Made by a program: the position numbers and the translations under genes | The notes under the pieces: model-generated | Databases searched by the model: none | What the model was told of the DNA's origin: nothing | The model's input: only the letters and a program-made list of their open reading frames with translations | Part shown: piece by piece, positions 1 to 64,000 of the stretch | How the letters are laid out: every line of letters begins with the position of its first letter | Position numbering within the stretch: position 1 is the first letter of the stretch | Assembly (NCBI RefSeq): GCF_010993735.1 | Contig: NZ_WQNI01000021.1 | Location: 1-64,000, forward strand | Direction of reading: 5' to 3' | DNA length: 64,000 nt | Source: Chelativorans alearensis | GTDB taxonomy: Bacteria; Pseudomonadota; Alphaproteobacteria; Rhizobiales; Rhizobiaceae

Positions 1-3
1 CTC

Positions 4-108
4 TTGAAAAACGCCCTCACGGGCCACAGGAGCTGGACGCCGCAATGGCCCGAAAGTCAACCGAAAGCCGAATACGACGTCGTCATCGCCGGCGCCGGCG
101 AGCTCGGC
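4..108 (+). pseudogene. soxB: Sarcosine oxidase beta subunit (SoxB), N-terminal stub
   Basis: The reading frame opens with a stretch typical of the SoxB N-terminus (KNALTGHRSW, then an EYDVVIAGAG dinucleotide-binding start). It breaks off after about 35 codons, where SoxB should continue into its FAD-binding fold. The next residues belong to a different subunit, so this is a truncated remnant. The upstream part lies outside the window. SoxB is the catalytic flavoprotein subunit of heterotetrameric sarcosine oxidase, which demethylates sarcosine to glycine and passes formaldehyde to THF. This fits the glyA and sdaA genes that follow. The family call rests on remembered SoxB N-termini. Confidence 0.6.
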
Positions 109-219
109 TTCGAGGTGAATGTGCCGGTCCGCCATGGCCGCACGCTGTGGGAAAGCTCTGGGCGGCCGGGCAGCAATATGACTTGCGCCTACGGCACCGA
201 GACCATGCACGTGCTCAGG
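109..219 (+). pseudogene. soxA: Sarcosine oxidase alpha subunit (SoxA), internal fragment with frameshifts
   Basis: Directly after the SoxB stub the frame reads FEVNVPVRHGRTLWE, and later YGTETMHVLR. Both blocks resemble the C-terminal GcvT-like folate domain of SoxA. The middle block (KLWAAGQQYD) lies in another frame, so there are two compensating frameshifts within about 40 bp. The fragment is therefore not functional. Joining SoxB and SoxA pieces with the intervening DNA missing implies deletion inside a former soxBDA(G) operon. The evidence is motif-level only. Confidence 0.5.
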
Positions 220-220
220 G

Positions 221-364
221 TCCGGCGACCCTCACTTCGCCCAGGCGGTCGATATCGCGCGGGCGGCCGAGCGTCAGCAGTTCGGCCTCGATATGTGGCG
301 CTCCTTCACGCCGCATATGATCGCGCTCCTTAAAACCGGCTGCGCCGAACTGGCCGCAGAATGA
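221..364 (+). pseudogene. Unidentified C-terminal tail, fragment
   Basis: A third frame stays open to a TGA at 362-364 and encodes about 47 residues, including GDPHFAQAVDIA and DMWRSFTPHM. Composition looks like real coding sequence, but no start precedes it and I do not recognise the family. It is probably the 3' end of a gene whose 5' part was lost in the deletion that joined the sox fragments. It could also be SoxA-operon sequence that I fail to place. Confidence 0.3.
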
Positions 365-390
365 ACCGACCACGCGAACAGGAACTCAAG

Positions 391-1659
391 ATGCTCAACA
401 CTATGGCCAGTGCTCCGATCTCCGACACCGCCATCGCCGAAGCGATGGCTCACGAACTCGATCGCCAGCGGAACCAGATCGAGCTGATCGCCTCGGAGAA
501 CATCGTTTCGAGCGATGTTCTGGCGGCACAGGGTTCGGTTCTGACCAACAAATATGCCGAAGGGTACCCCGGTCGCCGTTACTATGGCGGCTGCGAGCAT
601 GTGGATGTTGTCGAAGCGATCGCGATTGACCGGCTCAAACAACTCTTCGGCGCCGAATATGCCAACGTTCAGCCGCATTCGGGTGCGCAGGCTAATCAGG
701 CCGTCTTTCTGGCACTGCTGCAGCCGGGCGACCGGATCATGGGCATGTCGCTTGCCCATGGCGGGCACCTGACCCATGGATCTCCGGTCACAATGTCGGG
801 CAAGTGGTTCGATGTGGTCTCATACGAAGTAGACGAGAAAACCCACCTCATCGACATGGAACAGGTGCGCAAGGTTGCAGTGGAGAACAAGCCGAAGCTG
901 ATCGTCGCCGGAGCCTCGGCCTATCCGCGCCGGATCGACTTTGCGGCCTTCCGCGCGATCGCCGACGAGGTCGGGGCGTATCTGATGGTCGATATGGCGC
1001 ATTATGCCGGGCTGGTCGCGGCCGGCGAATATCCCAACCCGGTGCCACACGCCCATGTCGTGACCTCGACCACGCACAAGACCCTGCGCGGACCCCGTGG
1101 CGGATTCATCCTGACCAATGACGAGGCGCTGGCGAAGAAGCTCAACTCTGCGGTGTTCCCGGGCAACCAGGGTGGCCCGCTCATGCACGTGATCGCAGCC
1201 AAGGCGGTGGCCTTCGGCGAGGCGCTTCAGCCCGCGTTCAAGGACTATGCGAAGCAGGTCGTGGAGAATGCGCGTGCGCTTTCGGAGGCCCTCCAGAAAG
1301 GGGGTGTCGGTATCGTCTCTGGTGGAACCGACTGCCACATGGTTCTGGTCGACCTGCGACCCAAGGGCGTGACCGGCAAGGCCGCCGAAGCAGCATTGGA
1401 GCGGGTGGGCCTGACCTGCAACAAGAATGCGATTCCCTTTGACCCGGAAAAGCCCTTTATCACCTCGGGCATCCGTCTCGGCACCTCTGCGGGCACGACA
1501 CGCGGCTTCGGGCAGGCCGAATTCCGCAGGATCGGTGAGCTGATCCTGAAAGTGATCGACGCGCTTGCGGCAGATGCCGGCGACAATACCTGGATAGAGG
1601 CCGAAGTCCGGGCAGAGGTGCGCGCGCTCTGTGCCGCGCATCCCATCTACGCTTCCTGA
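391..1659 (+). CDS. glyA: Serine hydroxymethyltransferase
   Basis: PLP enzyme interconverting glycine plus 5,10-methylene-THF with serine plus THF in the cytoplasm. The 422-residue product shows the family signatures: an N-terminal [11 protein letters not shown] block, [18 protein letters not shown], the PLP-lysine region [14 protein letters not shown], and [14 protein letters not shown] near the C-terminus. I chose ATG 391 because AGGA stands 7 bases before it; the in-frame ATG at 361 would add ten atypical residues. sdaA starts 5 bp downstream, so the pair makes a glycine-serine-pyruvate route. That fits glycine arriving from sarcosine or betaine breakdown, as the sox remnants upstream suggest. 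It may be a second, catabolic copy rather than the housekeeping glyA. Confidence 0.95.
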
Positions 1660-1664
1660 TATCC

Positions 1665-3074
1665 ATGTTCCTGTCGGTCTTCGACATCTTCAAAATCGGC
1701 ATCGGGCCCTCGTCGTCACATACGATGGGCCCGATGACGGCGGCGGCGCGCTTTCTCGACGATCTGCGCGGCGCGGCCGACAAGAGTCCCGGTGCAGGGA
1801 GGTTGGCCCGCGTGACGGCAACGCTCCACGGTTCATTAGCGTTCACCGGCAAGGGGCATGCCACCGACCGCGCAGTGATCCTCGGGCTTTGTGGGCTGCT
1901 GCCCGACACACTCGACCCCGACAGGGCAGAGTCGCTGGAGGCCGAGGTTCGGCGAACACGCCAGATCACGCCCGAGGGGCTGGGCGTCTTGAAGTTCGAT
2001 CCCGAAACCGATCTCGTTTTCGACTACGGTCCACCACTCGAAGGCCATGCGAACGGGCTTGTGTTGCGAGCGTTCGATACCAGGGACAATCCCTATCACA
2101 CCGAGACCTACTATTCGGTCGGGGGTGGCTTCGTGCTGACCGAAGGCGAACTGCGCCGCAAGAACGAGAACGCGGCTTCGCTTCACGACGAAAAGCAGGG
2201 GCGCGATTATCCCTATCCGTTCGGGACGGCCAGGGAGATGCTGGCCATGGGCGCTACTTCGGGCAAGACGATCGCCCAAATGAAACGCGCCAACGAGATG
2301 ATCGCGCATGGCGCCGATCTCGATGCGAAGATCGACCGCATTTGGCAGGCGATGGACGACTGCATCGAGCGCGGCCTGGCGCAGGAGGGTATCCTGCCGG
2401 GTGGGCTCAAGGTGCGACGCCGGGCAAAGGCGATTCATGAAAAACTGTTGGCTGAGCGGGGCCATAACTCGGCCCAGCCGCATCAGGCGAACGATTGGCT
2501 GAGTGTCTATGCCATGGCTGTGAACGAGGAAAATGCGGCCGGCGGGCGTGTCGTGACCTCGCCGACGAATGGCGCTGCCGGGGTTGTGCCGGCGGTGCTG
2601 CGCTACTACCGGGATCACTGTGTCGGGGGCGGGGCGCATGGCATCGGCGACTTCCTTTTGGTTGCAGCCGCCATTGGCGGTCTCATCAAGCATAACGCGT
2701 CCATTTCGGGCGCGGAGGTGGGATGTCAGGGCGAGGTTGGTTCCGCCTCAGCGATGGCGGCTGCGGGGCTGTGCGCGGCGCTTGGCGGCAGCAACGAACA
2801 GGTCGAAAACGCGGCCGAAATCGCGTTGGAACATCACCTGGGCATGACCTGCGATCCGGCGGCAGGCCTGGTACAGGTTCCCTGTATCGAACGAAACGCC
2901 CTTGGTGCGATCAAGGCCGTCTCGGCAGCCAGCCTGGCGCTGCGCGGCGACGGCCAGCACTTCATGCCGCTCGACAACTGCGTGCGCGTGATGCTTGAGA
3001 CCGGGCGCGACATGAGCCTGAAATACAAGGAAACCTCGACCGGGGGGATTGCAGTCAATCTGCCCGAGTGCTGA
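1665..3074 (+). CDS. sdaA: L-serine ammonia-lyase, iron-sulfur type
   Basis: Deaminates L-serine to pyruvate and ammonia using a labile [4Fe-4S] cluster. The single 469-residue chain starts with [20 protein letters not shown], the standard beginning of one-chain proteobacterial enzymes. It has an alpha domain with [13 protein letters not shown], cluster-region cysteines in [13 protein letters not shown] and MTCDPAAG, and the typical tail [12 protein letters not shown]. It starts 5 bp after glyA, so co-expression and possibly translational coupling are likely. The product drains serine made by GlyA from betaine-derived glycine. A decayed second copy of its 3' end sits at 9.78 kb. Confidence 0.95.
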
Positions 3075-3176
3075 TCGCTCTAGTCGAATTTTGAACCGCC
3101 TCGACCGGCGGCGTATGAGGAAGACAGCACTTCGGTTATGGGACAGGCAAGTGGGCGCCTTGAAGGCGAAGCCCGT

Positions 3177-4235
3177 TCAGGCGCCCGCGGCAAGCGTTTC
3201 GAGTGCACGCATCCGGTTGAGCGCGCCGATGGGCCGGCCGTTCTCCGCCGAAACGGGGATCATCTCGGGGCCGGAGATGAGCAACCGCGCAATTTCGGAA
3301 ATCGTTGCATTTGCCGATACGCCTGCACCGCCAGTCGCATCTACGGACGATTCCATCAAGGAGGAAACCCGCACCACCCGTGCGGGCGATACCTTGGCGA
3401 CAAAGCGCTTCACATAGTCGGTGGCCGGCTGCATCACCAGTTCTTCCGGGGTGCCGATCTGGACGATGCGCCCGCCCTCCATGATCGCGATGCGATCCGC
3501 CAGGCGGATCGCTTCGTCAAGGTCATGGGTGACAAAGACCACGGTGCGAGTCTGGGTCTTCTGCAAGCGCAACACCTCTGTCTGCAGATCGGCGCGGATC
3601 AGCGGGTCCAGCGCTGAGAACGGCTCATCCAGGAACCAGAACTCCGGATCCGTGGCCAACGAGCGGGCGATGCCGACCCGCTGTTGCTGGCCGCCCGACA
3701 GCTCTGCCGGGAACCGTGCCTCGCGACCGCTCAAGCCCACGGTCTCGACGAGCTCCAATGCGCGGGCTTTGGCCTTGTCGCGTGCCACGCCCTGCACTTC
3801 CAGTGGAAAGGCAATATTGCTCAGTACCGTCCGATTCGGCAGCAGCGCGAAATGCTGGAACACCATTCCCATCCGCGTGCGCCTAAGCTTCACCAGCTCC
3901 TTGTCCGCAAGCGTCATAATATCGCGATCACCGTAGAAAACGCGGCCTTCAGTGGACTCGGTCAGTCGTGTCAGACAACGCAGAAGCGTTGACTTCCCCG
4001 ATCCGGAAAGCCCCATGATTACGAAGACCTCGCCTTGAGCGATCTGAAATGTGGCGTCCTGAACGGCGCCCACGAGGCCGTCTTTGGCCAATGCCTCGGG
4101 GCTGCGTGCAGAGAGCGGTCGCCGGGCGAAAAGCGTTTTCTGTTGACCAAACACTTTCCATACGCCCTCGGCGCTGAGCGCGATTGGGCGGGTCAGCGCG
4201 CTGTCACCGGATGCCGCGGCTTTAGCGTCAAGCAT
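3177..4235 (-). CDS. proV: Glycine betaine/proline ABC transporter ATP-binding protein
   Basis: ATPase subunit of a quaternary-amine importer of the OpuA/ProU type. The 352-residue protein carries Walker A (GLSGSGKST), the Q-loop (VFQHFALLPN), the ABC signature (LSGGQQQR), Walker B (FWFLDEPFSALDP) and the H-loop (VTHD). The N-terminal extension with WKVFGQ is typical of ProV/OpuAA. A short C-terminal segment replaces the full tandem CBS module of osmosensing homologues, so this looks like a catabolic rather than an osmotic importer. It overlaps the permease stop by 8 bp. Its 3' end faces sdaA convergently across about 100 bp. Confidence 0.92.
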   Translation of the reverse strand: MLDAKAAASGDSALTRPIALSAEGVWKVFGQQKTLFARRPLSARSPEALAKDGLVGAVQDATFQIAQGEVFVIMGLSGSGKSTLLRCLTRLTESTEGRVFYGDRDIMTLADKELVKLRRTRMGMVFQHFALLPNRTVLSNIAFPLEVQGVARDKAKARALELVETVGLSGREARFPAELSGGQQQRVGIARSLATDPEFWFLDEPFSALDPLIRADLQTEVLRLQKTQTRTVVFVTHDLDEAIRLADRIAIMEGGRIVQIGTPEELVMQPATDYVKRFVAKVSPARVVRVSSLMESSVDATGGAGVSANATISEIARLLISGPEMIPVSAENGRPIGALNRMRALETLAAGA

Positions 4236-6210
4236 GGATGTCTCCTTCGTGTCGCGCGGCGCGGGCCGCGGCGGATTTCAAGAGCGTATCGGCAATCAGC
4301 GCGATGCAGGCCACGCAAAGGCCGGCCACGATCCCCGGCCCGACCTCGCCACGGGTCAGTGAGGTATACACCTCCTGTCCCAGCTCTCGGGTGCCGACCA
4401 GCGCCGCGATCACCAACATCGACAAGGCCATCATCACCGTCTGGTTCACCCCCAGAAGCAGGGTGGGCATGGCTGACGGCAACCGGACGAAACGGAACGT
4501 TTGCCAAGGCGTGCAGCCGGACATGGCCGCCGCCTCGACCCGTTCCGAAGGAACATGCTTCATGCCGGCCATGCCGTACCGCACTGCGGGAGCAACGGCA
4601 TAGGACACGACGGCGATCAGTGCCGAAAAATCCCCGTTGCGGAACAGCATGACAGCCGGCAGCAGATAGACCAGCGTTGGCAGCGTCTGCAACGTATCCA
4701 ACACCAGTTGCACGGGCTGATGGAATCGCGGGCGGGACGATACCCAGATCCCGAACGGCAGCCCGATTGCCAGGGCGATCGCCACCGCCAGAGTGGTCAG
4801 ATAGACCGACACCATCGCCGGCTCCCAATAGCCGGTCAGCGCGATGAACAGAAGCAGTGCCATCACTGTCAGTGCCGCGCGCTTTCCGCCAAGCGCGTAG
4901 CCCGCGAAGCAGACCAGGAGCCCGATCAAGGTCCAGGGTGTCGCCAGAAGCAGGTCGCGGAACGGGTTCATCACCTTCAGCAGCATCGCCGTGCGGATCG
5001 CGTCGAGCGGATCATAGAACTCCCGGTTGATGAAGCTTACGGCCCCGTTCCAGAACGGGGCCGTCGTCAACGTCAGGTCCTTCGGCCACAATCCCAGCGA
5101 CGGGATGACGAAACTGAACAGCGTGAAGATGATCAGCAATGCGAGCGCCAGTACGGTATCCCGACGCCGCCAAAGCCCCACGGCTTGGGTCGATTGGTTG
5201 TGCGCCGCCGCCTGCGTCAGCCGATCCAGAACGACCGCCAGTGCAACGATGCCCATACCGGCCTCGAAGCCAGCGCCGAAATCCAGACGGCGCAGCGCCC
5301 GAAGGACATCGTAGCCGAGACCGCCGGCGCCGATCATCGAGGCGATGATGACCATGTTCAGCGTCATCATGACGACCTGGTTCAACCCGATGGCGAGCCG
5401 CGGAACGGCGACGGGCAACTCAACCTTCCACAGGGTTTGCGCGCGGCTGCAGCCGGTCATCCGGGCGAGTTCGAGCGTTTCCTGCGGAACAGAGCGAAGA
5501 GCGAGAACGGTCGCGTGCACCATGGGGGGCAGCGCGTAGACCACCGTGGCGAAGAGGGCGGCGCTGGGCCCGTACCCGAACAGCAGGAGCGTCGGCAGCA
5601 GGTAGGAAAAGATCGGCACGGTCTGCATGACGTTCATGACCGCCCGGACGAATGCTTCAGTCCGCGGTGAACGATAGGCCCGAATGCCGATGGCAAGCCC
5701 CAGGACGAGCGCCGTCACGACGCAGAGCAGAACCGAGGCCAAGGTGGTCATGGCTAAAACCCAAAGACCGAATAAAGCCAGATAAAGCCCCGACACCAGC
5801 GTCAGAAGCATCAGTCCGCGACCGGACAGGCGCAGGGCCACCAGCGCGACTGCAAGCGTCACCCCCAGCCAACTGAGTGGCGGTGCCGCCTGCACCTTGT
5901 TGAAACCGGCCCCCGTCACCCAGCCTTCGGCGAGCACGATCTTGAGCCAGTCGATCGGCGCCTCCGCTGCCGCGGCCAGAGCGCGCGTGACATCCGCAAA
6001 TGTCACCCCGCCGACCCCGGCATCGCGCGCCAGCCAGTTCAGCCCCTCGCCAACCCAGTCCGAAACGGGCAGAATCGCCCAGTTTGGCACGCTGGTGAGG
6101 ACTGCCGGGAAGAAGGGTGCAGCGAATATAACGGCAATCAGGACTGGAAGTGCGATCCAGTCGCCGATTGAACGCGCCCGCACCTGTTCCTTGAGAAAAG
6201 TATCAGCCAT
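4228..6210 (-). CDS. proW: Glycine betaine ABC transporter permease, two permease domains in one chain
   Basis: Membrane channel of the importer. At 660 residues it is twice the usual ProW length because it contains two BPD-type permease domains in tandem. Each has its own EAA-like cytoplasmic loop: LARMTGCSRAQTLWKVELP in the first half and VEAAAMSGCTPWQTFRFVRL in the second. Each is followed by NQVVMM or NQTVMM membrane segments. One polypeptide can thus form the whole channel dimer. Duplicated ProW proteins are known in alphaproteobacteria. It lies between proX (48 bp upstream) and proV (8-bp overlap), giving the order proX-proW-proV. Confidence 0.9.
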   Translation of the reverse strand: MADTFLKEQVRARSIGDWIALPVLIAVIFAAPFFPAVLTSVPNWAILPVSDWVGEGLNWLARDAGVGGVTFADVTRALAAAAEAPIDWLKIVLAEGWVTGAGFNKVQAAPPLSWLGVTLAVALVALRLSGRGLMLLTLVSGLYLALFGLWVLAMTTLASVLLCVVTALVLGLAIGIRAYRSPRTEAFVRAVMNVMQTVPIFSYLLPTLLLFGYGPSAALFATVVYALPPMVHATVLALRSVPQETLELARMTGCSRAQTLWKVELPVAVPRLAIGLNQVVMMTLNMVIIASMIGAGGLGYDVLRALRRLDFGAGFEAGMGIVALAVVLDRLTQAAAHNQSTQAVGLWRRRDTVLALALLIIFTLFSFVIPSLGLWPKDLTLTTAPFWNGAVSFINREFYDPLDAIRTAMLLKVMNPFRDLLLATPWTLIGLLVCFAGYALGGKRAALTVMALLLFIALTGYWEPAMVSVYLTTLAVAIALAIGLPFGIWVSSRPRFHQPVQLVLDTLQTLPTLVYLLPAVMLFRNGDFSALIAVVSYAVAPAVRYGMAGMKHVPSERVEAAAMSGCTPWQTFRFVRLPSAMPTLLLGVNQTVMMALSMLVIAALVGTRELGQEVYTSLTRGEVGPGIVAGLCVACIALIADTLLKSAAARAARHEGDIHA

Positions 6211-6258
6211 TGCGGCGCTCCGGCCGGGACCGTCATTGACGATCCCGGCGCGTTCAGG

Positions 6259-7215
6259 TCACTTTTCAGCGCAGGCCGCCCAGCCGCGCCACTTGGCTTC
6301 GTTTTCCTTTGCCCATTCCATGGCGACCTCCTCTACGCCGCGGCCTTCGACATCGACCTCGTAGACCAGCGCTCCAACCTCATCGCCATCCATGGTGAAG
6401 TTGCGCACGATGTCATAGGCACACGGCCAGATCTCTTCGCCTTCCGCCCAAGCCATTTTCTTGATCCAGCCCTCGGGCTTGCCGCAATCGTATTTGGCGT
6501 CGGGGTTCACGCCCCAGGACGCGTCCTCGTAGCAAGCGGGCTCATATTTCGGGAAATCCACGAATTTGCCGTCATAGACCGACGGAGCCCAATGCGGCTT
6601 ATAGACCCACAGTATGATTGGCGCTTTGCGCTCATATGCGGCCCGAAGCTCGGCAAACATCGCCGCGTCGGTGCCCGAATGGACCACCTCGAACGGCAGA
6701 CCCAACGCCTCGACCCGCTCCTCATCGAAGCCGCCCCAACTGACGGGGCCGCTCAGGTACCGCCCCTTCGGCGCGGTTTCCGGCGCGGCGAAGGCCTCGG
6801 CACACTCCCTGAGGGCCTTCCAGTCGGGCAGGCCGGGGCATTGCTCTTCCATATAGGAAGGATACCACCAGTCCTCCTTGGCCTGCGGCCCCAACTCGCC
6901 CATATCCAGCACCTTGCCGGTCGCGACCGAGGCAGTGAAGGCGGCATCCTGGGTGGTCTGCCACGTTTCCAACGCAATGGTCAGATCCCCGGATTCGAAT
7001 CCGGGGTACCGGGCACTGTCATCAGCGATGACTTTCTCGACATCATACCCGTATGTGGACAGGATGATGTTCAGGATTTCGGTATTGATGAGCATCGATG
7101 ACCAATCGGCCATCATCAGCTTGATCGTCTGGTCCGATTCCGGTTCGAAAGCGCTCGCGGGGGTGACTATCCCGACGCTCAGAGCGGCAACTGCGGTGAT
7201 GAGTGTTTTCTTCAT
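6259..7215 (-). CDS. proX: Glycine betaine ABC transporter substrate-binding protein
   Basis: Periplasmic binding protein of the OpuAC type (318 residues). It starts with a cleavable signal peptide ending near TPASAFEPE. Conserved blocks follow: IKLMMADWSS, SARYPGFESGDLTIALETWQ and PIILWVYKPHWA; the last contains aromatic residues of the kind that build the quaternary-amine cage. Cysteines in the C-terminal half may form disulfides. It is first in the transporter operon, and AGAGGCGAAC just before the ATG is a usable ribosome site. The preceding dehydrogenase gene is only 56 bp upstream on the same strand, so both may share a transcript. Exact ligand (betaine, choline, carnitine or DMSP) cannot be told from sequence alone. 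Confidence 0.88.
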   Translation of the reverse strand: MKKTLITAVAALSVGIVTPASAFEPESDQTIKLMMADWSSMLINTEILNIILSTYGYDVEKVIADDSARYPGFESGDLTIALETWQTTQDAAFTASVATGKVLDMGELGPQAKEDWWYPSYMEEQCPGLPDWKALRECAEAFAAPETAPKGRYLSGPVSWGGFDEERVEALGLPFEVVHSGTDAAMFAELRAAYERKAPIILWVYKPHWAPSVYDGKFVDFPKYEPACYEDASWGVNPDAKYDCGKPEGWIKKMAWAEGEEIWPCAYDIVRNFTMDGDEVGALVYEVDVEGRGVEEVAMEWAKENEAKWRGWAACAEK

Positions 7216-7241
7216 GTTCGCCTCTGTGTTGAAGGTTGGCC

Positions 7242-7280
7242 TTTTCAGCCTTTGTTATTGGGCTGGCTTTTTCAGCCTTT
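7242..7280. repeat. Short direct repeat between proX and the dehydrogenase
   Basis: TTTTCAGCCTTT occurs at 7242-7253 and again at 7269-7280, exactly 27 bp apart. On the minus strand each copy reads as a short GGCTGAAAA-containing hairpin element. The second copy includes the dehydrogenase stop codon. It could be a duplicated weak terminator or processing stem-loop, or a slippage product. Confidence 0.4.
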
Positions 7281-8078
7281 CGCGTACCAGCCATTGTCGA
7301 CGTAGAGTGCTGCCCCGTTGACAAAGCTGGCCTCATCCGAGGCCAACCACAGTGCTGCCGCAGCGACCTCCTCCGGCTCGCAGAGCCGGCCTTGCACGGC
7401 GTTCAAATCGGCCTCGTTCCAGTTCTGGCCAAGCCCGTCCAGCTCATCGATCTCGCGCAGACCATGCGCAGTCTTGACGAAACCCGGACAAACCGCATTG
7501 GCGCGAATGCCGTGATCCCGGTATTCGATTGCGATGGAGCGGGCCAGTTGCAGCACCGCGCCCTTGGTCATGCAGTAGAGGCTTTCCAGACCGAAGCCCT
7601 TCTCCCCACCGATCGACGACGTGATGACCACCGAGCCGCCACCATGTTTCAACATATGCGAAACAACTTCACGGCAAACGACAAAGGCTGAACGCACGTT
7701 GATGTTCATCAACCGATCGTAGTCTTCGTCGCTACTTTCGTGCAGGGGTTTTACGATGATCGTGCCGGCATGGCTGAACAGCGTGTCGACGCGCCCCCAA
7801 GCGCGCACGATTTTGTCCAAGGCATCACAGACCGAACCGGTGTCAGACACGTCGGTCTCGAAGAACAGCGCCTGTCCACCCGCTGTCTCGATCTCGTCGG
7901 CCACCTCGCGGCCGCTGTCGGCCTGGATGTCGAGGACCGCGACCCGAGCGCCCGCTTCTGCGAACAGGCACGCAGCAGCACGACCGATGCCGCCTGCTCC
8001 ACCGGTGATTATCGCGGTGCGGCCCTCAAGGCGCCCAGCGACAATGGGCTTTCTCGAGACACGCTGAGCAACATTCAT
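7272..8078 (-). CDS. Short-chain dehydrogenase/reductase (SDR), first copy
   Basis: NAD(P)-dependent oxidoreductase of the classical SDR class, 268 residues from the ATG at 8078, which follows a GGGAAC ribosome site; an upstream in-frame ATG at 8126 would lie inside the palindrome described next. It shows the cofactor motif TGGAGGIGRAAA, the structural block NHAG-equivalent SHAG, catalytic Ser in VITSSIGG, and Tyr/Lys in YCMTK. Pieces such as EYRDHGIRANAVCPGFVKT and the stretch LCEPEEVAAAALWLASDEASFVNG closely parallel the SDR at 8892, so the two are paralogues. The substrate is unknown; the context suggests a hydroxylated product of a betaine- or carnitine-like compound. Confidence 0.85.
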   Translation of the reverse strand: MNVAQRVSRKPIVAGRLEGRTAIITGGAGGIGRAAACLFAEAGARVAVLDIQADSGREVADEIETAGGQALFFETDVSDTGSVCDALDKIVRAWGRVDTLFSHAGTIIVKPLHESSDEDYDRLMNINVRSAFVVCREVVSHMLKHGGGSVVITSSIGGEKGFGLESLYCMTKGAVLQLARSIAIEYRDHGIRANAVCPGFVKTAHGLREIDELDGLGQNWNEADLNAVQGRLCEPEEVAAAALWLASDEASFVNGAALYVDNGWYAKG

Positions 8079-8104
8079 CGGGTTCCCCAAAATCGCATTG
8101 GTAT

Positions 8105-8127
8105 AATGGTCTAGTTTGAAGACCATT
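8105..8127. promoter_or_regulatory. Probable operator of the GntR regulator
   Basis: A perfect palindrome, AATGGTCT-N7-AGACCATT, lies 27 bp upstream of the chosen SDR start, between the GntR gene and the SDR. Size and form (TGGT...ACCA core) match operators of FadR-type GntR proteins. A related half-site (TGGTATA in minus orientation) occurs at 9669-9675 before the second SDR. The assignment to the adjacent GntR gene is inferred. Confidence 0.6.
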
Positions 8128-8183
8128 ACATCGCCGCGAATTTGTCAAGGCCCATCTGCTTCAGAGCAGCAACAGCGTGCAGA

Positions 8184-8888
8184 TCAGGCTGCGGCTTTAC
8201 CCATTCGACGGACGGCGTCCCATAGAAGCCTATGCAGATCAGCCATCGCCGCCTCTGCTTCGTCCACGTCCTCGGAATTCAGCGCAGCAAGTAGACGCTC
8301 GAACTCGCCCAAAGCGACGGTCCCTGTTTTCGACGTCGACGGTGTGTCGTAGGGCAGGAAAAGCTCGGCCAACCCGTCCTCGATTGCCCGTGCAAGCAAC
8401 GGGTTTTGGGTGGCATCCCCCAACGCGAGCAGGAACAGAGCTTCAGCCTGCTTCCGGTGCGGCGCGGTTCGCGCGGCGTGCATCATGGCGACGGCCTCGC
8501 GCATCCGCTTCATCTCGGCCGGACCGCGCCGCGTGCATGCAAGTCGGGCCGCCGCCATCTGGTTCACGGTCAGAAACTCGACGACCCGCATCGTCTTAGC
8601 GGGGGCCCGCAACATCCGGCGGCGCGCCAATTCGCACAGCCGGTCTTCGTCAGTGACAAAAGCCCCGCCCTGCGCGCCGCGCCGCACAGTTATATACTCA
8701 TCCGTCTCAAGAACACGCAGCGCCTCGCGGAGGGTGACGCGGCTGATCCCGAACCGATCGGACAGCTGCCGTTCGGCTGGCAATTTCTCGGCGGGCAGCA
8801 GCAGACCGGCGTGGATCTGGCGGCGCAACAAGTCAACCGCAAGCCCATAAGCCGCCCGCGGCTCTACCGGGCGCAAGCCCCACAGCAT
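8184..8888 (-). CDS. GntR-family (FadR subfamily) transcriptional regulator
   Basis: DNA-binding repressor or activator of 234 residues. The N-terminal winged helix includes LLPAEKLPAERQLSDRFGISRVTLREALRVLE at about residues 30-62 and the wing RRGAQGGAFVT. An all-alpha FCD ligand domain follows. It lies between two paralogous dehydrogenases on the same strand, 4 bp after the upstream one, so the three form one unit: SDR2-GntR-SDR1. The likely ligand is the SDR substrate or product. The palindrome at 8105-8127 just downstream of its own stop is the best operator candidate. Confidence 0.88.
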   Translation of the reverse strand: MLWGLRPVEPRAAYGLAVDLLRRQIHAGLLLPAEKLPAERQLSDRFGISRVTLREALRVLETDEYITVRRGAQGGAFVTDEDRLCELARRRMLRAPAKTMRVVEFLTVNQMAAARLACTRRGPAEMKRMREAVAMMHAARTAPHRKQAEALFLLALGDATQNPLLARAIEDGLAELFLPYDTPSTSKTGTVALGEFERLLAALNSEDVDEAEAAMADLHRLLWDAVRRMGKAAA

Positions 8889-8891
8889 TGG

Positions 8892-9656
8892 TCAAACCGC
8901 CGTAAAAGTGTTGTCCACGAAGATCTCGGCTCCGTTCACGAAGCTGGATGCATCGGAGGCGAGGAACAGTGCAACCTCCGCAATCTCCTCGGGCTCGCAG
9001 ATCCGCCCCTGCATGACGTTGACGTCGTTTTCAGAGGCGAAGACGCCGTAGCGGCGTAGCTGCTCGATCTCATGCTCACCGTGCTGTGTCCGCACAAAGC
9101 TGGGACAGATCAGGTTCGACCGGATGCCTTGATCGCGATATTCCACCGCAAGCGCACGCGCCAGTTGATGCATCGCCGATTTCGATGCGCAATAGAGCGT
9201 CTCCAGATGGGTGGCGGCACGCACCCCGGTGGTGGAGGTGAACACCAGCACTCCTTTCCCGCGCTCCAGCATCTCTGGCAGGACGAGCCGGCACATGAGA
9301 AAGGCCGATTTGGCATTGTTGTCCATCATCTCATCCCACTCCTCCAGCGTGAATTCGAGGAATGGTTTCACGATGATGATGCCGGCATGGTTGAACAGCA
9401 CATCGACCCTGCCAAAGGCATCCACCGTTGCCCTATAGGCCCTTTCTGCCTGGTCCGGTAGGGAGACATCCGAGCATACAAAACGCACGTCCAAGCTTCG
9501 CTCGGTCAGTGCCTGCACCAGCGCCTCGCCAGATTCGGGATCACGATCTGCTATCATAACTTGCGCGCCCTCTTCGGCGAAAAGAGCGGCGCTGGCGGCG
9601 CCGGCGCCTTTAGCGCCGCCAGTAACCAGAACAGTGCGTCCAAGGAGTCTCTTCAT
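8892..9656 (-). CDS. Short-chain dehydrogenase/reductase (SDR), second copy
   Basis: Classical SDR of 254 residues with TGGAKGAGAASA (cofactor glycines), FNHAGI, catalytic Ser in FTSTTG and YCASK for Tyr/Lys. It ends with a family-typical segment, FLASDASSFVNGAEIFVDN. It is a paralogue of the SDR at 7272, with shared blocks across the whole length. It is the promoter-proximal gene of the SDR2-GntR-SDR1 unit. No good Shine-Dalgarno precedes the ATG, so the transcript may be leaderless or weakly translated. Pairs of SDRs in one operon often act on opposite stereoisomers or on successive steps; which applies here cannot be seen. Confidence 0.85.
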   Translation of the reverse strand: MKRLLGRTVLVTGGAKGAGAASAALFAEEGAQVMIADRDPESGEALVQALTERSLDVRFVCSDVSLPDQAERAYRATVDAFGRVDVLFNHAGIIIVKPFLEFTLEEWDEMMDNNAKSAFLMCRLVLPEMLERGKGVLVFTSTTGVRAATHLETLYCASKSAMHQLARALAVEYRDQGIRSNLICPSFVRTQHGEHEIEQLRRYGVFASENDVNVMQGRICEPEEIAEVALFLASDASSFVNGAEIFVDNTFTAV

Positions 9657-9781
9657 GGATCAAAATCTATACCATTGGATTCCCAAAATCCAGTGCTGCA
9701 ACTGCGGAGGCATGGCCGCGACTTTGCCGCGTGTCTGCTGGCGAACGGCACAACATCCGCATCATTCCGGTGATTACCCCG

Positions 9782-9895
9782 GCACTGCGCGATGATGGCC
9801 GGCGGTGGGGGCAAGTGATGTCTAAAATCTGCGCCACCAACCTGAAAGACAAAGAAATATCGATCGGTGGGATCGCAATGTATCTGCCCGAATGC
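9782..9895 (+). pseudogene. Remnant of a second sdaA 3' end
   Basis: The plus frame reads ALRDDGRRWG and then LKDKEISIGGIAMYLPEC. This parallels the intact SdaA C-terminus ([10 protein letters not shown] and [18 protein letters not shown]). The stop codon after the final Cys has become CGA, and everything upstream of the ALR block is unrecognisable. It is a decayed duplicate, not an expressed gene. It suggests that another glycine/serine catabolic block once ended here or was duplicated. Confidence 0.6.
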
Positions 9896-10280
9896 CGATC
9901 GCCTCAACGGCACGGCTTGGGCGGTGCGATTGACTTCGGAGCCGTCTGAGTCCTTACCCTTGCCCACAGTTTGGCTTGGTCAACAATGAGTGCGACTAGA
10001 AGGTGCTCGAATTCACTCTTCAGGGTTTCGATCCGGGGCTTTCGCGTCGAAGATTTTACTGGGAAAGTACTTGTTATGAAGTTGCTTTCTGAACCAAGTG
10101 AAATTTTTCGGTACTCGACAATCTATGACTGAACAACGCAACCGAATGCATGATCGTATGTGTTCGGGCTTCAAGGTCGACGATACGATCACTTCCGTCT
10201 CCAGCGGCGGCGCCTAGGAGCGCATAAGCTTCACCTTATGCCCGAATGATGAATATTCTCGTTTGTGTGCCAGCCGTCTT

Positions 10281-10322
10281 GCCCCAATGATTGCGGTATT
10301 GGGCAGCCTAGACTGCCCCAAT
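10281..10322. promoter_or_regulatory. Repeated operator-like elements upstream of dctP
   Basis: GCCCCAAT at 10281-10288, its near inverse ATTGGGC at 10298-10304, and GCCCCAAT again at 10315-10322 alternate in the 70 bp before the dctP start. GGGCAG-N6-CTGCCC (10301-10318) is a perfect inverted repeat inside the array. This looks like a multi-site regulator target, possibly for the LysR at 18145. The rest of 9896-10280 shows no gene or clear signal. Confidence 0.45.
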
Positions 10323-10347
10323 AATATTCAGATCAAAGAGGGAACTC

Positions 10348-11358
10348 ATGGTGAAGCTGTCCAACATTTGCGCATTCTCACTTGCTGCCGCGATGCTTGT
10401 CCCGTTGCCGGCGTATGCCAGCGATAAGGAATACAAGCTCGTACTGACCAGTGAGGCTGGTGATCGCGACTCCGTTCTTGGCAAGGCTATGCAGAACTGG
10501 GCCTCAATGATCGAGGAGAACTCTGACGGGCGCATCAAGGTCAATGTATTTTATCAGGGCGAGTTGGGTGGCCAGCAAGAGCTGTTCGACCAGCTCGTCA
10601 AGGGCAACGTCCACATGATGATCACATGGCCGCAGACGTCCTACGACCAGCGGATCGGTGTGAACTACATCCCGTATCTCGTTCTGGGATGGGAGGACGC
10701 GACGGAAGCGTTCGGCCAGGACGGCTGGGTGCGCGAGGTGCTCGATCCGATCTATCAGGATATTGGCCTCAAGTATTTCGGCCCGTTCCCGGAAGGCTTC
10801 GGTGGTATCGCCACCAAGGGCCGCTACGCCACCAGCTTTGAAGAGGCGCAGGGCCTGAAGGTGCGGTCGCAACCGATCTTCCCTCTGCCGCAGACCGTTC
10901 AGGCGATGGGTTTCCAGGCAGTGCCGATCGACTGGGCTGAAGTGTATACGTCGATCCAGACCGGCGTCGTGGATGGCGATTCATCGAACGTCATCTACTG
11001 GGACTACGAGTATTTCCGCGACCAGCTCGACTATTTCGTTCAGTCGTCGCACAATTTCTCGTCCTACTCACTTCTGATGAACAGTGCGACCTGGGAAGAG
11101 ATGGACGAAGAAGACCGCGGAATCATCGAATCCGCTGCCGTCGCCGTGATGGACCAACAGTTCAAGGACGCCAAGGCGGAAGACGACAAATGGATCGCCG
11201 CGGCACAGGAAGCCGGCATGGAATACATCGTTCCGACCCCCGAGCAGAAGGCTGCCTGGGTTGAGCGTGTCCGTGCCGAAGTCTGGCCGCAGGCGGAGGA
11301 GGCCCTCGGCAAGGAAATCATGGACGTGGTGCGCGCCAACGCATCGGTCCCTGAATAA
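10348..11358 (+). CDS. dctP: TRAP transporter substrate-binding protein, DctP type
   Basis: Periplasmic solute receptor (336 residues) for a tripartite ATP-independent transporter. A signal peptide ends at PLPAYAS. DctP-family landmarks follow: SVLGKAMQNWASMIEENSDG, YQGELGGQQELFDQLVKG, and LKVRSQPIFPLPQTVQAMGFQAVPIDWAEVYTSIQTGVVDG. The block containing the invariant ligand-binding Arg (VRSQP) is present, so the ligand is probably a carboxylate. AGAGGGAAC is the ribosome site. It heads the 10.3-18.1 kb operon; a GC-rich stem-loop after it probably raises its level relative to the membrane subunits. The downstream enzymes suggest a hydroxyproline- or amino-acid-like ligand. Confidence 0.92.
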   Translation: MVKLSNICAFSLAAAMLVPLPAYASDKEYKLVLTSEAGDRDSVLGKAMQNWASMIEENSDGRIKVNVFYQGELGGQQELFDQLVKGNVHMMITWPQTSYDQRIGVNYIPYLVLGWEDATEAFGQDGWVREVLDPIYQDIGLKYFGPFPEGFGGIATKGRYATSFEEAQGLKVRSQPIFPLPQTVQAMGFQAVPIDWAEVYTSIQTGVVDGDSSNVIYWDYEYFRDQLDYFVQSSHNFSSYSLLMNSATWEEMDEEDRGIIESAAVAVMDQQFKDAKAEDDKWIAAAQEAGMEYIVPTPEQKAAWVERVRAEVWPQAEEALGKEIMDVVRANASVPE

Positions 11359-11382
11359 GTCCGCGAAAAACTGACTTGTCGG

Positions 11383-11399
11383 GCCGCGTTCTGCGCGGC
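11383..11399. terminator. Intercistronic stem-loop after dctP
   Basis: GCCGCG-N5-CGCGGC without a following T-run lies 25 bp after the dctP stop. Similar structures between binding-protein and permease genes act as partial terminators or mRNA stabilisers. The remaining 190 bp up to dctQ holds only the dctQ ribosome site (GGAGG). Confidence 0.4.
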
Positions 11400-11593
11400 T
11401 CGCCTCAGGCCGCCGGAACGACTCCGGTGGCCCCGGCGAGTGCTCGGCACTCTTGGAAAGCCCCTGATTCAAAGGCAGAAGAACCGCGATCGACCCCGGT
11501 TGATCTCACCGGCTGTCAAAAATCGAGGCGGCGATCATTCTGGGACAGGTTGTGCCTAGCGCGGCCCGTCTTTGAAGCAGGGAGGCTTCAGAA

Positions 11594-12103
11594 ATGCTGA
11601 AAACAGTCGATGCGCTACTTGTGCGCATAATCCATCCGATCTTGATCGTGATCGGGCTGGCCGTCGCGCTTATGCTGGTCGTCGGCATCCTTACGCGGAT
11701 GATCGGGGCACCTCTTTTCGGTCTCGAAGAGATCATGCTGCTAGCCGTCATGTGGTTCTACATGCTGGGCGCAGCGCTGGCATCGCGTGAACGCTCGCAC
11801 CTGTCAGCCGACTTTGTGCGCGTTATTTCGAAAAACCCGAAAGTCTGGCGCGTTGCGGCCTTGTTTTCCACCGCGGTTTCGCTGGGTATCGCGGTGCTGT
11901 TCAGCACCTGGGCGTGGGCTCTGTTCTCCTTTGGTCTGGAGCGTGGCCAGTCCACGCCGGTCTTCGGGATTCCCTGGTGGATCTCGCAGTCCAGTCTCTT
12001 CTTCGCTTCGGTGCTGTTCATCATCTATCTAGTGCGGGACCTGCTCCACGAGATCCGCGGCGAAGAATGGCAGTCGGGCGATCCTGCGGCAGAAGTGGAG
12101 TAA
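11594..12103 (+). CDS. dctQ: TRAP transporter small permease, DctQ type
   Basis: Four-helix membrane subunit of 169 residues. The hydrophobic segments fall at about residues 15-37, 48-65, 88-108 and 128-148. The EEIMLLAVMWFYMLGAALASRERSHL stretch contains the family pattern of a short acidic motif before helix 2 and a conserved Arg/His loop. GGAGG precedes the ATG at a good distance. It is followed 6 bp later by dctM, whose ribosome site sits inside the dctQ 3' end. DctQ docks the receptor to DctM. Confidence 0.9.
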   Translation: MLKTVDALLVRIIHPILIVIGLAVALMLVVGILTRMIGAPLFGLEEIMLLAVMWFYMLGAALASRERSHLSADFVRVISKNPKVWRVAALFSTAVSLGIAVLFSTWAWALFSFGLERGQSTPVFGIPWWISQSSLFFASVLFIIYLVRDLLHEIRGEEWQSGDPAAEVE

Positions 12104-12109
12104 TCTGAA

Positions 12110-13408
12110 ATGGGTGCACTTATCGCAATTGTCGCTGTCGTGGTCCTGATGATGATCGGGGTTCCGGTCGTATTTTCCTTCGCCGCCATGACGCTCATCC
12201 TGTCGATCGCCTATGACGTCGACATCTCGTCGCTGATGACCACGGGCTTCTGGTCGGTGAACTCGGTGATTCTGGTCGCACTGCCACTTTTCGTGATGAC
12301 CGGCTACCTGATGCAATCCGGCGGGATCGCCCGGCGCCTGGTAGAATTCGTCGAGGCACTGGTCGGGCGTTCGCGTGTCGGCATGGGCACCTCAATGGTC
12401 GTGACCTGCGGCATATTCGGTGCCATCTCAGGTACCGCCTCGGCCGCTGTGGCTTCCGTCGGGTCCATCATGATCGGCCCGATGGAGAAACACGGCTATG
12501 CGCGGGGGTATACGAGCGCACTTTTGGGTGTTTCCTCGCTCCTGGGTCTGTTGATCCCGCCTTCGATCACCATGATCCTCTATGCGGTCGTGACCCGACA
12601 ATCGGTCGCAGCCTGCTTTCTGGCGACCGTCGGTCCGGGCATCTTGCTGATGATCGCGCTTGCGTTGTTCAACCGGCTGCATGTCAACCGGAAGCTGGGT
12701 GGGGATACCAAAAAAGCTCCGTGGGGGCAGCGCCTTTCTGAAACCGCTTCGACCGGCTGGCGGGCTATACCCGCACTAATGCTGCCGGTTGTTATCCTGG
12801 GCGGGATCTATGGGGGGTATGCCACGCCGACCGAGGCGGCGGCCATTTCCGTGGCGCTCGCTATCCCGATCGGTTTGTTTATCTACCGGGAACAGACCTT
12901 GCGAGGGATCGGCGAAGCGGTGATCCATGCCGCGACCACCACCGGGGTCATCATGATCATCCTGGTCTTCTCGTTCGTCGCCAGCCGGATTCTCACCCTC
13001 GAGCGCGTACCTCAGGAACTGACCGATCTCCTGCTTAGTACCTTTTCGAGCCCGATCCTCATTCTGTTGGTGGTGAACATCTTTCTGGTCGCCATGGGCA
13101 TGATCATGGACGATGTCAGCGTGATCGCCATCATCAGCCCTCTGATGGTGCCGGTCATGGCCGAGATTGGCGTCGACCCGATCCACTTTGCAGCGATCAT
13201 CGGGACCAGCATTGTGATCGGGGCGAACAGCCCCCCGATGGCCCCAATCCTGTTCATGGCCTGTCGTGTCGGCAGGGTCGGGATGTCGGAAGTGATCACG
13301 CCCGCGTTCTATTTCATGGCCTTGGCGGCATTTCCCGTAATGCTTGTCACGACCTATTGGTCGCCGCTGGCGCTGTTCCTGCCGCGGCTCCTTGGGTTCA
13401 TGCCGTAG
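12110..13408 (+). CDS. dctM: TRAP transporter large permease, DctM type
   Basis: The 432-residue ion-coupled transport subunit with about 12 membrane helices. Typical family stretches are AISGTASAAVASVGSIM, LLIPPSITMILYAVV, GGIYGGYATPTEAAAISV, and near the end MGMIMDDVSVIAIISPLMVPV plus NSPPMAPILFMACRVG. It imports the DctP-bound solute using a sodium or proton gradient. It completes a dctPQM set. A very strong GC hairpin follows before the metabolic genes. Confidence 0.93.
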   Translation: MGALIAIVAVVVLMMIGVPVVFSFAAMTLILSIAYDVDISSLMTTGFWSVNSVILVALPLFVMTGYLMQSGGIARRLVEFVEALVGRSRVGMGTSMVVTCGIFGAISGTASAAVASVGSIMIGPMEKHGYARGYTSALLGVSSLLGLLIPPSITMILYAVVTRQSVAACFLATVGPGILLMIALALFNRLHVNRKLGGDTKKAPWGQRLSETASTGWRAIPALMLPVVILGGIYGGYATPTEAAAISVALAIPIGLFIYREQTLRGIGEAVIHAATTTGVIMIILVFSFVASRILTLERVPQELTDLLLSTFSSPILILLVVNIFLVAMGMIMDDVSVIAIISPLMVPVMAEIGVDPIHFAAIIGTSIVIGANSPPMAPILFMACRVGRVGMSEVITPAFYFMALAAFPVMLVTTYWSPLALFLPRLLGFMP

Positions 13409-13422
13409 AGGCAAGTTCAATA

Positions 13423-13449
13423 GCGCGCGCCCGCGGCGCGGGCGCGCGC
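13423..13449. terminator. Perfect GC-rich stem-loop after dctM
   Basis: A 13-base arm (13423-13435) pairs perfectly with 13437-13449, all G/C. No U-run follows, so it is more likely a transcript stabiliser, attenuator or Rho-assisted partial terminator separating transporter and enzyme expression than a full intrinsic terminator. Confidence 0.5.
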
Positions 13450-13516
13450 AGCTATCACCGGGAGGCTCTGAGCGCGCTTCCGGGCTCCGACACAACATGG
13501 CGAATGGAAGTACGCA

Positions 13517-14434
13517 ATGGCATTCAGGTTCACGCTTGAAGGGATCTACACACCTGTCGTAACGCCGTTCGACAACGACGGCGCCTTCGATCTCGACGCG
13601 CTGGCCGATGTGGTCGATCATCTGGTCGAGAAGGGCGTCCACGGGATAATCTCCGGCGGATCGACGGCTGAGAATTACACCCAGACCGTCGATGAACGGC
13701 TTGAACTGGCGCGGTTCATCAAGGACCGCCTGAATGGTCGCTTGCCGTTGATCGTGGGCACGGGCGCCATGCGGACGCCGGATTCCGTCGCACTGGCCAA
13801 AGGTGCGCGCGACATGGGCGCCGACGCCATCTTGCTGGGCACGCCGCCTTATTCGGTTCCGACCGAACGCGAGAATGCGCTGAATGCGCTCGCCATCGAC
13901 CGCGCCGCCGACCTGCCGATCATCCTTTACAACTATCCCGGTCGCATGGGCGTGCATATGGGTGAGGAGTTTCTCGATCGCGTCTGCCGCTCGCGCAACG
14001 TCATCGGGATTAAGGAAAGCTCGGGCGATATCAACCGGGTTCACCTGCTGGCCCGCGATTATCCGCATATCCAGATGTCCTGCGGGATGGACGATCAGGC
14101 ACTGGAATTCTTCGCCTGGGGCGCGCGCAGCTGGATCTGCGCAGGCTCCAACTTCCTGCCTGAGGAGCATGTCCTTCTTTACGAGACCTGTGCCGTGCAT
14201 GGCGATTTCGCCAAAGGGCGCCGGATCATGTCGGCAATGATGCCGCTGATGCGCGTCCTCGAACAGGGCGGCAAGTTCATTCAGTGTGTAAAGCACGGAA
14301 CGGAAATGGCAGGCTTGCGGGCCGGGCCGATGCGCCCGCCGCTGCGCGGTCTCAACAAGGATGACAAGCGGGAGCTTGAGCAGGTCGTCCGGACCCTCAA
14401 AACCACGATTGCGGCCATCAAGGCGGAGAACTGA
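13517..14434 (+). CDS. DapA/NAL-family lyase or deaminase
   Basis: Class I aldolase-fold enzyme of 305 residues. The Schiff-base lysine is Lys166 in VIGIKESSG, the catalytic Tyr138 is in ILYNYPGRMG, and the GGSTAENYTQ motif at about 48-57 replaces the GTTGE loop of true dihydrodipicolinate synthase, so substrate specificity differs. Family members include pyrroline-4-hydroxy-2-carboxylate deaminase, keto-deoxy sugar acid dehydratases and aldolases. An ALDH starts 3 bp downstream, as in hydroxyproline pathways where this family makes alpha-ketoglutarate semialdehyde. That role is inferred from context, not from a diagnostic residue. Confidence 0.85.
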   Translation: MAFRFTLEGIYTPVVTPFDNDGAFDLDALADVVDHLVEKGVHGIISGGSTAENYTQTVDERLELARFIKDRLNGRLPLIVGTGAMRTPDSVALAKGARDMGADAILLGTPPYSVPTERENALNALAIDRAADLPIILYNYPGRMGVHMGEEFLDRVCRSRNVIGIKESSGDINRVHLLARDYPHIQMSCGMDDQALEFFAWGARSWICAGSNFLPEEHVLLYETCAVHGDFAKGRRIMSAMMPLMRVLEQGGKFIQCVKHGTEMAGLRAGPMRPPLRGLNKDDKRELEQVVRTLKTTIAAIKAEN

Positions 14435-14437
14435 TCC

Positions 14438-15946
14438 ATGAGCGAGCTTCTGACGCGCGAAGAATACGAGGCTATCGCAGCCAACCTGACCCTGCCGGTG
14501 AACGCGTTCATCGATGGCAGCTTCCGCCCGGCAAAATCCGGCAAGACCTTCGAGACGGTGAACCCGGCGACCGGCGTGAAGCTTGCGGATGTGGCGGCCT
14601 GCGATGCGCAGGACGTGGATTTCGCCGTTTCCAAGGCGCGCGAAGCGTTTGACGATGGCCGTTGGTCGAAACTGCATCCCGCAGAGCGCAAGGAGGTGCT
14701 GATCCGGCTTTGCAAGCTGATGACCCGCAACCGCCATGAATTGGCGGTGATGGAAAGCCTGGACAGCGGCAAGACCATCTACGACTGCGAGACCGTGGAC
14801 GTGCCCGAGACGATCCACTGCATCAAGTGGCATGCGGAACTGATCGACAAGATCTATGACCAGGTGGCCCCCGCTTCGGACAATCATATCGCGATGGTCG
14901 TGCGCGAACCCGTCGGCGTCGTCGGGCTTGTCCTGCCGTGGAACTTCCCGCTTTTGATGATGGCCTGGAAGATCGGCCCTGCGCTGGCCGCGGGCTGTTC
15001 GCTGGTGATCAAGCCCGCGGGGGAAACCAGTCTGACCGCCCTGCGGATTGCCGAACTGGCCCATGAAGCGGGCGTCCCAGCGGGCGTGCTGAACATCGTG
15101 ACCGGCAGCGGCTCTGCCGTGGGCGAGCCTCTGGGCAAGCACCCGGATGTGGACATGGTGTCCTTCACCGGTTCGACGGCAACGGGGCGGCGGTTCCTGC
15201 ACTATTCGGCGGACAGCAATCTCAAGGAAGTCGTGCTGGAAATGGGGGGCAAGAATCCCTGCATCGTGATGGACGATGCGGAGTACCTCGACTCCGTGGC
15301 CGAGCACGTGGTCAACGGCGCCTTCTGGAACATGGGCGAAAACTGCTCTGCCGCCGCGCGCCTGATCGTTCACGAGGACATTAAGGACGATCTTCTGGAA
15401 CGTGTGAAAGCCGCCGCCCGGCAATGGAATGTCGGTTCGCCGCTGGATCCCTCCGTGCGGGTCGGCGCCCTGGTTTCCAAGTCGCATTTCGACAAGGTCT
15501 GCAGCTATCTTGGGCTGGCCAAAAAAAGCCAGATCATCCTGGGTGGCAAGGATATCGACGGTGCCTTCGTCGAGCCCACGATCGTCGACGTGGGCAGCAA
15601 CGACGATACGCTGGCCCGTGAAGAGATCTTCGGCCCGATCCTGTCGGTCATCACCGTGTCGAGCTTTGACGAAGCCATCGCGGTGGCCAATGACACGGAA
15701 TACGGTCTGGCGGCCTCGATCTTTACCGCCAACGCGCGTCGTGCGATCCGTGGGGCACGCGCGCTTCGCGCCGGAACGGTGACGGTCAACAGCTTTGGCG
15801 AAGGTGATATCTCTACGCCCTTCGGTGGCTACAAGCAGTCCGGCTTTGGCGGGCGCGATAATTCGATCCACGCTCACGACCAATACACCCAACTCAAGAC
15901 CATCTGGATCGACCTTGGCGATCCATCGGATTCCAAGGTGGAGTGA
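14438..15946 (+). CDS. NAD(P)-dependent aldehyde dehydrogenase, PuuC-like
   Basis: ALDH-superfamily enzyme of 502 residues, oxidising an aldehyde to an acid. The catalytic Cys303 lies in MGENCSAA, the general base Glu268 in LEMGGKNP, the oxyanion Asn in PWNFP, and the cofactor loop is FTGSTATGR. Overall sequence resembles gamma-glutamyl-gamma-aminobutyraldehyde and related semialdehyde dehydrogenases. In this operon its substrate is probably the semialdehyde released by the DapA-family enzyme, or the aldehyde made by the FAD oxidoreductase downstream. The stop overlaps the next ATG (TGATG). Confidence 0.9.
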   Translation: MSELLTREEYEAIAANLTLPVNAFIDGSFRPAKSGKTFETVNPATGVKLADVAACDAQDVDFAVSKAREAFDDGRWSKLHPAERKEVLIRLCKLMTRNRHELAVMESLDSGKTIYDCETVDVPETIHCIKWHAELIDKIYDQVAPASDNHIAMVVREPVGVVGLVLPWNFPLLMMAWKIGPALAAGCSLVIKPAGETSLTALRIAELAHEAGVPAGVLNIVTGSGSAVGEPLGKHPDVDMVSFTGSTATGRRFLHYSADSNLKEVVLEMGGKNPCIVMDDAEYLDSVAEHVVNGAFWNMGENCSAAARLIVHEDIKDDLLERVKAAARQWNVGSPLDPSVRVGALVSKSHFDKVCSYLGLAKKSQIILGGKDIDGAFVEPTIVDVGSNDDTLAREEIFGPILSVITVSSFDEAIAVANDTEYGLAASIFTANARRAIRGARALRAGTVTVNSFGEGDISTPFGGYKQSGFGGRDNSIHAHDQYTQLKTIWIDLGDPSDSKVE

Positions 15947-16719
15947 TGGCGCGGATCGGTTTCCTTGGAACCGGAGAGATCGCTTCGGCGATGATTCAAA
16001 CCATCGCCGGGGCAGGGCACGACATCGTCGTCTCTTTCCGCAACGAGCGTGTTTCGGCGGAACTGCAGGCGAGGTATCCCGGGCTCCGCCGGGCGGCGAA
16101 CCAGACTGTCGTGGACGAAAGCGATATCGTGGTGCTCTGCCTGCTGGCCGACACCGCCCGCAAGGAACTGTCAAACCTGGCGTTCGGCGAAGGCAAGACG
16201 GTCATTTCCGTCATGGCTGGAGTGCCAATCGCCGAGCTTGAGCGGCTTTGCGCGCCGGTCACCGAAATCTGCGTTGCCATTCCGCTACCACCGATGCCCT
16301 TGGGCGGCACGCCATTGGCCGTGTTTCCGGATAATGCTCGTCTCAACGAGGTATTCGGCCCTCATGTGAGCATCCACGCTTGCGCCTCGGAAGTCGTGCT
16401 TAGTGCGCATTTTGCGGCGACGGGCGTGCTGCTGCCCTTGCTTGATCAGATGGAGGTCGCTGCAAATTGGCTGTCGGCCTTCACCGGTGATCGTGCCGAA
16501 GCCGCGAACTATTTGGCAGGGCTGATCGGCGCCTATTGCAAGTTGCTGACGCAAGGGACCGGAACCGATCTTGCACAACTGCGCGCCGGACTGGGCACCG
16601 AGGGTGGTTTGAACCAGGCCTTGAGCAGGGCACTGGCGGATAACGGGACGCTTGCCGCCCTCGAGGCTGGTCTCGACAGCCTTCGGGAAAGACTTCGACT
16701 GCCCTCGAAAGAACAATAA
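15946..16719 (+). CDS. Pyrroline-5-carboxylate reductase-like NAD(P) oxidoreductase
   Basis: A 257-residue protein beginning with a Rossmann motif, IGFLGTGEIASAM, as in ProC and related imine reductases. The central block IAIPLPPMPLG-like (VAIPLPPMPLGGTPLAVFP) corresponds to the ProC P-x-x-P region. The C-terminal helical domain contains LAGLIGAYCKLL. The ATG at 15946 overlaps the ALDH stop; a GTG at 15943 is the alternative. It probably reduces or oxidises a cyclic imine or imino acid arising in the pathway, for example a pyrroline carboxylate. It is too divergent to call proline biosynthesis. Confidence 0.7.
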   Translation: MARIGFLGTGEIASAMIQTIAGAGHDIVVSFRNERVSAELQARYPGLRRAANQTVVDESDIVVLCLLADTARKELSNLAFGEGKTVISVMAGVPIAELERLCAPVTEICVAIPLPPMPLGGTPLAVFPDNARLNEVFGPHVSIHACASEVVLSAHFAATGVLLPLLDQMEVAANWLSAFTGDRAEAANYLAGLIGAYCKLLTQGTGTDLAQLRAGLGTEGGLNQALSRALADNGTLAALEAGLDSLRERLRLPSKEQ

Positions 16720-18065
16720 TGCAGCGCGAATACGTGGCGAAGAGGCTGCCTAAACTTGCCGGCCGTGCTGCCTGGAGCGCAATTCTTGGCGCACTGCCCG
16801 CGGCGCGACCATTGCAAGGAAATGTAACGGCCGACTTTACGGTAATCGGAGCGGGCTTTGCAGGACTATCTGCGGCGCGGCGACTCGTTCAGTTGAACCC
16901 GGGGGCGAAGGTTGTCGTCCTCGATGCTGCTCGCGTCGGCGAGGGGGGCACCGGGCGCAATTCCGGGTTCATGATCGACCTGCCGCACAACCTGGCTTCG
17001 CAAAATTATGCCGGTGCGAATGAAGGTCTGGATAGAAGCCTTATCTCCCTGAATCGGATGGCGATCGAGTTCGCTCGTGAGGCGGTGCAGGATTATGGAA
17101 TAGATGCCAATTATTTCGATCCGGCAGGCAAGATCAACGGCGCCGCGACGGAGAGCAGCCAGGCGCAGAATAAGTCTTATGGTGCTCATTTGCAGAGGCT
17201 GGGCGAGCGCTATGAGGTGCTGGACGAACAGGCGATGTTGGAGGTGACCGGCAGCCGATACTATTTGTCGGGACTCTATACGCCAGGGACCGTCATGCTC
17301 CAACCTGCCGGTTACGTTCGAGGTTGGGCCCAGGGCCTGTCCCGTGAGGTGGCTATCCATGAAGAGAGCCCGGTTACTGCCTTTTGCCGGCAGGGGGCAA
17401 GCTGGCGTGTCGAAACTTCCGGTGGAGCTGTTTCGACCGACAAGATAATCCTTGCCAACAACGGCCACATCGAGAGTTTCGGCATTTCGCGCGGCCGCCT
17501 CATGCACATTTTCCTCTTTGCCAGTATGACCGAGGAACTGAGTGAAGACGCGCTGCGCCGCCTCGGCGGGCAACCGAGATGGGGCATCACTCCGTCAGAC
17601 CCGATGGGAGCTACGATCCGTCGGACCGACACGGGTCAAGGCGGCAATCGAATTGCCATCCGGACATGCGCCGAATTCCGCCCCGACATGGAAAGCACCG
17701 AGTACAAAATGCGTCGCGCCGCGAAGATCATGCGCAGAAAATTCGATGAACGTTTCCCCCAAATCCGTGACGTCAGAATGGAATACGCCTGGTCGGGTCA
17801 GTTGTGCCTGTCTCGGAACGACGTATCCGTGACGGGTGAGATCGACAGCAGCGTCTACGCTGCCTGTTGCCAGAACGGCCTGGGAACGACCCGCGGGACG
17901 CTGACTGGCATCGCCGCGGCGGAGTGCGCCAGCGGCAAAAGTTCCGTCATCACCGAGTTCTTTGCTGGACAAGCGAAACCGTCACTTCTCCCCCCTGCGC
18001 CATTGGCGAAATTGGGCGCGACGGCGTATCTCAACTGGAAGGGATGGCGGGCAAGAAGGGAATGA
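16719..18065 (+). CDS. FAD-dependent amine/amino acid oxidoreductase, DadA/PuuB-like
   Basis: Flavoprotein of 448 residues. An N-terminal extension precedes the dinucleotide motif DFTVIGAGFAGLSAARRL at about residues 39-56. The substrate side has GEGGTGRNSGFM, a pattern of gamma-glutamylputrescine oxidase-like and D-amino acid dehydrogenase-like enzymes. A C-terminal flavin contact is QNGLGTTRGTLTGIAAAE. Its start overlaps the previous stop (TAATG). It probably oxidises a secondary or D-amino acid to an imine that the neighbours process further. With the racemase-like gene at 19.3 kb it could act like hydroxy-D-proline oxidase. Confidence 0.85.
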   Translation: MQREYVAKRLPKLAGRAAWSAILGALPAARPLQGNVTADFTVIGAGFAGLSAARRLVQLNPGAKVVVLDAARVGEGGTGRNSGFMIDLPHNLASQNYAGANEGLDRSLISLNRMAIEFAREAVQDYGIDANYFDPAGKINGAATESSQAQNKSYGAHLQRLGERYEVLDEQAMLEVTGSRYYLSGLYTPGTVMLQPAGYVRGWAQGLSREVAIHEESPVTAFCRQGASWRVETSGGAVSTDKIILANNGHIESFGISRGRLMHIFLFASMTEELSEDALRRLGGQPRWGITPSDPMGATIRRTDTGQGGNRIAIRTCAEFRPDMESTEYKMRRAAKIMRRKFDERFPQIRDVRMEYAWSGQLCLSRNDVSVTGEIDSSVYAACCQNGLGTTRGTLTGIAAAECASGKSSVITEFFAGQAKPSLLPPAPLAKLGATAYLNWKGWRARRE

Positions 18066-18144
18066 TGCGCATAGGCGCGTTAATTTGACCAACCGCCGGT
18101 TCGGACGCGCTTGTTGCATTCAGCAAGAATGTTTAACTTGAGCC

Positions 18145-19122
18145 ATGCTGCCCAAACGTCGATATCTTCCATCACTCGGATCGTTCGCCACTTTTGAAGT
18201 GGCGGCGAAGCATCTGAGCTTTACCATGGCGGGTGCTGAACTCAATGTCACGCAGGCGGCAATCAGCCAACAGATCCGCGGTCTTGAAAAGGCTCTTGGC
18301 GCCAGCCTGTTCGTACGGAAGCACAACAGTCTCGAACTGACGCCCGCGGGCGAAGGCCTGCTGAGAGCCGTCAGTCAGGGGCTCGACAATATCTGCGACG
18401 GCATTGAGGCGATCTTGGCGCCGTCCGATGTCGCAGTGATTACCTGCTCAGGCACCAACGCGGCCGTCGCCTGCTGGCTGAAGCCCTTTGTTGACCGGTT
18501 TCGAGTTGACAATCCAGACGTGAGGTTCGTGCTGTTGGCTTCGGACGAGGACGATGCGTTGCGGAACTTCGACGAAGTTGACGTATCCTTGATCTGCGGC
18601 AATGAGCGCTGCGATGTGGGCGAAAGGCTTTATTATCTCTTCCCGGAAACGGTCGAGCCGATGTGCAGTCCTGAATATTTGAAGAAGCATGGCCCTTTCG
18701 ATGATCCGAACAGCCTTGGGTATGCACATCTTCTTGAATTGCACCGCACACATTGGACCGCCAACGCAATTGGCTGGCAAGCAGCCACCTGGGAGGACTG
18801 GTTTCGTGCGATGGGTATCGCAATTCCGCCCTTCCTGCCTTCCCTGGTCAGCAACAATTATCCGCTGCTGCTGGACGCTGCTGTAAAAGGCGAGGGGGTC
18901 ATTCTCGGCTGGCATCATCTTGTCGCAGCGGAACTTGAGGCGGGGAGGCTATGCCGCCTCTTTGAAAACCCGCTTCAGGTGGATCGCGGCTATTACCTCA
19001 AGCTGAACTCTGCATCGCAGGGCAAGCCCCATGTCCTTCAGTTTATCGAATTCGTCTTGTCTGGTCTTGTGGGCGCTAGTCAAGCCCCGCCCCAGCGCTC
19101 GCTCACGGGGAAAGTGGCGTAG
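18145..19122 (+). CDS. LysR-family regulator, GcvA-like
   Basis: A 325-residue regulator with an N-terminal HTH, LPSLGSFATFEVAAKHLSFTMAGAELNVTQAAISQQIRGLE, and a ligand domain including VDVSLICGNER and the GVILGWHHLVAAELEAGRL block typical of the GcvA/AmpR branch. It follows the catabolic operon by 79 bp on the same strand, so it is probably its regulator. The repeated GCCCCAAT elements before dctP are candidate targets. No clear promoter of its own is visible. Confidence 0.88.
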   Translation: MLPKRRYLPSLGSFATFEVAAKHLSFTMAGAELNVTQAAISQQIRGLEKALGASLFVRKHNSLELTPAGEGLLRAVSQGLDNICDGIEAILAPSDVAVITCSGTNAAVACWLKPFVDRFRVDNPDVRFVLLASDEDDALRNFDEVDVSLICGNERCDVGERLYYLFPETVEPMCSPEYLKKHGPFDDPNSLGYAHLLELHRTHWTANAIGWQAATWEDWFRAMGIAIPPFLPSLVSNNYPLLLDAAVKGEGVILGWHHLVAAELEAGRLCRLFENPLQVDRGYYLKLNSASQGKPHVLQFIEFVLSGLVGASQAPPQRSLTGKVA

Positions 19123-19140
19123 TCCGATAACCTACGGGTC

Positions 19141-19158
19141 GGATCGTGTTGCCGATCC
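19141..19158. terminator. Stem-loop after the LysR gene
   Basis: GGATCG-N6-CGATCC is a perfect 6-bp hairpin 18 bp after the LysR stop. There is no T-run, so intrinsic termination is doubtful. The stretch 19159-19337 shows no recognisable gene. Confidence 0.35.
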
Positions 19159-19337
19159 GGTCGGATTTTGTGGAGCTCTTAATTGGCTCAAAGGTTACGA
19201 CACATGCGGGGAGATTTCCGAGAACTGCACCGTGATATTCGCAGGTTTTCGAGTCTATTATGGTCGCGAAGGTGCGCATGATCTTGCGGGTAAGTTCCTT
19301 TTTTCTCTGAAGAGCTAGGAAACAACTCGATGGGCAT

Positions 19338-20378
19338 TCAGCCCCCCTTCCGTTTCATTGGCCAGGTATCGGCCACGCGATAACCGCCCGGCCACGGGTC
19401 ACTCGGGTCCAGCATATGTTGATGTGTGCCGGTGACCCAGGCACGACCGCTGATCTGCGGGCGGATGGCGGCAAGGTCGCCGACCTTCGCGGTGCCAAGG
19501 ATCTTGCCGTGGAACTCCGATCCGATGATGGAGACGCCGGTGAAACGGTCGCCGACCGCCATTTCCCCTCTGGCATGGAGAAGCGCCATGCGCGCCGACA
19601 CTGCCGTCCCGGTCGGGGACCGGTCGAGCTTGCCGGGCTGAATCGACACGACCGATTTCGCCTTCAGGCCATTGTCATCACGTTCGATCGCGCCGGCAAA
19701 GAGGCAGAACGAATGGTGCCGCCAGTCGGGGCGATCGGGGTGAAAGAATGCCAGTTGTTCATTGGCAGCATTGGTAATGCGTACCCCAAGCACGGCAAGC
19801 TCGCGCGCCTCGTCGGTTTGCAGCCCAAGCCCGAGGGAGGGCGCATCGACCACGACGAAGCTGTCGCCGCCGTAGGCCGTGTCCACCGTGATCGTACCTA
19901 GGCCCTCGACCTCAAGCGGAACGCTGGTCTTGCTGGCGAATGCGGGCACGTTCTCTACCGTAATACGTTCCGCTTTCCCGCCCGCACAGTCGGCTCGCAC
20001 GCGCACCAGGCCACCGGGCGCCTCCAGCACCATTTCGGTCACCGGTTCCTGCATGGGTATGATGCCGGTATCGAGCAGCACCGTTGAGACGCAAATCGAA
20101 TTTGAGCCGGACATCGGCGGTGTATCTTCCGGCTCCATGATGATCCAGGCGGCCTGTGCCTCTGGGTGCTTGGGCGGAACTAGGAGGTTGACGTGGCGGA
20201 AAACGCCACCGCGCGGTTCATTGAGTACGAAATTGCGAAGAGTTTGGTCCTCCGCGATCCATTTGCGCTGCTCCCAGACCGAATCGCCCGGCGGGGGCGC
20301 GACGCCACCCACGATCACATCACCGACTTCACCTTCCGCATGGCAGGAGACGACATGGATTACCTTGGTTGTGCGCAT
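19338..20378 (-). CDS. Proline racemase-family protein with Ser/Thr active-site pair
   Basis: A 346-residue member of the proline racemase/4-hydroxyproline epimerase/trans-3-hydroxyproline dehydratase superfamily. The start [20 protein letters not shown] and NEPRGG are diagnostic. Racemases and epimerases use two catalytic cysteines, while dehydratases have Thr at the second site. Here the first site is Ser90 (PPMSGSNS, where MCGH is usual) and the second is Thr256 (DRSPTGT, where SPCGT is usual). Both cysteines are therefore absent, so simple racemisation is unlikely; a dehydratase- or lyase-type reaction on a hydroxyproline or similar compound is more plausible. It is convergent with the operon at 10.3-19.1 kb. 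Confidence 0.85.
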
Positions 20379-20472
20379 TCAGCTGCCTTGGCGTACGTTG
20401 GAGGGGTAGGGGATCGTGCCTCGCGAGATTCTGGATGCCTGCCGAAACGGTGACGCGGAACGCGCCGGGTCT

Positions 20473-20485
20473 ATGATCATATCAT
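20473..20485. promoter_or_regulatory. Palindrome upstream of the racemase-family gene
   Basis: ATGAT-CAT-ATCAT, a perfect 5-bp-arm palindrome, lies 95 bp before the start of the minus-strand gene at 20378. It resembles short operators of GntR-type regulators, but no regulator can be assigned. Between 20379 and 20724 there is no convincing gene. Confidence 0.3.
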
Positions 20486-20724
20486 GAATGCCTGTCAATC
20501 GCTGCATAAGCCCCAGCAGCGCGAACAATCGTAGATGATGGGCTTAATAAATACACAGACCCGATCTGTTCCCGATGGCGGAGTTCGAGTGATGCGCATG
20601 GCCGGCAGCCAGGCGCCATATTTTGCGGGATGCGCTGTATGACACGCAAACATGCGGACTTTGGCAAGGTCGGCCAGAACGCCTGGTTTCATTTCTGTAG
20701 TCAATCGGCTGAACTGATCATAAT

Positions 20725-20768
20725 ATAGCATTATTGCTATTAACAAGGGCGGAATTAGCAATTTACAT
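20725..20768 (+). promoter_or_regulatory. Composite LysR-type operator, copy 1
   Basis: ATAGCA-TTAT-TGCTAT (20725-20740) is followed after exactly 14 bp by TTAGCAATTTACAT (20755-20768). The same two blocks with the same 14-bp gap recur at 24223-24266. The inverted repeat with a T-N11-A-like core plus a degenerate second half-site is the recognition/activation site layout of LysR regulators. It sits 148 bp before the hydrolase-LigA start. Confidence 0.7.
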
Positions 20769-20915
20769 GTTGTTTCTCTCTTGCCATTGGTCGTGCCACC
20801 GCCGATCCACGTGTGGCTTTGTCGGCTCTGCAAGAGATAGCCACGGTCCGTGAGATGGATTGCTGACAGATTCCAGGGTCATATCAGTCCTGAAACTAGC
20901 TTGGAGGCAGAGCAA

Positions 20916-21986
20916 ATGAGCCAGCCTACGCTCGTCTTGGTTCCTGGCCTCTTGTGCGACAGCTTCGCTTGGCACAAGCAAGCCGAAGTTTTTGACAAGG
21001 ACATGCCAGTCAGCATTGCCGACGTCAGCGCCGGCCTTTCCATTACGGGCATGGCCGAAGACATTTTGTTCAGGCATCCTGGTGCGCTGTGGGTGGCGGG
21101 GCATTCCATGGGTGCACGCATCGCGCTCGAAATGGTGAGATTGTCGCCTGAACGCGTTGCGAAGCTCGCCCTGATCGATACTGGCATTCATCCCCGCCGC
21201 AAGGGCGAGGAGATTAAGCGGCAGGAAATGGTCGATCTCGCCCACAGTGAGGGCATGTCGGCACTGGCGGTGCGCTGGCTCCCGCCCATGGTGGACGAGG
21301 CCCACCATGGCGACCAAGTGCTGATGGGCGGGCTGACGGAGATGGTGCTGCGCGCTAATCCCGAACAGCACGAGCGCCAGATTGAGGCATTGCTCGGGCG
21401 GCCGGACGCCGCGGCCTATCTGGGTACAATCACCTGCCCCGTGCTGCTGGCGGTGGGGCGTTACGACAAGTGGAGCCCGGTCGCGCAACACGAGGAAATG
21501 CTGGCGCTTCTGCCCGATGCGCGTCTGGTGATCATTGAAGACGCCGGCCATTTCGCGCCGCTGGAACAGCCTGAGGCGGTGACCGCGGCCATGGGCATGT
21601 GGATGGCAGGCTGGCAAAAGGAGGACAAGATGCCGGATACGTCGGAGGTCGACAAGCAGGCTCTGCCCGAGACGCCCTTGTTCGATCGCGAGGCTAACCT
21701 CAGGGGCTACCGCATGAACAAGATGGCGATGGATCTTGGCCGTGCGGAGAACCGCGAAGCCTTCAAGGCCGACGAGGACGCCTATCTCGGCCGCTATGGT
21801 CTTTCTGACGAGGAAAAGGCCGCCGTAAAGGCGCGCGACTGGCACGAAATGGTGCGCCTCGGCGGCAATCTGTTCTTCATCCTGAAAATCTCGGCCATCG
21901 ACCCGACGCCCATGTCTCGTATTGGCGCGGCACAGGCCGGCATGGACCACGACGCCTTCTTGGCGCAGCGTTTGGGAAAGGTCTGA
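20916..21986 (+). CDS. Alpha/beta hydrolase fused to LigA (extradiol dioxygenase small subunit)
   Basis: A 356-residue two-domain protein. Residues 1-232 form an alpha/beta hydrolase with the nucleophile Ser64 in AGHSMGA, Asp184 in GRYDKWSP and His212 in AGHFAPLEQP. Residues 253-356 match the alpha subunit of LigAB-type dioxygenases (GYRMNKMAMDLGRAENREAF and RDWHEMVRLGGN). The beta subunit follows 3 bp later. Ring-cleavage and hydrolytic activities are thus physically linked; a meta-cleavage-product hydrolase acting on the dioxygenase product is the simplest reading. ATG 20916 has GGAGG upstream. LigA is normally a separate protein of about 120-140 residues, so the fusion is unusual. Confidence 0.88.
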   Translation: MSQPTLVLVPGLLCDSFAWHKQAEVFDKDMPVSIADVSAGLSITGMAEDILFRHPGALWVAGHSMGARIALEMVRLSPERVAKLALIDTGIHPRRKGEEIKRQEMVDLAHSEGMSALAVRWLPPMVDEAHHGDQVLMGGLTEMVLRANPEQHERQIEALLGRPDAAAYLGTITCPVLLAVGRYDKWSPVAQHEEMLALLPDARLVIIEDAGHFAPLEQPEAVTAAMGMWMAGWQKEDKMPDTSEVDKQALPETPLFDREANLRGYRMNKMAMDLGRAENREAFKADEDAYLGRYGLSDEEKAAVKARDWHEMVRLGGNLFFILKISAIDPTPMSRIGAAQAGMDHDAFLAQRLGKV

Positions 21987-21989
21987 CAA

Positions 21990-22832
21990 ATGGCCAAGAT
22001 CATCGGCGGCGTTGGCACGAGCCACGTCCCCTCCATCGGCGTCGCGCTCGACAGGGGCATGGCGGACACGCCGGACTGGAAGCCGTTTTTTGACGGCTAT
22101 ATTCCTGGCCAAGAGTGGATGAAGCAAGCCAAGCCGGACATCGCGGTGGTGGTCTTCAACGACCACGGCAATTCTTTCTTCCTCGACCGGGTTCCGACCT
22201 TTGCCGTCGGCGTGGCCGAAAGCTACAGGCCCGTCGACGAGGGGTGGGGCCCGCGTTCCATTCCCGAATTTGCGGGCGCAGCGGACCTCTCTTGGCATTT
22301 CGTTGACAAGCTGGTCGAGAGACACTTTGATCCGCTCGTTTGCCGCGAGATCGAGGTCGACCATGGCCTACAGGTCCCGATAGAGTTGTTCTTCGGCCGC
22401 CCGGACAAGTGGCCGGTCAAGGTCGTGCCGATCTGGGTGAACACCATCCAGTACCCGATCCCGACGCCGCTGCGCTGCTGGGAAATGGGCAAGGTGCTGC
22501 GCGAGGCGATCGAGTGCTTCCCGGGCGACGAGCGTGTGGTAATAATGGGTACTGGCGGTCTGTCCCACCAATTGCAGGGTAGCCGCGCGGGCTTCATCAA
22601 CCGTGCAGCAGATGAGGCTTGGCTCGAAGGTATCGCCAACGACTACGAGAAATACCGCGACATGTCGCGGGAGGACTATGTCGAGCAGTTCGGCTCGGAA
22701 GGTGCGGAGTTGATCATGTGGCTCGTCATGCGCGCGGCCATGGATCCGAAGGTCGATTTGAAACACAAGCATTACTATGCGCCGGCTTCGTTGACCGGTG
22801 CCGGCATGGTGGTGCTGGAGAATCGAGCCTAG
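21990..22832 (+). CDS. ligB: LigB-type extradiol dioxygenase, large subunit
   Basis: Class III (LigB-fold) non-haem Fe(II) dioxygenase of 280 residues, related to protocatechuate 4,5-dioxygenase and gallate dioxygenase. Iron ligands and catalytic residues are visible: His12 in GTSHVP, His59 in FNDHGN, and the catalytic His in GTGGLSHQL; the acidic ligand is probably in NRAADEAWLEG. It forms the active site with the LigA domain encoded 3 bp upstream. Which catecholic acid is cleaved (protocatechuate, gallate, 3-O-methylgallate or another) cannot be read from sequence. The next pathway genes (ligC, ligI, ligJ and ligK types) are not in the window. Confidence 0.92.
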   Translation: MAKIIGGVGTSHVPSIGVALDRGMADTPDWKPFFDGYIPGQEWMKQAKPDIAVVVFNDHGNSFFLDRVPTFAVGVAESYRPVDEGWGPRSIPEFAGAADLSWHFVDKLVERHFDPLVCREIEVDHGLQVPIELFFGRPDKWPVKVVPIWVNTIQYPIPTPLRCWEMGKVLREAIECFPGDERVVIMGTGGLSHQLQGSRAGFINRAADEAWLEGIANDYEKYRDMSREDYVEQFGSEGAELIMWLVMRAAMDPKVDLKHKHYYAPASLTGAGMVVLENRA

Positions 22833-22840
22833 GAACGACG

Positions 22841-23259
22841 GTGTATTTCCTGATGATCTGCCGGCACAATCCGGGCTCCCAGGCGGAGAAGAAAGCGCAG
22901 CAAGAACACAGCACCGAGCCTATGTGGCATCGGGCGGCAACAGTGCGGCCAGGGTCCTGACCGGTAGCGCCCTGACCGAGGCGGACGGGGAAACCGATAT
23001 CGGCAATTTCGGCATTTTCGAAGCGGCGGGCGAAGCCGAGCTGCGAGCCGTCCTCCATGCCGATCCGTTTACTATGGCCGACATTGTCGACAGTGTCGAT
23101 ATCGTCCGCTTGCCCGACCGTTTCAGGCGCACCGTATCCAGCCACTGTCAAGCTGAAGGGAGCGATACGAGCTGCTGCCCAGTCTGTGCTTATCGCAGTT
23201 TGCCCGACATGAGACGTACCCATAGAATGCACGCTCCGGAAGTGGGGCAAGCAGGGTGA
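22841..23259 (+). pseudogene. YciI-like protein, frameshifted
   Basis: A GTG at 22841 behind AGGAACG starts YFLMICRHNPGSQ, a YciI-type beginning. The continuation AYVASGGN, DGETDIGNFGIFEAA and AELRAVLHADPF lies in another frame; the switch is near 22907-22914, where about 5 extra bases appear to be inserted. Second-frame reading runs to a TGA at 23257-23259 that overlaps the LysR GTG, with an atypical C-terminal tail. YciI folds resemble muconolactone isomerase and often occur in aromatic operons. Here it is broken or misassembled. Confidence 0.6.
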
Positions 23260-24167
23260 TTGTGAAGAACCGTGTCAGGATCAGACAGCTGCGCGTTTTC
23301 CTTGAAGTTGCGCGGCAGGGGGGCGTTGTACGAGCGGCCGAAACATTGCATTTGACGCAGTCGGCAGTCTCCAGAACAATTGGTGAACTGGAGCGAGTTG
23401 TTGGGTTGCCGCTGTTCGACCGCAGCCAACGCGGTTCCAAGCTAACGGAGGCCGGGCAGCTTCTGCAGCGGCATGTCACTTCGGGTTTGGCGCAGATTGA
23501 TATGGGCGTTGCGATGGCCGGCAACCGCTCCAACTCCACCGAAATTGTGAAGGCAGGAGCTCTGCCGACTGTTGCGGGAGCGACTTTCGCCCGTGTGGTG
23601 CGCGATTTTAAACAGCGTTTCCCCCAGACCACTGTGCACGTTGCAAGTGGGACCAACGCGGAACTGCTCTCGAAACTACGGCGTGGAGATGTGCATTTCG
23701 TGTACGGCCGCCTCGCTGCGGCAGAAGCCATGAGGGGGCTGGCGTTCGAGCACTTGTATTCCGAGGAAATCGCCTTTGTTGCCGCCCCTGGCCACGCGCT
23801 TTTTGAACTGGAACATGTCGAACTGGCTGACCTGGGTGACCACAGCGTGGTCTTGCATCAGGCGGATACGATCATCCGGAATGAAATCGACCGTTTTCTA
23901 CTTGAACATGGGATTACCGGGTTTGGTGATGTCGTTGAAACCAATCTTATCGAACTCGCGCGTGCTCTTGTGGTCGAAAACGGTTTTGTCTGGATCGTGC
24001 CGGTGGGTGTCATCAGATCGGATCTCGAACGCGGAGACCTGCGGCGCCTGAATATTTTTGCCCCTGAGCTTCAGGGGCCAATAGGAATCAGTACCGATCC
24101 CGCTATTCCGCGAAGCGCGGCATGCGAGACGTTGATCAACGATATCCGTGTGGCGGCAAAGGCATAG
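23256..24167 (+). CDS. LysR-family regulator, PcaQ-like
   Basis: A 303-residue regulator. The HTH reads IRQLRVFLEVARQGGVVRAAETLHLTQSAVSRTIGELE, with DRSQRGSKLTEAG after it. The ligand domain (VKAGALPTVAGATFARVV and LSKLRRGDVHFVYGRL) resembles PcaQ/GalR-type regulators of aromatic acid genes. It lies between the ligAB block and the TAXI transporter, both of which carry the same composite operator, so it is the natural candidate for controlling both. The start is GTG at 23256, with GTG 23262 as an alternative. Confidence 0.88.
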   Translation: MIVKNRVRIRQLRVFLEVARQGGVVRAAETLHLTQSAVSRTIGELERVVGLPLFDRSQRGSKLTEAGQLLQRHVTSGLAQIDMGVAMAGNRSNSTEIVKAGALPTVAGATFARVVRDFKQRFPQTTVHVASGTNAELLSKLRRGDVHFVYGRLAAAEAMRGLAFEHLYSEEIAFVAAPGHALFELEHVELADLGDHSVVLHQADTIIRNEIDRFLLEHGITGFGDVVETNLIELARALVVENGFVWIVPVGVIRSDLERGDLRRLNIFAPELQGPIGISTDPAIPRSAACETLINDIRVAAKA

Positions 24168-24222
24168 GCTAGTGCCCGTCAGCCAGTCCGGCCCCGTTCG
24201 GGCGGAGCGACGTCGGCAAAAT

Positions 24223-24266
24223 ATAGCAATTTTGCTATGTTTTGCCGCAAGTTTAGCAATTTACAT
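24223..24266 (+). promoter_or_regulatory. Composite LysR-type operator, copy 2
   Basis: ATAGCA-ATTT-TGCTAT (24223-24238), a 14-bp gap, then TTAGCAATTTACAT (24253-24266). Blocks and spacing match copy 1 at 20725-20768, while the gap sequence differs, which argues for functional conservation rather than a recent duplication. It lies 53 bp before the TAXI gene start. Confidence 0.72.
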
Positions 24267-24318
24267 ATCAAGAATTCTCCTGTCAGTTTCTCGTTTAAAT
24301 CATCAAAGGGAGGAGAAG

Positions 24319-25260
24319 ATGATTTCTCGTTTTCTGGCTGTGGCGGCCATCACAGTGGGGCTGTCTGGTGCCGCTTCCGCACAGACGATCTCGATCGGGA
24401 CAAACCCGCAAGGCTCTCTGGCCTATGCGACAGGCGCGGCGGTGTCCAAGGTTGCCATCGAGGAGGGCGGCATTCGGATGCGCGTTGTGCCGCAGGGCGG
24501 GCCGAACGTGGTCGTTCCGCTGGTGAACAATGGAGAACTGGAGTTCTCCATTGCCAATGGTGTTGCCGCCGCCTTTGCATACACAGGCCAGGGTGAGTTC
24601 AGCAGCCCAAACGAAAACATCCGGATGGTCGCGGTATTGTTCGATCTTTACAGCGGCTTCATCGTGCCCAAGGACAGTGACATCCACACCTTGCAGGACC
24701 TTCAGGGCAAGCGGGTTGCGTCCGATTTTCTCACGCAGGTGGCAGTTCAGATCAACGCCGAGGCTACGCTGAACACCGTCGGCATGAGTTATGACGACGT
24801 ACAAAGGGTGCCTGTGCCGGACGGTGTGCGTGGCGTCGAGGACCTGGAGGCGGGCAATGTGGATGCCACGTTCTTCTCCTTGTCATCCGGACGTACCAAG
24901 CAGGCGGATGCGGCTTTGGGTGGCATTCGCATCCTGCCGGTAGAAAAGTCGGAGGAGGCAAACGCCAAGATCGAGGACATATCGCCGGGAGCATGGGTTG
25001 CCGAGGTCAAACCTGGCCCGAATTTTCCCGGCATAACTGAGCCGCAGGGTGCGTACACCACGCCTTTCGTCATTCTCGCCGGCGCAGATGTGCCGGAGGA
25101 GGTGGTCTACAATCTGGTCAAGGCGCTTCACGCCAACAAAAAAGCTCTGGTGGCCGCGAACGGGGCATTCAACGGGTTCGATCCGGGTGCGATGCACACC
25201 GATGTCGGGGTTCCTTTCCACCCCGGCGCAGAACAATTCTACACCGAAGCCGACCTGTGA
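24319..25260 (+). CDS. TAXI-family TRAP solute-binding protein
   Basis: Periplasmic receptor of 313 residues with a signal peptide cut near GAASAQT. The family stamp is IGTNPQGSLAYATGAAVSKV, followed by VVPQGGPNVVVPLVNNGELEFSIANG. Met 24319 with GGGAGGAG upstream is chosen over the longer upstream frame. The fused permease follows at 25421, separated by 160 bp that contain no gene. TAXI-TRAP systems take up small organic acids. The shared operator and the neighbourhood point to an aromatic or sulfated aromatic acid. Confidence 0.9.
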   Translation: MISRFLAVAAITVGLSGAASAQTISIGTNPQGSLAYATGAAVSKVAIEEGGIRMRVVPQGGPNVVVPLVNNGELEFSIANGVAAAFAYTGQGEFSSPNENIRMVAVLFDLYSGFIVPKDSDIHTLQDLQGKRVASDFLTQVAVQINAEATLNTVGMSYDDVQRVPVPDGVRGVEDLEAGNVDATFFSLSSGRTKQADAALGGIRILPVEKSEEANAKIEDISPGAWVAEVKPGPNFPGITEPQGAYTTPFVILAGADVPEEVVYNLVKALHANKKALVAANGAFNGFDPGAMHTDVGVPFHPGAEQFYTEADL

Positions 25261-25420
25261 AACGTTCGGCGTCTGCCGGATAAGAAAACTTCGCGCATCG
25301 GCCCGAAAACTGGCATCTGTTTTCGGAAAGCACGATGCGCAGATTCAAAAGTTTCAGCGTCCTTTGTCCGCCCTGTTGGGAAGCACGGCGCTGCAAGAAT
25401 GCATTCCAGGGAGGAATGAC

Positions 25421-27367
25421 ATGTCCAGGCTCGAAGCTTCAACGGCGGACAGCACAGAACATATCGAGCAAGACAACCCAAAAATTGTTCTGGCCGGCAA
25501 GATCATCGGCTCGGCTCTGGTGCTGCTCTCGCTGGCGAATGCACTCGATCTTTATCGCGCCTTTGGGCTCGTGTTGATCAACGAGCAGTTGCTGGCCGTC
25601 ATCCTTGGTCTGGGGCTTGCGACAGTCTTCATCCTGCAGCCATTCAAGCAGCACACGGCGAAGACGCGTTTGCCCTGGTATGACATCGTGGCGGCGATAC
25701 TGGCGTTCGGCGCCTGCACCTATGTGGCGGTGAATTATGTCGGCATTGTCGCGACCCTGTTTGACAAGCCGTTTAGCTCCGTGGCTGCTGCCACCATCAT
25801 CGTGGTTTCGGTCGCCGAATGCTTGCGGCGCACCGCGGGAACTATGCTCTTTGGCTTCGTTCTGCTCTTCCTGGTCTTCGGCCTCGTTGGGCACCTTGTC
25901 CCTGGGCACTTTCAGGGGCGCCAGGTCGCCATGGACCGGCTGCTGATCTATCTCGGCATGGACTCAAACGGGATTATCGGATTGCCGATCGGCGTAGTGG
26001 TATCGATCGTCGTGCCCTTCATCTTCTTTGGCAACCTGCTCAACGCATCGGGCGGCGCTAACTTCTTCACCGAGATTTCGGCGGCGCTGATGGGCAAATA
26101 TCGCGGTGGGTCCGCCAAGATCGCTATTGTCGCGTCATCTCTGTTCGGCTCGATCTCGGGCAGCGCGGTAGCCAATGTCGTCTCGACCGGCGTGATTACC
26201 ATTCCAATGATGAAAAGGAGCGGCTATCCGCCGGAGCGGGCAGCGGCTATCGAGGCTGTGGCCTCTACGGGTGGCCAACTCATGCCACCGATGATGGGCG
26301 CGGCTGCCTTCCTGATGGCCGAATTCCTGCAGGTGCCGTACACGGATATCATTCTCGCGGCTCTCATCCCGGCGATCCTTTACTACGTGTCGCTGTTTAT
26401 CCAGGCGGACCTATACGCGGCCAAGGAAGACATACGTTCGGTTGACGAGATGAAATACAATGCGCTCGAGGTGCTCTCAAAGGGCTGGCTCTATATTTCG
26501 CCCTTCGTGGTGATCATTGCCGGACTGTTCACCTTGAACCTGCAGCCGCAGACCGCTGCAATGTATGCGATAGGTTTGATCATACCGATTGCGCTGGTAT
26601 TCGGCTATCGCGGCGTGCGTATGCCCTGGACACGGCTTGTCGAGGCGGTTGGCGATACCGGCGTTGCCGTCACCCAGTTGCTCATGGTCTCAGCCATGGC
26701 GGGCGTGGTGATCGGCGTGCTCAATATCACTGGTCTCGGCTTTGCGTTGACCCAGGCGATCATCGAGCTCTCCGGGGGTAACCTCACGGTCATTCTGCTG
26801 CTTTCCGGTGCCATCTCGATCGTATTGGGCATGGGTATGCCCACGGTGGGTGTGTATCTGCTGCTCGCGACACTTGTTGCGCCTTCGATGGTGGAAGCAG
26901 GCGTACCCCCCATCGCAGCGCATATGTTCGCGTTCTATTTCGGCATCCTGTCGATGATTACTCCTCCCGTTGCCGCCGCGGCATTTGCCGGTGCAACGAT
27001 AGCAAAGGCGGATTTCGTCAAAACCGGATTTGCTGCGGTGGTCTTCGGGTGGCCGGCCTATGTGGTGCCTTTCATCTTCGCCTTGTCGCCCGAGATGCTC
27101 TGGCAAGGTACGCCACTGGAGATCGCCAGGATTTTCGTACTCTCTGTTGCCGGCGTGTGGCTCGTTTCGGCAGGCTGGATCGGCTTCTTTGGCGGAACGC
27201 TGAGCGCCGTATGGCGCTTGGCATTCATTCTGGCGGGTGCCGGTTGCTTTGTACCAGGATCTGCCATTCCCGGCGGTCATCTCATCGACTCGGCCGGCAT
27301 CGCAACCGGCATTGCGCTCGTTGCCGCGCGCCTTGTTCTCAGCCGTACAAAGGTGGTCAATGCTTAA
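25421..27367 (+). CDS. TRAP transporter fused permease (TAXI-associated 4TM/12TM)
   Basis: A 648-residue membrane protein in which the small and large TRAP permease subunits are one chain, normal for TAXI systems. The first about 140 residues give four helices. The DctM-like part shows GSISGSAVANVVSTGVITIPMM, EAVASTGGQLMPPMMGAAAFL and GMGMPTVGVYLLLATLVAP. ATG 25421 has GGGAGGAA upstream. Its stop overlaps the sulfatase ATG by 8 bp, tying transport to desulfation. Confidence 0.92.
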   Translation: MSRLEASTADSTEHIEQDNPKIVLAGKIIGSALVLLSLANALDLYRAFGLVLINEQLLAVILGLGLATVFILQPFKQHTAKTRLPWYDIVAAILAFGACTYVAVNYVGIVATLFDKPFSSVAAATIIVVSVAECLRRTAGTMLFGFVLLFLVFGLVGHLVPGHFQGRQVAMDRLLIYLGMDSNGIIGLPIGVVVSIVVPFIFFGNLLNASGGANFFTEISAALMGKYRGGSAKIAIVASSLFGSISGSAVANVVSTGVITIPMMKRSGYPPERAAAIEAVASTGGQLMPPMMGAAAFLMAEFLQVPYTDIILAALIPAILYYVSLFIQADLYAAKEDIRSVDEMKYNALEVLSKGWLYISPFVVIIAGLFTLNLQPQTAAMYAIGLIIPIALVFGYRGVRMPWTRLVEAVGDTGVAVTQLLMVSAMAGVVIGVLNITGLGFALTQAIIELSGGNLTVILLLSGAISIVLGMGMPTVGVYLLLATLVAPSMVEAGVPPIAAHMFAFYFGILSMITPPVAAAAFAGATIAKADFVKTGFAAVVFGWPAYVVPFIFALSPEMLWQGTPLEIARIFVLSVAGVWLVSAGWIGFFGGTLSAVWRLAFILAGAGCFVPGSAIPGGHLIDSAGIATGIALVAARLVLSRTKVVNA

Positions 27368-28940
27368 GCGTCCGAATTTCATCCTTTTCATTACCGATCA
27401 GCACCGGGCTGATTTTCTGGGATGTTATGGCCACCCGGTGCTCAAAACCCCGAATATCGACAGGCTGGCGGACACCGGTATCAGGTTCGATAAGTTCTAT
27501 GTGACGAGCCCGGTCTGCATGCCAAACAGGGCTAGCCTTATGACCTGCCGCATGCCTTCAAGCCATGGCGTAAGGGCCAACGGCATTCCTCTGGAACGGC
27601 GCAATGTAACCTTCGTCGAGGTGCTCAAGGCTGCCGGATACGAGACCGTGCTGATCGGCAAGAGCCATTTGCAGAACTTCAGCGGCAGGCCATCGATGAT
27701 CGAGCCACCGGTGACACGGCCGGATCATTTCCGGGCCGACAGGCCGCTCGATCAGTCGGTGCGCACTGAGTATCAGGACCCGTTCTTTCGTGTGGAAGAG
27801 CCTGACTTTTGGGATGGACCACAGCCAAAGGTTCCAACGCCATTCTATGGTTTCGACCATGTGGAGTTGGTGACCGGTCACGGGGATGCGGCAGGCGGCG
27901 ACTATGTGCAGTGGCTGGCGGAGCGCGATGCGGATGCGGCATCGAAGATCGGCGTCAAGAACCAGCTGCCGCACGACTATTCCTGCCCGCAGGCCGTGCG
28001 CACGGCGGTGGCGCCGGAGCACTACTCGACCACTTACATCGCCGAGCGGGCGGCAAAATGGATCGAAGATCGCAAGGACAGCGACAAGCCCTTCTTTCTG
28101 ATGGTGTCCTGGCCAGACCCGCACCATCCGTTCAATCCGCCGGGTAAATACTGGGACATGTACAAGCCCGAGGAAATGGCGTTACCCGCGGCCTTTGCCG
28201 CCAATGATTGGACGCCGCCCTTCCACGTGGCGGCGGCGATCCGGGAGCGCGAGGAAGGGCGGGCAAACCTTGCGGGCATGAGTACGGTCGCATGCTCGGC
28301 GCGCGAGGCGTTGGAGGCCCGCGCATTGACTTGCGGCTTGATCGCAATGATTGACGACGCTCTGGGCACGGTTGTCTCCAGTCTCGACCGGACGGGCAGG
28401 GCGGACGATACGGTGAAGATATTCACCTCCGACCATGGCGATCATCTGGGCGACCACAGGCTGCTTTTCAAAGGTGCAGAGCAGTACGAACAGATCACCA
28501 GGGTTCCATTTATCTGGTCGGATCCGGAGGGGAAGGCGGGCGAGCAAACCGGTGCCATTGGCCAGACACTCGACATCGGCACGACGATACTCGAGCGCGC
28601 CATGGTTGAGGCACCGGTCGGCATGCAAGGCATCAAGCTGCCAGTTGCGGGCGGGGAGGGACGCCGGGCCGCACTTATTCAATATGACCACCAGAAGACC
28701 GACCCCGCTTTCGGACCACAGCCGAGAGTCCATACCCTCCATGACGGCCGTTGGCGGCTTTCGCTCTATCACGGATCCGATTTTGGGGAGCTCTACGACC
28801 TCGAGGCGGACCCGGAGGAGCTAAGCAATCTGTTCGATAACCCTGCCGCCACCTGCGAGAAGGTTCGGCTGATGGAAATGCTGGCGCGAGCGGAGATCGC
28901 AGTGGTTGACCGGGCGCCGGGGCCGACCGGACAGGCCTAG
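27360..28940 (+). CDS. Sulfatase, formylglycine-dependent
   Basis: A 526-residue member of the alkaline phosphatase/type I sulfatase superfamily. The maturation motif C-x-P-x-R is present: Cys53 in VCMPNRAS, converted to formylglycine by an FGE not seen here. Metal ligands include Asp13 in ITDQHR and the TSDHGDHLGDH block. There is no signal peptide, so it acts in the cytoplasm. The start overlaps the transporter gene by 8 bp. The sequence resembles choline-sulfatase/arylsulfatase groups. Context suggests it removes sulfate from an imported aryl sulfate, but phosphonate or phosphodiester hydrolase activity is known in this superfamily. Confidence 0.88.
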   Translation: MLKRPNFILFITDQHRADFLGCYGHPVLKTPNIDRLADTGIRFDKFYVTSPVCMPNRASLMTCRMPSSHGVRANGIPLERRNVTFVEVLKAAGYETVLIGKSHLQNFSGRPSMIEPPVTRPDHFRADRPLDQSVRTEYQDPFFRVEEPDFWDGPQPKVPTPFYGFDHVELVTGHGDAAGGDYVQWLAERDADAASKIGVKNQLPHDYSCPQAVRTAVAPEHYSTTYIAERAAKWIEDRKDSDKPFFLMVSWPDPHHPFNPPGKYWDMYKPEEMALPAAFAANDWTPPFHVAAAIREREEGRANLAGMSTVACSAREALEARALTCGLIAMIDDALGTVVSSLDRTGRADDTVKIFTSDHGDHLGDHRLLFKGAEQYEQITRVPFIWSDPEGKAGEQTGAIGQTLDIGTTILERAMVEAPVGMQGIKLPVAGGEGRRAALIQYDHQKTDPAFGPQPRVHTLHDGRWRLSLYHGSDFGELYDLEADPEELSNLFDNPAATCEKVRLMEMLARAEIAVVDRAPGPTGQA

Positions 28941-29012
28941 CAAACCGACCAGATATCGAAAGCAGGTCTTCTGTGAAGAAAGGCGCATGACAGTTCGAGG
29001 GAGGAGAGTTAC

Positions 29013-29894
29013 ATGTCTATCAATCGCAAGTCCTACGCCAAAGGCCGCGCAGGTAGCGGAGCTTCATTGAAAGCGGTCCCAAGACTGTCGCGGCGCTTGG
29101 TTTTGACCGGGGCCTCGACGATTGCGGCGGCCACCCTGACGTCCGGCCTGGCAGCTCCTGCCGTCGCCCAGACAAGCCGGAAGACGTTCGTTCTGGTGCA
29201 TGGTGCCTGGCATGGGGGCTGGTGCTGGAAATACGTTCGCGACATCCTCGAGGCGAAGGGACACCGCGTGTACACGCCGACAATGACGGGCCTTGCGGAG
29301 TATTCGCATATGCTCAGTGCGGACGTCGACATGGATACGCACATCCAGGATATCACCAACCTGTTCTGGTGGGAGGACCTCAACGACGTCACCCTCGTTG
29401 CCCATTCTTATGCCGGTTGGGTCTGTTCGGGCGCCCTTGAGAACGTTGAAAAGCAGGTATCCTCGCTGGTCATGGTAGACGCATTTCTTCCGGTGGATGG
29501 GACAAGCGCCTATGACACCAACATACCCCAGCAACAAGCGAAGCTTGACGAGTTGCGTGCAGCAGGCCTCATAGCGAGGCCTCCAATTCCGGCGGAAGCC
29601 TTCAGGGTAAAAACGCAAGCGAATATCGATTGGGTCAACGCCAAGATGACTCCTCAGCCAATGAATGCTGTTTTCACAAAGATCCAACTTACCGGCGCGC
29701 GCGAGCGGATAGGTAAGAAGTTGTTTGTACGGGCTCTCGGCTTTCCGCAGCCTGCGTTCGCCAAGAACTACGAAGACACCAAGGCCGATCCGACCTGGAA
29801 TACCTATGGGGTGCCGGAGGATCAGTCTGGACACGACATTATGGTTGATGCACCTGAACTGCTCTCTAAATTGGTCGAGCAGGCGGCTGCCTAA
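29013..29894 (+). CDS. Tat-exported alpha/beta hydrolase
   Basis: A 293-residue hydrolase with a twin-arginine signal (RLSRRLVLTGAST, cut after PAVAQ). The mature part begins FVLVHGAWHGGWCWKYV, with the nucleophile Ser in VAHSYAGW and the catalytic His in DQSGHDIM near the C-terminus. This HGAWHGGW subgroup includes esterases and hydroxynitrile lyase-like enzymes. A periplasmic esterase beside aromatic uptake genes could release a phenolic acid from an ester. GGGAGGAG precedes the ATG. It is convergent with metF. Confidence 0.85.
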   Translation: MSINRKSYAKGRAGSGASLKAVPRLSRRLVLTGASTIAAATLTSGLAAPAVAQTSRKTFVLVHGAWHGGWCWKYVRDILEAKGHRVYTPTMTGLAEYSHMLSADVDMDTHIQDITNLFWWEDLNDVTLVAHSYAGWVCSGALENVEKQVSSLVMVDAFLPVDGTSAYDTNIPQQQAKLDELRAAGLIARPPIPAEAFRVKTQANIDWVNAKMTPQPMNAVFTKIQLTGARERIGKKLFVRALGFPQPAFAKNYEDTKADPTWNTYGVPEDQSGHDIMVDAPELLSKLVEQAAA

Positions 29895-29907
29895 TCGCGA
29901 CTAAGGA

Positions 29908-29932
29908 GGGTGGTGCGCATCACGCACCGCCC
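29908..29932. terminator. Bidirectional stem-loop between convergent genes
   Basis: GGGTGGTGCG (29908-29917) pairs with CGCACCGCCC (29923-29932) across a 5-base loop, with one G-T wobble. It lies between the convergent hydrolase and metF 3' ends and overlaps the metF stop, a typical position for a shared terminator. Confidence 0.55.
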
Positions 29933-30828
29933 CCACGCTTGTCATCCCACGTACCCCGCTCGATCAGCCATGCCGCCGTGCCCTTTATCCCGCCGAATGG
30001 AAAGACATGAAGCTGCTGGATCGCCGAAGCGGGATTGGAGCGCGCATAGGCCTCAATAGGCTCTACCACCTCGTCGGGCGAGAAGCCACCCATAAGCGTA
30101 GCAAGGGAGCCGCTGCGCTTTTTGAGGAAGGATACAGAGTTCCCCACGCCGCATATTGCAGCATACTTGACCATTGTCGTCAGTTTGGCCGGACCAGCGA
30201 CCCCGATATGGACGGGCAAATCGATGCCATGCGCCGACAGGCCACCCGCCCATTCGGCGAACTTTCTCCCATCGAAGCCAAACTGTGTCACGATACGCAT
30301 TCGCGCGCCGGTGCGCTCGCCAAAATCCCGCTTGAGTTTGAGTATATCGATGGCTTCTGCCTCGGAGAAATCCGGGCTGCCCTCTGGATGGCCTGCAATG
30401 GCGATGTCGCTGATGCCGTATTTGTCGAACATTCCCGTTTCGAGCAAATCTATCGACCCGGCAAACGGCCCGGCGGGCTTGTCAACTCCCCCGCCTACAA
30501 TGAGAACGTCGCGCACACCGGCCTCCTCGGCCATTGTCCTGACGTGGTTCTCGAAGGCCACGGGATCGAAAATGCGGCGGACGGCGATGTGCGGGACAGG
30601 CTTATAGCCCAGATCGCGCACCCTTCTGGTCGCCATGACCTGCGTAAAACGCTCGTTCTTGCCAATATCGGTGACATAGACCCGGACACCTGGCGGGAAC
30701 AGGCCCGGCAGGTCGGCGAACTCCACGGCTTGTCGGGGCGACATCTCAATGGAGGCTGCGAGCCTGGTCGATCCCGCGTCCCGGTCGACAGTCGGTGTGG
30801 CAGCGTTGGACAGAGAGAATAATGTCAT
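29920..30828 (-). CDS. metF: Methylenetetrahydrofolate reductase family protein
   Basis: A 302-residue FAD-dependent enzyme of the MetF family. Signatures are ASIEMSPRQ near residue 25, [33 protein letters not shown], and IVTQFGFDG for folate and flavin binding. It interconverts 5,10-methylene-THF and 5-methyl-THF; beside a LigM-type O-demethylase it would oxidise the methyl-THF produced. In Sphingobium SYK-6 a metF gene likewise neighbours ligM. The start codon overlaps the frame-corrected purU stop (ATGA), so purU and metF form one operon. Confidence 0.88.
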
Positions 30829-31669
30829 GAGAACACCACCGTCTTGCGCCCGTTGATCAGGACGCGATCTTCAAGGTGCAGCGCCACGGCGCGCGCGAGA
30901 ACGCGACGTTCGATATCCCGTCTCTTTCGGACGAGATCGTCGGCCTATCGGCGTGGGTGACGTGTTCGACGTCCTGCGCGATGATCGGTCCCTCGTCGAG
31001 GTCTGCGGTGACGTAATGTGCCGTCGCGCCGATGGTCTTGACCCCGCGTTCGTGAGCTTGGTGATAGGGCTTCGCACCCTTGAAACCGGGCAGGAACGAA
31101 TGGTGGATGTTGATGCAGCGGCCTGAAAGATAGGCCGAAAACTCATCGGACAGAATTTGCATGTACCGGGCCAGAACGATCAGTTCGGCCCCGGTTTCCT
31201 CGATCACTGCTTTGACCTGACTTTCCTGCTCAAACTTCGTTTCTTTGGTGATTGCGAGGTGATGATATGGAATCGCCATATGCATGGTGACACGGAGCGC
31301 AGAACTGGGATGGTTGGAGACGATGCCGACGCATTCCATGTTCAATTCGCCAATGCGCGTCCGGTAAAGCAGATCGCCCATGCAGTGATCGAATTTGGAT
31401 ACAAGGATCAGAACTGCGCGCTTGCGGCGACTTGGCCGCAATGCCCACTCCAGACCGAAATTGGACACTTCGTTCAAGAAACCGGCCTGGAAGGCGTCGA
31501 CGCCCTGGTTCATCGTAAAGGCGACGCGCATGAAGAAGTTTCCGGTTTCCCGGTCGTCGAATTGCTGCGCCTCGTAAATATCCCCGCCATTCTCTGCAAG
31601 GCGGCCGGCTACGGCGGCGACGATGCCCGCCCGGTTCCTGCACTTCAGGGTCAGAATATATTGCGACAT
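30825..31669 (-). pseudogene. purU: Formyltetrahydrofolate deformylase, frameshifted near the 3' end
   Basis: PurU hydrolyses 10-formyl-THF to formate and THF, closing the C1 disposal route. The ACT-type start (ILTLKCRNRAGIVAAVAGRL) and the catalytic formyl-transfer block (INIHHSFLPGFKGAKPYHQA, then GATAHYVTADLDEGPII) are intact. After EHVTHAD near 30944-30949 a one-base loss shifts the frame, and the shifted product stops at 30857. In the corrected frame the sequence continues [19 protein letters not shown] and ends NGRKTVVFS with a TGA overlapping metF. The break removes only the last about 40 residues; it is either a sequencing error or recent inactivation. Confidence 0.8.
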
Positions 31670-31864
31670 GACTCCCTTCCTCCCACGAAACGTCGTGATA
31701 CTTCCGTCCTCCCACCCAGATCGGTACGAGGCGCAAGAAGCTGACGCCGGCGCGGGTATTTCAGGATCGGCTGAGCATCCCGTATCACGGTGGATAAGGG
31801 TGCCGCTTATGCTTGATCCGAAAATTCTGAACTAAAATGATTATATCAATGGGGCCGAACCGGC

Positions 31865-33112
31865 CTATATTTTCTCCCCGGGGGCTGAGGACAGAGAATC
31901 GCGCAAAATGCCCGTAAATATTTCTAGGATCTCGCTTGAACTTTCCGTTCGCTTCAGCGTGAGCCCGATCGGGATTTCGGAGTCGGGCAGATCGACATTG
32001 ATCTTCTTGAGACTTGGCGGAAGGTTCGCGATATGCTGATCACTGTAGCTCAGGAGCCCGATCGAGTTGCTGTTGATGATGACTTGCTCCGCGTTGCTGA
32101 ACGACAGGATTTCACACGTCTGGGCGGGAGGGACCGCGCCCACGGACTCGAACAGCCTCCCGAAGTAGGATCGTACCGGTGTACCGTGGGGCGCCACGAT
32201 CCACTTTTCATTCTGCAGGTCGGAAATTGTCAGCAGGCGCGCGTGGCAGGGGTGAGCTTGCCGAGCAACGAGCGTGAAGCGCTCGTTGTAAAGGAAGATT
32301 TCCTCGAGTTCGGGGAAGGGGGTGGGAGAGCGCAGTATCCCGATCATACAATCGAGCTCGCCCCGCCGAAGGGCCTCAGTCAGCATGTTGTAGCTTCCCG
32401 GCACCGCGATCAGGCGCAGATGCGGGTAGCGGTTGGTAAGGTAACCAAAAGCCCGTGCCACCAGATCCTGCCCCGAGAATGGCAGCATGCCGACCGCCAG
32501 CCTTCCGATCAGACCGCGCCTGGGCTCCAAATTGATAGTGTTCAGGGACAGCTCCTGCAATAACTCGCCCCGAAGTGTGGCGAGCCTCCGCGCCTGAGGG
32601 CTCGCTTGCAACCCGCTGCGCCGTCGCTCGAACAACGGCTGCCGGCAATAATCCGAGATGGCCGAGAGTGACCGACTGATGGCTGGTTGGGTCATTCCCA
32701 GATGGACTGAGGCTGCCGATGCGCTCCCGAAACGTATCACCGCCGAAACGGCGTCGAGATGATGCCAGCGCAGGAAGTGCGTCAGATTTGGCCTTGAATT
32801 GCTAATAGCCTCGATGTCCGCTTCTGCCCTCGCAATGAGCTTGAGAGCGGCAGAACATCGCGGCAGGATCGTATCGCCCCAAACGGTCGGCTCGGTACCG
32901 CTCCAGCCCCTTTGAAAGAGCGTTACGCCAAGCAGGTTCTCGGCCGATGCAACCGTCCGAGAGACCACGGGCTGACTCATGTTGAGGACGCGTGAAGCTT
33001 CATCGAACCCTTGCGCTATTGCTACCGCCTCGATCACTCTGGCTTGCTTGAGGCTAAGTCGGCCCTGCATGTTCATGTTCTTGGTATAATCAAAATGGCT
33101 TAGATTATTCAA
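31865..33112 (-). CDS. LysR-family regulator with two tandem DNA-binding domains
   Basis: At 415 residues this is about 110 longer than a normal LysR protein. Two winged-helix domains stand in series: residues about 18-80 (IEAVAIAQGFDEASRVLNMS, then QPVVSRTVASAENLLGV) and about 113-175 (LDAVSAVIRFGSASAASVHL, then TQPAISRSLSAISDYCRQPL). A single ligand-binding domain follows (GRLAVGMLPFSGQDLVARAF onward). Such an arrangement could bind extended or paired half-sites. It is divergent from the O-demethylase gene across 72 bp, so it probably regulates that gene and perhaps itself. Confidence 0.85.
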   Translation of the reverse strand: MNNLSHFDYTKNMNMQGRLSLKQARVIEAVAIAQGFDEASRVLNMSQPVVSRTVASAENLLGVTLFQRGWSGTEPTVWGDTILPRCSAALKLIARAEADIEAISNSRPNLTHFLRWHHLDAVSAVIRFGSASAASVHLGMTQPAISRSLSAISDYCRQPLFERRRSGLQASPQARRLATLRGELLQELSLNTINLEPRRGLIGRLAVGMLPFSGQDLVARAFGYLTNRYPHLRLIAVPGSYNMLTEALRRGELDCMIGILRSPTPFPELEEIFLYNERFTLVARQAHPCHARLLTISDLQNEKWIVAPHGTPVRSYFGRLFESVGAVPPAQTCEILSFSNAEQVIINSNSIGLLSYSDQHIANLPPSLKKINVDLPDSEIPIGLTLKRTESSSEILEIFTGILRDSLSSAPGEKI

Positions 33113-33184
33113 TAACTACATAAGCGATGACGGCCGCCCAATGTTAAGTGAGGAGGAACACGACCAACAGGGAGGACGGGCGGA

Positions 33185-34558
33185 ATGGCCGACAAGAACC
33201 TGCAAGAGAAAATCGATCGGATTGGCAATCCATCACATATGTTGCAGAATTCGCCGGTGGGGCCGTACGTGTTTCCCATTGCGCCGCAATATACAAACTG
33301 GATGGAGGAGGTGCGCGCATGGCGCCATGGCGCAGTACTGCTTAATCAATCCTATCACATGACCGATTTGTACGTGCGGGGCCCAGATGCCATCAAGTTC
33401 ATGTCCTATGTCGGCGTCAACAGCTTCGCTAATTTCGGCCGCGATAAAGCCAAGCAGTTGGTCTGCGTCAACCATGACGGTTACGTCATAGGCGACGGCA
33501 TCATATTCGGTCTCGAAGATGATGAAATCCTCTATGTCGGGCGCCCGCCTCTCGCGCACTGGATGAAGTTTCAAGCCGAGATCGGCGACTTTGATGTCGA
33601 GACCGAGCTGGACATCCGGTCAGTCGAAAACCCCGACAAGCCCCGCAGGCTCTACCGCTACGAGGTGCAGGGGCCACTTGCGCTCGACATCCTCAACGAG
33701 GTCAATGAGGGCGGTCCGCTGACCACCAAGTTTTTCAACATGGGAGAAATCACCATAGCGGGCTGCAAGGCGCGGACACTGAGTCACGGCATGGGTGGCG
33801 CGAAAGGTCTGGAACTGTGGGGGCCATACGAAGACGGAACGAAGGTTTATGACCGCCTGCTCGAAGTCGGGGAAAAGTATGGCCTGCTTCGTGCCGGCGC
33901 GCGGTCCTATTCGTGCGCGGCCATGGAATCTGGATGGATTCCATCTCCATTGCCGGCCATCTATTCGGGCGAAAAGATGCGTCCCTACCGCGAATGGTTG
34001 CCGGCCAACGGTTTTGAAGCCACCTGCTCGGTCGGAGGAAGTTTCCAGCCCGATAATGTCGAGGACTTCTACCTCACGCCATGGGATCTCGACTACGGGC
34101 GGGTGGTGAAGTTCGACCACGACTTCATCGGGCGCGAGGCGCTTGAGAAGATGGAAGGCGAAGTGCATCGCACCAAGGTGACGCTTGTTTGGAGCAAGGA
34201 AGATGTCCTCAAGATTTTTGCCGGCATGATGGAGGAGTTTCCCGGTCCCAAGCTGATGGAACTGCCTGCTGGCCACTATGCGGCGCATCCTTATGATCAG
34301 GTCTTGTTGGACAACGAACTGGTGGGTTTGTCGACCTACCCGGTGTATTCGGCCAACGAGCGGGCGTGGATCTCCCTCGCCATGGTGCGCGGCGCTCTGG
34401 CCGAACGGGGAACGAGACTTTCCGTCCTTTGGGGTGAGGCTGATGGCGGCACGAAGAAGCCGCATGTCGAAAGGCACTGTCAGATGGAGGTGGGGGCCGA
34501 GGTATACCCGTGGCCGATTCATGAGGCTGCACGGGTCGAATATCGGGCGCAGCGCTGA
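33185..34558 (+). CDS. THF-dependent aromatic O-demethylase, LigM/DesA type
   Basis: A 457-residue GcvT-fold enzyme that transfers the methyl group of a methoxy-aromatic acid to THF, giving the catechol and 5-methyl-THF. It parallels LigM of Sphingobium SYK-6 along its length: VFPIAPQYTNWMEEV, HMTDLYVRGPDAIKFMS, VIGDGIIFGLEDDEILYVGR, LESGWIPSPLPAIYSGEK-like SGWIPSPLPAIYSG, REWLPANGFEA and VKFDHDFIGREAL. GGGAGGACGGG precedes the ATG. The nearby metF and purU can oxidise and release the C1 unit, and hydrolase-LigA/LigB can cleave the ring. Substrate choice (vanillate, syringate or 3-O-methylgallate) is not resolvable. Confidence 0.9.
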   Translation: MADKNLQEKIDRIGNPSHMLQNSPVGPYVFPIAPQYTNWMEEVRAWRHGAVLLNQSYHMTDLYVRGPDAIKFMSYVGVNSFANFGRDKAKQLVCVNHDGYVIGDGIIFGLEDDEILYVGRPPLAHWMKFQAEIGDFDVETELDIRSVENPDKPRRLYRYEVQGPLALDILNEVNEGGPLTTKFFNMGEITIAGCKARTLSHGMGGAKGLELWGPYEDGTKVYDRLLEVGEKYGLLRAGARSYSCAAMESGWIPSPLPAIYSGEKMRPYREWLPANGFEATCSVGGSFQPDNVEDFYLTPWDLDYGRVVKFDHDFIGREALEKMEGEVHRTKVTLVWSKEDVLKIFAGMMEEFPGPKLMELPAGHYAAHPYDQVLLDNELVGLSTYPVYSANERAWISLAMVRGALAERGTRLSVLWGEADGGTKKPHVERHCQMEVGAEVYPWPIHEAARVEYRAQR

Positions 34559-34571
34559 GGGGCGGGCCGGT

Positions 34572-34873
34572 TTACCGCCTCGCTTTCGCGACTGAAGCGC
34601 CCTCGATCTGCGCCCCGCTTTCGGCGTCGAACATGGCCACTATCACATGCCGAACCGGGCGCCCGGTGGAGCGCCCTCGTGCATCTTAGCCTCCGAATGA
34701 TAACGCGGATGGTCGCGCCACACCAAAGCAGCCGGCACCACTCCGAGGTAAACCTCGAGGCCCGCCGTTCTCTTATGGTTTCATGCATCCACGGCGTCAG
34801 CGCTGCCTGGGCCGAACGCGATCTCGACGGCGGCCGCCGCAAGAACGGCCAGAAGCTGTTTCGCCGAGTTTAT
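34572..34873 (-). pseudogene. Decayed small periplasmic protein gene downstream of copA
   Basis: Three minus-strand frames in order give a signal-peptide-like stretch (NSAKQLLAVLAAAAVEIAFG; ATA stands where ATG is expected, behind GGAGG), then LEVYLGVVPAALV and SEAKMHEGAPPG, then RPVRHVIVAMFDAESGAQIE ending at a TAA at 34572. The order is consistent with one gene broken by at least two frameshifts and truncated at its 3' end. The HVIVAMFDAESG block resembles small secreted proteins found near metal-resistance genes, which is a weak inference. It sits directly after copA on the same strand. Confidence 0.4.
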
Positions 34874-34892
34874 GGCGACCTTCCCGCCTCCT

Positions 34893-37454
34893 TCATTGTC
34901 TCACCGTGAGCTTTGCGCGTCTGAGCAGCAGCGAGTTGCCGACGACCGACAGCGAACTGGTGGTCATGGCGATCACGCCGATCATGGGATGCAGCAGTCC
35001 AAGCGCAGCGATGGGGATGGCGGCGACGTTGTAGAACCAGGCCCAGAACAGGTTCTGCAGGATCTTGCGGAAGGTCGCCTTGGAGAGGCGGATCGCTTCC
35101 ACGGCCTTGGTGAGCTCGCCGCTGACCAGCGTAACATCCGCCGCCTCGATTGCGACGTCCGCGCCGGCGCCGATGGCGATGCCCACATTCGCTTGCTTGA
35201 GTGCCGGCGCATCGTTGATGCCGTCGCCCACCATGGCGACCCGTTCGCCATACCGCGCCTGCAGGCGGCGTATCTCGTCGACCTTGCCCTCTGGCAGCAC
35301 GCCGGCCAGAACCTCGTCGATGCCCACTTGGGCGGCCACGTATCTAGCGGTGCGCTCGTTGTCGCCGGTGATCATCACCGTGCGGATGCCGAGGGCGTGG
35401 AACGCGGCGATTGCGGCCTTCGAATCCTCCTTGATGGTGTCGGCCACGGCGACGATGCCGGCGGCCCGCTTGCCGATGGCGACCAGCATGGCCGTCTTGC
35501 CCTCGCTTTCGAGCGCGGTCAGCCGGGCATCCAATTCGTCAAGGGAAATGCCGTTCTCGGCAAGGAGCCGGCGGCTTCCGACCCGAATGCGCTCGCCCTC
35601 GACCATGCCTTCGACGCCGCGGGCGGTGATCGCCGTGAAGCGTTCGACCTTCGGCACCTCCTGCCCGCGATCGCCCGCGCCGGCCACGATAGCCTGTCCA
35701 AGCGGATGTTCGGAGCCGGCCTCGACCGCCGCGGCAGCCAAAAGCACGTGCTCCTCTGCAAAGCCGTCGGCCGCCACCACGTCGGTGAGCGCCGGCTTGC
35801 CGGCGGTGATGGTACCCGTCTTGTCGAGCACGACCGCTCTGATGTTCTTCAGCGTCTGGATCGCCTCGCCGGAGCGGATGAGGATGCCGTGTTCGGCGCC
35901 CAGCCCGGAACTCACCATGATTGCCGTGGGCGTAGCCAGACCAAGCGCGCAGGGGCAGGCGATGACCAGGACGGCGACGGCGGCAAGGATGCCGGCCATC
36001 AGCGGCGTCAGGTCGGGATTGACCCACGGCAGGAATGCCGCACCCCAGGACAGGATCGGCCGCAACTCTTCCCCGAACAAAAGCCACATGAGGAAGCTTG
36101 CAAGGCTGACCAGGATCACAGCGGGCACAAACTTGCCGGTCAGCCAATCGGCGAACTCCTGGATCGGCACCTTGGAGCCCTGCGCTTGTTCGACGAGGCG
36201 GATGACCTGCGAAAGAAAGGTCTCGGCGCCGACGCGGGTGGCGCGCACCCTGAGGAGACCCTCCTTGTTGATGGTGGCGCCGATGACGAATTCGCCGGGG
36301 CTGCGCTCCACCGGCATCGATTCACCGGTGGCGATCGACTCGTCAAGATGGCTTACTCCCTCGACGATCTCGCCGTCGGTCGGTACCTTGGCGCCGGGGC
36401 GCACCACCATGATATCGCCCACCTCGAGCTCTGCGACGGGCACCTCGACCTCCCGGCCGTCGCGCATCACGCTCGCCGTCTTGGCGCCCAATTTGACAAG
36501 CCGCTTGATCGCCTGGCTGGCGCGGCCTTTGGCGCGGGTCTCCAGATAGCGGCCGATCAGGTGGAAGGTCATGATGGTGGAGGCCATCTCGATGAAGGAG
36601 GTCATCGGATAGAAGAAGCCGACGAGCCCGATCAGGTAGGGCGGCAGGCTGCCCATCGAGATCAGCACGTCCATGTTGGCGGTGCGGTTGGTGAGCGAGC
36701 GCCAAGCGGACCGATGGGTCATGAAGCCGCCATAGAGGAACACCACCGGGAAGGCGAGGATCGCGACGAAGGCCAGGTAGCCCGGCACCGGCGCGAAGAA
36801 CATGTGCACCGCCATCAGCACCATGATGAGCGTCGTGGGCACTGCGGCGATCCAGAGCCGTTTCCAGGCTTGGGCGAGGTAGCGGCCCTCGATGTCCTCT
36901 TCTGCCGCGCGCTCCCTGGCCGAGGGCCTTGCCTCTTCGGTTGCCGCAACGTCGTAGCCGCTGCGCGCGACCGCGCTTTTGATCTGCCCGACATCGACCG
37001 CGCGGGGGTCGAAGCGCACTGCCACGCGATGGTTGGCGATGTTCGTGTCGACCTCCACAATTCCCGGCAGGCGCTTGATGGAAGTCGAGACGATGCCGGC
37101 GCAATGGTCGCTGCCCATGCCAGGCACGACGAGCGTGGCTTCCCGTTGTGTAGCGGCTTCCGGCTCCGAAATGCCGGCCACGTCGTAGCCGGCATGCTCG
37201 ATGGTGGCTTTCAGGGCGGCGATGTTCGTGGACTCGGCATCGAAATGCACCGTCACCTTATGTCCGGCCAGGTTTGTTTCCACGGACCGGACGGCCTTTA
37301 TGCGCTTCAGAGATGTGGAGATGATGCCTGCGCAGTGATCGCTACTCATTCCGGGTACCGTGAACCCCACAAGCTGCTCGCCTTCCCAACTCGGCGTCGT
37401 GCCGGCAGAGTGCCGGGCTTCCTTTGTGGGGATATTCTCGATCAACGCGTTCAT
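34893..37454 (-). CDS. copA: P1B-type copper-transporting ATPase with two variant metal-binding domains
   Basis: An 853-residue heavy-metal ATPase. The membrane metal site is ACPCALG in helix 6, with FYNVAAIP and MTTSSLSVVGNS at the C-terminus, the pattern of Cu(I) exporters. DKTGTIT holds the phosphorylated Asp, and MITGDN and GDGINDAPAL form the nucleotide/hinge part. Two N-terminal HMA domains carry GMSSDHCAG and GMGSDHCAG (residues 35-43 and 112-120) instead of GMTCxxC, so each has one Cys plus a His. ATG 37454 overlaps the preceding small gene. It exports copper, or delivers it to a cuproenzyme in low oxygen. Confidence 0.92.
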   Translation of the reverse strand: MNALIENIPTKEARHSAGTTPSWEGEQLVGFTVPGMSSDHCAGIISTSLKRIKAVRSVETNLAGHKVTVHFDAESTNIAALKATIEHAGYDVAGISEPEAATQREATLVVPGMGSDHCAGIVSTSIKRLPGIVEVDTNIANHRVAVRFDPRAVDVGQIKSAVARSGYDVAATEEARPSARERAAEEDIEGRYLAQAWKRLWIAAVPTTLIMVLMAVHMFFAPVPGYLAFVAILAFPVVFLYGGFMTHRSAWRSLTNRTANMDVLISMGSLPPYLIGLVGFFYPMTSFIEMASTIMTFHLIGRYLETRAKGRASQAIKRLVKLGAKTASVMRDGREVEVPVAELEVGDIMVVRPGAKVPTDGEIVEGVSHLDESIATGESMPVERSPGEFVIGATINKEGLLRVRATRVGAETFLSQVIRLVEQAQGSKVPIQEFADWLTGKFVPAVILVSLASFLMWLLFGEELRPILSWGAAFLPWVNPDLTPLMAGILAAVAVLVIACPCALGLATPTAIMVSSGLGAEHGILIRSGEAIQTLKNIRAVVLDKTGTITAGKPALTDVVAADGFAEEHVLLAAAAVEAGSEHPLGQAIVAGAGDRGQEVPKVERFTAITARGVEGMVEGERIRVGSRRLLAENGISLDELDARLTALESEGKTAMLVAIGKRAAGIVAVADTIKEDSKAAIAAFHALGIRTVMITGDNERTARYVAAQVGIDEVLAGVLPEGKVDEIRRLQARYGERVAMVGDGINDAPALKQANVGIAIGAGADVAIEAADVTLVSGELTKAVEAIRLSKATFRKILQNLFWAWFYNVAAIPIAALGLLHPMIGVIAMTTSSLSVVGNSLLLRRAKLTVRQ

Positions 37455-37684
37455 CGGCCAAGCCCTCCCAGCAAAGCCCAGGCCATCACCACGGGGCAGC
37501 CGATCACGAGAGCGGCGATCAAGGCCGTCCACCACGTGAGTCCGAACAGCCAGATGAGCGCGGCGATGGCGATCAGGCCCACGGCCAGACAGAGCCAGAA
37601 CAAGCTGAAGCGAGGACCTTGTTCGCGACTGTACTCGTTACCGGGTAGGGTACGGGGTTCAGACGGATGTGAAACATCGAGCAT
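37451..37684 (-). CDS. Small two-helix membrane protein in the copA operon
   Basis: A 77-residue protein from the ATG at 37684 (GGAGG eight bases upstream; a TTG at 37702 is the alternative). After a polar N-terminus, two hydrophobic helices lie at about residues 28-48 and 51-72. Its stop overlaps the copA ATG (ATGA), so the two are translationally coupled. I do not recognise a named family. Small membrane proteins of this kind commonly accompany metal ATPases. Confidence 0.65.
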   Translation of the reverse strand: MLDVSHPSEPRTLPGNEYSREQGPRFSLFWLCLAVGLIAIAALIWLFGLTWWTALIAALVIGCPVVMAWALLGGLGR

Positions 37685-37698
37685 GAGAGGAGCCTCCT

Positions 37699-38013
37699 TC
37701 AAAGATCATCCTGTCGCCTGTTCAAGCGGGCGGCGAAATAGTTGAACAGGGGAACGAAGACGAGCGCTGCGTACCAGCCGTAGAAGAAGCTCCACGCAAG
37801 ACCGAGCAGGAAGCTCGGGCAGTTGAGCCACGTGAAGCCCGGCAGAAGCATCGGTAGTAACTGGTGCATGTCCGCGTCGGATACGACAACGCCGCAGAGC
37901 ACGCAGAGTGTGTAGGTGGTCACGATGACGAATCCCAGACTCATCCCGAGGGCGGGCAGGGGGAGCCTGGGAGAAATTGGCCTGGCAATACTTTCCACGG
38001 TCGAGAGCAGCAT
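37699..38013 (-). CDS. Small membrane protein, DUF5676-like
   Basis: A 104-residue membrane protein from ATG 38013. Helices lie at about 22-45 and 60-90, with LPMLLPGFTWLNCPSFLLGLAWSFFYGW and a final FNYFAARLNRR. The pattern of a glycine-rich second helix followed by a YGW...NY end resembles the DUF5676 family found beside metal-transport genes, by memory only. It is first in the minus-strand copA unit and divergent from ftsH, with an FNR-like box between them. Confidence 0.6.
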   Translation of the reverse strand: MLLSTVESIARPISPRLPLPALGMSLGFVIVTTYTLCVLCGVVVSDADMHQLLPMLLPGFTWLNCPSFLLGLAWSFFYGWYAALVFVPLFNYFAARLNRRQDDL

Positions 38014-38070
38014 CGCGAACCTCGAACTGCGCTGTGGCGAGAATTTAACTCGTGCAAGGTCGCGCGGACT

Positions 38071-38084
38071 TTGATCTCTCTCAA
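38071..38084. promoter_or_regulatory. FNR/FixK-like box
   Basis: TTGAT-CTCT-CTCAA, one mismatch from TTGAT-N4-ATCAA, lies in the divergent region between the DUF5676-like gene (58 bp away) and ftsH (89 bp away). It could serve either or both. Confidence 0.5.
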
Positions 38085-38172
38085 TTCCACCGGGGTCCGA
38101 TGCGCCTAAGCTTCCATTTGATCTTTCATTCGCAGCGGCCAGGACGGGTAACCCATCCCAGGTAGGGAACGC

Positions 38173-40032
38173 ATGGACAAGCAGACGCGCTTCAATCTCT
38201 GGTATATTTTGGCGGCGTTCCTGATCTTTACCGTCCTTCAGCTGCTGTGGTCGCAAGCCAGCCATGTGACCACCGTTCCCTACAGCGAATTCGAGTCCCT
38301 TCTGAAGGACGGCCGGATCAGCGAGGTGGTCATCACCTCCCAGCAAGTCCAGGGCGCATTGAAGGACGCACCGGAAGGCCAGCCGCAGCACGTGGTCGCG
38401 ACCCGGGTTGATCCGGCCTTGGCCTCGCGCCTTGATCAGTACGGCGTGCCGTTTTCCGCTGCTATCGAGTCAACGTTCCTGCGTGATCTCCTCTCCTGGA
38501 TGATCCCTATTGCCCTGTTCTTTGGCATCTGGATGTTCGTCTTTCGCCGCATCGCCGAAAGGCAGGGGCTCGGCGGCATGATGTCGATCGGCAAGAGCAA
38601 GGCGAAGGTTTATGTCGAGACGGACATAAAGGTGAGCTTCAACGACGTCGCCGGTGTGGATGAAGCCAAGGGCGAGTTGCAGGAGATCGTCGACTTTCTG
38701 AAGGATCCCCCTCGCCACAGCCGGCTCGGCGCGCGCATGCCCAAGGGTATCCTGCTCGTCGGGCCGCCGGGAACGGGCAAAACCCTGCTTGCACGCGCCG
38801 TGGCAGGGGAGGCGGGTGTGCCGTTTTTTTCCATCGGGGGCTCGGAATTCGTCGAGTTGTTCGTCGGTGTGGGAGCCGCTCGGGTGCGCGACCTCTTCGA
38901 GCAGGCGCGCAAGGCTGCGCCGGCCATCATCTTCATCGACGAGCTTGATGCTCTCGGCAGGGCGCGTGGTGCCTTTCCATGGGGCGGCGGCCATGACGAG
39001 AAGGAGCAGACGCTCAATCAGCTGCTCTCGGAGATGGACGGCTTCGATCCACGGGAGGGCGTGATCCTGCTTGCCGCGACGAACCGCCCGGAAATCCTGG
39101 ATCCCGCGCTGCTGCGTGCCGGGCGCTTCGACCGGCAGGTCCTGGTCGACCGCCCCGACAAGATCGGACGGGCGCAAATCCTGCGTGTGCACGCGAACAA
39201 GATCAGCCTGGCGCCGGACGCCGACCTCGATCAGATCGCCGCGATGACCCCAGGATTCAGCGGCGCCGACCTCGCCAATCTCGTCAACGAAGCGACGCTG
39301 CTGGCGACGCGGAGGGGAGGCGAGTCGGTCACGATGGCCGACTTTACGCGTGCGATCGAGCGCATCGTCGCTGGGCTGGAGAAGAAGAGCAGGATTCTCA
39401 ATCCGCACGAACGCGAGGTCGTCGCCTATCATGAACTCGGCCATGCCTTCGTCGCCATGGCTCTGCCCGGCAGCGACGCGGTACACAAGGTGTCGATCAT
39501 ACCGCGCGGCGTTGGTGCGCTGGGCTACACGATCCAGAGGCCGACCGAGGATCGCTATCTGATGACGCGGAAGGAACTGGAAGACAGGATGGCGGTATTG
39601 CTCGGCGGCCGGGCCGCCGAGAACATCGTGTTCGGCGAGGTATCCACCGGTGCTGCCGATGATCTGGTAAAGGCGACGGACATCGCCCGGAGCATGGTGA
39701 CCCGTTTCGGCATGGCCGAAGGTCTCGGCCCGATCGCCTATGAGGATGAGCCCAACCGTTTTCTGGGCACCGCCCCGATGCCGGGAATGCTCGAGCGGCG
39801 ATACAGCGAGAGCACCACCCAGCGGATCGACGATGCCGTGCGTGACCTTGTTAACGCGGCGTTGGAAAGAGCAGCCTCGCTCCTGAAAGAGCGGCGGGAA
39901 CTGCTGGACAAAGTGGCGAAGGCTCTGCTGGCCCGCGAGACGTTGACCGGTGAGGAACTGAAGGCGTTCTTCAGCGATGCGGAAGACGGTGCTGGGAGAT
40001 CAGCGGTGAGCAGTACCCAAAGCGCGGCATGA
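38173..40032 (+). CDS. ftsH: FtsH-type AAA+ zinc metalloprotease
   Basis: A 619-residue membrane-anchored ATP-dependent protease. Two N-terminal helices (about 8-26 and 104-124) flank a periplasmic domain. Walker A is GPPGTGKT (197-204), Walker [10 protein letters not shown], the second region of homology [20 protein letters not shown], and the zinc site HELGH (420-424; usual FtsH has HEAGH). A third zinc ligand is expected in the D-rich [14 protein letters not shown] segment. The insertion [12 protein letters not shown] differs from standard FtsH. It is probably an accessory stress copy for membrane-protein quality control rather than the essential one, which usually lies beside tilS. Confidence 0.92.
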
Positions 40033-40142
40033 TCCGCATTGCCCGGGCTTTTGGCTCACCGTGTGATTTGCCGGGCGGATGGCCGCGCGTCCGGCTGCAT
40101 GAAGAGATGCTACTCGCCGCAAGTGACGTGAGTTGGTGAGTC

Positions 40143-42506
40143 ATGCGTATGCTCGACCGCAAGCTCTTGCGTGATATCAGGCGGCTGTGGGCACAGGCGC
40201 TGGCGATCTCGCTTGTCATCGCTGGCGGGGTCACTGCTGTCCTCATGGCGGTGGGCTCCTACCAATCACTCGACGAGACCCGTCGAGCCTATTACGAGCG
40301 CTATCAATTCGCCGACGTCTTCGCCTCCGTCCGCCGCGCGCCGAAGTCGCTTGTCGGACGCATTGCCGAGATTCCCGGCGTGGTCGCGGTGGAGGCGCGT
40401 ATCGCCAAGCTGGCGCTGCTCGATGTTCCCGGTATGCGCGAGCCGGCCACCGGCCAGTTCATCTCCTTGCCCGAGAACCGCGAGCCGCTCCTGAACAGGC
40501 TTTACCTGCGGCTCGGCCGGATGCCGGAACCCGACAGAGCCGAGGAGGTGGTCGTCAGCGAGAGCTTCGCCAAGGCTCACGACTTTGCGCTCGGTTCGCG
40601 CTTCTCGGCAATCCTGAATGGCCGCAAGCGTCCCCTGACGGTTGTCGGCATCGCCTTGTCGCCCGAGTTCGTCTACACGATCGGGCCCGGAGACATCATG
40701 CCCGACGACCGCCGCTTCGGCATCATCTGGATGTCGGAACGGGCGCTTGCCAGCGTCTACGACCTGGAAGGTGCCTTCTCCTCGGTCACCCTCAAGCTGC
40801 TGCCGTATGCCTCGGAGCCGGAAGTCATCGACCGTCTCGACGCTATTCTTGACCGCTATGGCGGAACGGGAGCGCACGGGCGCAGGGACCAGACCTCGCA
40901 CGCCTTTCTCGACCACTCGCTCGACATGCTGGGCAACATGAGCCGCACCCTGCCACCCGTGTTCCTTCTCGTCGCGGCCTTCCTCGTCAACCTCACGCTC
41001 AGCCGCCTGGTTGCGCTCGAGCGCGAGCAGGTGGGGCTCCTGAAAGCGGTGGGCTACGACAATCCGGCCATCACGGGCCACTATTTGAAGTTCGTCATCG
41101 CGATCAGCCTAGTCGGTATCGCTATCGGCAGTGCCGCCGGAACCTGGCTCGGGGGTTATGTGACGAGTCTTCTCGCGGAGTATTACCGTTTTCCGTTCCT
41201 CCTCTTCATCAGGAGTCCCGATCTCTACGCCCTGGCCGCGGGCCTGAGCTTTGTTGCGGCGATGCTTGGCGCCGTGCGCGCCCTGCGAGAGATCATCGGC
41301 TTATCGCCTGCCGTCGCCATGCAACCACCGGCTCCGCCGCGGTTCCGCCGCCTGCTGCCGCGCGGCTTTGCCCTTAAAGGCATGCTGCCTCAGCCGGTCG
41401 TGATGACGCTGCGCAACATCACTCGCCATCCGGTACGCTCCGCCATGACGACGCTCGGCATGGCGCTGGCCACGGGCATCCTCATCGTATCGCTTTTCCT
41501 CAACGGTGCGATGGAGCAGCTTGTCGACGTGACGTATTTCATGGCCGACCGCCAAGACGCGACAGTGAGCTTCGTGGAGAAGCGGCCGCAGAAAGCCGTC
41601 TTCGACATGGCACGCCTGCCGGGCATTCTGGCCGTCGAGCCCTATCGGGGGGTGCCGATCCGTATCCGCAATGGGCATGTGGAACGCCGGGTGATGCTCA
41701 GCGGGCGGCCACGCGACGCCGATCTCAGCCGCATCATCGACGTCGACCTGCGCCCCGTCGTGCTGCCGGAAGTTGGCCTGGCGATCTCCGATTGGCTTGC
41801 CGGCATTCTCGATGCGGGTGTGGGCGATCTGGTCGAGATCGATCTGCTTGAAGGGAGCCGCAGGACCGTGTCTCTTCCCGTCGCGGCGCGGGTCGAGGAC
41901 TATTTCGGTATCAACGCCATGATGGACGCCGAGGCGCTCGCGCGGCTGATACGCGAGGCACCCGCTGTCAGTAGTGTTCATATCAGTTTTGACGAGAGCA
42001 TGCTCGATGCTCTCTACGACGTGCTCAGGCGCATGCCGAGCGTCAGCGGTATGGCGCTGCAACGCGTCTCTCTGGCCAACTTCCGCGAAGCCTTGGCCGT
42101 CATCGTCACGACAATGGCCAGCATCTATATCGGCCTTGCCTCGATCATTGCGTTCGGCGTCGTCTACAATAGCGCGCGGATTTCACTATCGGAGCGGGCA
42201 CGCGAACTCGCCAGTCTGCGGGTGCTCGGCTTCCACCGTGCTGAGGTCTTCCGACTGCTGTTTTTCGAACTCGCGCTCCTCACCCTGATTGCCCAGCTTC
42301 CGGGCTGGGTCATCGGCTACGGCTTGGCTTGGCTCATCAACACCGAAATGTCCGGCGAATTGATGCGCACGCCACTGATCGTTGAGCCTTTGAGCTACGT
42401 GCTTGCCAGCGCAATCGTTATCGCCGCCGCCGTGCTGTCCGCGCTCGTCGTCCGCGAGCGTATCAACCGGCTCGACCTTGTCGCTGTCCTCAAAACGAGG
42501 GACTGA
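40143..42506 (+). CDS. FtsX-like ABC transporter permease
   Basis: A 787-residue inner-membrane protein with a helix near residues 19-40, a large periplasmic domain, three helices around 280-400, then a second copy of the same layout (helix near 455-475, domain, three helices at about 690-780). The block VNLTLSRLVALEREQVGLLKAVGY matches FtsX/MacB cores, repeated as ISLSERARELASLRVLGFHRAEV. No ATPase gene of the MacB/LolD type is adjacent, which is odd. It starts 110 bp after ftsH and is followed 3 bp later by a periplasmic adaptor, so it probably forms an envelope efflux or lipid-handling complex. Confidence 0.85.
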   Translation: MRMLDRKLLRDIRRLWAQALAISLVIAGGVTAVLMAVGSYQSLDETRRAYYERYQFADVFASVRRAPKSLVGRIAEIPGVVAVEARIAKLALLDVPGMREPATGQFISLPENREPLLNRLYLRLGRMPEPDRAEEVVVSESFAKAHDFALGSRFSAILNGRKRPLTVVGIALSPEFVYTIGPGDIMPDDRRFGIIWMSERALASVYDLEGAFSSVTLKLLPYASEPEVIDRLDAILDRYGGTGAHGRRDQTSHAFLDHSLDMLGNMSRTLPPVFLLVAAFLVNLTLSRLVALEREQVGLLKAVGYDNPAITGHYLKFVIAISLVGIAIGSAAGTWLGGYVTSLLAEYYRFPFLLFIRSPDLYALAAGLSFVAAMLGAVRALREIIGLSPAVAMQPPAPPRFRRLLPRGFALKGMLPQPVVMTLRNITRHPVRSAMTTLGMALATGILIVSLFLNGAMEQLVDVTYFMADRQDATVSFVEKRPQKAVFDMARLPGILAVEPYRGVPIRIRNGHVERRVMLSGRPRDADLSRIIDVDLRPVVLPEVGLAISDWLAGILDAGVGDLVEIDLLEGSRRTVSLPVAARVEDYFGINAMMDAEALARLIREAPAVSSVHISFDESMLDALYDVLRRMPSVSGMALQRVSLANFREALAVIVTTMASIYIGLASIIAFGVVYNSARISLSERARELASLRVLGFHRAEVFRLLFFELALLTLIAQLPGWVIGYGLAWLINTEMSGELMRTPLIVEPLSYVLASAIVIAAAVLSALVVRERINRLDLVAVLKTRD

Positions 42507-42509
42507 ACC

Positions 42510-43721
42510 ATGCGCCGCATCTGGATGAGACGAACGGCAGGACTCCTGATAGCCGCGGCAGCTGTTGCCGGTGCTGTTTGGTTCGCCTGGCCCCAACCCA
42601 TACTGGTCGACCTTGCGCCTATCGTCAGAGCTCCGATGGAAGTAACGATCGAGGGCGAAGGCAGAACGCGTGTGCGTGAGGTCTACACCGTTTCCGCTCC
42701 CATTGCGGGGAAGGTTCTGAGGACGCCCCGTCATGTGGGCGACGAGGCCGTCGCGGATGAAACGGTCGTCGCCGTGATGCAAGCGACGGCGCCAGGATTT
42801 CTCGACATGCGCTCGCGTGAGGAGCTTCGGGCCGCGCTCGCCGCTGCCGAGTCAGCTGTAGAGTTGGCCGAACATGAGATGCATAGGATCGAAAGGGGTC
42901 TCGAATTCGCACGGGATGAGCTTCAAAGGGCCGAGGCGCTTGCGCGTCGCAATGTTGTTTCCACCCAGGCAATGGAGAAGGCGCAAGTCGATGTCGAGAC
43001 GACCGAGCACGCCCTCGCCAGCGCCAAGGCCCAACTTGCGGTGCGACGCAGCGAAAGGGCGAGCCTCGCGGCACGGTTGATCGAGCCCGGAAGCAAAACG
43101 GTTTCTCGGGACACGGCGTGGGGGATCCAGCTTCGCGCGCCCGTATCTGGTCGCGTCCTTACCATCCGCCAGGAGAGCGAGGCCGTTGTCCAGCCGGGTA
43201 CACCGTTGATCGACATTGGCGATCCGCGCGATCTCGAGGTCGTGGTCGACTTGCTCTCGAGCGAGGCCGCTCGGATCGAGCCCGGTTCGGCTGCGCGCAT
43301 CGACGGCTGGGGCGGAGCGCCGCTCCAGGGCAAGGTCAGACGCGTCGACCCGGCAGGCTTCACCAAGGTCTCCGCCCTCGGCATCGAGGAACAGCGGGTA
43401 AGCAGTATCATCGACCTGATCGATCCGCCGGAAGCGTGGGCGCGGCTCGGGCACGATTTCCGGGTGATCGTCAATATCACCGTCTGGAGTTCCGAGAATG
43501 CGCTCACCGTGCCCATGGCTGCTCTCTTCCGCCGTGGAGACGTCTGGGCGGTGTACGTCGTCCGAGATGGGCGCGCGCGAAGCACCACTGTTGAGATCGG
43601 ACGACGCGCCGATCGAATGGCGGAGGTTCTCGCCGGCCTGTCGCCCGGTGAACAGGTGATCCTGCATCCAAGTGATCGAATTGCCGACGGTGCGGCCGTG
43701 GCCGCGCGCAGGATCCAGTGA
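42510..43721 (+). CDS. HlyD/RND-type periplasmic adaptor protein
   Basis: A 403-residue membrane-fusion protein. One N-terminal helix (about 10-26) is followed by a lipoyl half-domain (VSAPIAGKVLRTPRHVGDEA), a coiled-coil hairpin at about 105-190 rich in Ala/Glu/Arg, the second lipoyl half (LRAPVSGRVLTIRQESEAVVQPG) and a beta-barrel. ATG is 3 bp after the permease stop, with GAGGGACTG as ribosome site. With the FtsX-like permease it should form the periplasmic part of an exporter. Substrate is unknown. Confidence 0.88.
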   Translation: MRRIWMRRTAGLLIAAAAVAGAVWFAWPQPILVDLAPIVRAPMEVTIEGEGRTRVREVYTVSAPIAGKVLRTPRHVGDEAVADETVVAVMQATAPGFLDMRSREELRAALAAAESAVELAEHEMHRIERGLEFARDELQRAEALARRNVVSTQAMEKAQVDVETTEHALASAKAQLAVRRSERASLAARLIEPGSKTVSRDTAWGIQLRAPVSGRVLTIRQESEAVVQPGTPLIDIGDPRDLEVVVDLLSSEAARIEPGSAARIDGWGGAPLQGKVRRVDPAGFTKVSALGIEEQRVSSIIDLIDPPEAWARLGHDFRVIVNITVWSSENALTVPMAALFRRGDVWAVYVVRDGRARSTTVEIGRRADRMAEVLAGLSPGEQVILHPSDRIADGAAVAARRIQ

Positions 43722-43853
43722 ACGCTGCGGGCAATGGTTTTGTGCCGTCGGGCGCGGTGTCGGAGCATTCCGGGCGAGGAGTGACCGCCAAGGAAGATCT
43801 GCTTTAGCGGGGGCGACAGCCAGAGGCAGAACAGAGTTGGTCCCTGCAGGGAA

Positions 43854-43867
43854 TTGATTCTTGTCAA
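43854..43867. promoter_or_regulatory. FNR/FixK-like box upstream of the CBS gene
   Basis: TTGAT-TCTT-GTCAA, 13 of 14 positions compatible with FNR/FixK half-sites, lies 117 bp before the CBS gene start. It is the best such match in the window. Confidence 0.6.
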
Positions 43868-43983
43868 TGAAATCCTGTGCCAAACGCGCTCTGATACCAA
43901 GACCGGGCACAAGAGTTCGATCGATCTGCCGGATTCCAACCTGCGGGGTGATGGCGGTTTTTGAGAAGATCGAGGTAGCTTTC

Positions 43984-44412
43984 ATGGCAACGGTTCGACA
44001 AATCCTTGACATCAAAGGCCACGACGTCTTCGCCGTCCATCCCGACGACACCGTGTTCGACGCGTTGCGACTTATGGACAAGAAGAACATCGGCGCGGTT
44101 GTGGTGAAGGATGGCGACGATCTTGCCGGTGTGTTCACCGAACGGCATTACGCGCGAAAGGTGTTTTTGAAAGGCAGGTCTTCGCCCCAAACGCCCATTC
44201 GTGATGTGATGGAAACCAAAGTAATCCATGTGGGGCCGAACGAGACCGCAGAGGCCTGCTTGGCGCTGATGAGCAGGAAGAAAATAAGACATCTGCCCGT
44301 GCTGCATGATGGTCAGGTCGTAGGGGTTATCTCGATCGGCGATCTCATGCGGAGCATCATCGCCGAGCACAAATTCGACATCGACCAACTGGTAGGGTAC
44401 GTCCGGGGCTGA
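43984..44412 (+). CDS. Tandem CBS-domain protein
   Basis: A 142-residue soluble protein consisting of two CBS motifs: residues about 10-60 (FAVHPDDTVFDALRLMDKKN, then IGAVVV) and about 75-130 (IHVGPNETAEACLALMSRKK, then IRHLPVLHDGQVVGVISIGD). CBS pairs bind AMP, ATP or NADH and often report energy state. ATG 43984 has GAGG upstream. Stand-alone proteins of this type are common in oxygen-limitation regulons; the FNR-like box ahead supports that here. Confidence 0.85.
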   Translation: MATVRQILDIKGHDVFAVHPDDTVFDALRLMDKKNIGAVVVKDGDDLAGVFTERHYARKVFLKGRSSPQTPIRDVMETKVIHVGPNETAEACLALMSRKKIRHLPVLHDGQVVGVISIGDLMRSIIAEHKFDIDQLVGYVRG

Positions 44413-44573
44413 CGCTGGCCCGTGTTCTGGTTGTGATCCACCAGGCCCTCGGAGCGAGTTTTTGCGCACATTTGAGGCGCACACGAAACTCGGGGCACGG
44501 CATGGGATATCGGCTGCAGTCCCGCATCTTTGGACTTGCGCGCACCCGGCCAAGAGGCGACAACGGATCGATC

Positions 44574-45069
44574 ATGTCATCGGTCCCATCAGACAATCAG
44601 GAAACCCGCTACACACGATTGCAGATCGCGTTGCATTGGGTTGTGGGTGCTCCTGGTCATCGAGCAATGGTACACCTCGGCGGCAATACCGCGGACGCAC
44701 AATCCGCTTCTGCCGCCTTCCACCTCCGACTTGTTTCTGCACACCGTTCACAACTATGGCGGGCTCTTGATCGCAGCGCTGGTTTTGATACGGATCGGCC
44801 TTCGATGGCTGAAACCTCGCCCGCCTGAAACGCCGGGTTGGCGAGAACGGGTCTCGCACCTTGTCCACTGGGTGCTTTATCTTTCACTGCTTGGTCAGGC
44901 GACGGCGGGGTTTGCAGCAGCCTACATTTGGGCACCGGCAGGCCGGATCCACATCCTGTTCTGGAACGTCACCCTCGTGCCGGTCGGCATCCACATCACA
45001 GCTGCTGCTTATCATATGTTTCGTCGTGACGGGATCGCGGGGCGCATGATCGTCTGGCCTGGTCGATGA
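44574..45069 (+). pseudogene. Cytochrome b561, frameshifted near the N-terminus
   Basis: The gene starts MSSVPSDNQETRYTRLQIALHWVV, then continues only in the next frame as VLLVIEQWYTSAAIP. The change falls at 44645-44647, where a GTGGG run has one extra base. Restored, it is a four-helix dihaem cytochrome b561 of about 164 residues, with candidate haem ligands His in ALHWVV, HTVHNYGG, SHLVHWVLY and GIHITAAAYHM. It would move electrons between quinol and a periplasmic acceptor. A homopolymer error is a real alternative to true inactivation. Confidence 0.75.
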
Positions 45070-45124
45070 ACCTCACGGCCACCTTCGGGGTTTACCAGCG
45101 CGACCGCATCGCCCTTGGCAGGCG

Positions 45125-46042
45125 CTATCTGAGACTTCGGAGCGCCTTAACGATGAGCCCTGTCACATCGATCCCGTTGGAAGAGTGGGGCACGCTATTG
45201 GTGGTCACGACGGTGGATGCCGTCGCATTCAGTTCCTGAAACGCCGCCTCCGAGAAAAGCGCGTGCACAGCGATGCAGACGGGCGCGCACAGTCCTTGCC
45301 CAGCCAAGCGGTGTGCCGTCTCGACCATCGTGCGCCCGGTCGAGACGATGTCGTCGATCAGCACGGGCGTGCGGTCGGAGAAGCTGCGCAGATCAGGGAC
45401 CTCGATATCGACGTTACGGTCTCCTCGGCGCGTCTTCCTGAGCACCTGATGCGGTGCGCCGACCGATGTTGCGACTTCCGAGACCCATTGCTCACTTTCG
45501 ACGTCGGGGCCAATCAGGAGAGGGTCCCGCACATGGGTTCTGATCCAGCCGGCAAGCAGCGGTGCGGCATGAAGGCTGTATGCCGGGATCGTGTAGATCT
45601 CGCCGAGACTCTGATACCGGTGCAAATGAGGATCGACGGTCACCAGCCAGTCGATGAGGGGTGAGAGAATCCGGGCAAATGTCGCAGATGTGAGAGCCTC
45701 GCCGGGAGCAAACCGGCGGTCCTGGCGCATGTAGGAGAGATAAGGCGCAACCAGGCCCACGCTCGAGGCGTCCATTTGTTTGATCGTTTCGGCCGCAAAG
45801 GCAAGTCGGAGGAACTTGTCGTCGGGACGATGCAGCGTGCAGATCAGCGCGACGGATCGCCCCGCCGGGTTGCTGGCGATACGGAGATAGGTTTCGCCGT
45901 CGGGGAATGAACGCGTTTCCATAAGGCCCAGTTCGGCGTCCAGTGCCCTCGCGAGACTTTCGGCCATCGCCTCATTTCCGGGAAGAGCAAAGACCATGGC
46001 GGGCATCATAAGAACACCCCCAGCAGAGGGTTGTTGTGGCAT
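45125..46042 (-). CDS. prs: Ribose-phosphate pyrophosphokinase (PRPP synthetase) homologue
   Basis: A 305-residue protein of the PRPP synthetase family. The two half-domains begin MVFALPGNEAMAESLARALDAEL and include GLVAPYLSYMRQDRRF (catalytic loop), TVDPHLHRY and the PRPP signature VLIDDIVSTGRTM. It makes PRPP from ribose 5-phosphate and ATP. It is divergent from housekeeping Prs (usually 310-315 residues with a different N-terminus) and belongs to an accessory cluster with the phosphorylase and nuclease upstream. ATG 46042 has AAGG upstream; GTG 46048 is the alternative. Confidence 0.88.
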   Translation of the reverse strand: MPQQPSAGGVLMMPAMVFALPGNEAMAESLARALDAELGLMETRSFPDGETYLRIASNPAGRSVALICTLHRPDDKFLRLAFAAETIKQMDASSVGLVAPYLSYMRQDRRFAPGEALTSATFARILSPLIDWLVTVDPHLHRYQSLGEIYTIPAYSLHAAPLLAGWIRTHVRDPLLIGPDVESEQWVSEVATSVGAPHQVLRKTRRGDRNVDIEVPDLRSFSDRTPVLIDDIVSTGRTMVETAHRLAGQGLCAPVCIAVHALFSEAAFQELNATASTVVTTNSVPHSSNGIDVTGLIVKALRSLR

Positions 46043-46090
46043 TGCCACCCTTGCACGGAGCTCATGGCATCCTCCTTCTTGGCGATGAAC

Positions 46091-47626
46091 TCAATTTTCA
46101 ATCGCAAAGATCTGTCCGAGTTCGGCCGCGTATTCCAAGGCGTATTGGAGCTCCCCGCGCGTCTCCGCGTGGACCGTGCAAAGCGGCTGGCCCACAGACA
46201 CCTGCTCACCCACGCCGATCTGCAACTCCACGCCCGAGGCCTTCGATTCCGGTGCACCGGCGAGCTTGGCCAACCTTGCGATCCGGCGATTGTCGATCGA
46301 CCGCAAGACGCCCGACGCGCGGGCCAGAAGTGGAGCGTGGTGTCGGGCTTCCGGTGGCGTTCGCATCCCGCCTTGCGCCTCGCAGATACGCTGGAATTTC
46401 GCCCAGGCGTGGCCTTTGGCGATAGTCTGGACGGCAAGGGAAAAGCCTTCTCCAGCCGGTGCCTTGCCGCCCAACTCAAGCAGCGCGCCGGCGAGCCTGC
46501 AGGCGCGCTGGGAAAGGTCGGCGGGAGCCTTGCGGGACTGCTGCAGCACCGCAAGCACGTCGCGGGCTTCGAGTGCCGGTCCGATACCGCGCCCGACTGG
46601 TTGGGTCCCATCCGTGAAGACAATTCTCGTCTCAAGGCCGAAAGCTCGGGCGACGGCGGCCAGCCGGCCGGCAAGGGCTTCCGCCGCTTCCTGGCTGCGG
46701 ACCTTCGCCGTCGGTCCGACCGGCAGGTCCAACACCAGATGCGAGGAACCCGCCGCAACCTTTTTGGACATCACCGACGCCACAAGCTGGCCTTCGGAAT
46801 CGAGATCGAGAGCCCGCTCCACGCGGATCAGCACATCGTCCGCCGGGCTGAGGCGGACCGCGCCGCCCCAGACGATGCAACCCGATTCCAGCTCCACGAC
46901 CCGGCGGATTTCCTGCACGCTAAGATTGACCGGGGCCAGCGTTTCCATCGTATCGGCCGTGCCTGCCGGGGATGTGATGGCGCGGGACGAGGTCTTGGGT
47001 ATCGTCAGGCCGTGCGCCGCCACGATCGCCACCACGATGGGCGTGGTGCGGTTTCCAGGCAGGCCGCCGACGCAGTGCTTGTCGAGAATGAGGTCCTTCG
47101 CCCATTCCAGCCTGTCGCCGATTTCGACCATGGATCGGGTCAGCGCGATCGTCTCCCTCTCGTCGAGCGGAAAGGCCGAAACGCCCGCGATGAAGGCCGA
47201 AAGCTGGATGTCGGAATACCGCCTCCCAGCGATGTCCGACAGGACGGCGCTGAAGTCACTGTCTTTCAGGCGGTTGCCGAAGAGCCTCCCCCGGACGCGG
47301 CCGAAGGATTCGACCGGCTCCGGGTGATGCAGCGTTACCGCAGCACCGTCGACCGCGCCGAGCCGCTCCCAGGCGGGCTCCGACAGCCCCACTTCATCCA
47401 TCTCCAGGAGGTCGGAGGACACCTGGTACAGTGTGGCCATGACTTCTCGATCACCAGACCGCACAAGCACCCTTGAATGGGCGGACAACCCCTCCGACCG
47501 GCACACATCGCAGTCTGTGCGCATGAAGACGATCGCCTCGTCATGCGTATAGATGCCTATGCGGCGAGCCCTCAGGAGCGCAGGCACGGGACGAGGCGAA
47601 TTGACGACCGAGTGCTCTTCCGTCAT
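46091..47626 (-). CDS. Thymidine/AMP phosphorylase-like protein (archaeal type)
   Basis: A 511-residue member of the long nucleoside/AMP phosphorylase group rather than the 440-residue DeoA. It has an N-terminal extra domain (LRARRIGIYTHDEAIVFMR), then LDKHCVGGLPGNRTTPIVVAIVAAHG, TSSRAITSPAGTADTMETLAPVN and PAGEGFSLAVQTI-like phosphate and base contacts. Archaeal relatives convert AMP plus phosphate to adenine and ribose 1,5-bisphosphate. ATG 47626 overlaps the nuclease stop (ATGA). With PRPP synthetase downstream it forms a nucleotide salvage or recycling unit; the precise substrate in bacteria is not settled. Confidence 0.85.
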   Translation of the reverse strand: MTEEHSVVNSPRPVPALLRARRIGIYTHDEAIVFMRTDCDVCRSEGLSAHSRVLVRSGDREVMATLYQVSSDLLEMDEVGLSEPAWERLGAVDGAAVTLHHPEPVESFGRVRGRLFGNRLKDSDFSAVLSDIAGRRYSDIQLSAFIAGVSAFPLDERETIALTRSMVEIGDRLEWAKDLILDKHCVGGLPGNRTTPIVVAIVAAHGLTIPKTSSRAITSPAGTADTMETLAPVNLSVQEIRRVVELESGCIVWGGAVRLSPADDVLIRVERALDLDSEGQLVASVMSKKVAAGSSHLVLDLPVGPTAKVRSQEAAEALAGRLAAVARAFGLETRIVFTDGTQPVGRGIGPALEARDVLAVLQQSRKAPADLSQRACRLAGALLELGGKAPAGEGFSLAVQTIAKGHAWAKFQRICEAQGGMRTPPEARHHAPLLARASGVLRSIDNRRIARLAKLAGAPESKASGVELQIGVGEQVSVGQPLCTVHAETRGELQYALEYAAELGQIFAIEN

Positions 47627-48987
47627 GCCAACTCCACCTTCTCCAGATGCTCTGGAACGTGACACGACCATCCGAGCTCTTCCTCGATCCGCTTGCGAAG
47701 CTCGTCGGAGGCGATCGGTTCGCCGTGGGAGATAAACGTTGTGCGCGGTGGCTTCTCAAACTTCTTGAGCCACGCCATGATCTCGTCAGCGTCGGCATGG
47801 GCCGACAGCATTGCCAGGTTCCCCACTTCCGCACGCACGGGGAAATATTCACCGTGGATCTTGATTTTGTCGACTCCCGCCGTCATCGCAGCGCCCCGTG
47901 TGCCTGCGGCTTGAAATCCGCTGAACAGGATCGCGTTGCGCGGGTCCGGAGCATAGCGTTTGAGGTGATGAAGAACGCGGCCACCCGTCGCCATTCCGCT
48001 CGCCGAGATGATCACTTTCGGCGTCGGGTTCGCGGTGAGCGCCTTCGAAGCTTCGACGTCGCGCACATATTCGGCGATGTCGCAGGCGCCCCGGCACTCG
48101 CCGGCCGAAAGCCGGTGATCGTCGAGATGGCTGCACAGGAGACCGCTGGCGTTTATCGCCATGGGGCTGTCGAGGAAGACCGGGACCTTCGGCAGGCGGC
48201 CCGACGAGATCAACTGCTCCAGATGATAGAGAAGAGTCTGTGCGCGGCCCACAGCAAAGGCAGGGATGATAACGGTGCCGCCCCTGCCGATCGTGTGGCT
48301 GACAATTTCCGCCAACGCCTCCTGAACATCCTGTCTGTCGTGCAGCCTGTTGCCGTAGGTTGACTCCACCACCAGATAGTCCGCCTCGGGGACTGGCTCC
48401 GGATCGACCATCATCGGGTCGTTCAACCGGCCCAGGTCACCGGAGAAGACCACCTTCTTTCCAGCCCAGCCGCACTCGATCGACGCGGCGCCGAGGATGT
48501 GCCCGGCGCGCCTCAGCCGCACGGACAGGCCGGCTTGCAGCACGAGGTTCTGATGGAAGGGCACCGGATCGATGTGCGGCAGCACGGCTTCGGCGTCTTT
48601 TGCAGTGTAGAGAGGCAGCGCCGGCTTGTGTTTGGAAAATCGATGGCGGTTGGCGAACTCGGCATCCTTCTCCTGCAGGAAGCCACTGTCCGGCAGCAGG
48701 ATTCGACACAGCTCCATGGTCGCATGGGAGGTGTGGATCCTGCCGCTGAAGCCGTCCCGCACCAGGGCCGGAAGGTATCCGGAATGATCGATATGGGCGT
48801 GGGTCAGAAGCACGGCCTCGATGGAGGCGGGTTCGACCGGAAAGTGCGCCCAGTTGCGCAGGCGCAGCTGCTTGAGTCCCTGGAAGAGGCCACAGTCGAC
48901 GAGAATCCGCCGGCCTTGATGCTCGAGGAGGAAGCGCGAGCCGGTAACCGTGCTGACGCCGCCGAGGAAAGAAAGCGACAGACTCAT
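47623..48987 (-). CDS. Beta-CASP metallo-beta-lactamase-fold nuclease
   Basis: A 454-residue protein of the CPSF73/Ysh1-like family. The zinc motif is THAHIDHSG, with AGHILGAASIE and SGDLGR following. The beta-CASP part contains PAFAVGRAQTLLYHLEQL and PKVIISASGMATGGRVLHHL, and the RMMBL end has LSAHADADEIMAWLKKF and FISHGEP. Such enzymes act as RNA endo- or exonucleases. It is the first gene of the nuclease-phosphorylase-PRPP synthetase unit, suggesting that RNA decay products could feed the salvage enzymes. Confidence 0.9.
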   Translation of the reverse strand: MSLSLSFLGGVSTVTGSRFLLEHQGRRILVDCGLFQGLKQLRLRNWAHFPVEPASIEAVLLTHAHIDHSGYLPALVRDGFSGRIHTSHATMELCRILLPDSGFLQEKDAEFANRHRFSKHKPALPLYTAKDAEAVLPHIDPVPFHQNLVLQAGLSVRLRRAGHILGAASIECGWAGKKVVFSGDLGRLNDPMMVDPEPVPEADYLVVESTYGNRLHDRQDVQEALAEIVSHTIGRGGTVIIPAFAVGRAQTLLYHLEQLISSGRLPKVPVFLDSPMAINASGLLCSHLDDHRLSAGECRGACDIAEYVRDVEASKALTANPTPKVIISASGMATGGRVLHHLKRYAPDPRNAILFSGFQAAGTRGAAMTAGVDKIKIHGEYFPVRAEVGNLAMLSAHADADEIMAWLKKFEKPPRTTFISHGEPIASDELRKRIEEELGWSCHVPEHLEKVELA

Positions 48988-49074
48988 GATGACCTCCTTG
49001 CAGTTGCCCCACCCGGCAGGGCACTGCCGTACGATCCGTGCTGTTTCAAGCGCCTCCGCGCGTTCGCCGCCGCG

Positions 49075-49668
49075 CTACATCATCCCCATCGGCGCTGGGG
49101 CAAGCAGTCGGTCAGCCTTCTGTTTCTGTCCTTCGTCCAGCGTTGCGTAGAAGGGCTTGAGAGCGGCCTTGATCTGCCGCAGTGCCTGGAGGCGGGCGGA
49201 AAGCGCCTTCTCGTGGATCTCGATCCGCTCCAGAGCAGTCACGCCTGCTGCGCCAGCGCCCATCATCCCGCCCTGCATGCTTGGCATCATGTCCTTCATG
49301 CTGTCGGCACCCGCCCGAATGGTTTCCGCCAACGGCTCCCACAGCGGCTGCTGATCGTCGGTCACCTTCAGCTCCGCCTTGAGGAAGGCGATCCGTCCTT
49401 CGACGTGATCGGGGGACATCATCGGGCCTGTCTGTCCCATCTGCCCCATCATGGGCCCGTTGCCGGCCGACATCACGCCCATCATCATCTGCATCATGTC
49501 GGGAGACATCATTCCCGGCATCATGCCGCCGGGCATGGCCTGCTGCTGGGCAGGCAGTGGGGCGGGCGCGGGTGCCGCCTCGTCAGGATGATGCGCTTCC
49601 TCGGCAAAGGAGATCGGCACCGCAAGCAGAAGGGCGCCGGCGAGGATTGCGGTTCTAATCCGTTTCAT
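49075..49668 (-). CDS. Met-rich periplasmic protein, Spy/CpxP-like
   Basis: A 197-residue exported protein. The signal peptide ends near PISFAEE. A His/Pro/Ala linker and a Met-rich region (MPGGMMPGMMSPDMMQMMMG) follow, then a helical domain with repeated LxxxxxL/Q patterns (VEGRIAFLKAELKVTDDQQP, ATLDEGQKQKADRLL) like LTXXQ/Spy proteins. Methionine clusters bind Cu(I) or Ag(I). It lies directly after a multicopper oxidase on the same strand, so a role in periplasmic copper buffering or chaperoning is likely. GGAGAACCG precedes the ATG. Confidence 0.8.
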   Translation of the reverse strand: MKRIRTAILAGALLLAVPISFAEEAHHPDEAAPAPAPLPAQQQAMPGGMMPGMMSPDMMQMMMGVMSAGNGPMMGQMGQTGPMMSPDHVEGRIAFLKAELKVTDDQQPLWEPLAETIRAGADSMKDMMPSMQGGMMGAGAAGVTALERIEIHEKALSARLQALRQIKAALKPFYATLDEGQKQKADRLLAPAPMGMM

Positions 49669-49730
49669 TTCGGTTCTCCTGTATCGAGCCCGGCGGCGGG
49701 CGGCGCCGCGGCGCCGGGCGGCTCCTACTT

Positions 49731-51149
49731 TCAGCCGATGTAGCGGACGGATGTCATCATGCCGGCCGCCATGTGGTAAAGGTGGTGGCAGTGGAATGCC
49801 CACTCGCCGGGGTTGGTGGCTTCGAAAGCGATGGTCAGCGCCCGCCGCGGTGGCAGCCAGACCGTGTCACGCACGGCGCCATCAAGCCTGCGGCCGTCGA
49901 TCTCGACGACTTGGAAGTGATGTCCGTGAAGATGCATCGGGTGACCCATCATGCTGTCGTTGCGCATGGCGATCTCGACGCGCTCGCCGGTGCCCACCTC
50001 GAGGACGTCGTGTGACCCCCAGGTGCGACCGTTCAGCGTCCAGCTGTAACCTTCCATGGTGCCGCCGAGGACCACCTCCTTGCGCCGGGCCGCCTCTGCC
50101 GGGGTGAGGGGCGCGGCAGCACGCAGGCCCGTCTCGAACGCGAGATCGAGCGCGTCGGCGGCCGCATCCCCGGTTGGGGCGATGCGCTTCACCGTGCCCT
50201 CAGCCGTTACCAGCATGAACCCGGTGCGTTCGGCCGCGCCTTCGCGCAGGGCAAGGATCGGCCATGCCCCGCCCTCGCGCGGGATGCGCAGGCGAATGTC
50301 GATCCTCTGTCCCATCCCGAGCGGGAAGCGGCGGCCCATCACGGGAGAAACCGGATTGCCGTCGACGGCGATCGCCTCGCCCTCCAGTTCCCCGGTGTCG
50401 ATCCAGAAGGCCGTCGCCGTCGCACCGTTGATCAGCCGCAGCCGGACCGTGCCATTGCGCTCGACGCGGAAGACCTCCGGATCGTCGAGGGTGCGGTCGT
50501 TGGCGAGATAGGCGTCATACTCGACATCGTTCACATCCATCGCCATTCCATGGCCGCTCATGCTGCCGTGGCCGCCATGCCCGCCGCCCATGCCGGTATT
50601 CCCGGTGAGACCGGCAAGCAGTTCCTCCGGTGACCTGAAGCTGAAATCGTGGAACAGAACGACGACCGGCTGCTCGTCGAGCGAGGCCTCGGCGGGATCG
50701 TGGACGATCAGCGGCGCCGCAAGAAGTTGCTGTTCCTGCAGCGTGTGGGCATGCATCCAGTGCGTTCCGGGCGTGGTGAGCGGGAAGCGGTAGTCATAGG
50801 CCTCGCCAGACGCGAGCAGCGGCTGCGGCAGGTCGGGCACACCGTCCTGGCCGTAAGGCGGCGTCAGCCCATGCCAGTGGATGAGGGTCGGCTGATCGAG
50901 GGCGTTCTCCAGGCGGGCGGCGAAATCTCCTCCGGCTTCGACGGTGACGCCATGGGTGCCGTCCGGCTGCATAAGCCCCATGACGGTCGCGGCACGCCCG
51001 CCCACCTCGATCACGCGGCTCTGCGCGCGGAGAAGGATGGGGCTTGACGCAACGGCGCGCCCCTGGCCCGGAAGCGGCGAGGGGAAGGTGCCGGCGGCAA
51101 GGGCCGCAGCTGTGGACGCCAGGAACTGGCGGCGTGAGATCATGTGCAT
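49731..51149 (-). CDS. Multicopper oxidase, Tat-exported
   Basis: A 472-residue three-cupredoxin enzyme. The Tat signal is ISRRQFLASTAAA. Copper sites are complete: HWHG (type 2/3), HWMHAHT (type 3), HPMHLHGHHF and HCHHLYHMAAGMM (trinuclear plus type 1 Cys-His-Met). A His/Gly/Met-rich loop (MGGGHGGHGSMSGHG) near residue 212 resembles the methionine-rich regions of CueO/CopA-type cuprous oxidases. It probably oxidises Cu(I) in the periplasm, complementing the P1B ATPase. ATG 51143 is an alternative start two codons in. Confidence 0.92.
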   Translation of the reverse strand: MHMISRRQFLASTAAALAAGTFPSPLPGQGRAVASSPILLRAQSRVIEVGGRAATVMGLMQPDGTHGVTVEAGGDFAARLENALDQPTLIHWHGLTPPYGQDGVPDLPQPLLASGEAYDYRFPLTTPGTHWMHAHTLQEQQLLAAPLIVHDPAEASLDEQPVVVLFHDFSFRSPEELLAGLTGNTGMGGGHGGHGSMSGHGMAMDVNDVEYDAYLANDRTLDDPEVFRVERNGTVRLRLINGATATAFWIDTGELEGEAIAVDGNPVSPVMGRRFPLGMGQRIDIRLRIPREGGAWPILALREGAAERTGFMLVTAEGTVKRIAPTGDAAADALDLAFETGLRAAAPLTPAEAARRKEVVLGGTMEGYSWTLNGRTWGSHDVLEVGTGERVEIAMRNDSMMGHPMHLHGHHFQVVEIDGRRLDGAVRDTVWLPPRRALTIAFEATNPGEWAFHCHHLYHMAAGMMTSVRYIG

Positions 51150-51225
51150 GTGATGGCTCTCTGGTTCGATGCGCGGCCGCTCGGGCCGCCGATGCGACGA
51201 AGCGCGAACCGGACAAGGCACGCGC

Positions 51226-51624
51226 TCAAGCGTGCGCGGAGAGCCTAGGAGGGCGAAGCTGTCGCTCCAGCATGGATGCTGTGAGCGTGTGCGCTGGATC
51301 GCTACGGCGTTCAGGCGAAGCGTCAGTCATCGGAAGAGTGTAGCCCGGCACGAGAACACAGATCGTGCAGGTCGCCGACGAGGGACAGCAGATATCGCAA
51401 TCCGTTTTCGCGCCTTCACCGTTACATGGTACGATGTCCATCTGGCTGGCAATTGTTGTTTGGCTATGCGGTTGCATGTCGGCATGACGGTGAACGCTGG
51501 CAAACGACAACGCGGAAATCGCCATTAGCAGCACAAGCAGCAGCGTAAGCCAACGAGCGGCGGCGCTGCGTTCCAACCTGGCGCATCTGCGCGCCGATCG
51601 TGCTGATGGCTGCAATGTCAGCAT
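51226..51624 (-). CDS. Cys-rich membrane-anchored or exported protein
   Basis: A 132-residue protein from ATG 51624 (GAAAGG upstream). One hydrophobic segment lies at about residues 24-44. Beyond it are His residues (SVHRHADMQPHS) and a Cys cluster, DCDICCPSSATCTICV, suited to metal binding in the periplasm. The general look is of DUF2946-type proteins near copper genes, but I am not sure of the family. It precedes the multicopper oxidase by 76 bp on the same strand. Confidence 0.6.
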   Translation of the reverse strand: MLTLQPSARSARRCARLERSAAARWLTLLLVLLMAISALSFASVHRHADMQPHSQTTIASQMDIVPCNGEGAKTDCDICCPSSATCTICVLVPGYTLPMTDASPERRSDPAHTLTASMLERQLRPPRLSAHA

Positions 51625-51669
51625 CCTTTCAAACTGCAAAATATATACGGCAGCTATGACAATCGTCCT

Positions 51670-51683
51670 TTGTCCTGGATCAA
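51670..51683 (-). promoter_or_regulatory. Weak FNR/FixK-like box
   Basis: On the minus strand TTGAT-CCAG-GACAA stands 45 bp before the Cys-rich gene start. The right half deviates from ATCAA/GTCAA, so this is the weakest of the four sites. The rest of 51625-51989 shows no convincing gene. Confidence 0.35.
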
Positions 51684-51989
51684 GAATCTCATGGAAATAG
51701 CCAAGGCGTGTCGATTTTTCGGGTTTCTGCAACTTGCACCGTAGTGGGCGCGAATGCGGATGGCTGAGACAGATCGACTTGAGCCGTTCATTGCGCACCA
51801 GATCAATGATACTATTGGCGCTACTTTGATGTCCACTTCCTGAGTTGGAGGTAGTGTCTCAGTTTGTTTGCTCGCTACAAGAAAAGGCGTTCTGCCCTCC
51901 GAATCTTCCCGGTCGATGAAAAATCTTAGAAGCCCCCATTCGACGGCCGTCGCCACGGCGAAGGCGGAGCAGCCGGCGCGTGAATAGTC

Positions 51990-52175
51990 TCAGCTCGGAG
52001 CCGAAGGCGGTGCAAGCGAGGCCATATCGACGCCGAGAAAATATGGCCACACAAGGATCGCGACAATGCCCTGCCAGAACGAAAGGTCGCTGTAACCGAT
52101 CGTGAACAGCCATCCGCCAATCCACAGCAGTCCGATCCCACCGTGCTGCTCGATTTTGATCTTCTCATCGGCCAT
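51990..52175 (-). CDS. Small hydrophobic protein
   Basis: A 61-residue protein with a polar N-terminus (MADEKIKIEQHGG) and two short hydrophobic stretches (LLWIGGWLFTIGY, IVAILVWPYFLGV). AAGGAGG is placed well before the ATG, which supports expression. No family recognised; similar small membrane proteins occur near stress genes. The following 305 bp up to the hydrolase (52176-52480) hold no gene, only a small hairpin at 52322-52336. Confidence 0.6.
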   Translation of the reverse strand: MADEKIKIEQHGGIGLLWIGGWLFTIGYSDLSFWQGIVAILVWPYFLGVDMASLAPPSAPS

Positions 52176-52480
52176 TCCAGTAATCCTCCTTGCCTCGCCC
52201 GTCTCTGTCTCAAGCCGGCTGCCCCATCAATATACCTGGTCACCGCAGAGACTGTCCCTCCTGCCATTGGCGATTGCGGAGAACAGCGCCGCTGCAATGC
52301 CGCATGCGCGAGAAGTCGGATACTCTCTCGGAGAGTGGGAGATCATCATTCGTCTCGTTCAAATGAACAGGCGGGGGATCATCTAGAAGCACCTGTCACC
52401 TTGTATCCGAGATCGGCCGGTGAAGCTTCCGGGCCACCAAGGTCCGATTGCGCTCCGGTCGGCAGACAGGCTCGTCCCAG

Positions 52481-53470
52481 TCATGAGGGCTCCCCGCTTG
52501 CGACATTCTCGCCAGCCAACGTCTCCATAATAAAGGATGCGATAGCCTGCCAGACCTCTTCGTCGTGATCGACAAGGAGATGGCCGCCTTGGGGATACAG
52601 GAGCAACCTGCCGTCGGGGACGCTCGCCGCCACATGGCGTGCAGAGGCTGCGGTGCCGTAAAGGTCGTCCTCGGCGCTGACGGCCAGCACGGGACAGGCG
52701 ATTTTGTCCAATTCCATCGGCGGTGGATCGCCGGCCGTGCGCGAGTCGAACAATAAACCCTCGGCCCGGCGGCTCACCGGCAGGATGTGGTTGAGGACAT
52801 CGCGAACGCGCGCCTGCTCCTTTTGGCCGGCGGCGTGAACCAGCGCCGGTTCCGTGGCGAGGACGAGCCGGGTCATTGCATCCGGAGAAAGCTGGATGGC
52901 GCTCCAGAAAAGGAAGTCGGAGCGCAACGCGGTCATCATGATGGTTTCCGCGAAACGGCTTTCGGCCGCCGACTCGTTCGGCCGCCGGTCGGGCGCATAG
53001 GACGCGGGCACGAGAAGCACCAGCGCTAGGCAGCGCTCGGGATGCCGGATCGCGAATTGCATTGCCGACAGCGCGCCTGCCGAGCCACCGAAAACGACTA
53101 CTCTCTCAATATCCAGATGGTCCAGCAGATCGACATAGGCATCCGCCTGCTGCACTAGCGTAAAGCCCTCGGGAGCCGGCGTGCGCAGGTAGCCGAAGCG
53201 CGACGGAGCGATCAACCGGAAGCCGTGGTCGGCGAGGGGGCCAACAAACTCCAGCCCCTGATCGAAACCGCCGCCGCTGCCGTGGATAGCAAGGACCGGA
53301 TAGCCGCTACCGACGGAGCCGTATTCCATGGCCCCGAAACGCGTCTCGACCATCTGGCTTCGCCCCTCCAGGCGGGCCTCGAGCTCTTTCATGTCCCAAG
53401 CGAACAGGAACCAGACCGCTGCGGTGGACGCCGCCAGAACAATCATGAGGATTAGGAGCAAGCCGCGCAT
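52481..53470 (-). CDS. Alpha/beta hydrolase with N-terminal membrane anchor
   Basis: A 329-residue hydrolase. A single hydrophobic helix (residues 2-24) should anchor it in the membrane with the enzyme outside. Hydrolase landmarks are AIHGSGGGFDQGLEF, the nucleophile Ser in VVFGGSAGALSA, an acid in SAEDDLYG, and His in PQGGHLLVDHD. Substrate unknown. It is divergent from the CPBP-like gene, with an FNR-like box in between, so it may belong to the low-oxygen set. Confidence 0.82.
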   Translation of the reverse strand: MRGLLLILMIVLAASTAAVWFLFAWDMKELEARLEGRSQMVETRFGAMEYGSVGSGYPVLAIHGSGGGFDQGLEFVGPLADHGFRLIAPSRFGYLRTPAPEGFTLVQQADAYVDLLDHLDIERVVVFGGSAGALSAMQFAIRHPERCLALVLLVPASYAPDRRPNESAAESRFAETIMMTALRSDFLFWSAIQLSPDAMTRLVLATEPALVHAAGQKEQARVRDVLNHILPVSRRAEGLLFDSRTAGDPPPMELDKIACPVLAVSAEDDLYGTAASARHVAASVPDGRLLLYPQGGHLLVDHDEEVWQAIASFIMETLAGENVASGEPS

Positions 53471-53577
53471 AACGTGTGACCCTTACGGAAAAACGGCCTG
53501 TGGCTGCTCGCCTGAACGTCCATGGCATGCTCCCAAGGTTTGGCTGCTACATCCTACGTCTCCGCTCGCCGAGTCCA

Positions 53578-53591
53578 TTGATCTGGCTCAA
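53578..53591. promoter_or_regulatory. FNR/FixK-like box
   Basis: TTGAT-CTGG-CTCAA lies between the divergent hydrolase (108 bp) and the CPBP-like gene (115 bp). It has the same right half, CTCAA, as the box at 38071, suggesting a common local variant. Confidence 0.5.
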
Positions 53592-53705
53592 GCTCGACGC
53601 GAAGCCGGGCCGACATGCGTCTGTGAAGCCTTGATGGAAATCAACGTAAGACCGCGGAACCATTGATACGCACAGGTGGCAGTTGTTCTGCCAAGGGAGG
53701 CGCAG

Positions 53706-54500
53706 ATGCCCGCCAAGGTTCGAAACGCCGCCATCGGAGCGTTTGCCCTCTATATCGTCTGGACTGCCGCAACGTGGTTTCTCGAGGGGCGCATCCATAC
53801 ACTGCTGAGGCCGGAGGCCGTGGTCGATCGGCTCGTCTATGTCGTGGTCGCCAATCTTGCGATCGGCGTTGTAGGCGCGCTTCTCGTACTGAGGTTCGTT
53901 ATCTCCTCCGGCGGCGCGAACCGGGAGCATACGGGTTTCGGTCGGCGCTCGCCCTCGATTTCGTGGATCGTGGCAGGTATGGCCCTTGGGCTCGCCCTCT
54001 ACTTCGTCCAGGGAGCGCCTTCCATGAACCCGATCGTGATCCTCAATGCCTATGCCCAGGTGTTGGCCGTTTCCGCCGCCGAGGTGATCGTGTGCTGGGC
54101 ATTGGTGGGCGGTGTCCTCAAGGGCGCTTTTGGAAGCTCCCGCTGGGTCTCAGCGGCAGGTGCTGCGGTGGTGGCAAGCCTGCTCTTCGGCCTTTACCAC
54201 TTCGCCCACAGTCCTCCGTTCGACACGATCGGCATGGTCGTGCTGCTGACCGTTGTGGGCCTCCTGACGAGCGCTTTCTTCTTCGCCTCGCGAGACGTCT
54301 ACGCCACCATAATCTTCCACAATTTCCTGGGTGTCTATGGGGTTGTCCAGGCGCTTGCCGCCGCCGACAAGCTCGTCGGTTTTGCAGCACCGCAGGTGCC
54401 ACTTCTTGCCACCGCAGGCGTCGCGCTCCTGATCCTGGTCGCCGCCGACATGCTGATTGTCCGCCGGCCGCGACTGCCGCAGGCTGGCGCTCTTCAGTGA
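53706..54500 (+). CDS. CPBP-like intramembrane protein
   Basis: A 264-residue membrane protein with about seven hydrophobic segments. FGLYHFAHS and FHNFLGVYG match the second and third motifs of the CPBP (CAAX protease and bacteriocin-processing) family. The first motif, normally EExxxR, reads AAEVIVCWALVGG and lacks the second Glu and the Arg, so proteolytic activity is doubtful. GGGAGGCGC precedes ATG 53706. A Tat-exported nitroreductase-like gene follows 33 bp later. Confidence 0.7.
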   Translation: MPAKVRNAAIGAFALYIVWTAATWFLEGRIHTLLRPEAVVDRLVYVVVANLAIGVVGALLVLRFVISSGGANREHTGFGRRSPSISWIVAGMALGLALYFVQGAPSMNPIVILNAYAQVLAVSAAEVIVCWALVGGVLKGAFGSSRWVSAAGAAVVASLLFGLYHFAHSPPFDTIGMVVLLTVVGLLTSAFFFASRDVYATIIFHNFLGVYGVVQALAAADKLVGFAAPQVPLLATAGVALLILVAADMLIVRRPRLPQAGALQ

Positions 54501-54533
54501 GGGGCCGGTCAATCATTGCCGAAAGGAGGCTCC

Positions 54534-55613
54534 GTGATTTCGCGCCGATCCGCCCTGATAGCCATGGGAACGGTCGCCCTTGCCGGAGGAGGCGCTCTCA
54601 TGCTGGGCCGGGGACCTGATTACGAAGACCTTACCGTCGCACTTTGGTCCCACCGGGATCCGGCCGCGTTTATGGGCTTGGTTCACTACGCCACGCTCGC
54701 CGCCAACAGCCACAATGCTCAGGCCTGGCGATTCCGGCAGACCGCCGAGGGAGTAGCGATCCTGCCCGATATGGGGCGTGCCCTGCCGGCGGCCGATTCC
54801 GATCACCACCACCTTTACGCCTCACTGGGTTGCGCGGCCGAGAACCTGATGTTGGCGGCGGGCGCTACGGGGCGATCCTCCGCGATGGAATTTGCCACCG
54901 ACGGTGATGGACGCATCGAGATCGCGCTTGGACAAACTGGAAGCCGCGACGTGCTGTTCGACGCGATCCTTGAACGCCAGTGCACACGGTCGGACTATGA
55001 CGGCCGCCCGGTGCCCGGCTCCGACCTCGGCGCAATGCAAGCCGCCGCGCGCGTTCCGGGGTGCGAGGTGGTCCTGATCGAAGACCGCGTGAAGATCGAA
55101 CAGATCCTGGAGCTTGTCCTGGCCGCAAACACGGCCCAGGTGTCGGATCCCGCCTTTGTTGCGGAGCTGAAATCTTGGTTGCGCTTCAATGCCCGCGCGG
55201 CGATTGAGACTGGCGACGGGCTCTATTCCGGCTGCTCGGGAAGCCCGTCGCTGCCCACCTTCCTTGGCCGTATCATGTTCGGTGCCTTCTTCAAACCCGA
55301 TGCGGAGAACGACCGTTATGCAAGACAGGTGCGGTCGAGCAGCGGGATTGCAGTGATCGTTTCGGAGCACGACGACCGGGCGCACTGGGTCCAAGCGGGG
55401 CGCGGCTACCAGCGATTTGCTCTTAAGGCAGCCGCGCTCGGCATCAGGCACGCGCATGTGAACCAGCCCGTCGAGGTGCCTTCCGTCCGCCGGGAGCTGC
55501 AGTCCCTTCTCGGGCTGGGAGACCGCCGGCCCGACCTCGTGCTGCGGTTCGGCCATGCCGAGCCTATGCCGCGCTCGCTGCGACGTCCCGTCCGGACGGT
55601 GATCGCGGCATGA
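54534..55613 (+). CDS. Nitroreductase-family protein, Acg-like, with Tat signal
   Basis: A 359-residue protein starting at GTG 54534, chosen because AAAGGAGG is just ahead. The twin-arginine signal is ISRRSALIAMG. The mature part carries nitroreductase-like blocks (YATLAANSHNAQAWRFR and ASLGCAAENLMLAA) and a C-terminal GYQRFALKAAALGIRHAHVNQP. Mycobacterial Acg proteins of this group are induced by hypoxia and may hold FMN without normal reductase activity. That fits the low-oxygen context. The stop overlaps the next start (ATGA). Confidence 0.8.
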   Translation: MISRRSALIAMGTVALAGGGALMLGRGPDYEDLTVALWSHRDPAAFMGLVHYATLAANSHNAQAWRFRQTAEGVAILPDMGRALPAADSDHHHLYASLGCAAENLMLAAGATGRSSAMEFATDGDGRIEIALGQTGSRDVLFDAILERQCTRSDYDGRPVPGSDLGAMQAAARVPGCEVVLIEDRVKIEQILELVLAANTAQVSDPAFVAELKSWLRFNARAAIETGDGLYSGCSGSPSLPTFLGRIMFGAFFKPDAENDRYARQVRSSSGIAVIVSEHDDRAHWVQAGRGYQRFALKAAALGIRHAHVNQPVEVPSVRRELQSLLGLGDRRPDLVLRFGHAEPMPRSLRRPVRTVIAA

Positions 55614-55987
55614 GGGCGATCCGTCTCGGCGCGTTTTACTTCGCGGCTGTTTTTGCCGTCGGCTTTGCTCTCGGCACGATCCGCTCGCTGGCTTTGGTTC
55701 CGCGGCTAGGTGAACTCGGCGCCGTGGCGGTCGAGTTGCCGGTGATCCTTATCGCCGCATGGATCATCTGCGGTTGGCTGATCGGCGGCCAGAGGCTATC
55801 GCCATCCGAAGCTGCAGGCACGGGCGGCGTGGCCTTCGTGCTGCTGATGCTGGCCGAAGCCGCGGTCTCGGTGGGGCTCTCGGGCCGTGCGGTCACCGCG
55901 CATCTGGCGCTCTATGCAGAGCCCGCCCATCTGCTCGGCCTTGCCGGGCAGATCGCTTTTGCATCTTTTCCCTTGATACGCCACTGA
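55610..55987 (+). CDS. Four-helix membrane protein
   Basis: A 125-residue hydrophobic protein with helices at about 6-28, 40-60, 72-92 and 100-120. It overlaps the nitroreductase-like gene by 4 bp, so the two are coupled; it may anchor or serve the Acg-like protein. I do not recognise the family. Two hairpins follow and probably terminate the transcript. Confidence 0.65.
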   Translation: MRAIRLGAFYFAAVFAVGFALGTIRSLALVPRLGELGAVAVELPVILIAAWIICGWLIGGQRLSPSEAAGTGGVAFVLLMLAEAAVSVGLSGRAVTAHLALYAEPAHLLGLAGQIAFASFPLIRH

Positions 55988-56010
55988 CTGTCCGTCGTCC
56001 ATGCGACGGC

Positions 56011-56059
56011 CTCGGGCGCGCACCCGAGAACGTCCGTTGTTGTACACTACAACGGATTT
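56011..56059. terminator. Two stem-loops between convergent genes
   Basis: CTCGGG-N6-CCCGAG (56011-56028) is followed by CCGTTGT-N8-ACAACGG (56034-56055) and ATTTT. The second overlaps the 3' end of the convergent 69-residue gene. Together they look like a bidirectional terminator. Confidence 0.55.
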
Positions 56060-56256
56060 TGCCGCTTCCAGAGGAACAACGCCATAAGGGCGAGGCAGGT
56101 GAAGCCGGTTATCAGGCCGAATCCGAGCACATAATTGTAAAGGTACCCGATCTCGAAAGCACCGTAGTCGAGCGTTCCCCAGATTGCGCCGATCACTGCG
56201 CCGAGAAGTGCGCCGAGCACGAAGGCGGCAATGAGGCGGCGCGGTTTCGAAGACAT
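56047..56256 (-). CDS. Small two-helix membrane protein after napC
   Basis: A 69-residue protein: MSSKPRRLIA, a glycine-rich first helix (AFVLGALLGAVIGAIWG) and a second helix (YNYVLGFGLITGFTCLALMALFLW). GGAAGGAG is well placed before the ATG. It lies 37 bp after napC on the same strand, so it is the last gene of the nap operon. Function unknown. Confidence 0.65.
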   Translation of the reverse strand: MSSKPRRLIAAFVLGALLGAVIGAIWGTLDYGAFEIGYLYNYVLGFGLITGFTCLALMALFLWKRQNPL

Positions 56257-56293
56257 GCCAGGCTCCTTCCTTTCGCTCCCGCTTCCGATCCCC

Positions 56294-56998
56294 TCACTCC
56301 ATGACTGTCACGGCATGGGCTTCCACCTTGGACCATTTCTCCAGCACGTCGATGGCGGATGCCTGCGGCAGCGCCTCGCCCTGCAGTTCGGGCGGGACAA
56401 GCCAGCCCGGATCGACGCCCTCCATATTGGGCAGCTCGTGAGCGATTCCCTTGTGGCAGTCGATGCAGGTGGCCTCGCCGGACAAGAGATAGCGCGTGTG
56501 GATCTCGGCCGCGCGCGGTGTCTGGCGGGAAAGGTCCATCGCCACCTCGGAATGGCAGTTGCGGCATTCCAGGCTGTCGTTCGCCTTCAGCCTCGCCCAT
56601 TCGTGCTGGGCGAGCTCCAGTCGCTTGTCTAGGAACTTGCGACGTGTGTTGATGGTGCCGAAGATCTTGCCCCACACCTCCTTGGAGGCCTGCATCTTGC
56701 GGGCGATCTTGTCGGTCCATTCGTGTGGCACGTGGCAGTCGGGACAAGAGGCGCGCACGCCGGAGCGGTTCGAGAAATGCACCGTGCGCGTCAGCTCCTC
56801 GTAGACGTTCGCTTCCATCTCGTGGCAGGAGATGCAGAACTCCTCCGTATTGGTGGCCTCGAGCGCGGTGTTGAAGGCGCCCCAGAAGATCACCCCGCCG
56901 AGGAAACCGCCGAGCGTCAGGAAGCCGAGACTCAATGTGGCAGCGGGCCGGCTTATCTGCGTCCATGCCCAGGGAACGAGCCGCCTGATCCTCTCCAT
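56294..56998 (-). CDS. napC: Tetrahaem quinol dehydrogenase NapC
   Basis: A 234-residue NapC/NirT-family cytochrome c. One N-terminal helix (about 22-42) anchors it; four haem motifs follow (CISCH, CPDCH, CRNCH, CIDCH), with Met and His ligands near [11 protein letters not shown] and HKGIAHELP. It takes electrons from quinol and passes them to NapAB. It starts 3 bp after napB. Confidence 0.95.
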
Positions 56999-57001
56999 CG
57001 C

Positions 57002-57493
57002 CTATTCGTCCCCCGCATGCTCGACACCGGGCTCGCTCATGTCGGTGAAGGTATTGTCGATGAGCGGGGGCGTGTTGGCCTGGGGCACGTGGCAGGCGGT
57101 GCAGAAATAGCGTCGCGGCGAGACGTCGGCCAGCATCTGGCCCTGCCGGTTCATATAATGGGTGATGCTGATCATCGGCGCGCCGGAGCCCTGCACGAAC
57201 TCCCGCTTGTGGCAGGAGAGGCAGCGGTTGGCGTTGACCGAGAGCTGATAGCCTTCGATGGAATGCGGGATGACCGGCGGCTGCTCCGGATAGGCGCGCA
57301 TCTGGCGGATGTCGTCGACCACCCAACGCGGGATGGGATCGGCCGGCACGTTCTCCATGGGCGGGGTGGGGCCGGTCAACTCCGCCGCCATCTGGGCGAG
57401 TGCGGCCGTGCCCGTGACGAGGAGCAAGGCGAGGGCGGTCGGCGCGAGCCTGCGCCGCGCTGTCAGGCGATGGGTTCGATTTTCACGGCGCAT
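57002..57493 (-). CDS. napB: Periplasmic dihaem cytochrome NapB
   Basis: A 163-residue secreted cytochrome c subunit. A signal peptide ends near TAALAQ. The family block [24 protein letters not shown] contains the first haem motif; CTACHVPQ gives the second. Histidine ligands lie in IPHS and ITHYMN. The ATG overlaps the napA 3' end by 31 bp. NapB hands electrons from NapC to NapA. Confidence 0.93.
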
Positions 57494-59967
57494 TTCTTGA
57501 AATCCGTCTGCTTGGAGATGGGATCGGTGGCGTCGAGCGTGACCTTGTTGATGAGCTGGCTGGCGTCGAACCAGGGCACGAAGACCACGCCGCGCGGCAT
57601 GCGGTTGCGCCCGCGCGTCTCCAGCCGGCTTCTGATCTCGCCGCGCCTGGAGATCACGCGGATTTCCATGCCCTGGTTCAGGCCTTTCCGGCGGGCATCG
57701 TCCGCATTCATGAAGCACACGGCGCCCGGGAAGGCGCGATAGAGCTCCGGCACGCGCATGGTCATCGAGCCGGAATGCCAGTGCTCCAGCACCCGGCCGG
57801 TGACGAGCCAGAGATCGTACTCCTCGTCGGGAGATTCCGCCGGCGGCTCGTAGGGCACGGCGAGGATGACAGCGCGGCCGTCCGGCCGGCCGTAGAACTT
57901 CACCCCCTCGCCGGGCTCAACATAGGGGTCGTAGCCCTCGCGATAGCGCCAGCGCGTCTCCTCGCCATCGACCACCGGCCAGCGCAGGCCGCGCTCGTTG
58001 TGATAGACGTCGTAGGGCGCGAGGTCGTGTCCGTGGCCGCGGCCGAACTCGGCATACTCTTCGAACAGGCCCTTCTGGATGTAGAAGCCGAAATCCCGCG
58101 CCTCGTCGTTGGGGTAGTCCGGGTCGATACCGTCGACGGAGAACCGGTCGACCTTGCCGTTGCGGAAGATGACGTCGAACAGGGTGCGCCCGCGATAGTC
58201 GGGGTTGGCGGCCAGGATCTCCTCCGGCCACACCTCGTCGGTGGTGAAGCGCTTGGAGAACTCGGCGAGTTGCCACAGATCCGAACGCGCCTAGCCAGGC
58301 GCCTGCACGAGCTGATGCCAGACATGGGTGCGCCGCTCGGCATTGCCGTAAGCGCCCTCCTTCTCCACCCACATGGCTGCCGGCAGGATTAGATTCGCCG
58401 CCATGGCGGTCACCGTGGGGTAGGCGTCGGAAACGACGATGAAGTTTTCAGGATTGCGGTAGCCGGGATAGGTCTCCTGGCTGTTGTTGGGCGCGGCCTG
58501 CAAATTGTTGTTGACCTGGATCCAGTAGAAGTTGAGCAGACCGTCCTTCAACATCCGGTCCTGCTGGACGGCGTGGTAGCCCGGCACCTCGGGGATGATG
58601 CCGTGCGGGATGCGCCAGATCTCCTCCGCGTGATGGCGGTGGTCCGGGTTCGTCACCACCGTGTCGGCCGGCAGCCGGTGGGCAAAGGTGCCCACCTCGC
58701 GCGCCGTTCCGCAAGCCGACGGCTGGCCCGTCAGCGAGAAGGGGCTGTTGCCGGGCTCCGATATCTTCCCGGTGAGAAGGTGGATGTTGTAGACCATGTG
58801 GTTGGCCCAGACCCCGCGCACATGCTGGTTGAAGCCCATGGTCCAAAGCGACATGACCTTGATCTCGGGGTTGGCGTAGAGCTCCGCCAGTTCCTCCAGG
58901 AAAGCCGGCTCCACTCCGGTGATCTCGACGGTCCGCTCCAGCGTGTATTGGCCCACGAACTCCCGGAACTCCTCGAAGGTCATGGGGTCCATGCGCCCTG
59001 GATCGCCGGCCCCGGCCGCCTCCTGCCCGAGGATGTGCTCGGCCCTCAGCCCGTAGCCTATGTCGACCGCGCCGCGCATGAAGGTGGTGTGCCGGTTCAC
59101 GAACTCCTCGTTCACGCGGCCCGTCTCGATGATGTGCCTGGCGATGTAGTTGAGGATCGCCAGATCCGTGCCGGGCCTGAAGATGATCGGGATGTCGGCG
59201 AGGTCCATCGAGCGGTGGGTGAAGGTTGAAAGTACGGCGCAGCGCACATGCGGGTGCCCGAGCCGCCGATCGGCCACGCGGGTCCACAGGATCGGGTGCA
59301 TCTCCGCCATGTTGGAGCCGCACAGCACGAAGGCGTCGGCATGCTCGAAATCGTCGTAGCATCCCATCGGCTCGTCGCTGCCAAAGGTGCGGATGAAGGC
59401 GGTCGCAGCCGACGCCATGCAGTGGCGGGCGTTGGGGTCGAGATTGTTGGAGCGCAGCCCCGCGCGCATCAGCTTGGTGGCCGCATAGCCTTCGAAAATC
59501 GTCCACTGGCCGGAGCCGAACATGCCGACGGCCGTGGGTCCCTTCTCGCGCAGCACCTGCCTGCACTTCTCGGCCATCACGTCGAAGGCCTCGTCCCAGG
59601 AGACGGGCTCGAACTCGCCCTCCTTGTCGAAGACGCCATTCCTCTTGCGCATCAAGGGCGTCGTCAGCCGGTCCTCGCCATACATGATCTTCGACAGGAA
59701 ATAGCCCTTGACGCAGTTGAGGCCGCGGTTGACCTCGGCCTGCATGTCGCCATGGGTGGCGACCACCTGGCCGTCCTTCACGCCCACCATCACGCCGCAT
59801 CCCGTTCCGCAGAAGCGGCAGGGCGCTTTCGACCACTTTATGTCCAGCGCGCCGACGCCGCCGGGCACCGGCTGTGCGGAAGCGGGCAGGGCGACGCCGG
59901 CGGTGGCGGCGGCGATGGCCGCGGCCTGCGTCTTGATGAGTTCGCGCCGGGTGAGTTCAGCCGTCAT
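57463..59967 (-). pseudogene. napA: Periplasmic nitrate reductase catalytic subunit NapA with an in-frame TAG
   Basis: NapA reduces nitrate to nitrite with bis-MGD molybdenum and one [4Fe-4S]. The 834-residue frame has a Tat signal ([10 protein letters not shown]), cluster cysteines 50, 53, 57 and 85, the Mo-ligand Cys in RHCMASA, and complete C-terminal domains ([21 protein letters not shown]). Codon 559 (58291-58293) is TAG between QAPG and [11 protein letters not shown], where Glu is expected from the family; GAG to TAG is one substitution. Reading resumes in the same frame with no other damage. Without suppression the product lacks about 275 residues. It may be a recent nonsense mutation or a base-call error. 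Confidence 0.88.
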
Positions 59968-60224
59968 GTTGGGTTCTCCTGAAGTTCCTCGGCATGTTCG
60001 AAGACCATGTTTGCTGAAACGACGTGGTCAAAAAGCGCGATCCGTGAGAGCGTATCGCCGAGCGCCTGAGTACTGCCACCCTCGATGGTGATGACGATCT
60101 TGCCGTTCTCGCAGGCGTGCACCTCCACTCCTGCCATGGCCTCGATCCGGGCACGAACGGCGTCCACGGCGTGCGGCAGCACGGCCACGACGGCGCTGGA
60201 AACATGGTAGGGCGCCTCAGCCAT
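59964..60224 (-). CDS. napD: NapA maturation chaperone NapD
   Basis: An 86-residue cytoplasmic protein of the NapD family that binds the NapA Tat signal and assists cofactor loading. It reads [38 protein letters not shown] and a C-terminal [17 protein letters not shown]. The start lies inside the napF 3' end, and its stop overlaps the napA ATG (ATGA), showing tight coupling. Confidence 0.9.
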
Positions 60225-60711
60225 GCGCAACCTCCGGATGAAGAACAGCCGCGATGGCTTGCGCCGGACAGCCCGCGATACAGGCGCCGCATCCGGTGCA
60301 CGTCTCCTCGTCGATCTCGGGAAGGAAAGGGCCCCCGATGCGCGGACGCAAGCGGATCGCATCCTCGGGGCAGAGGTCGCGGCAGGCCATGCAGGAGATG
60401 CCCGATCGCGCAAGACAGGTGCCGGCAATCCGGATCACGTGGTCGAATGCCGCCAGCGCATCACCGAAGAGCGCCTCGGGGCAAGCCTCCGCACAAGCGC
60501 CGCAGAAGGTGCATTCGCCGGCGGAAAAGTCGATCGCGGGCGTGCCTTCGCAGAGCGAGATGATCCCCGTCGGGCAGGCTTCCGCGCAGGCGCCACAGGC
60601 GGTGCAGTCACCGACACGCTTCGGGGCGAGCCCGGGCGGCCGGATCGCCGCCCATTTTTCTCCTCGCCCACCGCGCAGAAAGGCGCGCCTGGAAAGTGCC
60701 TGCCCACCCAT
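60217..60711 (-). CDS. napF: Ferredoxin-type protein NapF
   Basis: A 164-residue iron-sulfur protein with four [4Fe-4S] motifs: CTACGACAEACP, CTFCGACAEACP, CMACRDLCP and CTGCGACIAGCP. The N-terminus (LSRRAFLRGG) looks like a Tat motif but in NapF is usually retained. NapF helps mature NapA in the cytoplasm. It overlaps napD by 8 bp and follows napE by 6 bp. Confidence 0.92.
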   Translation of the reverse strand: MGGQALSRRAFLRGGRGEKWAAIRPPGLAPKRVGDCTACGACAEACPTGIISLCEGTPAIDFSAGECTFCGACAEACPEALFGDALAAFDHVIRIAGTCLARSGISCMACRDLCPEDAIRLRPRIGGPFLPEIDEETCTGCGACIAGCPAQAIAAVLHPEVAHG

Positions 60712-60717
60712 CGCCGC

Positions 60718-60906
60718 TCAGCCTCCCGGCGGGCCGGGCGGACCGAAGAGGATCTGCCACATCCAGACGAGAAAGCCGTAGCCGCCGACGACGCCGACCG
60801 CCACCAGGGGCCAGATCCCAAATGCGAGCACCAGGAAGGTGACAAGCTCACGCCGGCGTGTATCCCGCCGTTCCGGCTTCTCGGACTCTGTGGAAACTCC
60901 TGCCAT
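60718..60906 (-). CDS. napE: Small membrane protein NapE
   Basis: A 62-residue protein with one membrane helix (LVTFLVLAFGIWPLVAVGVVGG) after a charged N-terminus with RRDTRRREL, and a Trp-rich end. Size, position and sequence fit NapE, the first gene in many alphaproteobacterial nap operons. No FNR box is visible in the region upstream. Confidence 0.88.
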   Translation of the reverse strand: MAGVSTESEKPERRDTRRRELVTFLVLAFGIWPLVAVGVVGGYGFLVWMWQILFGPPGPPGG

Positions 60907-61531
60907 GGCCGCCCCTTCGACTGGAAACGCAGTTAGGTACCCCGCTTACAGAAAGCCTATAGCCGGGGAACGTATTTTCAAGTCCCGCGTCCGCACGGTG
61001 CAGCGTCTCAAGATGTATGATTGTCGTGAGAGAGGTATGTACCTTGTCGTAAGACCGGCGCTGCATTGCCGATAGAGGCCGCTTCTGAATTTTGATGTTA
61101 TGACGCGCAATCCGCTTTGATCTGCTCCACAATTTGTGCCGTCGGCGTCGGACTGATGTTCGGTTCTTTGCTGATGGGTGCACTCCTTGCTCTTGCCACC
61201 TGGCAGGTCTTCCCGGCCACTGCCGCGCGCTAAGAAGCCTTCCTGCACGGACGTTTTGTGAAGGCCTATCGGCTCTACGACCCGCACGCCGCTGTTTTGG
61301 CCCAACCTGCGCCTTTTGCGTAGATGATGCGAACGCCACCTTTTCGCCGCAGACGCTGCTCGATGGGCTTTATTTCCTCGCCGTCTTGCCAGCGGTGGAA
61401 CTCATTGAACAGCTTCATGCCGCTGGCTACCTGCCGTCCTTCTTGATCCTCTACTGACGGAACATGGCAAGCTTTGCCCGCACTGGATTCGAAACACGCT
61501 ACCGACAGGCTCCAGCCCGCCCAGCATCCGC
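60907..61531. other. Intergenic region upstream of nap, with possible coding fragments
   Basis: No intact gene is seen in 625 bp. The plus strand at about 61130-61323 reads VGLMFGSLLMGALLALATWQ, a stop, then FVKAYRLYDPHAAV, which looks like a broken membrane protein. The plus-strand stretch ending at 61457 (LLDGLYFLAVLPAVELIEQL) may be another fragment. I do not recognise either. The nap promoter must lie near 60910-61060, but no clear box is visible. Confidence 0.3.
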
Positions 61532-62134
61532 TCAGTCAGCTGATGGGTGCATCCGAGACAGCCGGTACAGCGTCAGACCCATGAGTGTCGTCACAGACGC
61601 TGCGGTGAGGAAAGCGACCGAGTTGGCCAGAAGTTCAGCCAATTGAGCGATCCGGGCGGCGAAGAGGTAGCCCATTGCGACGTAGAAGCCGACCCAGATC
61701 GTCTCCCCCACCGTGTCCCAAAAGGTGAACCGCATCCAGTTCATGCGCGTGGCGCCGGCAAGCAGGTTCACGTAGGGCCCCAGCGGGCTCATCAGCCAGG
61801 TGCTGAAGAATACACCGGCGGCGCCCCACCGATCCATGAAACGCCGGGCACGCCCGAGGGCTGCAGCCCTCTTCCGGTCCTTCATCATTCTTCGCGTCAG
61901 TGTCGCACCACCAATGCGCCCGATGTTGAACCCCGTCTGGTCGCCCAGTACAGCGCCAATCAGCGCTGCGCCGAGCACTGAGGCGCCGTCCAAATCGCCG
62001 GAAGCCACGAAGGCACCACCTGCAAGCATGACGAAGGCAGTCGGGACAGGTACGCCGAGACAGGAGAAGTATGCGCTGAGGAGGATCACGGCGACGCCGT
62101 AGCTCGCGACCATCGCGAACATGGTCTCAGTCAC
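61532..62134 (-). CDS. DedA/SNARE-associated (VTT) family membrane protein
   Basis: A 200-residue membrane protein. Family landmarks are the reentrant region VPVPTAFVMLAGGAFVASG, GAVLGDQTGFNIGRIGG, FMDRWGAAGVFFSTWLMSPLGPYVNLLAG and the helix with FWDTVGETIWVGFYVAMGY. DedA proteins are thought to flip or transport lipid carriers. Its start overlaps the stop of the small gene upstream by 8 bp. Confidence 0.88.
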   Translation of the reverse strand: MTETMFAMVASYGVAVILLSAYFSCLGVPVPTAFVMLAGGAFVASGDLDGASVLGAALIGAVLGDQTGFNIGRIGGATLTRRMMKDRKRAAALGRARRFMDRWGAAGVFFSTWLMSPLGPYVNLLAGATRMNWMRFTFWDTVGETIWVGFYVAMGYLFAARIAQLAELLANSVAFLTAASVTTLMGLTLYRLSRMHPSAD

Positions 62135-62474
62135 CGGAAGAACTCCGATAGGCGCGGATCGATGCGTAGAGGGTCTCCGCCACTTCGTCGATGCTGCTGC
62201 CGCTTTCGGCGGCGACCTCGGCTACCGTCAGCCGCCGCTTGCTGCCAATTTCGACGTCAAGGGCGTCAGCGAGGACCTCGGGCGGCACGTCCCATGACCG
62301 GGCGACATACCGCATTGGCATCCAGCCTTCGATCGCCTGTTCGTGGTGGGCGGGATCGGCCCAGTACAGGGTGAAGACGACGGTGCGCACCAGAAAAAGG
62401 CCCGTCAGAGCCAGGCCGAGGGCGAAGCCGATGAACAGGATGCGATGGGCGCGCCAAACATCAACGATACGCAA
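62127..62474 (-). CDS. Membrane-anchored protein upstream of the DedA-family gene
   Basis: About 115 residues from a TTG start at 62474 with GGGAG six bases before it. One helix (ILFIGFALGLALTGLFLVRTVVF) precedes a soluble part (MPMRYVARSWDVPPEVLADALDV, then LTVAEVAAESGSSIDEVAET) that looks like a small helical domain. It overlaps the DedA-family gene by 8 bp, so the pair probably functions together. No named family recognised. Confidence 0.6.
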   Translation of the reverse strand: MRIVDVWRAHRILFIGFALGLALTGLFLVRTVVFTLYWADPAHHEQAIEGWMPMRYVARSWDVPPEVLADALDVEIGSKRRLTVAEVAAESGSSIDEVAETLYASIRAYRSSSGD

Positions 62475-62481
62475 AACGAAC

Positions 62482-62702
62482 TCCCTTTGCTGGAAATCGC
62501 CGCCGTGCGGGTGGCGGTACGCGGTACACGCGAGAGCAGGTCCTGCATCTCTCGCCGCGCATGGCCTTCGGCGAAGCTCTCGAGAAAGGTGCCGCCCGAA
62601 TACATCACCGCGACGACCGCCGCGGCCAGCGTTTCGCCAAACGTGAATCTGTTCCATTTGACAAGGCTTTCCGCCTGAAAACCTGCCCATGGATCGGCGT
62701 TC
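62482..62702 (-). pseudogene. Fragment of a heavy-metal P-type ATPase
   Basis: The minus frame reads LVKWNRFTFGETLAAAVVAV, then MYSGGTFLESFAEGHARREM and LLSRVPRTATR. This is the helix region before the actuator domain of ZntA/CadA-like ATPases. No start or catalytic domains are present, and the frame ends at the TTG gene. It is a truncated remnant, next to transposase debris. Confidence 0.6.
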
Positions 62703-62765
62703 TCGGCCTTGATGCCGGTCAATCGGGGTGCCGTGCGTGGCGCGAGGCAACTGTAGCACGGGCTC

Positions 62766-63005
62766 GGCGTCTTCGACCGCATCTTCGCCGGGCTCGGCTG
62801 CGAAGGGCCGAAACCCGAGCGCATCATGATCGACGCCATGCATCTGAAGGCCCACCGCACCGCGGCGAGCCTGCCCAAAAGGGGATGTTCCCCGTCGTAT
62901 CGGGCTGACAAATGTGGGCTGAGCTCGAAGCTCCACAGCATTTGCGACGGTGAAGGACGGCCGATCATTCTGCTCCTGCCGGAAGGCCAGCTGGCTGCGC
63001 CGACA
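62766..63005 (+). mobile_element. IS5-family transposase remnant
   Basis: The plus frame reads GVFDRIFAGLGCEG, then RIMIDAMHLKAHRTAASL and, after a short frame disturbance near 62875-62910, LSSKLHSICDGEGRPIILLL. These are the DDE-catalytic neighbourhood of IS427-group IS5 transposases (MIDATHLKAHRTAASL and SKLHAVCDGEGRP in typical members). Ends, inverted repeats and the rest of the protein are missing. The stretch 63006-63289 shows no gene. Confidence 0.65.
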
Positions 63006-63289
63006 GGAGATGATTGTGGACCGGAAAAGCTTGCCGAGTTTGTCACTCCGGGCACAGCGCGCGCAGAATCCGGCGGATTGGTTCGTTTACAGGAAGTCGG
63101 CGTAAGGTGTTCCGTTGCATTCCGAGAATCGCGCAGACGCTCGTTCGCGCGTCCTTGAAGACGACGGCAGCACCTGCCAGGGTCCTGCATCGCGCGCCCC
63201 CATGGGCGCGCAGCCATCGAGTGGCAGCGCAGCGGCAGGCTGGCTCCGCTCAAAGGATCAATGTCTTCGCCAGTTCCGCCCCACTGCCG

Positions 63290-63943
63290 TCATTCGCACC
63301 ATCGGAATTCCGTCACGTGCTCCGGCGGCTCGAGGCCGGCGAGGTTGCGCGGGTCGGGTTCGGGTCTTCCAACCCCACGGGTGACGGGGATGACGCCAGC
63401 CCATATTGGCAGTGCGTAATCCTCCTCGTCGTCCACCGGTCCGCCGCTGCGGACCTTCGCGCTGCCCTCGGCGATCTTCAGCGACAGAAGCGTGGTCGCC
63501 TTCAATTCCTGCGGCTGCATCGGCCTGAGCGCTGCTGCGCGCCCTGGCCAGAGGCCCTCGATGAAGGCGGTGAGCCGGGCCTCCTTCTGGTTCTCCAGCA
63601 CCGGCTCCGCCCGGCCGAACAGCATGACGGCCCGCGAGTTCACCGAATGGTGGAATCCCGAGCGCGCCATGACGAAGCCGTCGAGGATCGCGACCGTGAG
63701 GCAGACCTCCTGCCCCCGGCTTTGGCGGATCGCACGACTGGCGGAAGAGCCGTGCCAGTAGACGTGGTCACCTTCCCGCCATTGCAGCGTCGGCGTCACA
63801 TAGGGCTTCCCATCGATCACATAGCCCACCGAGCACATCGGTTGGGCATCGAGAATGGCATTGATTGTGGCCCGGTCAAAGGTGCCGCGCTGGTGGAGGC
63901 GGCGCAGACGGCTGCGCTCGGTCACGGAAAGAACTTCTGTCAT
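63290..63943 (-). CDS. Pyridoxamine 5'-phosphate oxidase-like flavin-binding protein
   Basis: A 217-residue protein from ATG 63943; the longer start at 63997 adds 18 atypical residues. It begins with RSRLRRLHQRGTFDRATINA and has the split-barrel flavin fold: PMCSVGYVIDGKPYVTPTLQ, VYWHGSSASRAIR and VMLFGRAEPV. This NimA/PPOX-like group (often annotated flavin-nucleotide-binding) has poorly known substrates; the ligand may be FMN or a deazaflavin. Its upstream region reaches the window end. Confidence 0.85.
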   Translation of the reverse strand: MTEVLSVTERSRLRRLHQRGTFDRATINAILDAQPMCSVGYVIDGKPYVTPTLQWREGDHVYWHGSSASRAIRQSRGQEVCLTVAILDGFVMARSGFHHSVNSRAVMLFGRAEPVLENQKEARLTAFIEGLWPGRAAALRPMQPQELKATTLLSLKIAEGSAKVRSGGPVDDEEDYALPIWAGVIPVTRGVGRPEPDPRNLAGLEPPEHVTEFRWCE

Positions 63944-64000
63944 GTTGGTCTCGTTTGGCTTGCTGGCCTGACTCTTTCGCGATATTGGCAGGAACAAAAT

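Follow-up and report, generated by a model that had tools for sequence, protein, structure and literature searches.

In Chelativorans alearensis, a gene that joins an alpha/beta hydrolase to LigA, the alpha subunit of a class III extradiol dioxygenase, probably constitutes, together with the adjacent gene for LigB, a ring-opening and ester-hydrolysing pair acting on 3-O-methylgallate. It lies in a stretch of 64,000 nucleotides (contig NZ_WQNI01000021.1), analysed as a whole and referred to here as the window. In the proposed route, an O-demethylase would convert syringate into 3-O-methylgallate, which LigA–LigB would open to CHMOD, an unstable methyl ester otherwise cyclising to the pyrone PDC. 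Next, the hydrolase part of the fusion would cut the methyl ester of CHMOD to give CHMA with release of methanol, and CHMA would lead to 4-oxalomesaconate and then to pyruvate and oxaloacetate through genes of the GalD/GalB/GalC type. More tentatively, the product can be viewed as a bifunctional 3-O-methylgallate ring-opening esterase, whose parts evolution may have joined on two or more occasions, ensuring cleavage of the short-lived methyl ester ahead of PDC formation; the Chelativorans gene might make both forms of the alpha subunit and so set the number of esterase-bearing sites. The component families are known, and a parallel to the pathway has been published. The fusion, its repeated origin and its nested start seem undescribed in the open-licence literature, in which no description of a hydrolase–LigA fusion was found, subscription papers being outside the scope of the search.

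Domains and catalytic residues of the fused gene

The fused frame (20916–21986, forward strand, 356 aa) is unbroken from the ATG at 20916 to the stop at 21984–21986, with an in-frame GTG also present at 20850, and is followed after 3 bp by the gene for LigB (21990–22832, forward strand). This arrangement had been proposed from the sequence in the original prediction, and it is borne out by the open frame, by the Pfam domains and by the same open frame in the two nearest relatives, Chelativorans salis (L006, 91% identity) and C. xinjiangense (L007, 90%). Pfam profiles give Abhydrolase_1 (E 2.4e-13) and Abhydrolase_6 (E 2.1e-10) for 20916–21623, and LigA (PF07746, E 1.8e-29, profile positions 1–86 of 87 matched) for 21630–21983. 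The hydrolase domain (20916–21614) covers the first ∼230 residues and LigA (21630–21986) the last ∼105. Between them runs a linker (21615–21662), free of insertions and deletions among the three Chelativorans genes, with a pLDDT under 50 at residues 235–275. In the AF2 model, the hydrolase domain has a pLDDT of 85–96 per 10-residue block with one exception (71), and the LigA part and the linker are of low confidence. The predicted structure of hydrolase, LigA and LigB as one chain is poor (pTM 0.47) and was not used for geometry; thus, geometry gives no support to a hand-over between the active sites.

The catalytic triad Ser64-Asp184-His212 was correctly assigned from the start and is identical in all 23 hydrolases aligned. 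The domain folds like carboxylesterases and PcaD. Its closest solved folds are esterases, namely a Thermogutta esterase and a feruloyl esterase, with the enol-lactonase PcaD among them; no BphD-type C–C hydrolase appears by name among the 50 fold matches listed. LigB matches PF02900 (E 3.1e-53, 21990–22829), exceeds the curated cut-off of NF009901 (367.8 versus 290 bits) and finds its best PDB match in the protocatechuate 4,5-dioxygenase of Sphingobium sp. SYK-6 (1b4u_B). Residues H12, H59 and E240, by the numbering of SYK-6 LigB, are presumably the iron ligands. Positions H12, H59, H125 and H193 are identical in 28 of 28 aligned rows, as are E240 and S267 in the 27 rows that reach them. The protein thus has the fold, the two histidines and one glutamate, and the catalytic histidine of class III (LigB-type) extradiol dioxygenases. 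The 5.70 Mb genome contains one LigA and one LigB, and no further copy of either was detected by the searches run.

The LigA part scores 81.9 bits with the model for the alpha subunit of protocatechuate 4,5-dioxygenase (TIGR02792), below its cut-off of 108.6. At the position of F103 in SYK-6 LigA, the window has Met; among 28 LigA sequences this position is occupied by Met (14), Ile (12), Leu (1) and Val (1). In the SYK-6 enzyme, F103 is reported to set C5 selectivity, and mutants at this position improved the turnover of gallate and 3-O-methylgallate (PMC10094722). The main substrate is probably other than classical protocatechuate, as had been anticipated.

Junction, probable internal start and origins of the fusion

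Among the three Chelativorans genes, dN/dS is low in both halves (0.14–0.18 for the hydrolase and 0.04–0.10 for LigA, at dS 0.17–0.45), indicating that the fusion is a real gene and not an accident of assembly. Sequencing or assembly error as its cause is eliminated by the frame being open in three genomes and, separately, in a second group of fused genes. After removal of duplicates, the order hydrolase–LigA–LigB is found in 24 loci, of which seven are fused (the window, L006, L007, L094–L096 and the contig-cut L097) and 17 have two genes (L008–L016, L056, L057 and L098–L103). Two separate genes in other isolates would, according to the original prediction, speak against the fusion; such a split is seen in these 17 loci and is absent from the two nearest relatives and the second fused group. 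In the congener L056, hydrolase and LigA are separate genes 16 bp apart. With the window's genome counted, fusion was seen in three of 16 genomes of the genus, and a survey of 121 genomes likewise gave three. At least four full-length fused genes and at least one contig-cut gene were found in 397 genomes of the order (window's genome counted), and at least one, that of the window's genome, in 385 genomes of the class; these are lower bounds, at most five candidates per genome having been scored in the order and class surveys. Hydrolase and LigA thus form a single frame in the window's genome and its two nearest relatives, and elsewhere one usually finds two overlapping or adjacent genes.

Three observations go beyond the original prediction: the unfused relatives, the second fused group, and a Shine–Dalgarno sequence with an ATG for LigA inside the fused gene. 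The latter ribosome site and start codon (AAGGAGG-ACAAG-ATG, 21618–21632, forward strand) recur in L006 and L007. Its anti-SD pairing energy is −11.8 kcal/mol, a value that none of 273 in-frame ATG codons inside 21 further genes of the window attains, and the pattern AAGGAGGN{4,8}ATG occurs four times in the window versus 0.58 expected. The homologous ribosome site in L012, L013, L015 and L016 places AAGGAGG within the last hydrolase codons, 6 nt before an out-of-frame LigA ATG. In the window, L006 and L007, the spacing is 5 nt and the ATG is in the hydrolase frame. The simplest reading is that the frames were joined when the distance from ribosome site to ATG changed by a net single base. The LigA ATG overlaps the end of the hydrolase gene or lies within 3 nt of it in nine of the 11 unfused loci examined, and there is no overlap in L008, L014 and L056. 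Silent-site conservation of the ribosome site, considered as a sign of selection, is uninformative, because 38 of 50 comparable two-fold codons of the hydrolase are equally unchanged. Since its ribosome site and ATG are kept, LigA is probably produced from the fused gene in free form alongside the fusion. The fusion would hold the esterase on each complex containing a fused alpha subunit, and the retained start would supply plain alpha subunits that share the LigB pool with the fused ones.

The same junction can also be read, with a lower but sizeable probability, as neutral read-through in the window lineage, where a small net indel (one base in the simplest alignment) merged overlapping genes, leaving a working LigA made from its own start and a hydrolase with a passive tail. 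The site lying one frame off in four unfused relatives, its unmatched strength among internal ATGs and the commoner occurrence of unfused genes all agree with such an accident. The linker, however, has stayed free of indels in the three fused genes at the dS given above, though selection on LigA would itself keep the frame, and fusion is also found in another lineage that has no dedicated site within the gene.

Within this second group (three complete loci, L094–L096, and the contig-cut L097), L094–L096 belong to one genus in another family of the same order. Their hydrolase is 56–57% identical to that of the window, and the parts are joined more tightly, at a different junction. No dedicated ribosome site for LigA is found inside L094–L096. 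From hydrolase residue 211 to the LigA NKM motif there is a single in-frame GTG (pairing −4.9, +0.4 and +0.4 in L094, L095 and L096), preceded by an ATG at residue 210 (−5.9, −5.9 and −3.0). These are weak, yet like some true starts of these operons (LigB, −5.5; hydrolase of L007, −4.9). Production of free LigA appears less likely here. In a joint tree of hydrolase, LigA and LigB, the window group nests within a set of 16 loci that has full support; 13 of these are unfused, and the other fused loci fall outside. A single fused clade is rejected by the AU test with the joined data (p 7e-43), with LigB alone (p 0.0007) and with the hydrolase alone (p 0.0008), which disposes of one origin for all fused genes; for the contig-cut L097 sharing its origin with L094–L096, p is 0.081. 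These tests indicate that the hydrolase–LigA fusion arose at least twice independently. Such repetition is stronger support for a working partnership than one instance alone, and hints that both enzymes work jointly, although chance fusion of adjoining, overlapping genes may also occur.

Gene neighbourhood and the proposed reaction

Several window genes surrounding the fusion bear on the proposed reading, namely that the pair opens 3-O-methylgallate and hydrolyses CHMOD. After LigB lies a frameshifted remnant of the operon's YciI-like gene (22841–23155, forward strand), which is intact in L006 and L007. Further on are TRAP-type uptake genes (24319–27367, forward strand) for a TAXI-like binding protein (24319–25260, PF16868) and, by the look of its sequence, a permease (25421–27367). 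On the reverse strand lie a methylenetetrahydrofolate-reductase-like gene (29920–30828; TIGR00676, E 3.4e-7, far below cut-off), which could serve one-carbon disposal, and a PurU-like formyltetrahydrofolate deformylase (30857–31669), over the cut-off of NF004684 but matched only to position 248 of 286; its C-terminus seems lost, the PurU of L056 being full length. With YciI frameshifted and PurU apparently truncated, parts of the window copy may be decaying. A tetrahydrofolate-dependent O-demethylase of the DesA/LigM kind (33185–34558, forward strand) lies in a separate run ∼10 kb from the fused gene and stays below both demethylase cut-offs (NF047633, 574.6 versus 800 bits; NF047885, 537.7 versus 580 bits), so that neither model assigns it to DesA or LigM.

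The genes for the usual next steps had been called absent nearby, and none is seen around the fused gene, but the genome has standard lower-pathway genes elsewhere: two for LigK that pass the curated score threshold, a 4-oxalomesaconate tautomerase over its cut-off and a LigI-like amidohydrolase. On another contig, locus L055 carries genes for tautomerase, PIG-L, LigK and catechol 2,3-dioxygenase, the first two 83% and 87% identical to those of L056. The candidate genes of the CHMOD pathway are thus spread over contigs in this genome. The different lower pathway postulated from their local absence finds no support, given these genes and the L056 cluster of LigB with tautomerase, LigK and PIG-L.

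The L056 run comprises a DesA-like gene (49% identical to that of the window, the end of the stretch cutting the gene), a methylenetetrahydrofolate-reductase-like gene (33%), PurU, DUF1932, three TRAP genes (assigned by look), hydrolase, LigA, LigB, a YciI-like gene, catechol 2,3-dioxygenase, PIG-L, LigK and 4-oxalomesaconate tautomerase; PurU, the catechol dioxygenase, LigK and the tautomerase are all over cut-off. From their family assignments, LigB, the tautomerase, LigK and the GalB-type PIG-L protein in this single run represent the standard 4-oxalomesaconate route. In L095, a VanA-like oxygenase (VanA_C, E 1e-44), a reductase and a GntR regulator adjoin the fused gene; tautomerase and LigK are over their cut-offs, and the PIG-L gene is 55% identical to that of L056. 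Hydrolase, LigA/LigB, O-demethylase and 4-oxalomesaconate genes, the context of the MgaC hydrolase of Pseudomonas sp. NGC7, occur as one cluster in L056 and L095. Counted over the 23 other loci, the stretch examined includes an O-demethylase in 12: DesA-like in nine (L008, L012–L016, L056, L098 and L099) and VanA-like in three (L095 by VanA_C; L094 and L096 by look).

In NGC7, the syringate route is reported to proceed through VanA1B1, MgaAB, MgaC and MgaD and then GalD, GalB and GalC. The alpha/beta hydrolase of this route is MgaC, and a mgaC mutant forms PDC from syringate in a ratio close to 1:1; the half-life of CHMOD is ∼70 min, and MgaD is assigned to pfam13577 (PMC12314914). Two LigAB enzymes are described as opening 3-O-methylgallate to CHMOD, which cyclises spontaneously to PDC (PMC8091115). 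On plasmid pPDL2, a hydrolase 49.8% identical to that of the window is found with a SnoaL_4 gene (PF13577), LigB and LigA, the gene kinds of mgaC, mgaD, mgaB and mgaA. The cluster genes, the NGC7 parallel, the pPDL2 gene set, the behaviour of the two LigAB enzymes (PMC8091115) and the loss of Phe103 (PMC10094722) favour 3-O-methylgallate as substrate of the dioxygenase and the methyl ester formed from it as substrate of the hydrolase. The CHMOD reading is further supported by the domain content, the active sites, the esterase folds, the demethylase and 4-oxalomesaconate neighbours and the two independent fusions. It is tempting to propose that the YciI-like protein takes the place of MgaD as isomerase.

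Other observations weigh against the CHMOD reading. No O-demethylase was found in 11 of the 23 other loci, including L006 and L007 (some stretches are short), and that of the window is distant, in a separate run and below both cut-offs. Some clusters carry a catechol 2,3-dioxygenase over cut-off that is superfluous for the proposed route. The actinobacterial relatives L017–L020 have DesA-like, LigA and LigB genes, but no such hydrolase within 12 kb, and 17 of 24 loci do without the fusion. The LigBA of pPDL2 is reported active on protocatechuate and catechol (PMC3516476). The hydrolase family may also have other roles, since members without LigAB in the stretches examined are known (L024–L026, L028 and L104); in L106, a related hydrolase is near a LigM-type demethylase over cut-off, LigAB being absent within 10.9 kb.

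The original prediction that the hydrolase acts on the ring-cleavage product is likely to stand; of the two bond types then considered, we infer an ester rather than a C–C bond. It is improbable that the hydrolase instead opens the lactone PDC and replaces LigI. Its best family matches are PcaD-type enol-lactonases, though far below cut-off (TIGR02427, 67.2 versus 255.85 bits; PcaDC, 88.8 versus 390 bits), so that it is not assigned to them; the PcaD fold is among the top matches, and no amidohydrolase is apparent by gene look in L056 and L095. Yet the window's genome has its LigI-like amidohydrolase, in a plasmid cluster of Roseomonas mucosa (L109) a hydrolase of this kind occurs together with an amidohydrolase that shares 45% identity with the LigI-like one, and for the one tested analogue, MgaC, the substrate is taken to be the ester, PDC being a dead end (PMC12314914). 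There is similarly little to recommend protocatechuate or another catechol as substrate, with a C–C hydrolase that would cleave the semialdehyde or ketone left by ring opening. The best PDB match of LigB, the catechol 2,3-dioxygenase genes and the pPDL2 activities (PMC3516476) lean that way, but the BphD-type model gives the hydrolase 25.9 bits versus a cut-off of 462.15 (TIGR03343), outside that family; the clustered downstream genes act on 4-oxalomesaconate, which is not a product of C–C hydrolysis, and the O-demethylase neighbours and the loss of Phe103 point to methoxylated substrates. PydA/PydB of the mimosine/3-hydroxy-4-pyridone route also pair a meta-cleavage dioxygenase with a hydrolase; this route was set aside, since the O-demethylase and 4-oxalomesaconate neighbours point elsewhere, and a literature search yielded nothing on this locus.

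By the 3-O-methylgallate assignment, a fusion that looks like an orphan is tied to one particular step in the degradation of syringyl lignin, and it can be predicted which hydrolases still lacking a name would be esterases of ring-cleavage products. PDC is a wanted polymer building block (PMC10233912), so there would be practical value in an enzyme that suppresses its formation, or that favours it once knocked out. With fused and unfused pairs available among relatives, channelling lends itself to a direct test.

Relation to known systems

The nearest functional parallel is MgaAB–MgaC(–MgaD) of NGC7, where an alpha/beta hydrolase is genetically tied to LigA/LigB, with O-demethylase and 4-oxalomesaconate genes (PMC12314914). 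There, MgaC is encoded by a separate gene; in the window the hydrolase is fused, LigAB comes from a different lineage and LigB is followed by a YciI-like gene. MgaAB is reported nearer to gallate dioxygenase, at 47% and 41% identity to the GalA parts (PMC12314914). DesC and DesD, to which a legend in the same report gives the name CHMOD methylesterases, are proposed to perform the same reaction and are described as separate genes (PMC12314914).

Like LigAB of Sphingobium sp. SYK-6 (1b4u), the window pair is a two-subunit class III extradiol dioxygenase with the iron ligands kept, and 120 of 279 aligned columns are identical for LigB and 39 of 100 for LigA. Unlike SYK-6 LigAB, which has no hydrolase domain and has Phe103, it has a fused hydrolase and a Met at that position of LigA. 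Hydrolases 49.8% and 54.4% identical stand beside LigA and LigB in pPDL2 of Sphingobium fuliginis (L110) and in the Roseomonas mucosa plasmid, respectively, but both clusters are unfused, with different gene orders and distant LigA/LigB (33–43% identity). Natural fusions of LigA also include the gallate dioxygenases DesB/GalA and the single-chain PRK13372, in which one chain matches both parts (3wku, PRK13372). These join LigA to LigB, whereas the window gene joins LigA to a hydrolase.

Separate affinities of the hydrolase and LigB

In the fused hydrolase–LigA gene and the adjoining LigB gene (20916-22832), identity to the Ahrensia locus reaches 87% in LigB and only 54% in the hydrolase. Apart from the Chelativorans salis and C. 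xinjiangense loci, which share the fused frame, the hydrolase has its nearest relative (62% identity) in the same-genus genome G001 (locus L056), where hydrolase and LigA are separate genes. By these affinities, hydrolase and LigB seem to have had differing histories.

A frameshifted YciI-like gene and a possibly truncated PurU-like gene

The YciI-like gene that follows LigB (22841-23155) is frameshifted in C. alearensis and intact in both C. salis and C. xinjiangense, from which it differs in length by one change of 2 bases and one of 1 base. The match of the PurU-like deformylase (30857-31669) to its model, 286 positions long, goes no further than position 248, after which the protein closes with different residues, whereas L056 carries a full-length copy; decay of the one-carbon branch in C. 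alearensis is possible.

Regulators, demethylases and catechol dioxygenases

The LysR-type regulator (31865-33112) contains two PF00126 HTH stretches, pointing to two HTH domains in tandem. Genes of similar size (about 403-415 aa, window included), LysR by sequence look, adjoin the 4-oxalomesaconate genes in L054 (5607-6851), in L055, on another contig of the C. alearensis genome (9437-10648), and in L056 (1908-3155). Five paralogues of the DesA/LigM-type, tetrahydrofolate-dependent O-demethylase occur in the C. alearensis genome (C1:180958-184913, C1:315053, C34:135903 and C14:33185); two of the five are divergent neighbours close to a second LigK cluster. A catechol 2,3-dioxygenase gene recurs in company with either the LigAB-type dioxygenase or genes of its lower pathway, with TIGR03211 over cut-off in L056 (5682-6647), L055 (5737-6705) and L095 of the independently fused group (11907-12857), and by annotation in the Roseomonas mucosa plasmid cluster L109 (5696-6688).

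Actinobacterial relatives

DesA-like, LigA and LigB proteins of the same family occur in Actinobacteria (Nonomuraea and Herbidospora; L017-L020). Within the 12 kb stretches examined, neither the hydrolase nor YciI was found beside them; L017 carries a different alpha/beta hydrolase, similar to that encoded at 29013-29894 in the window.
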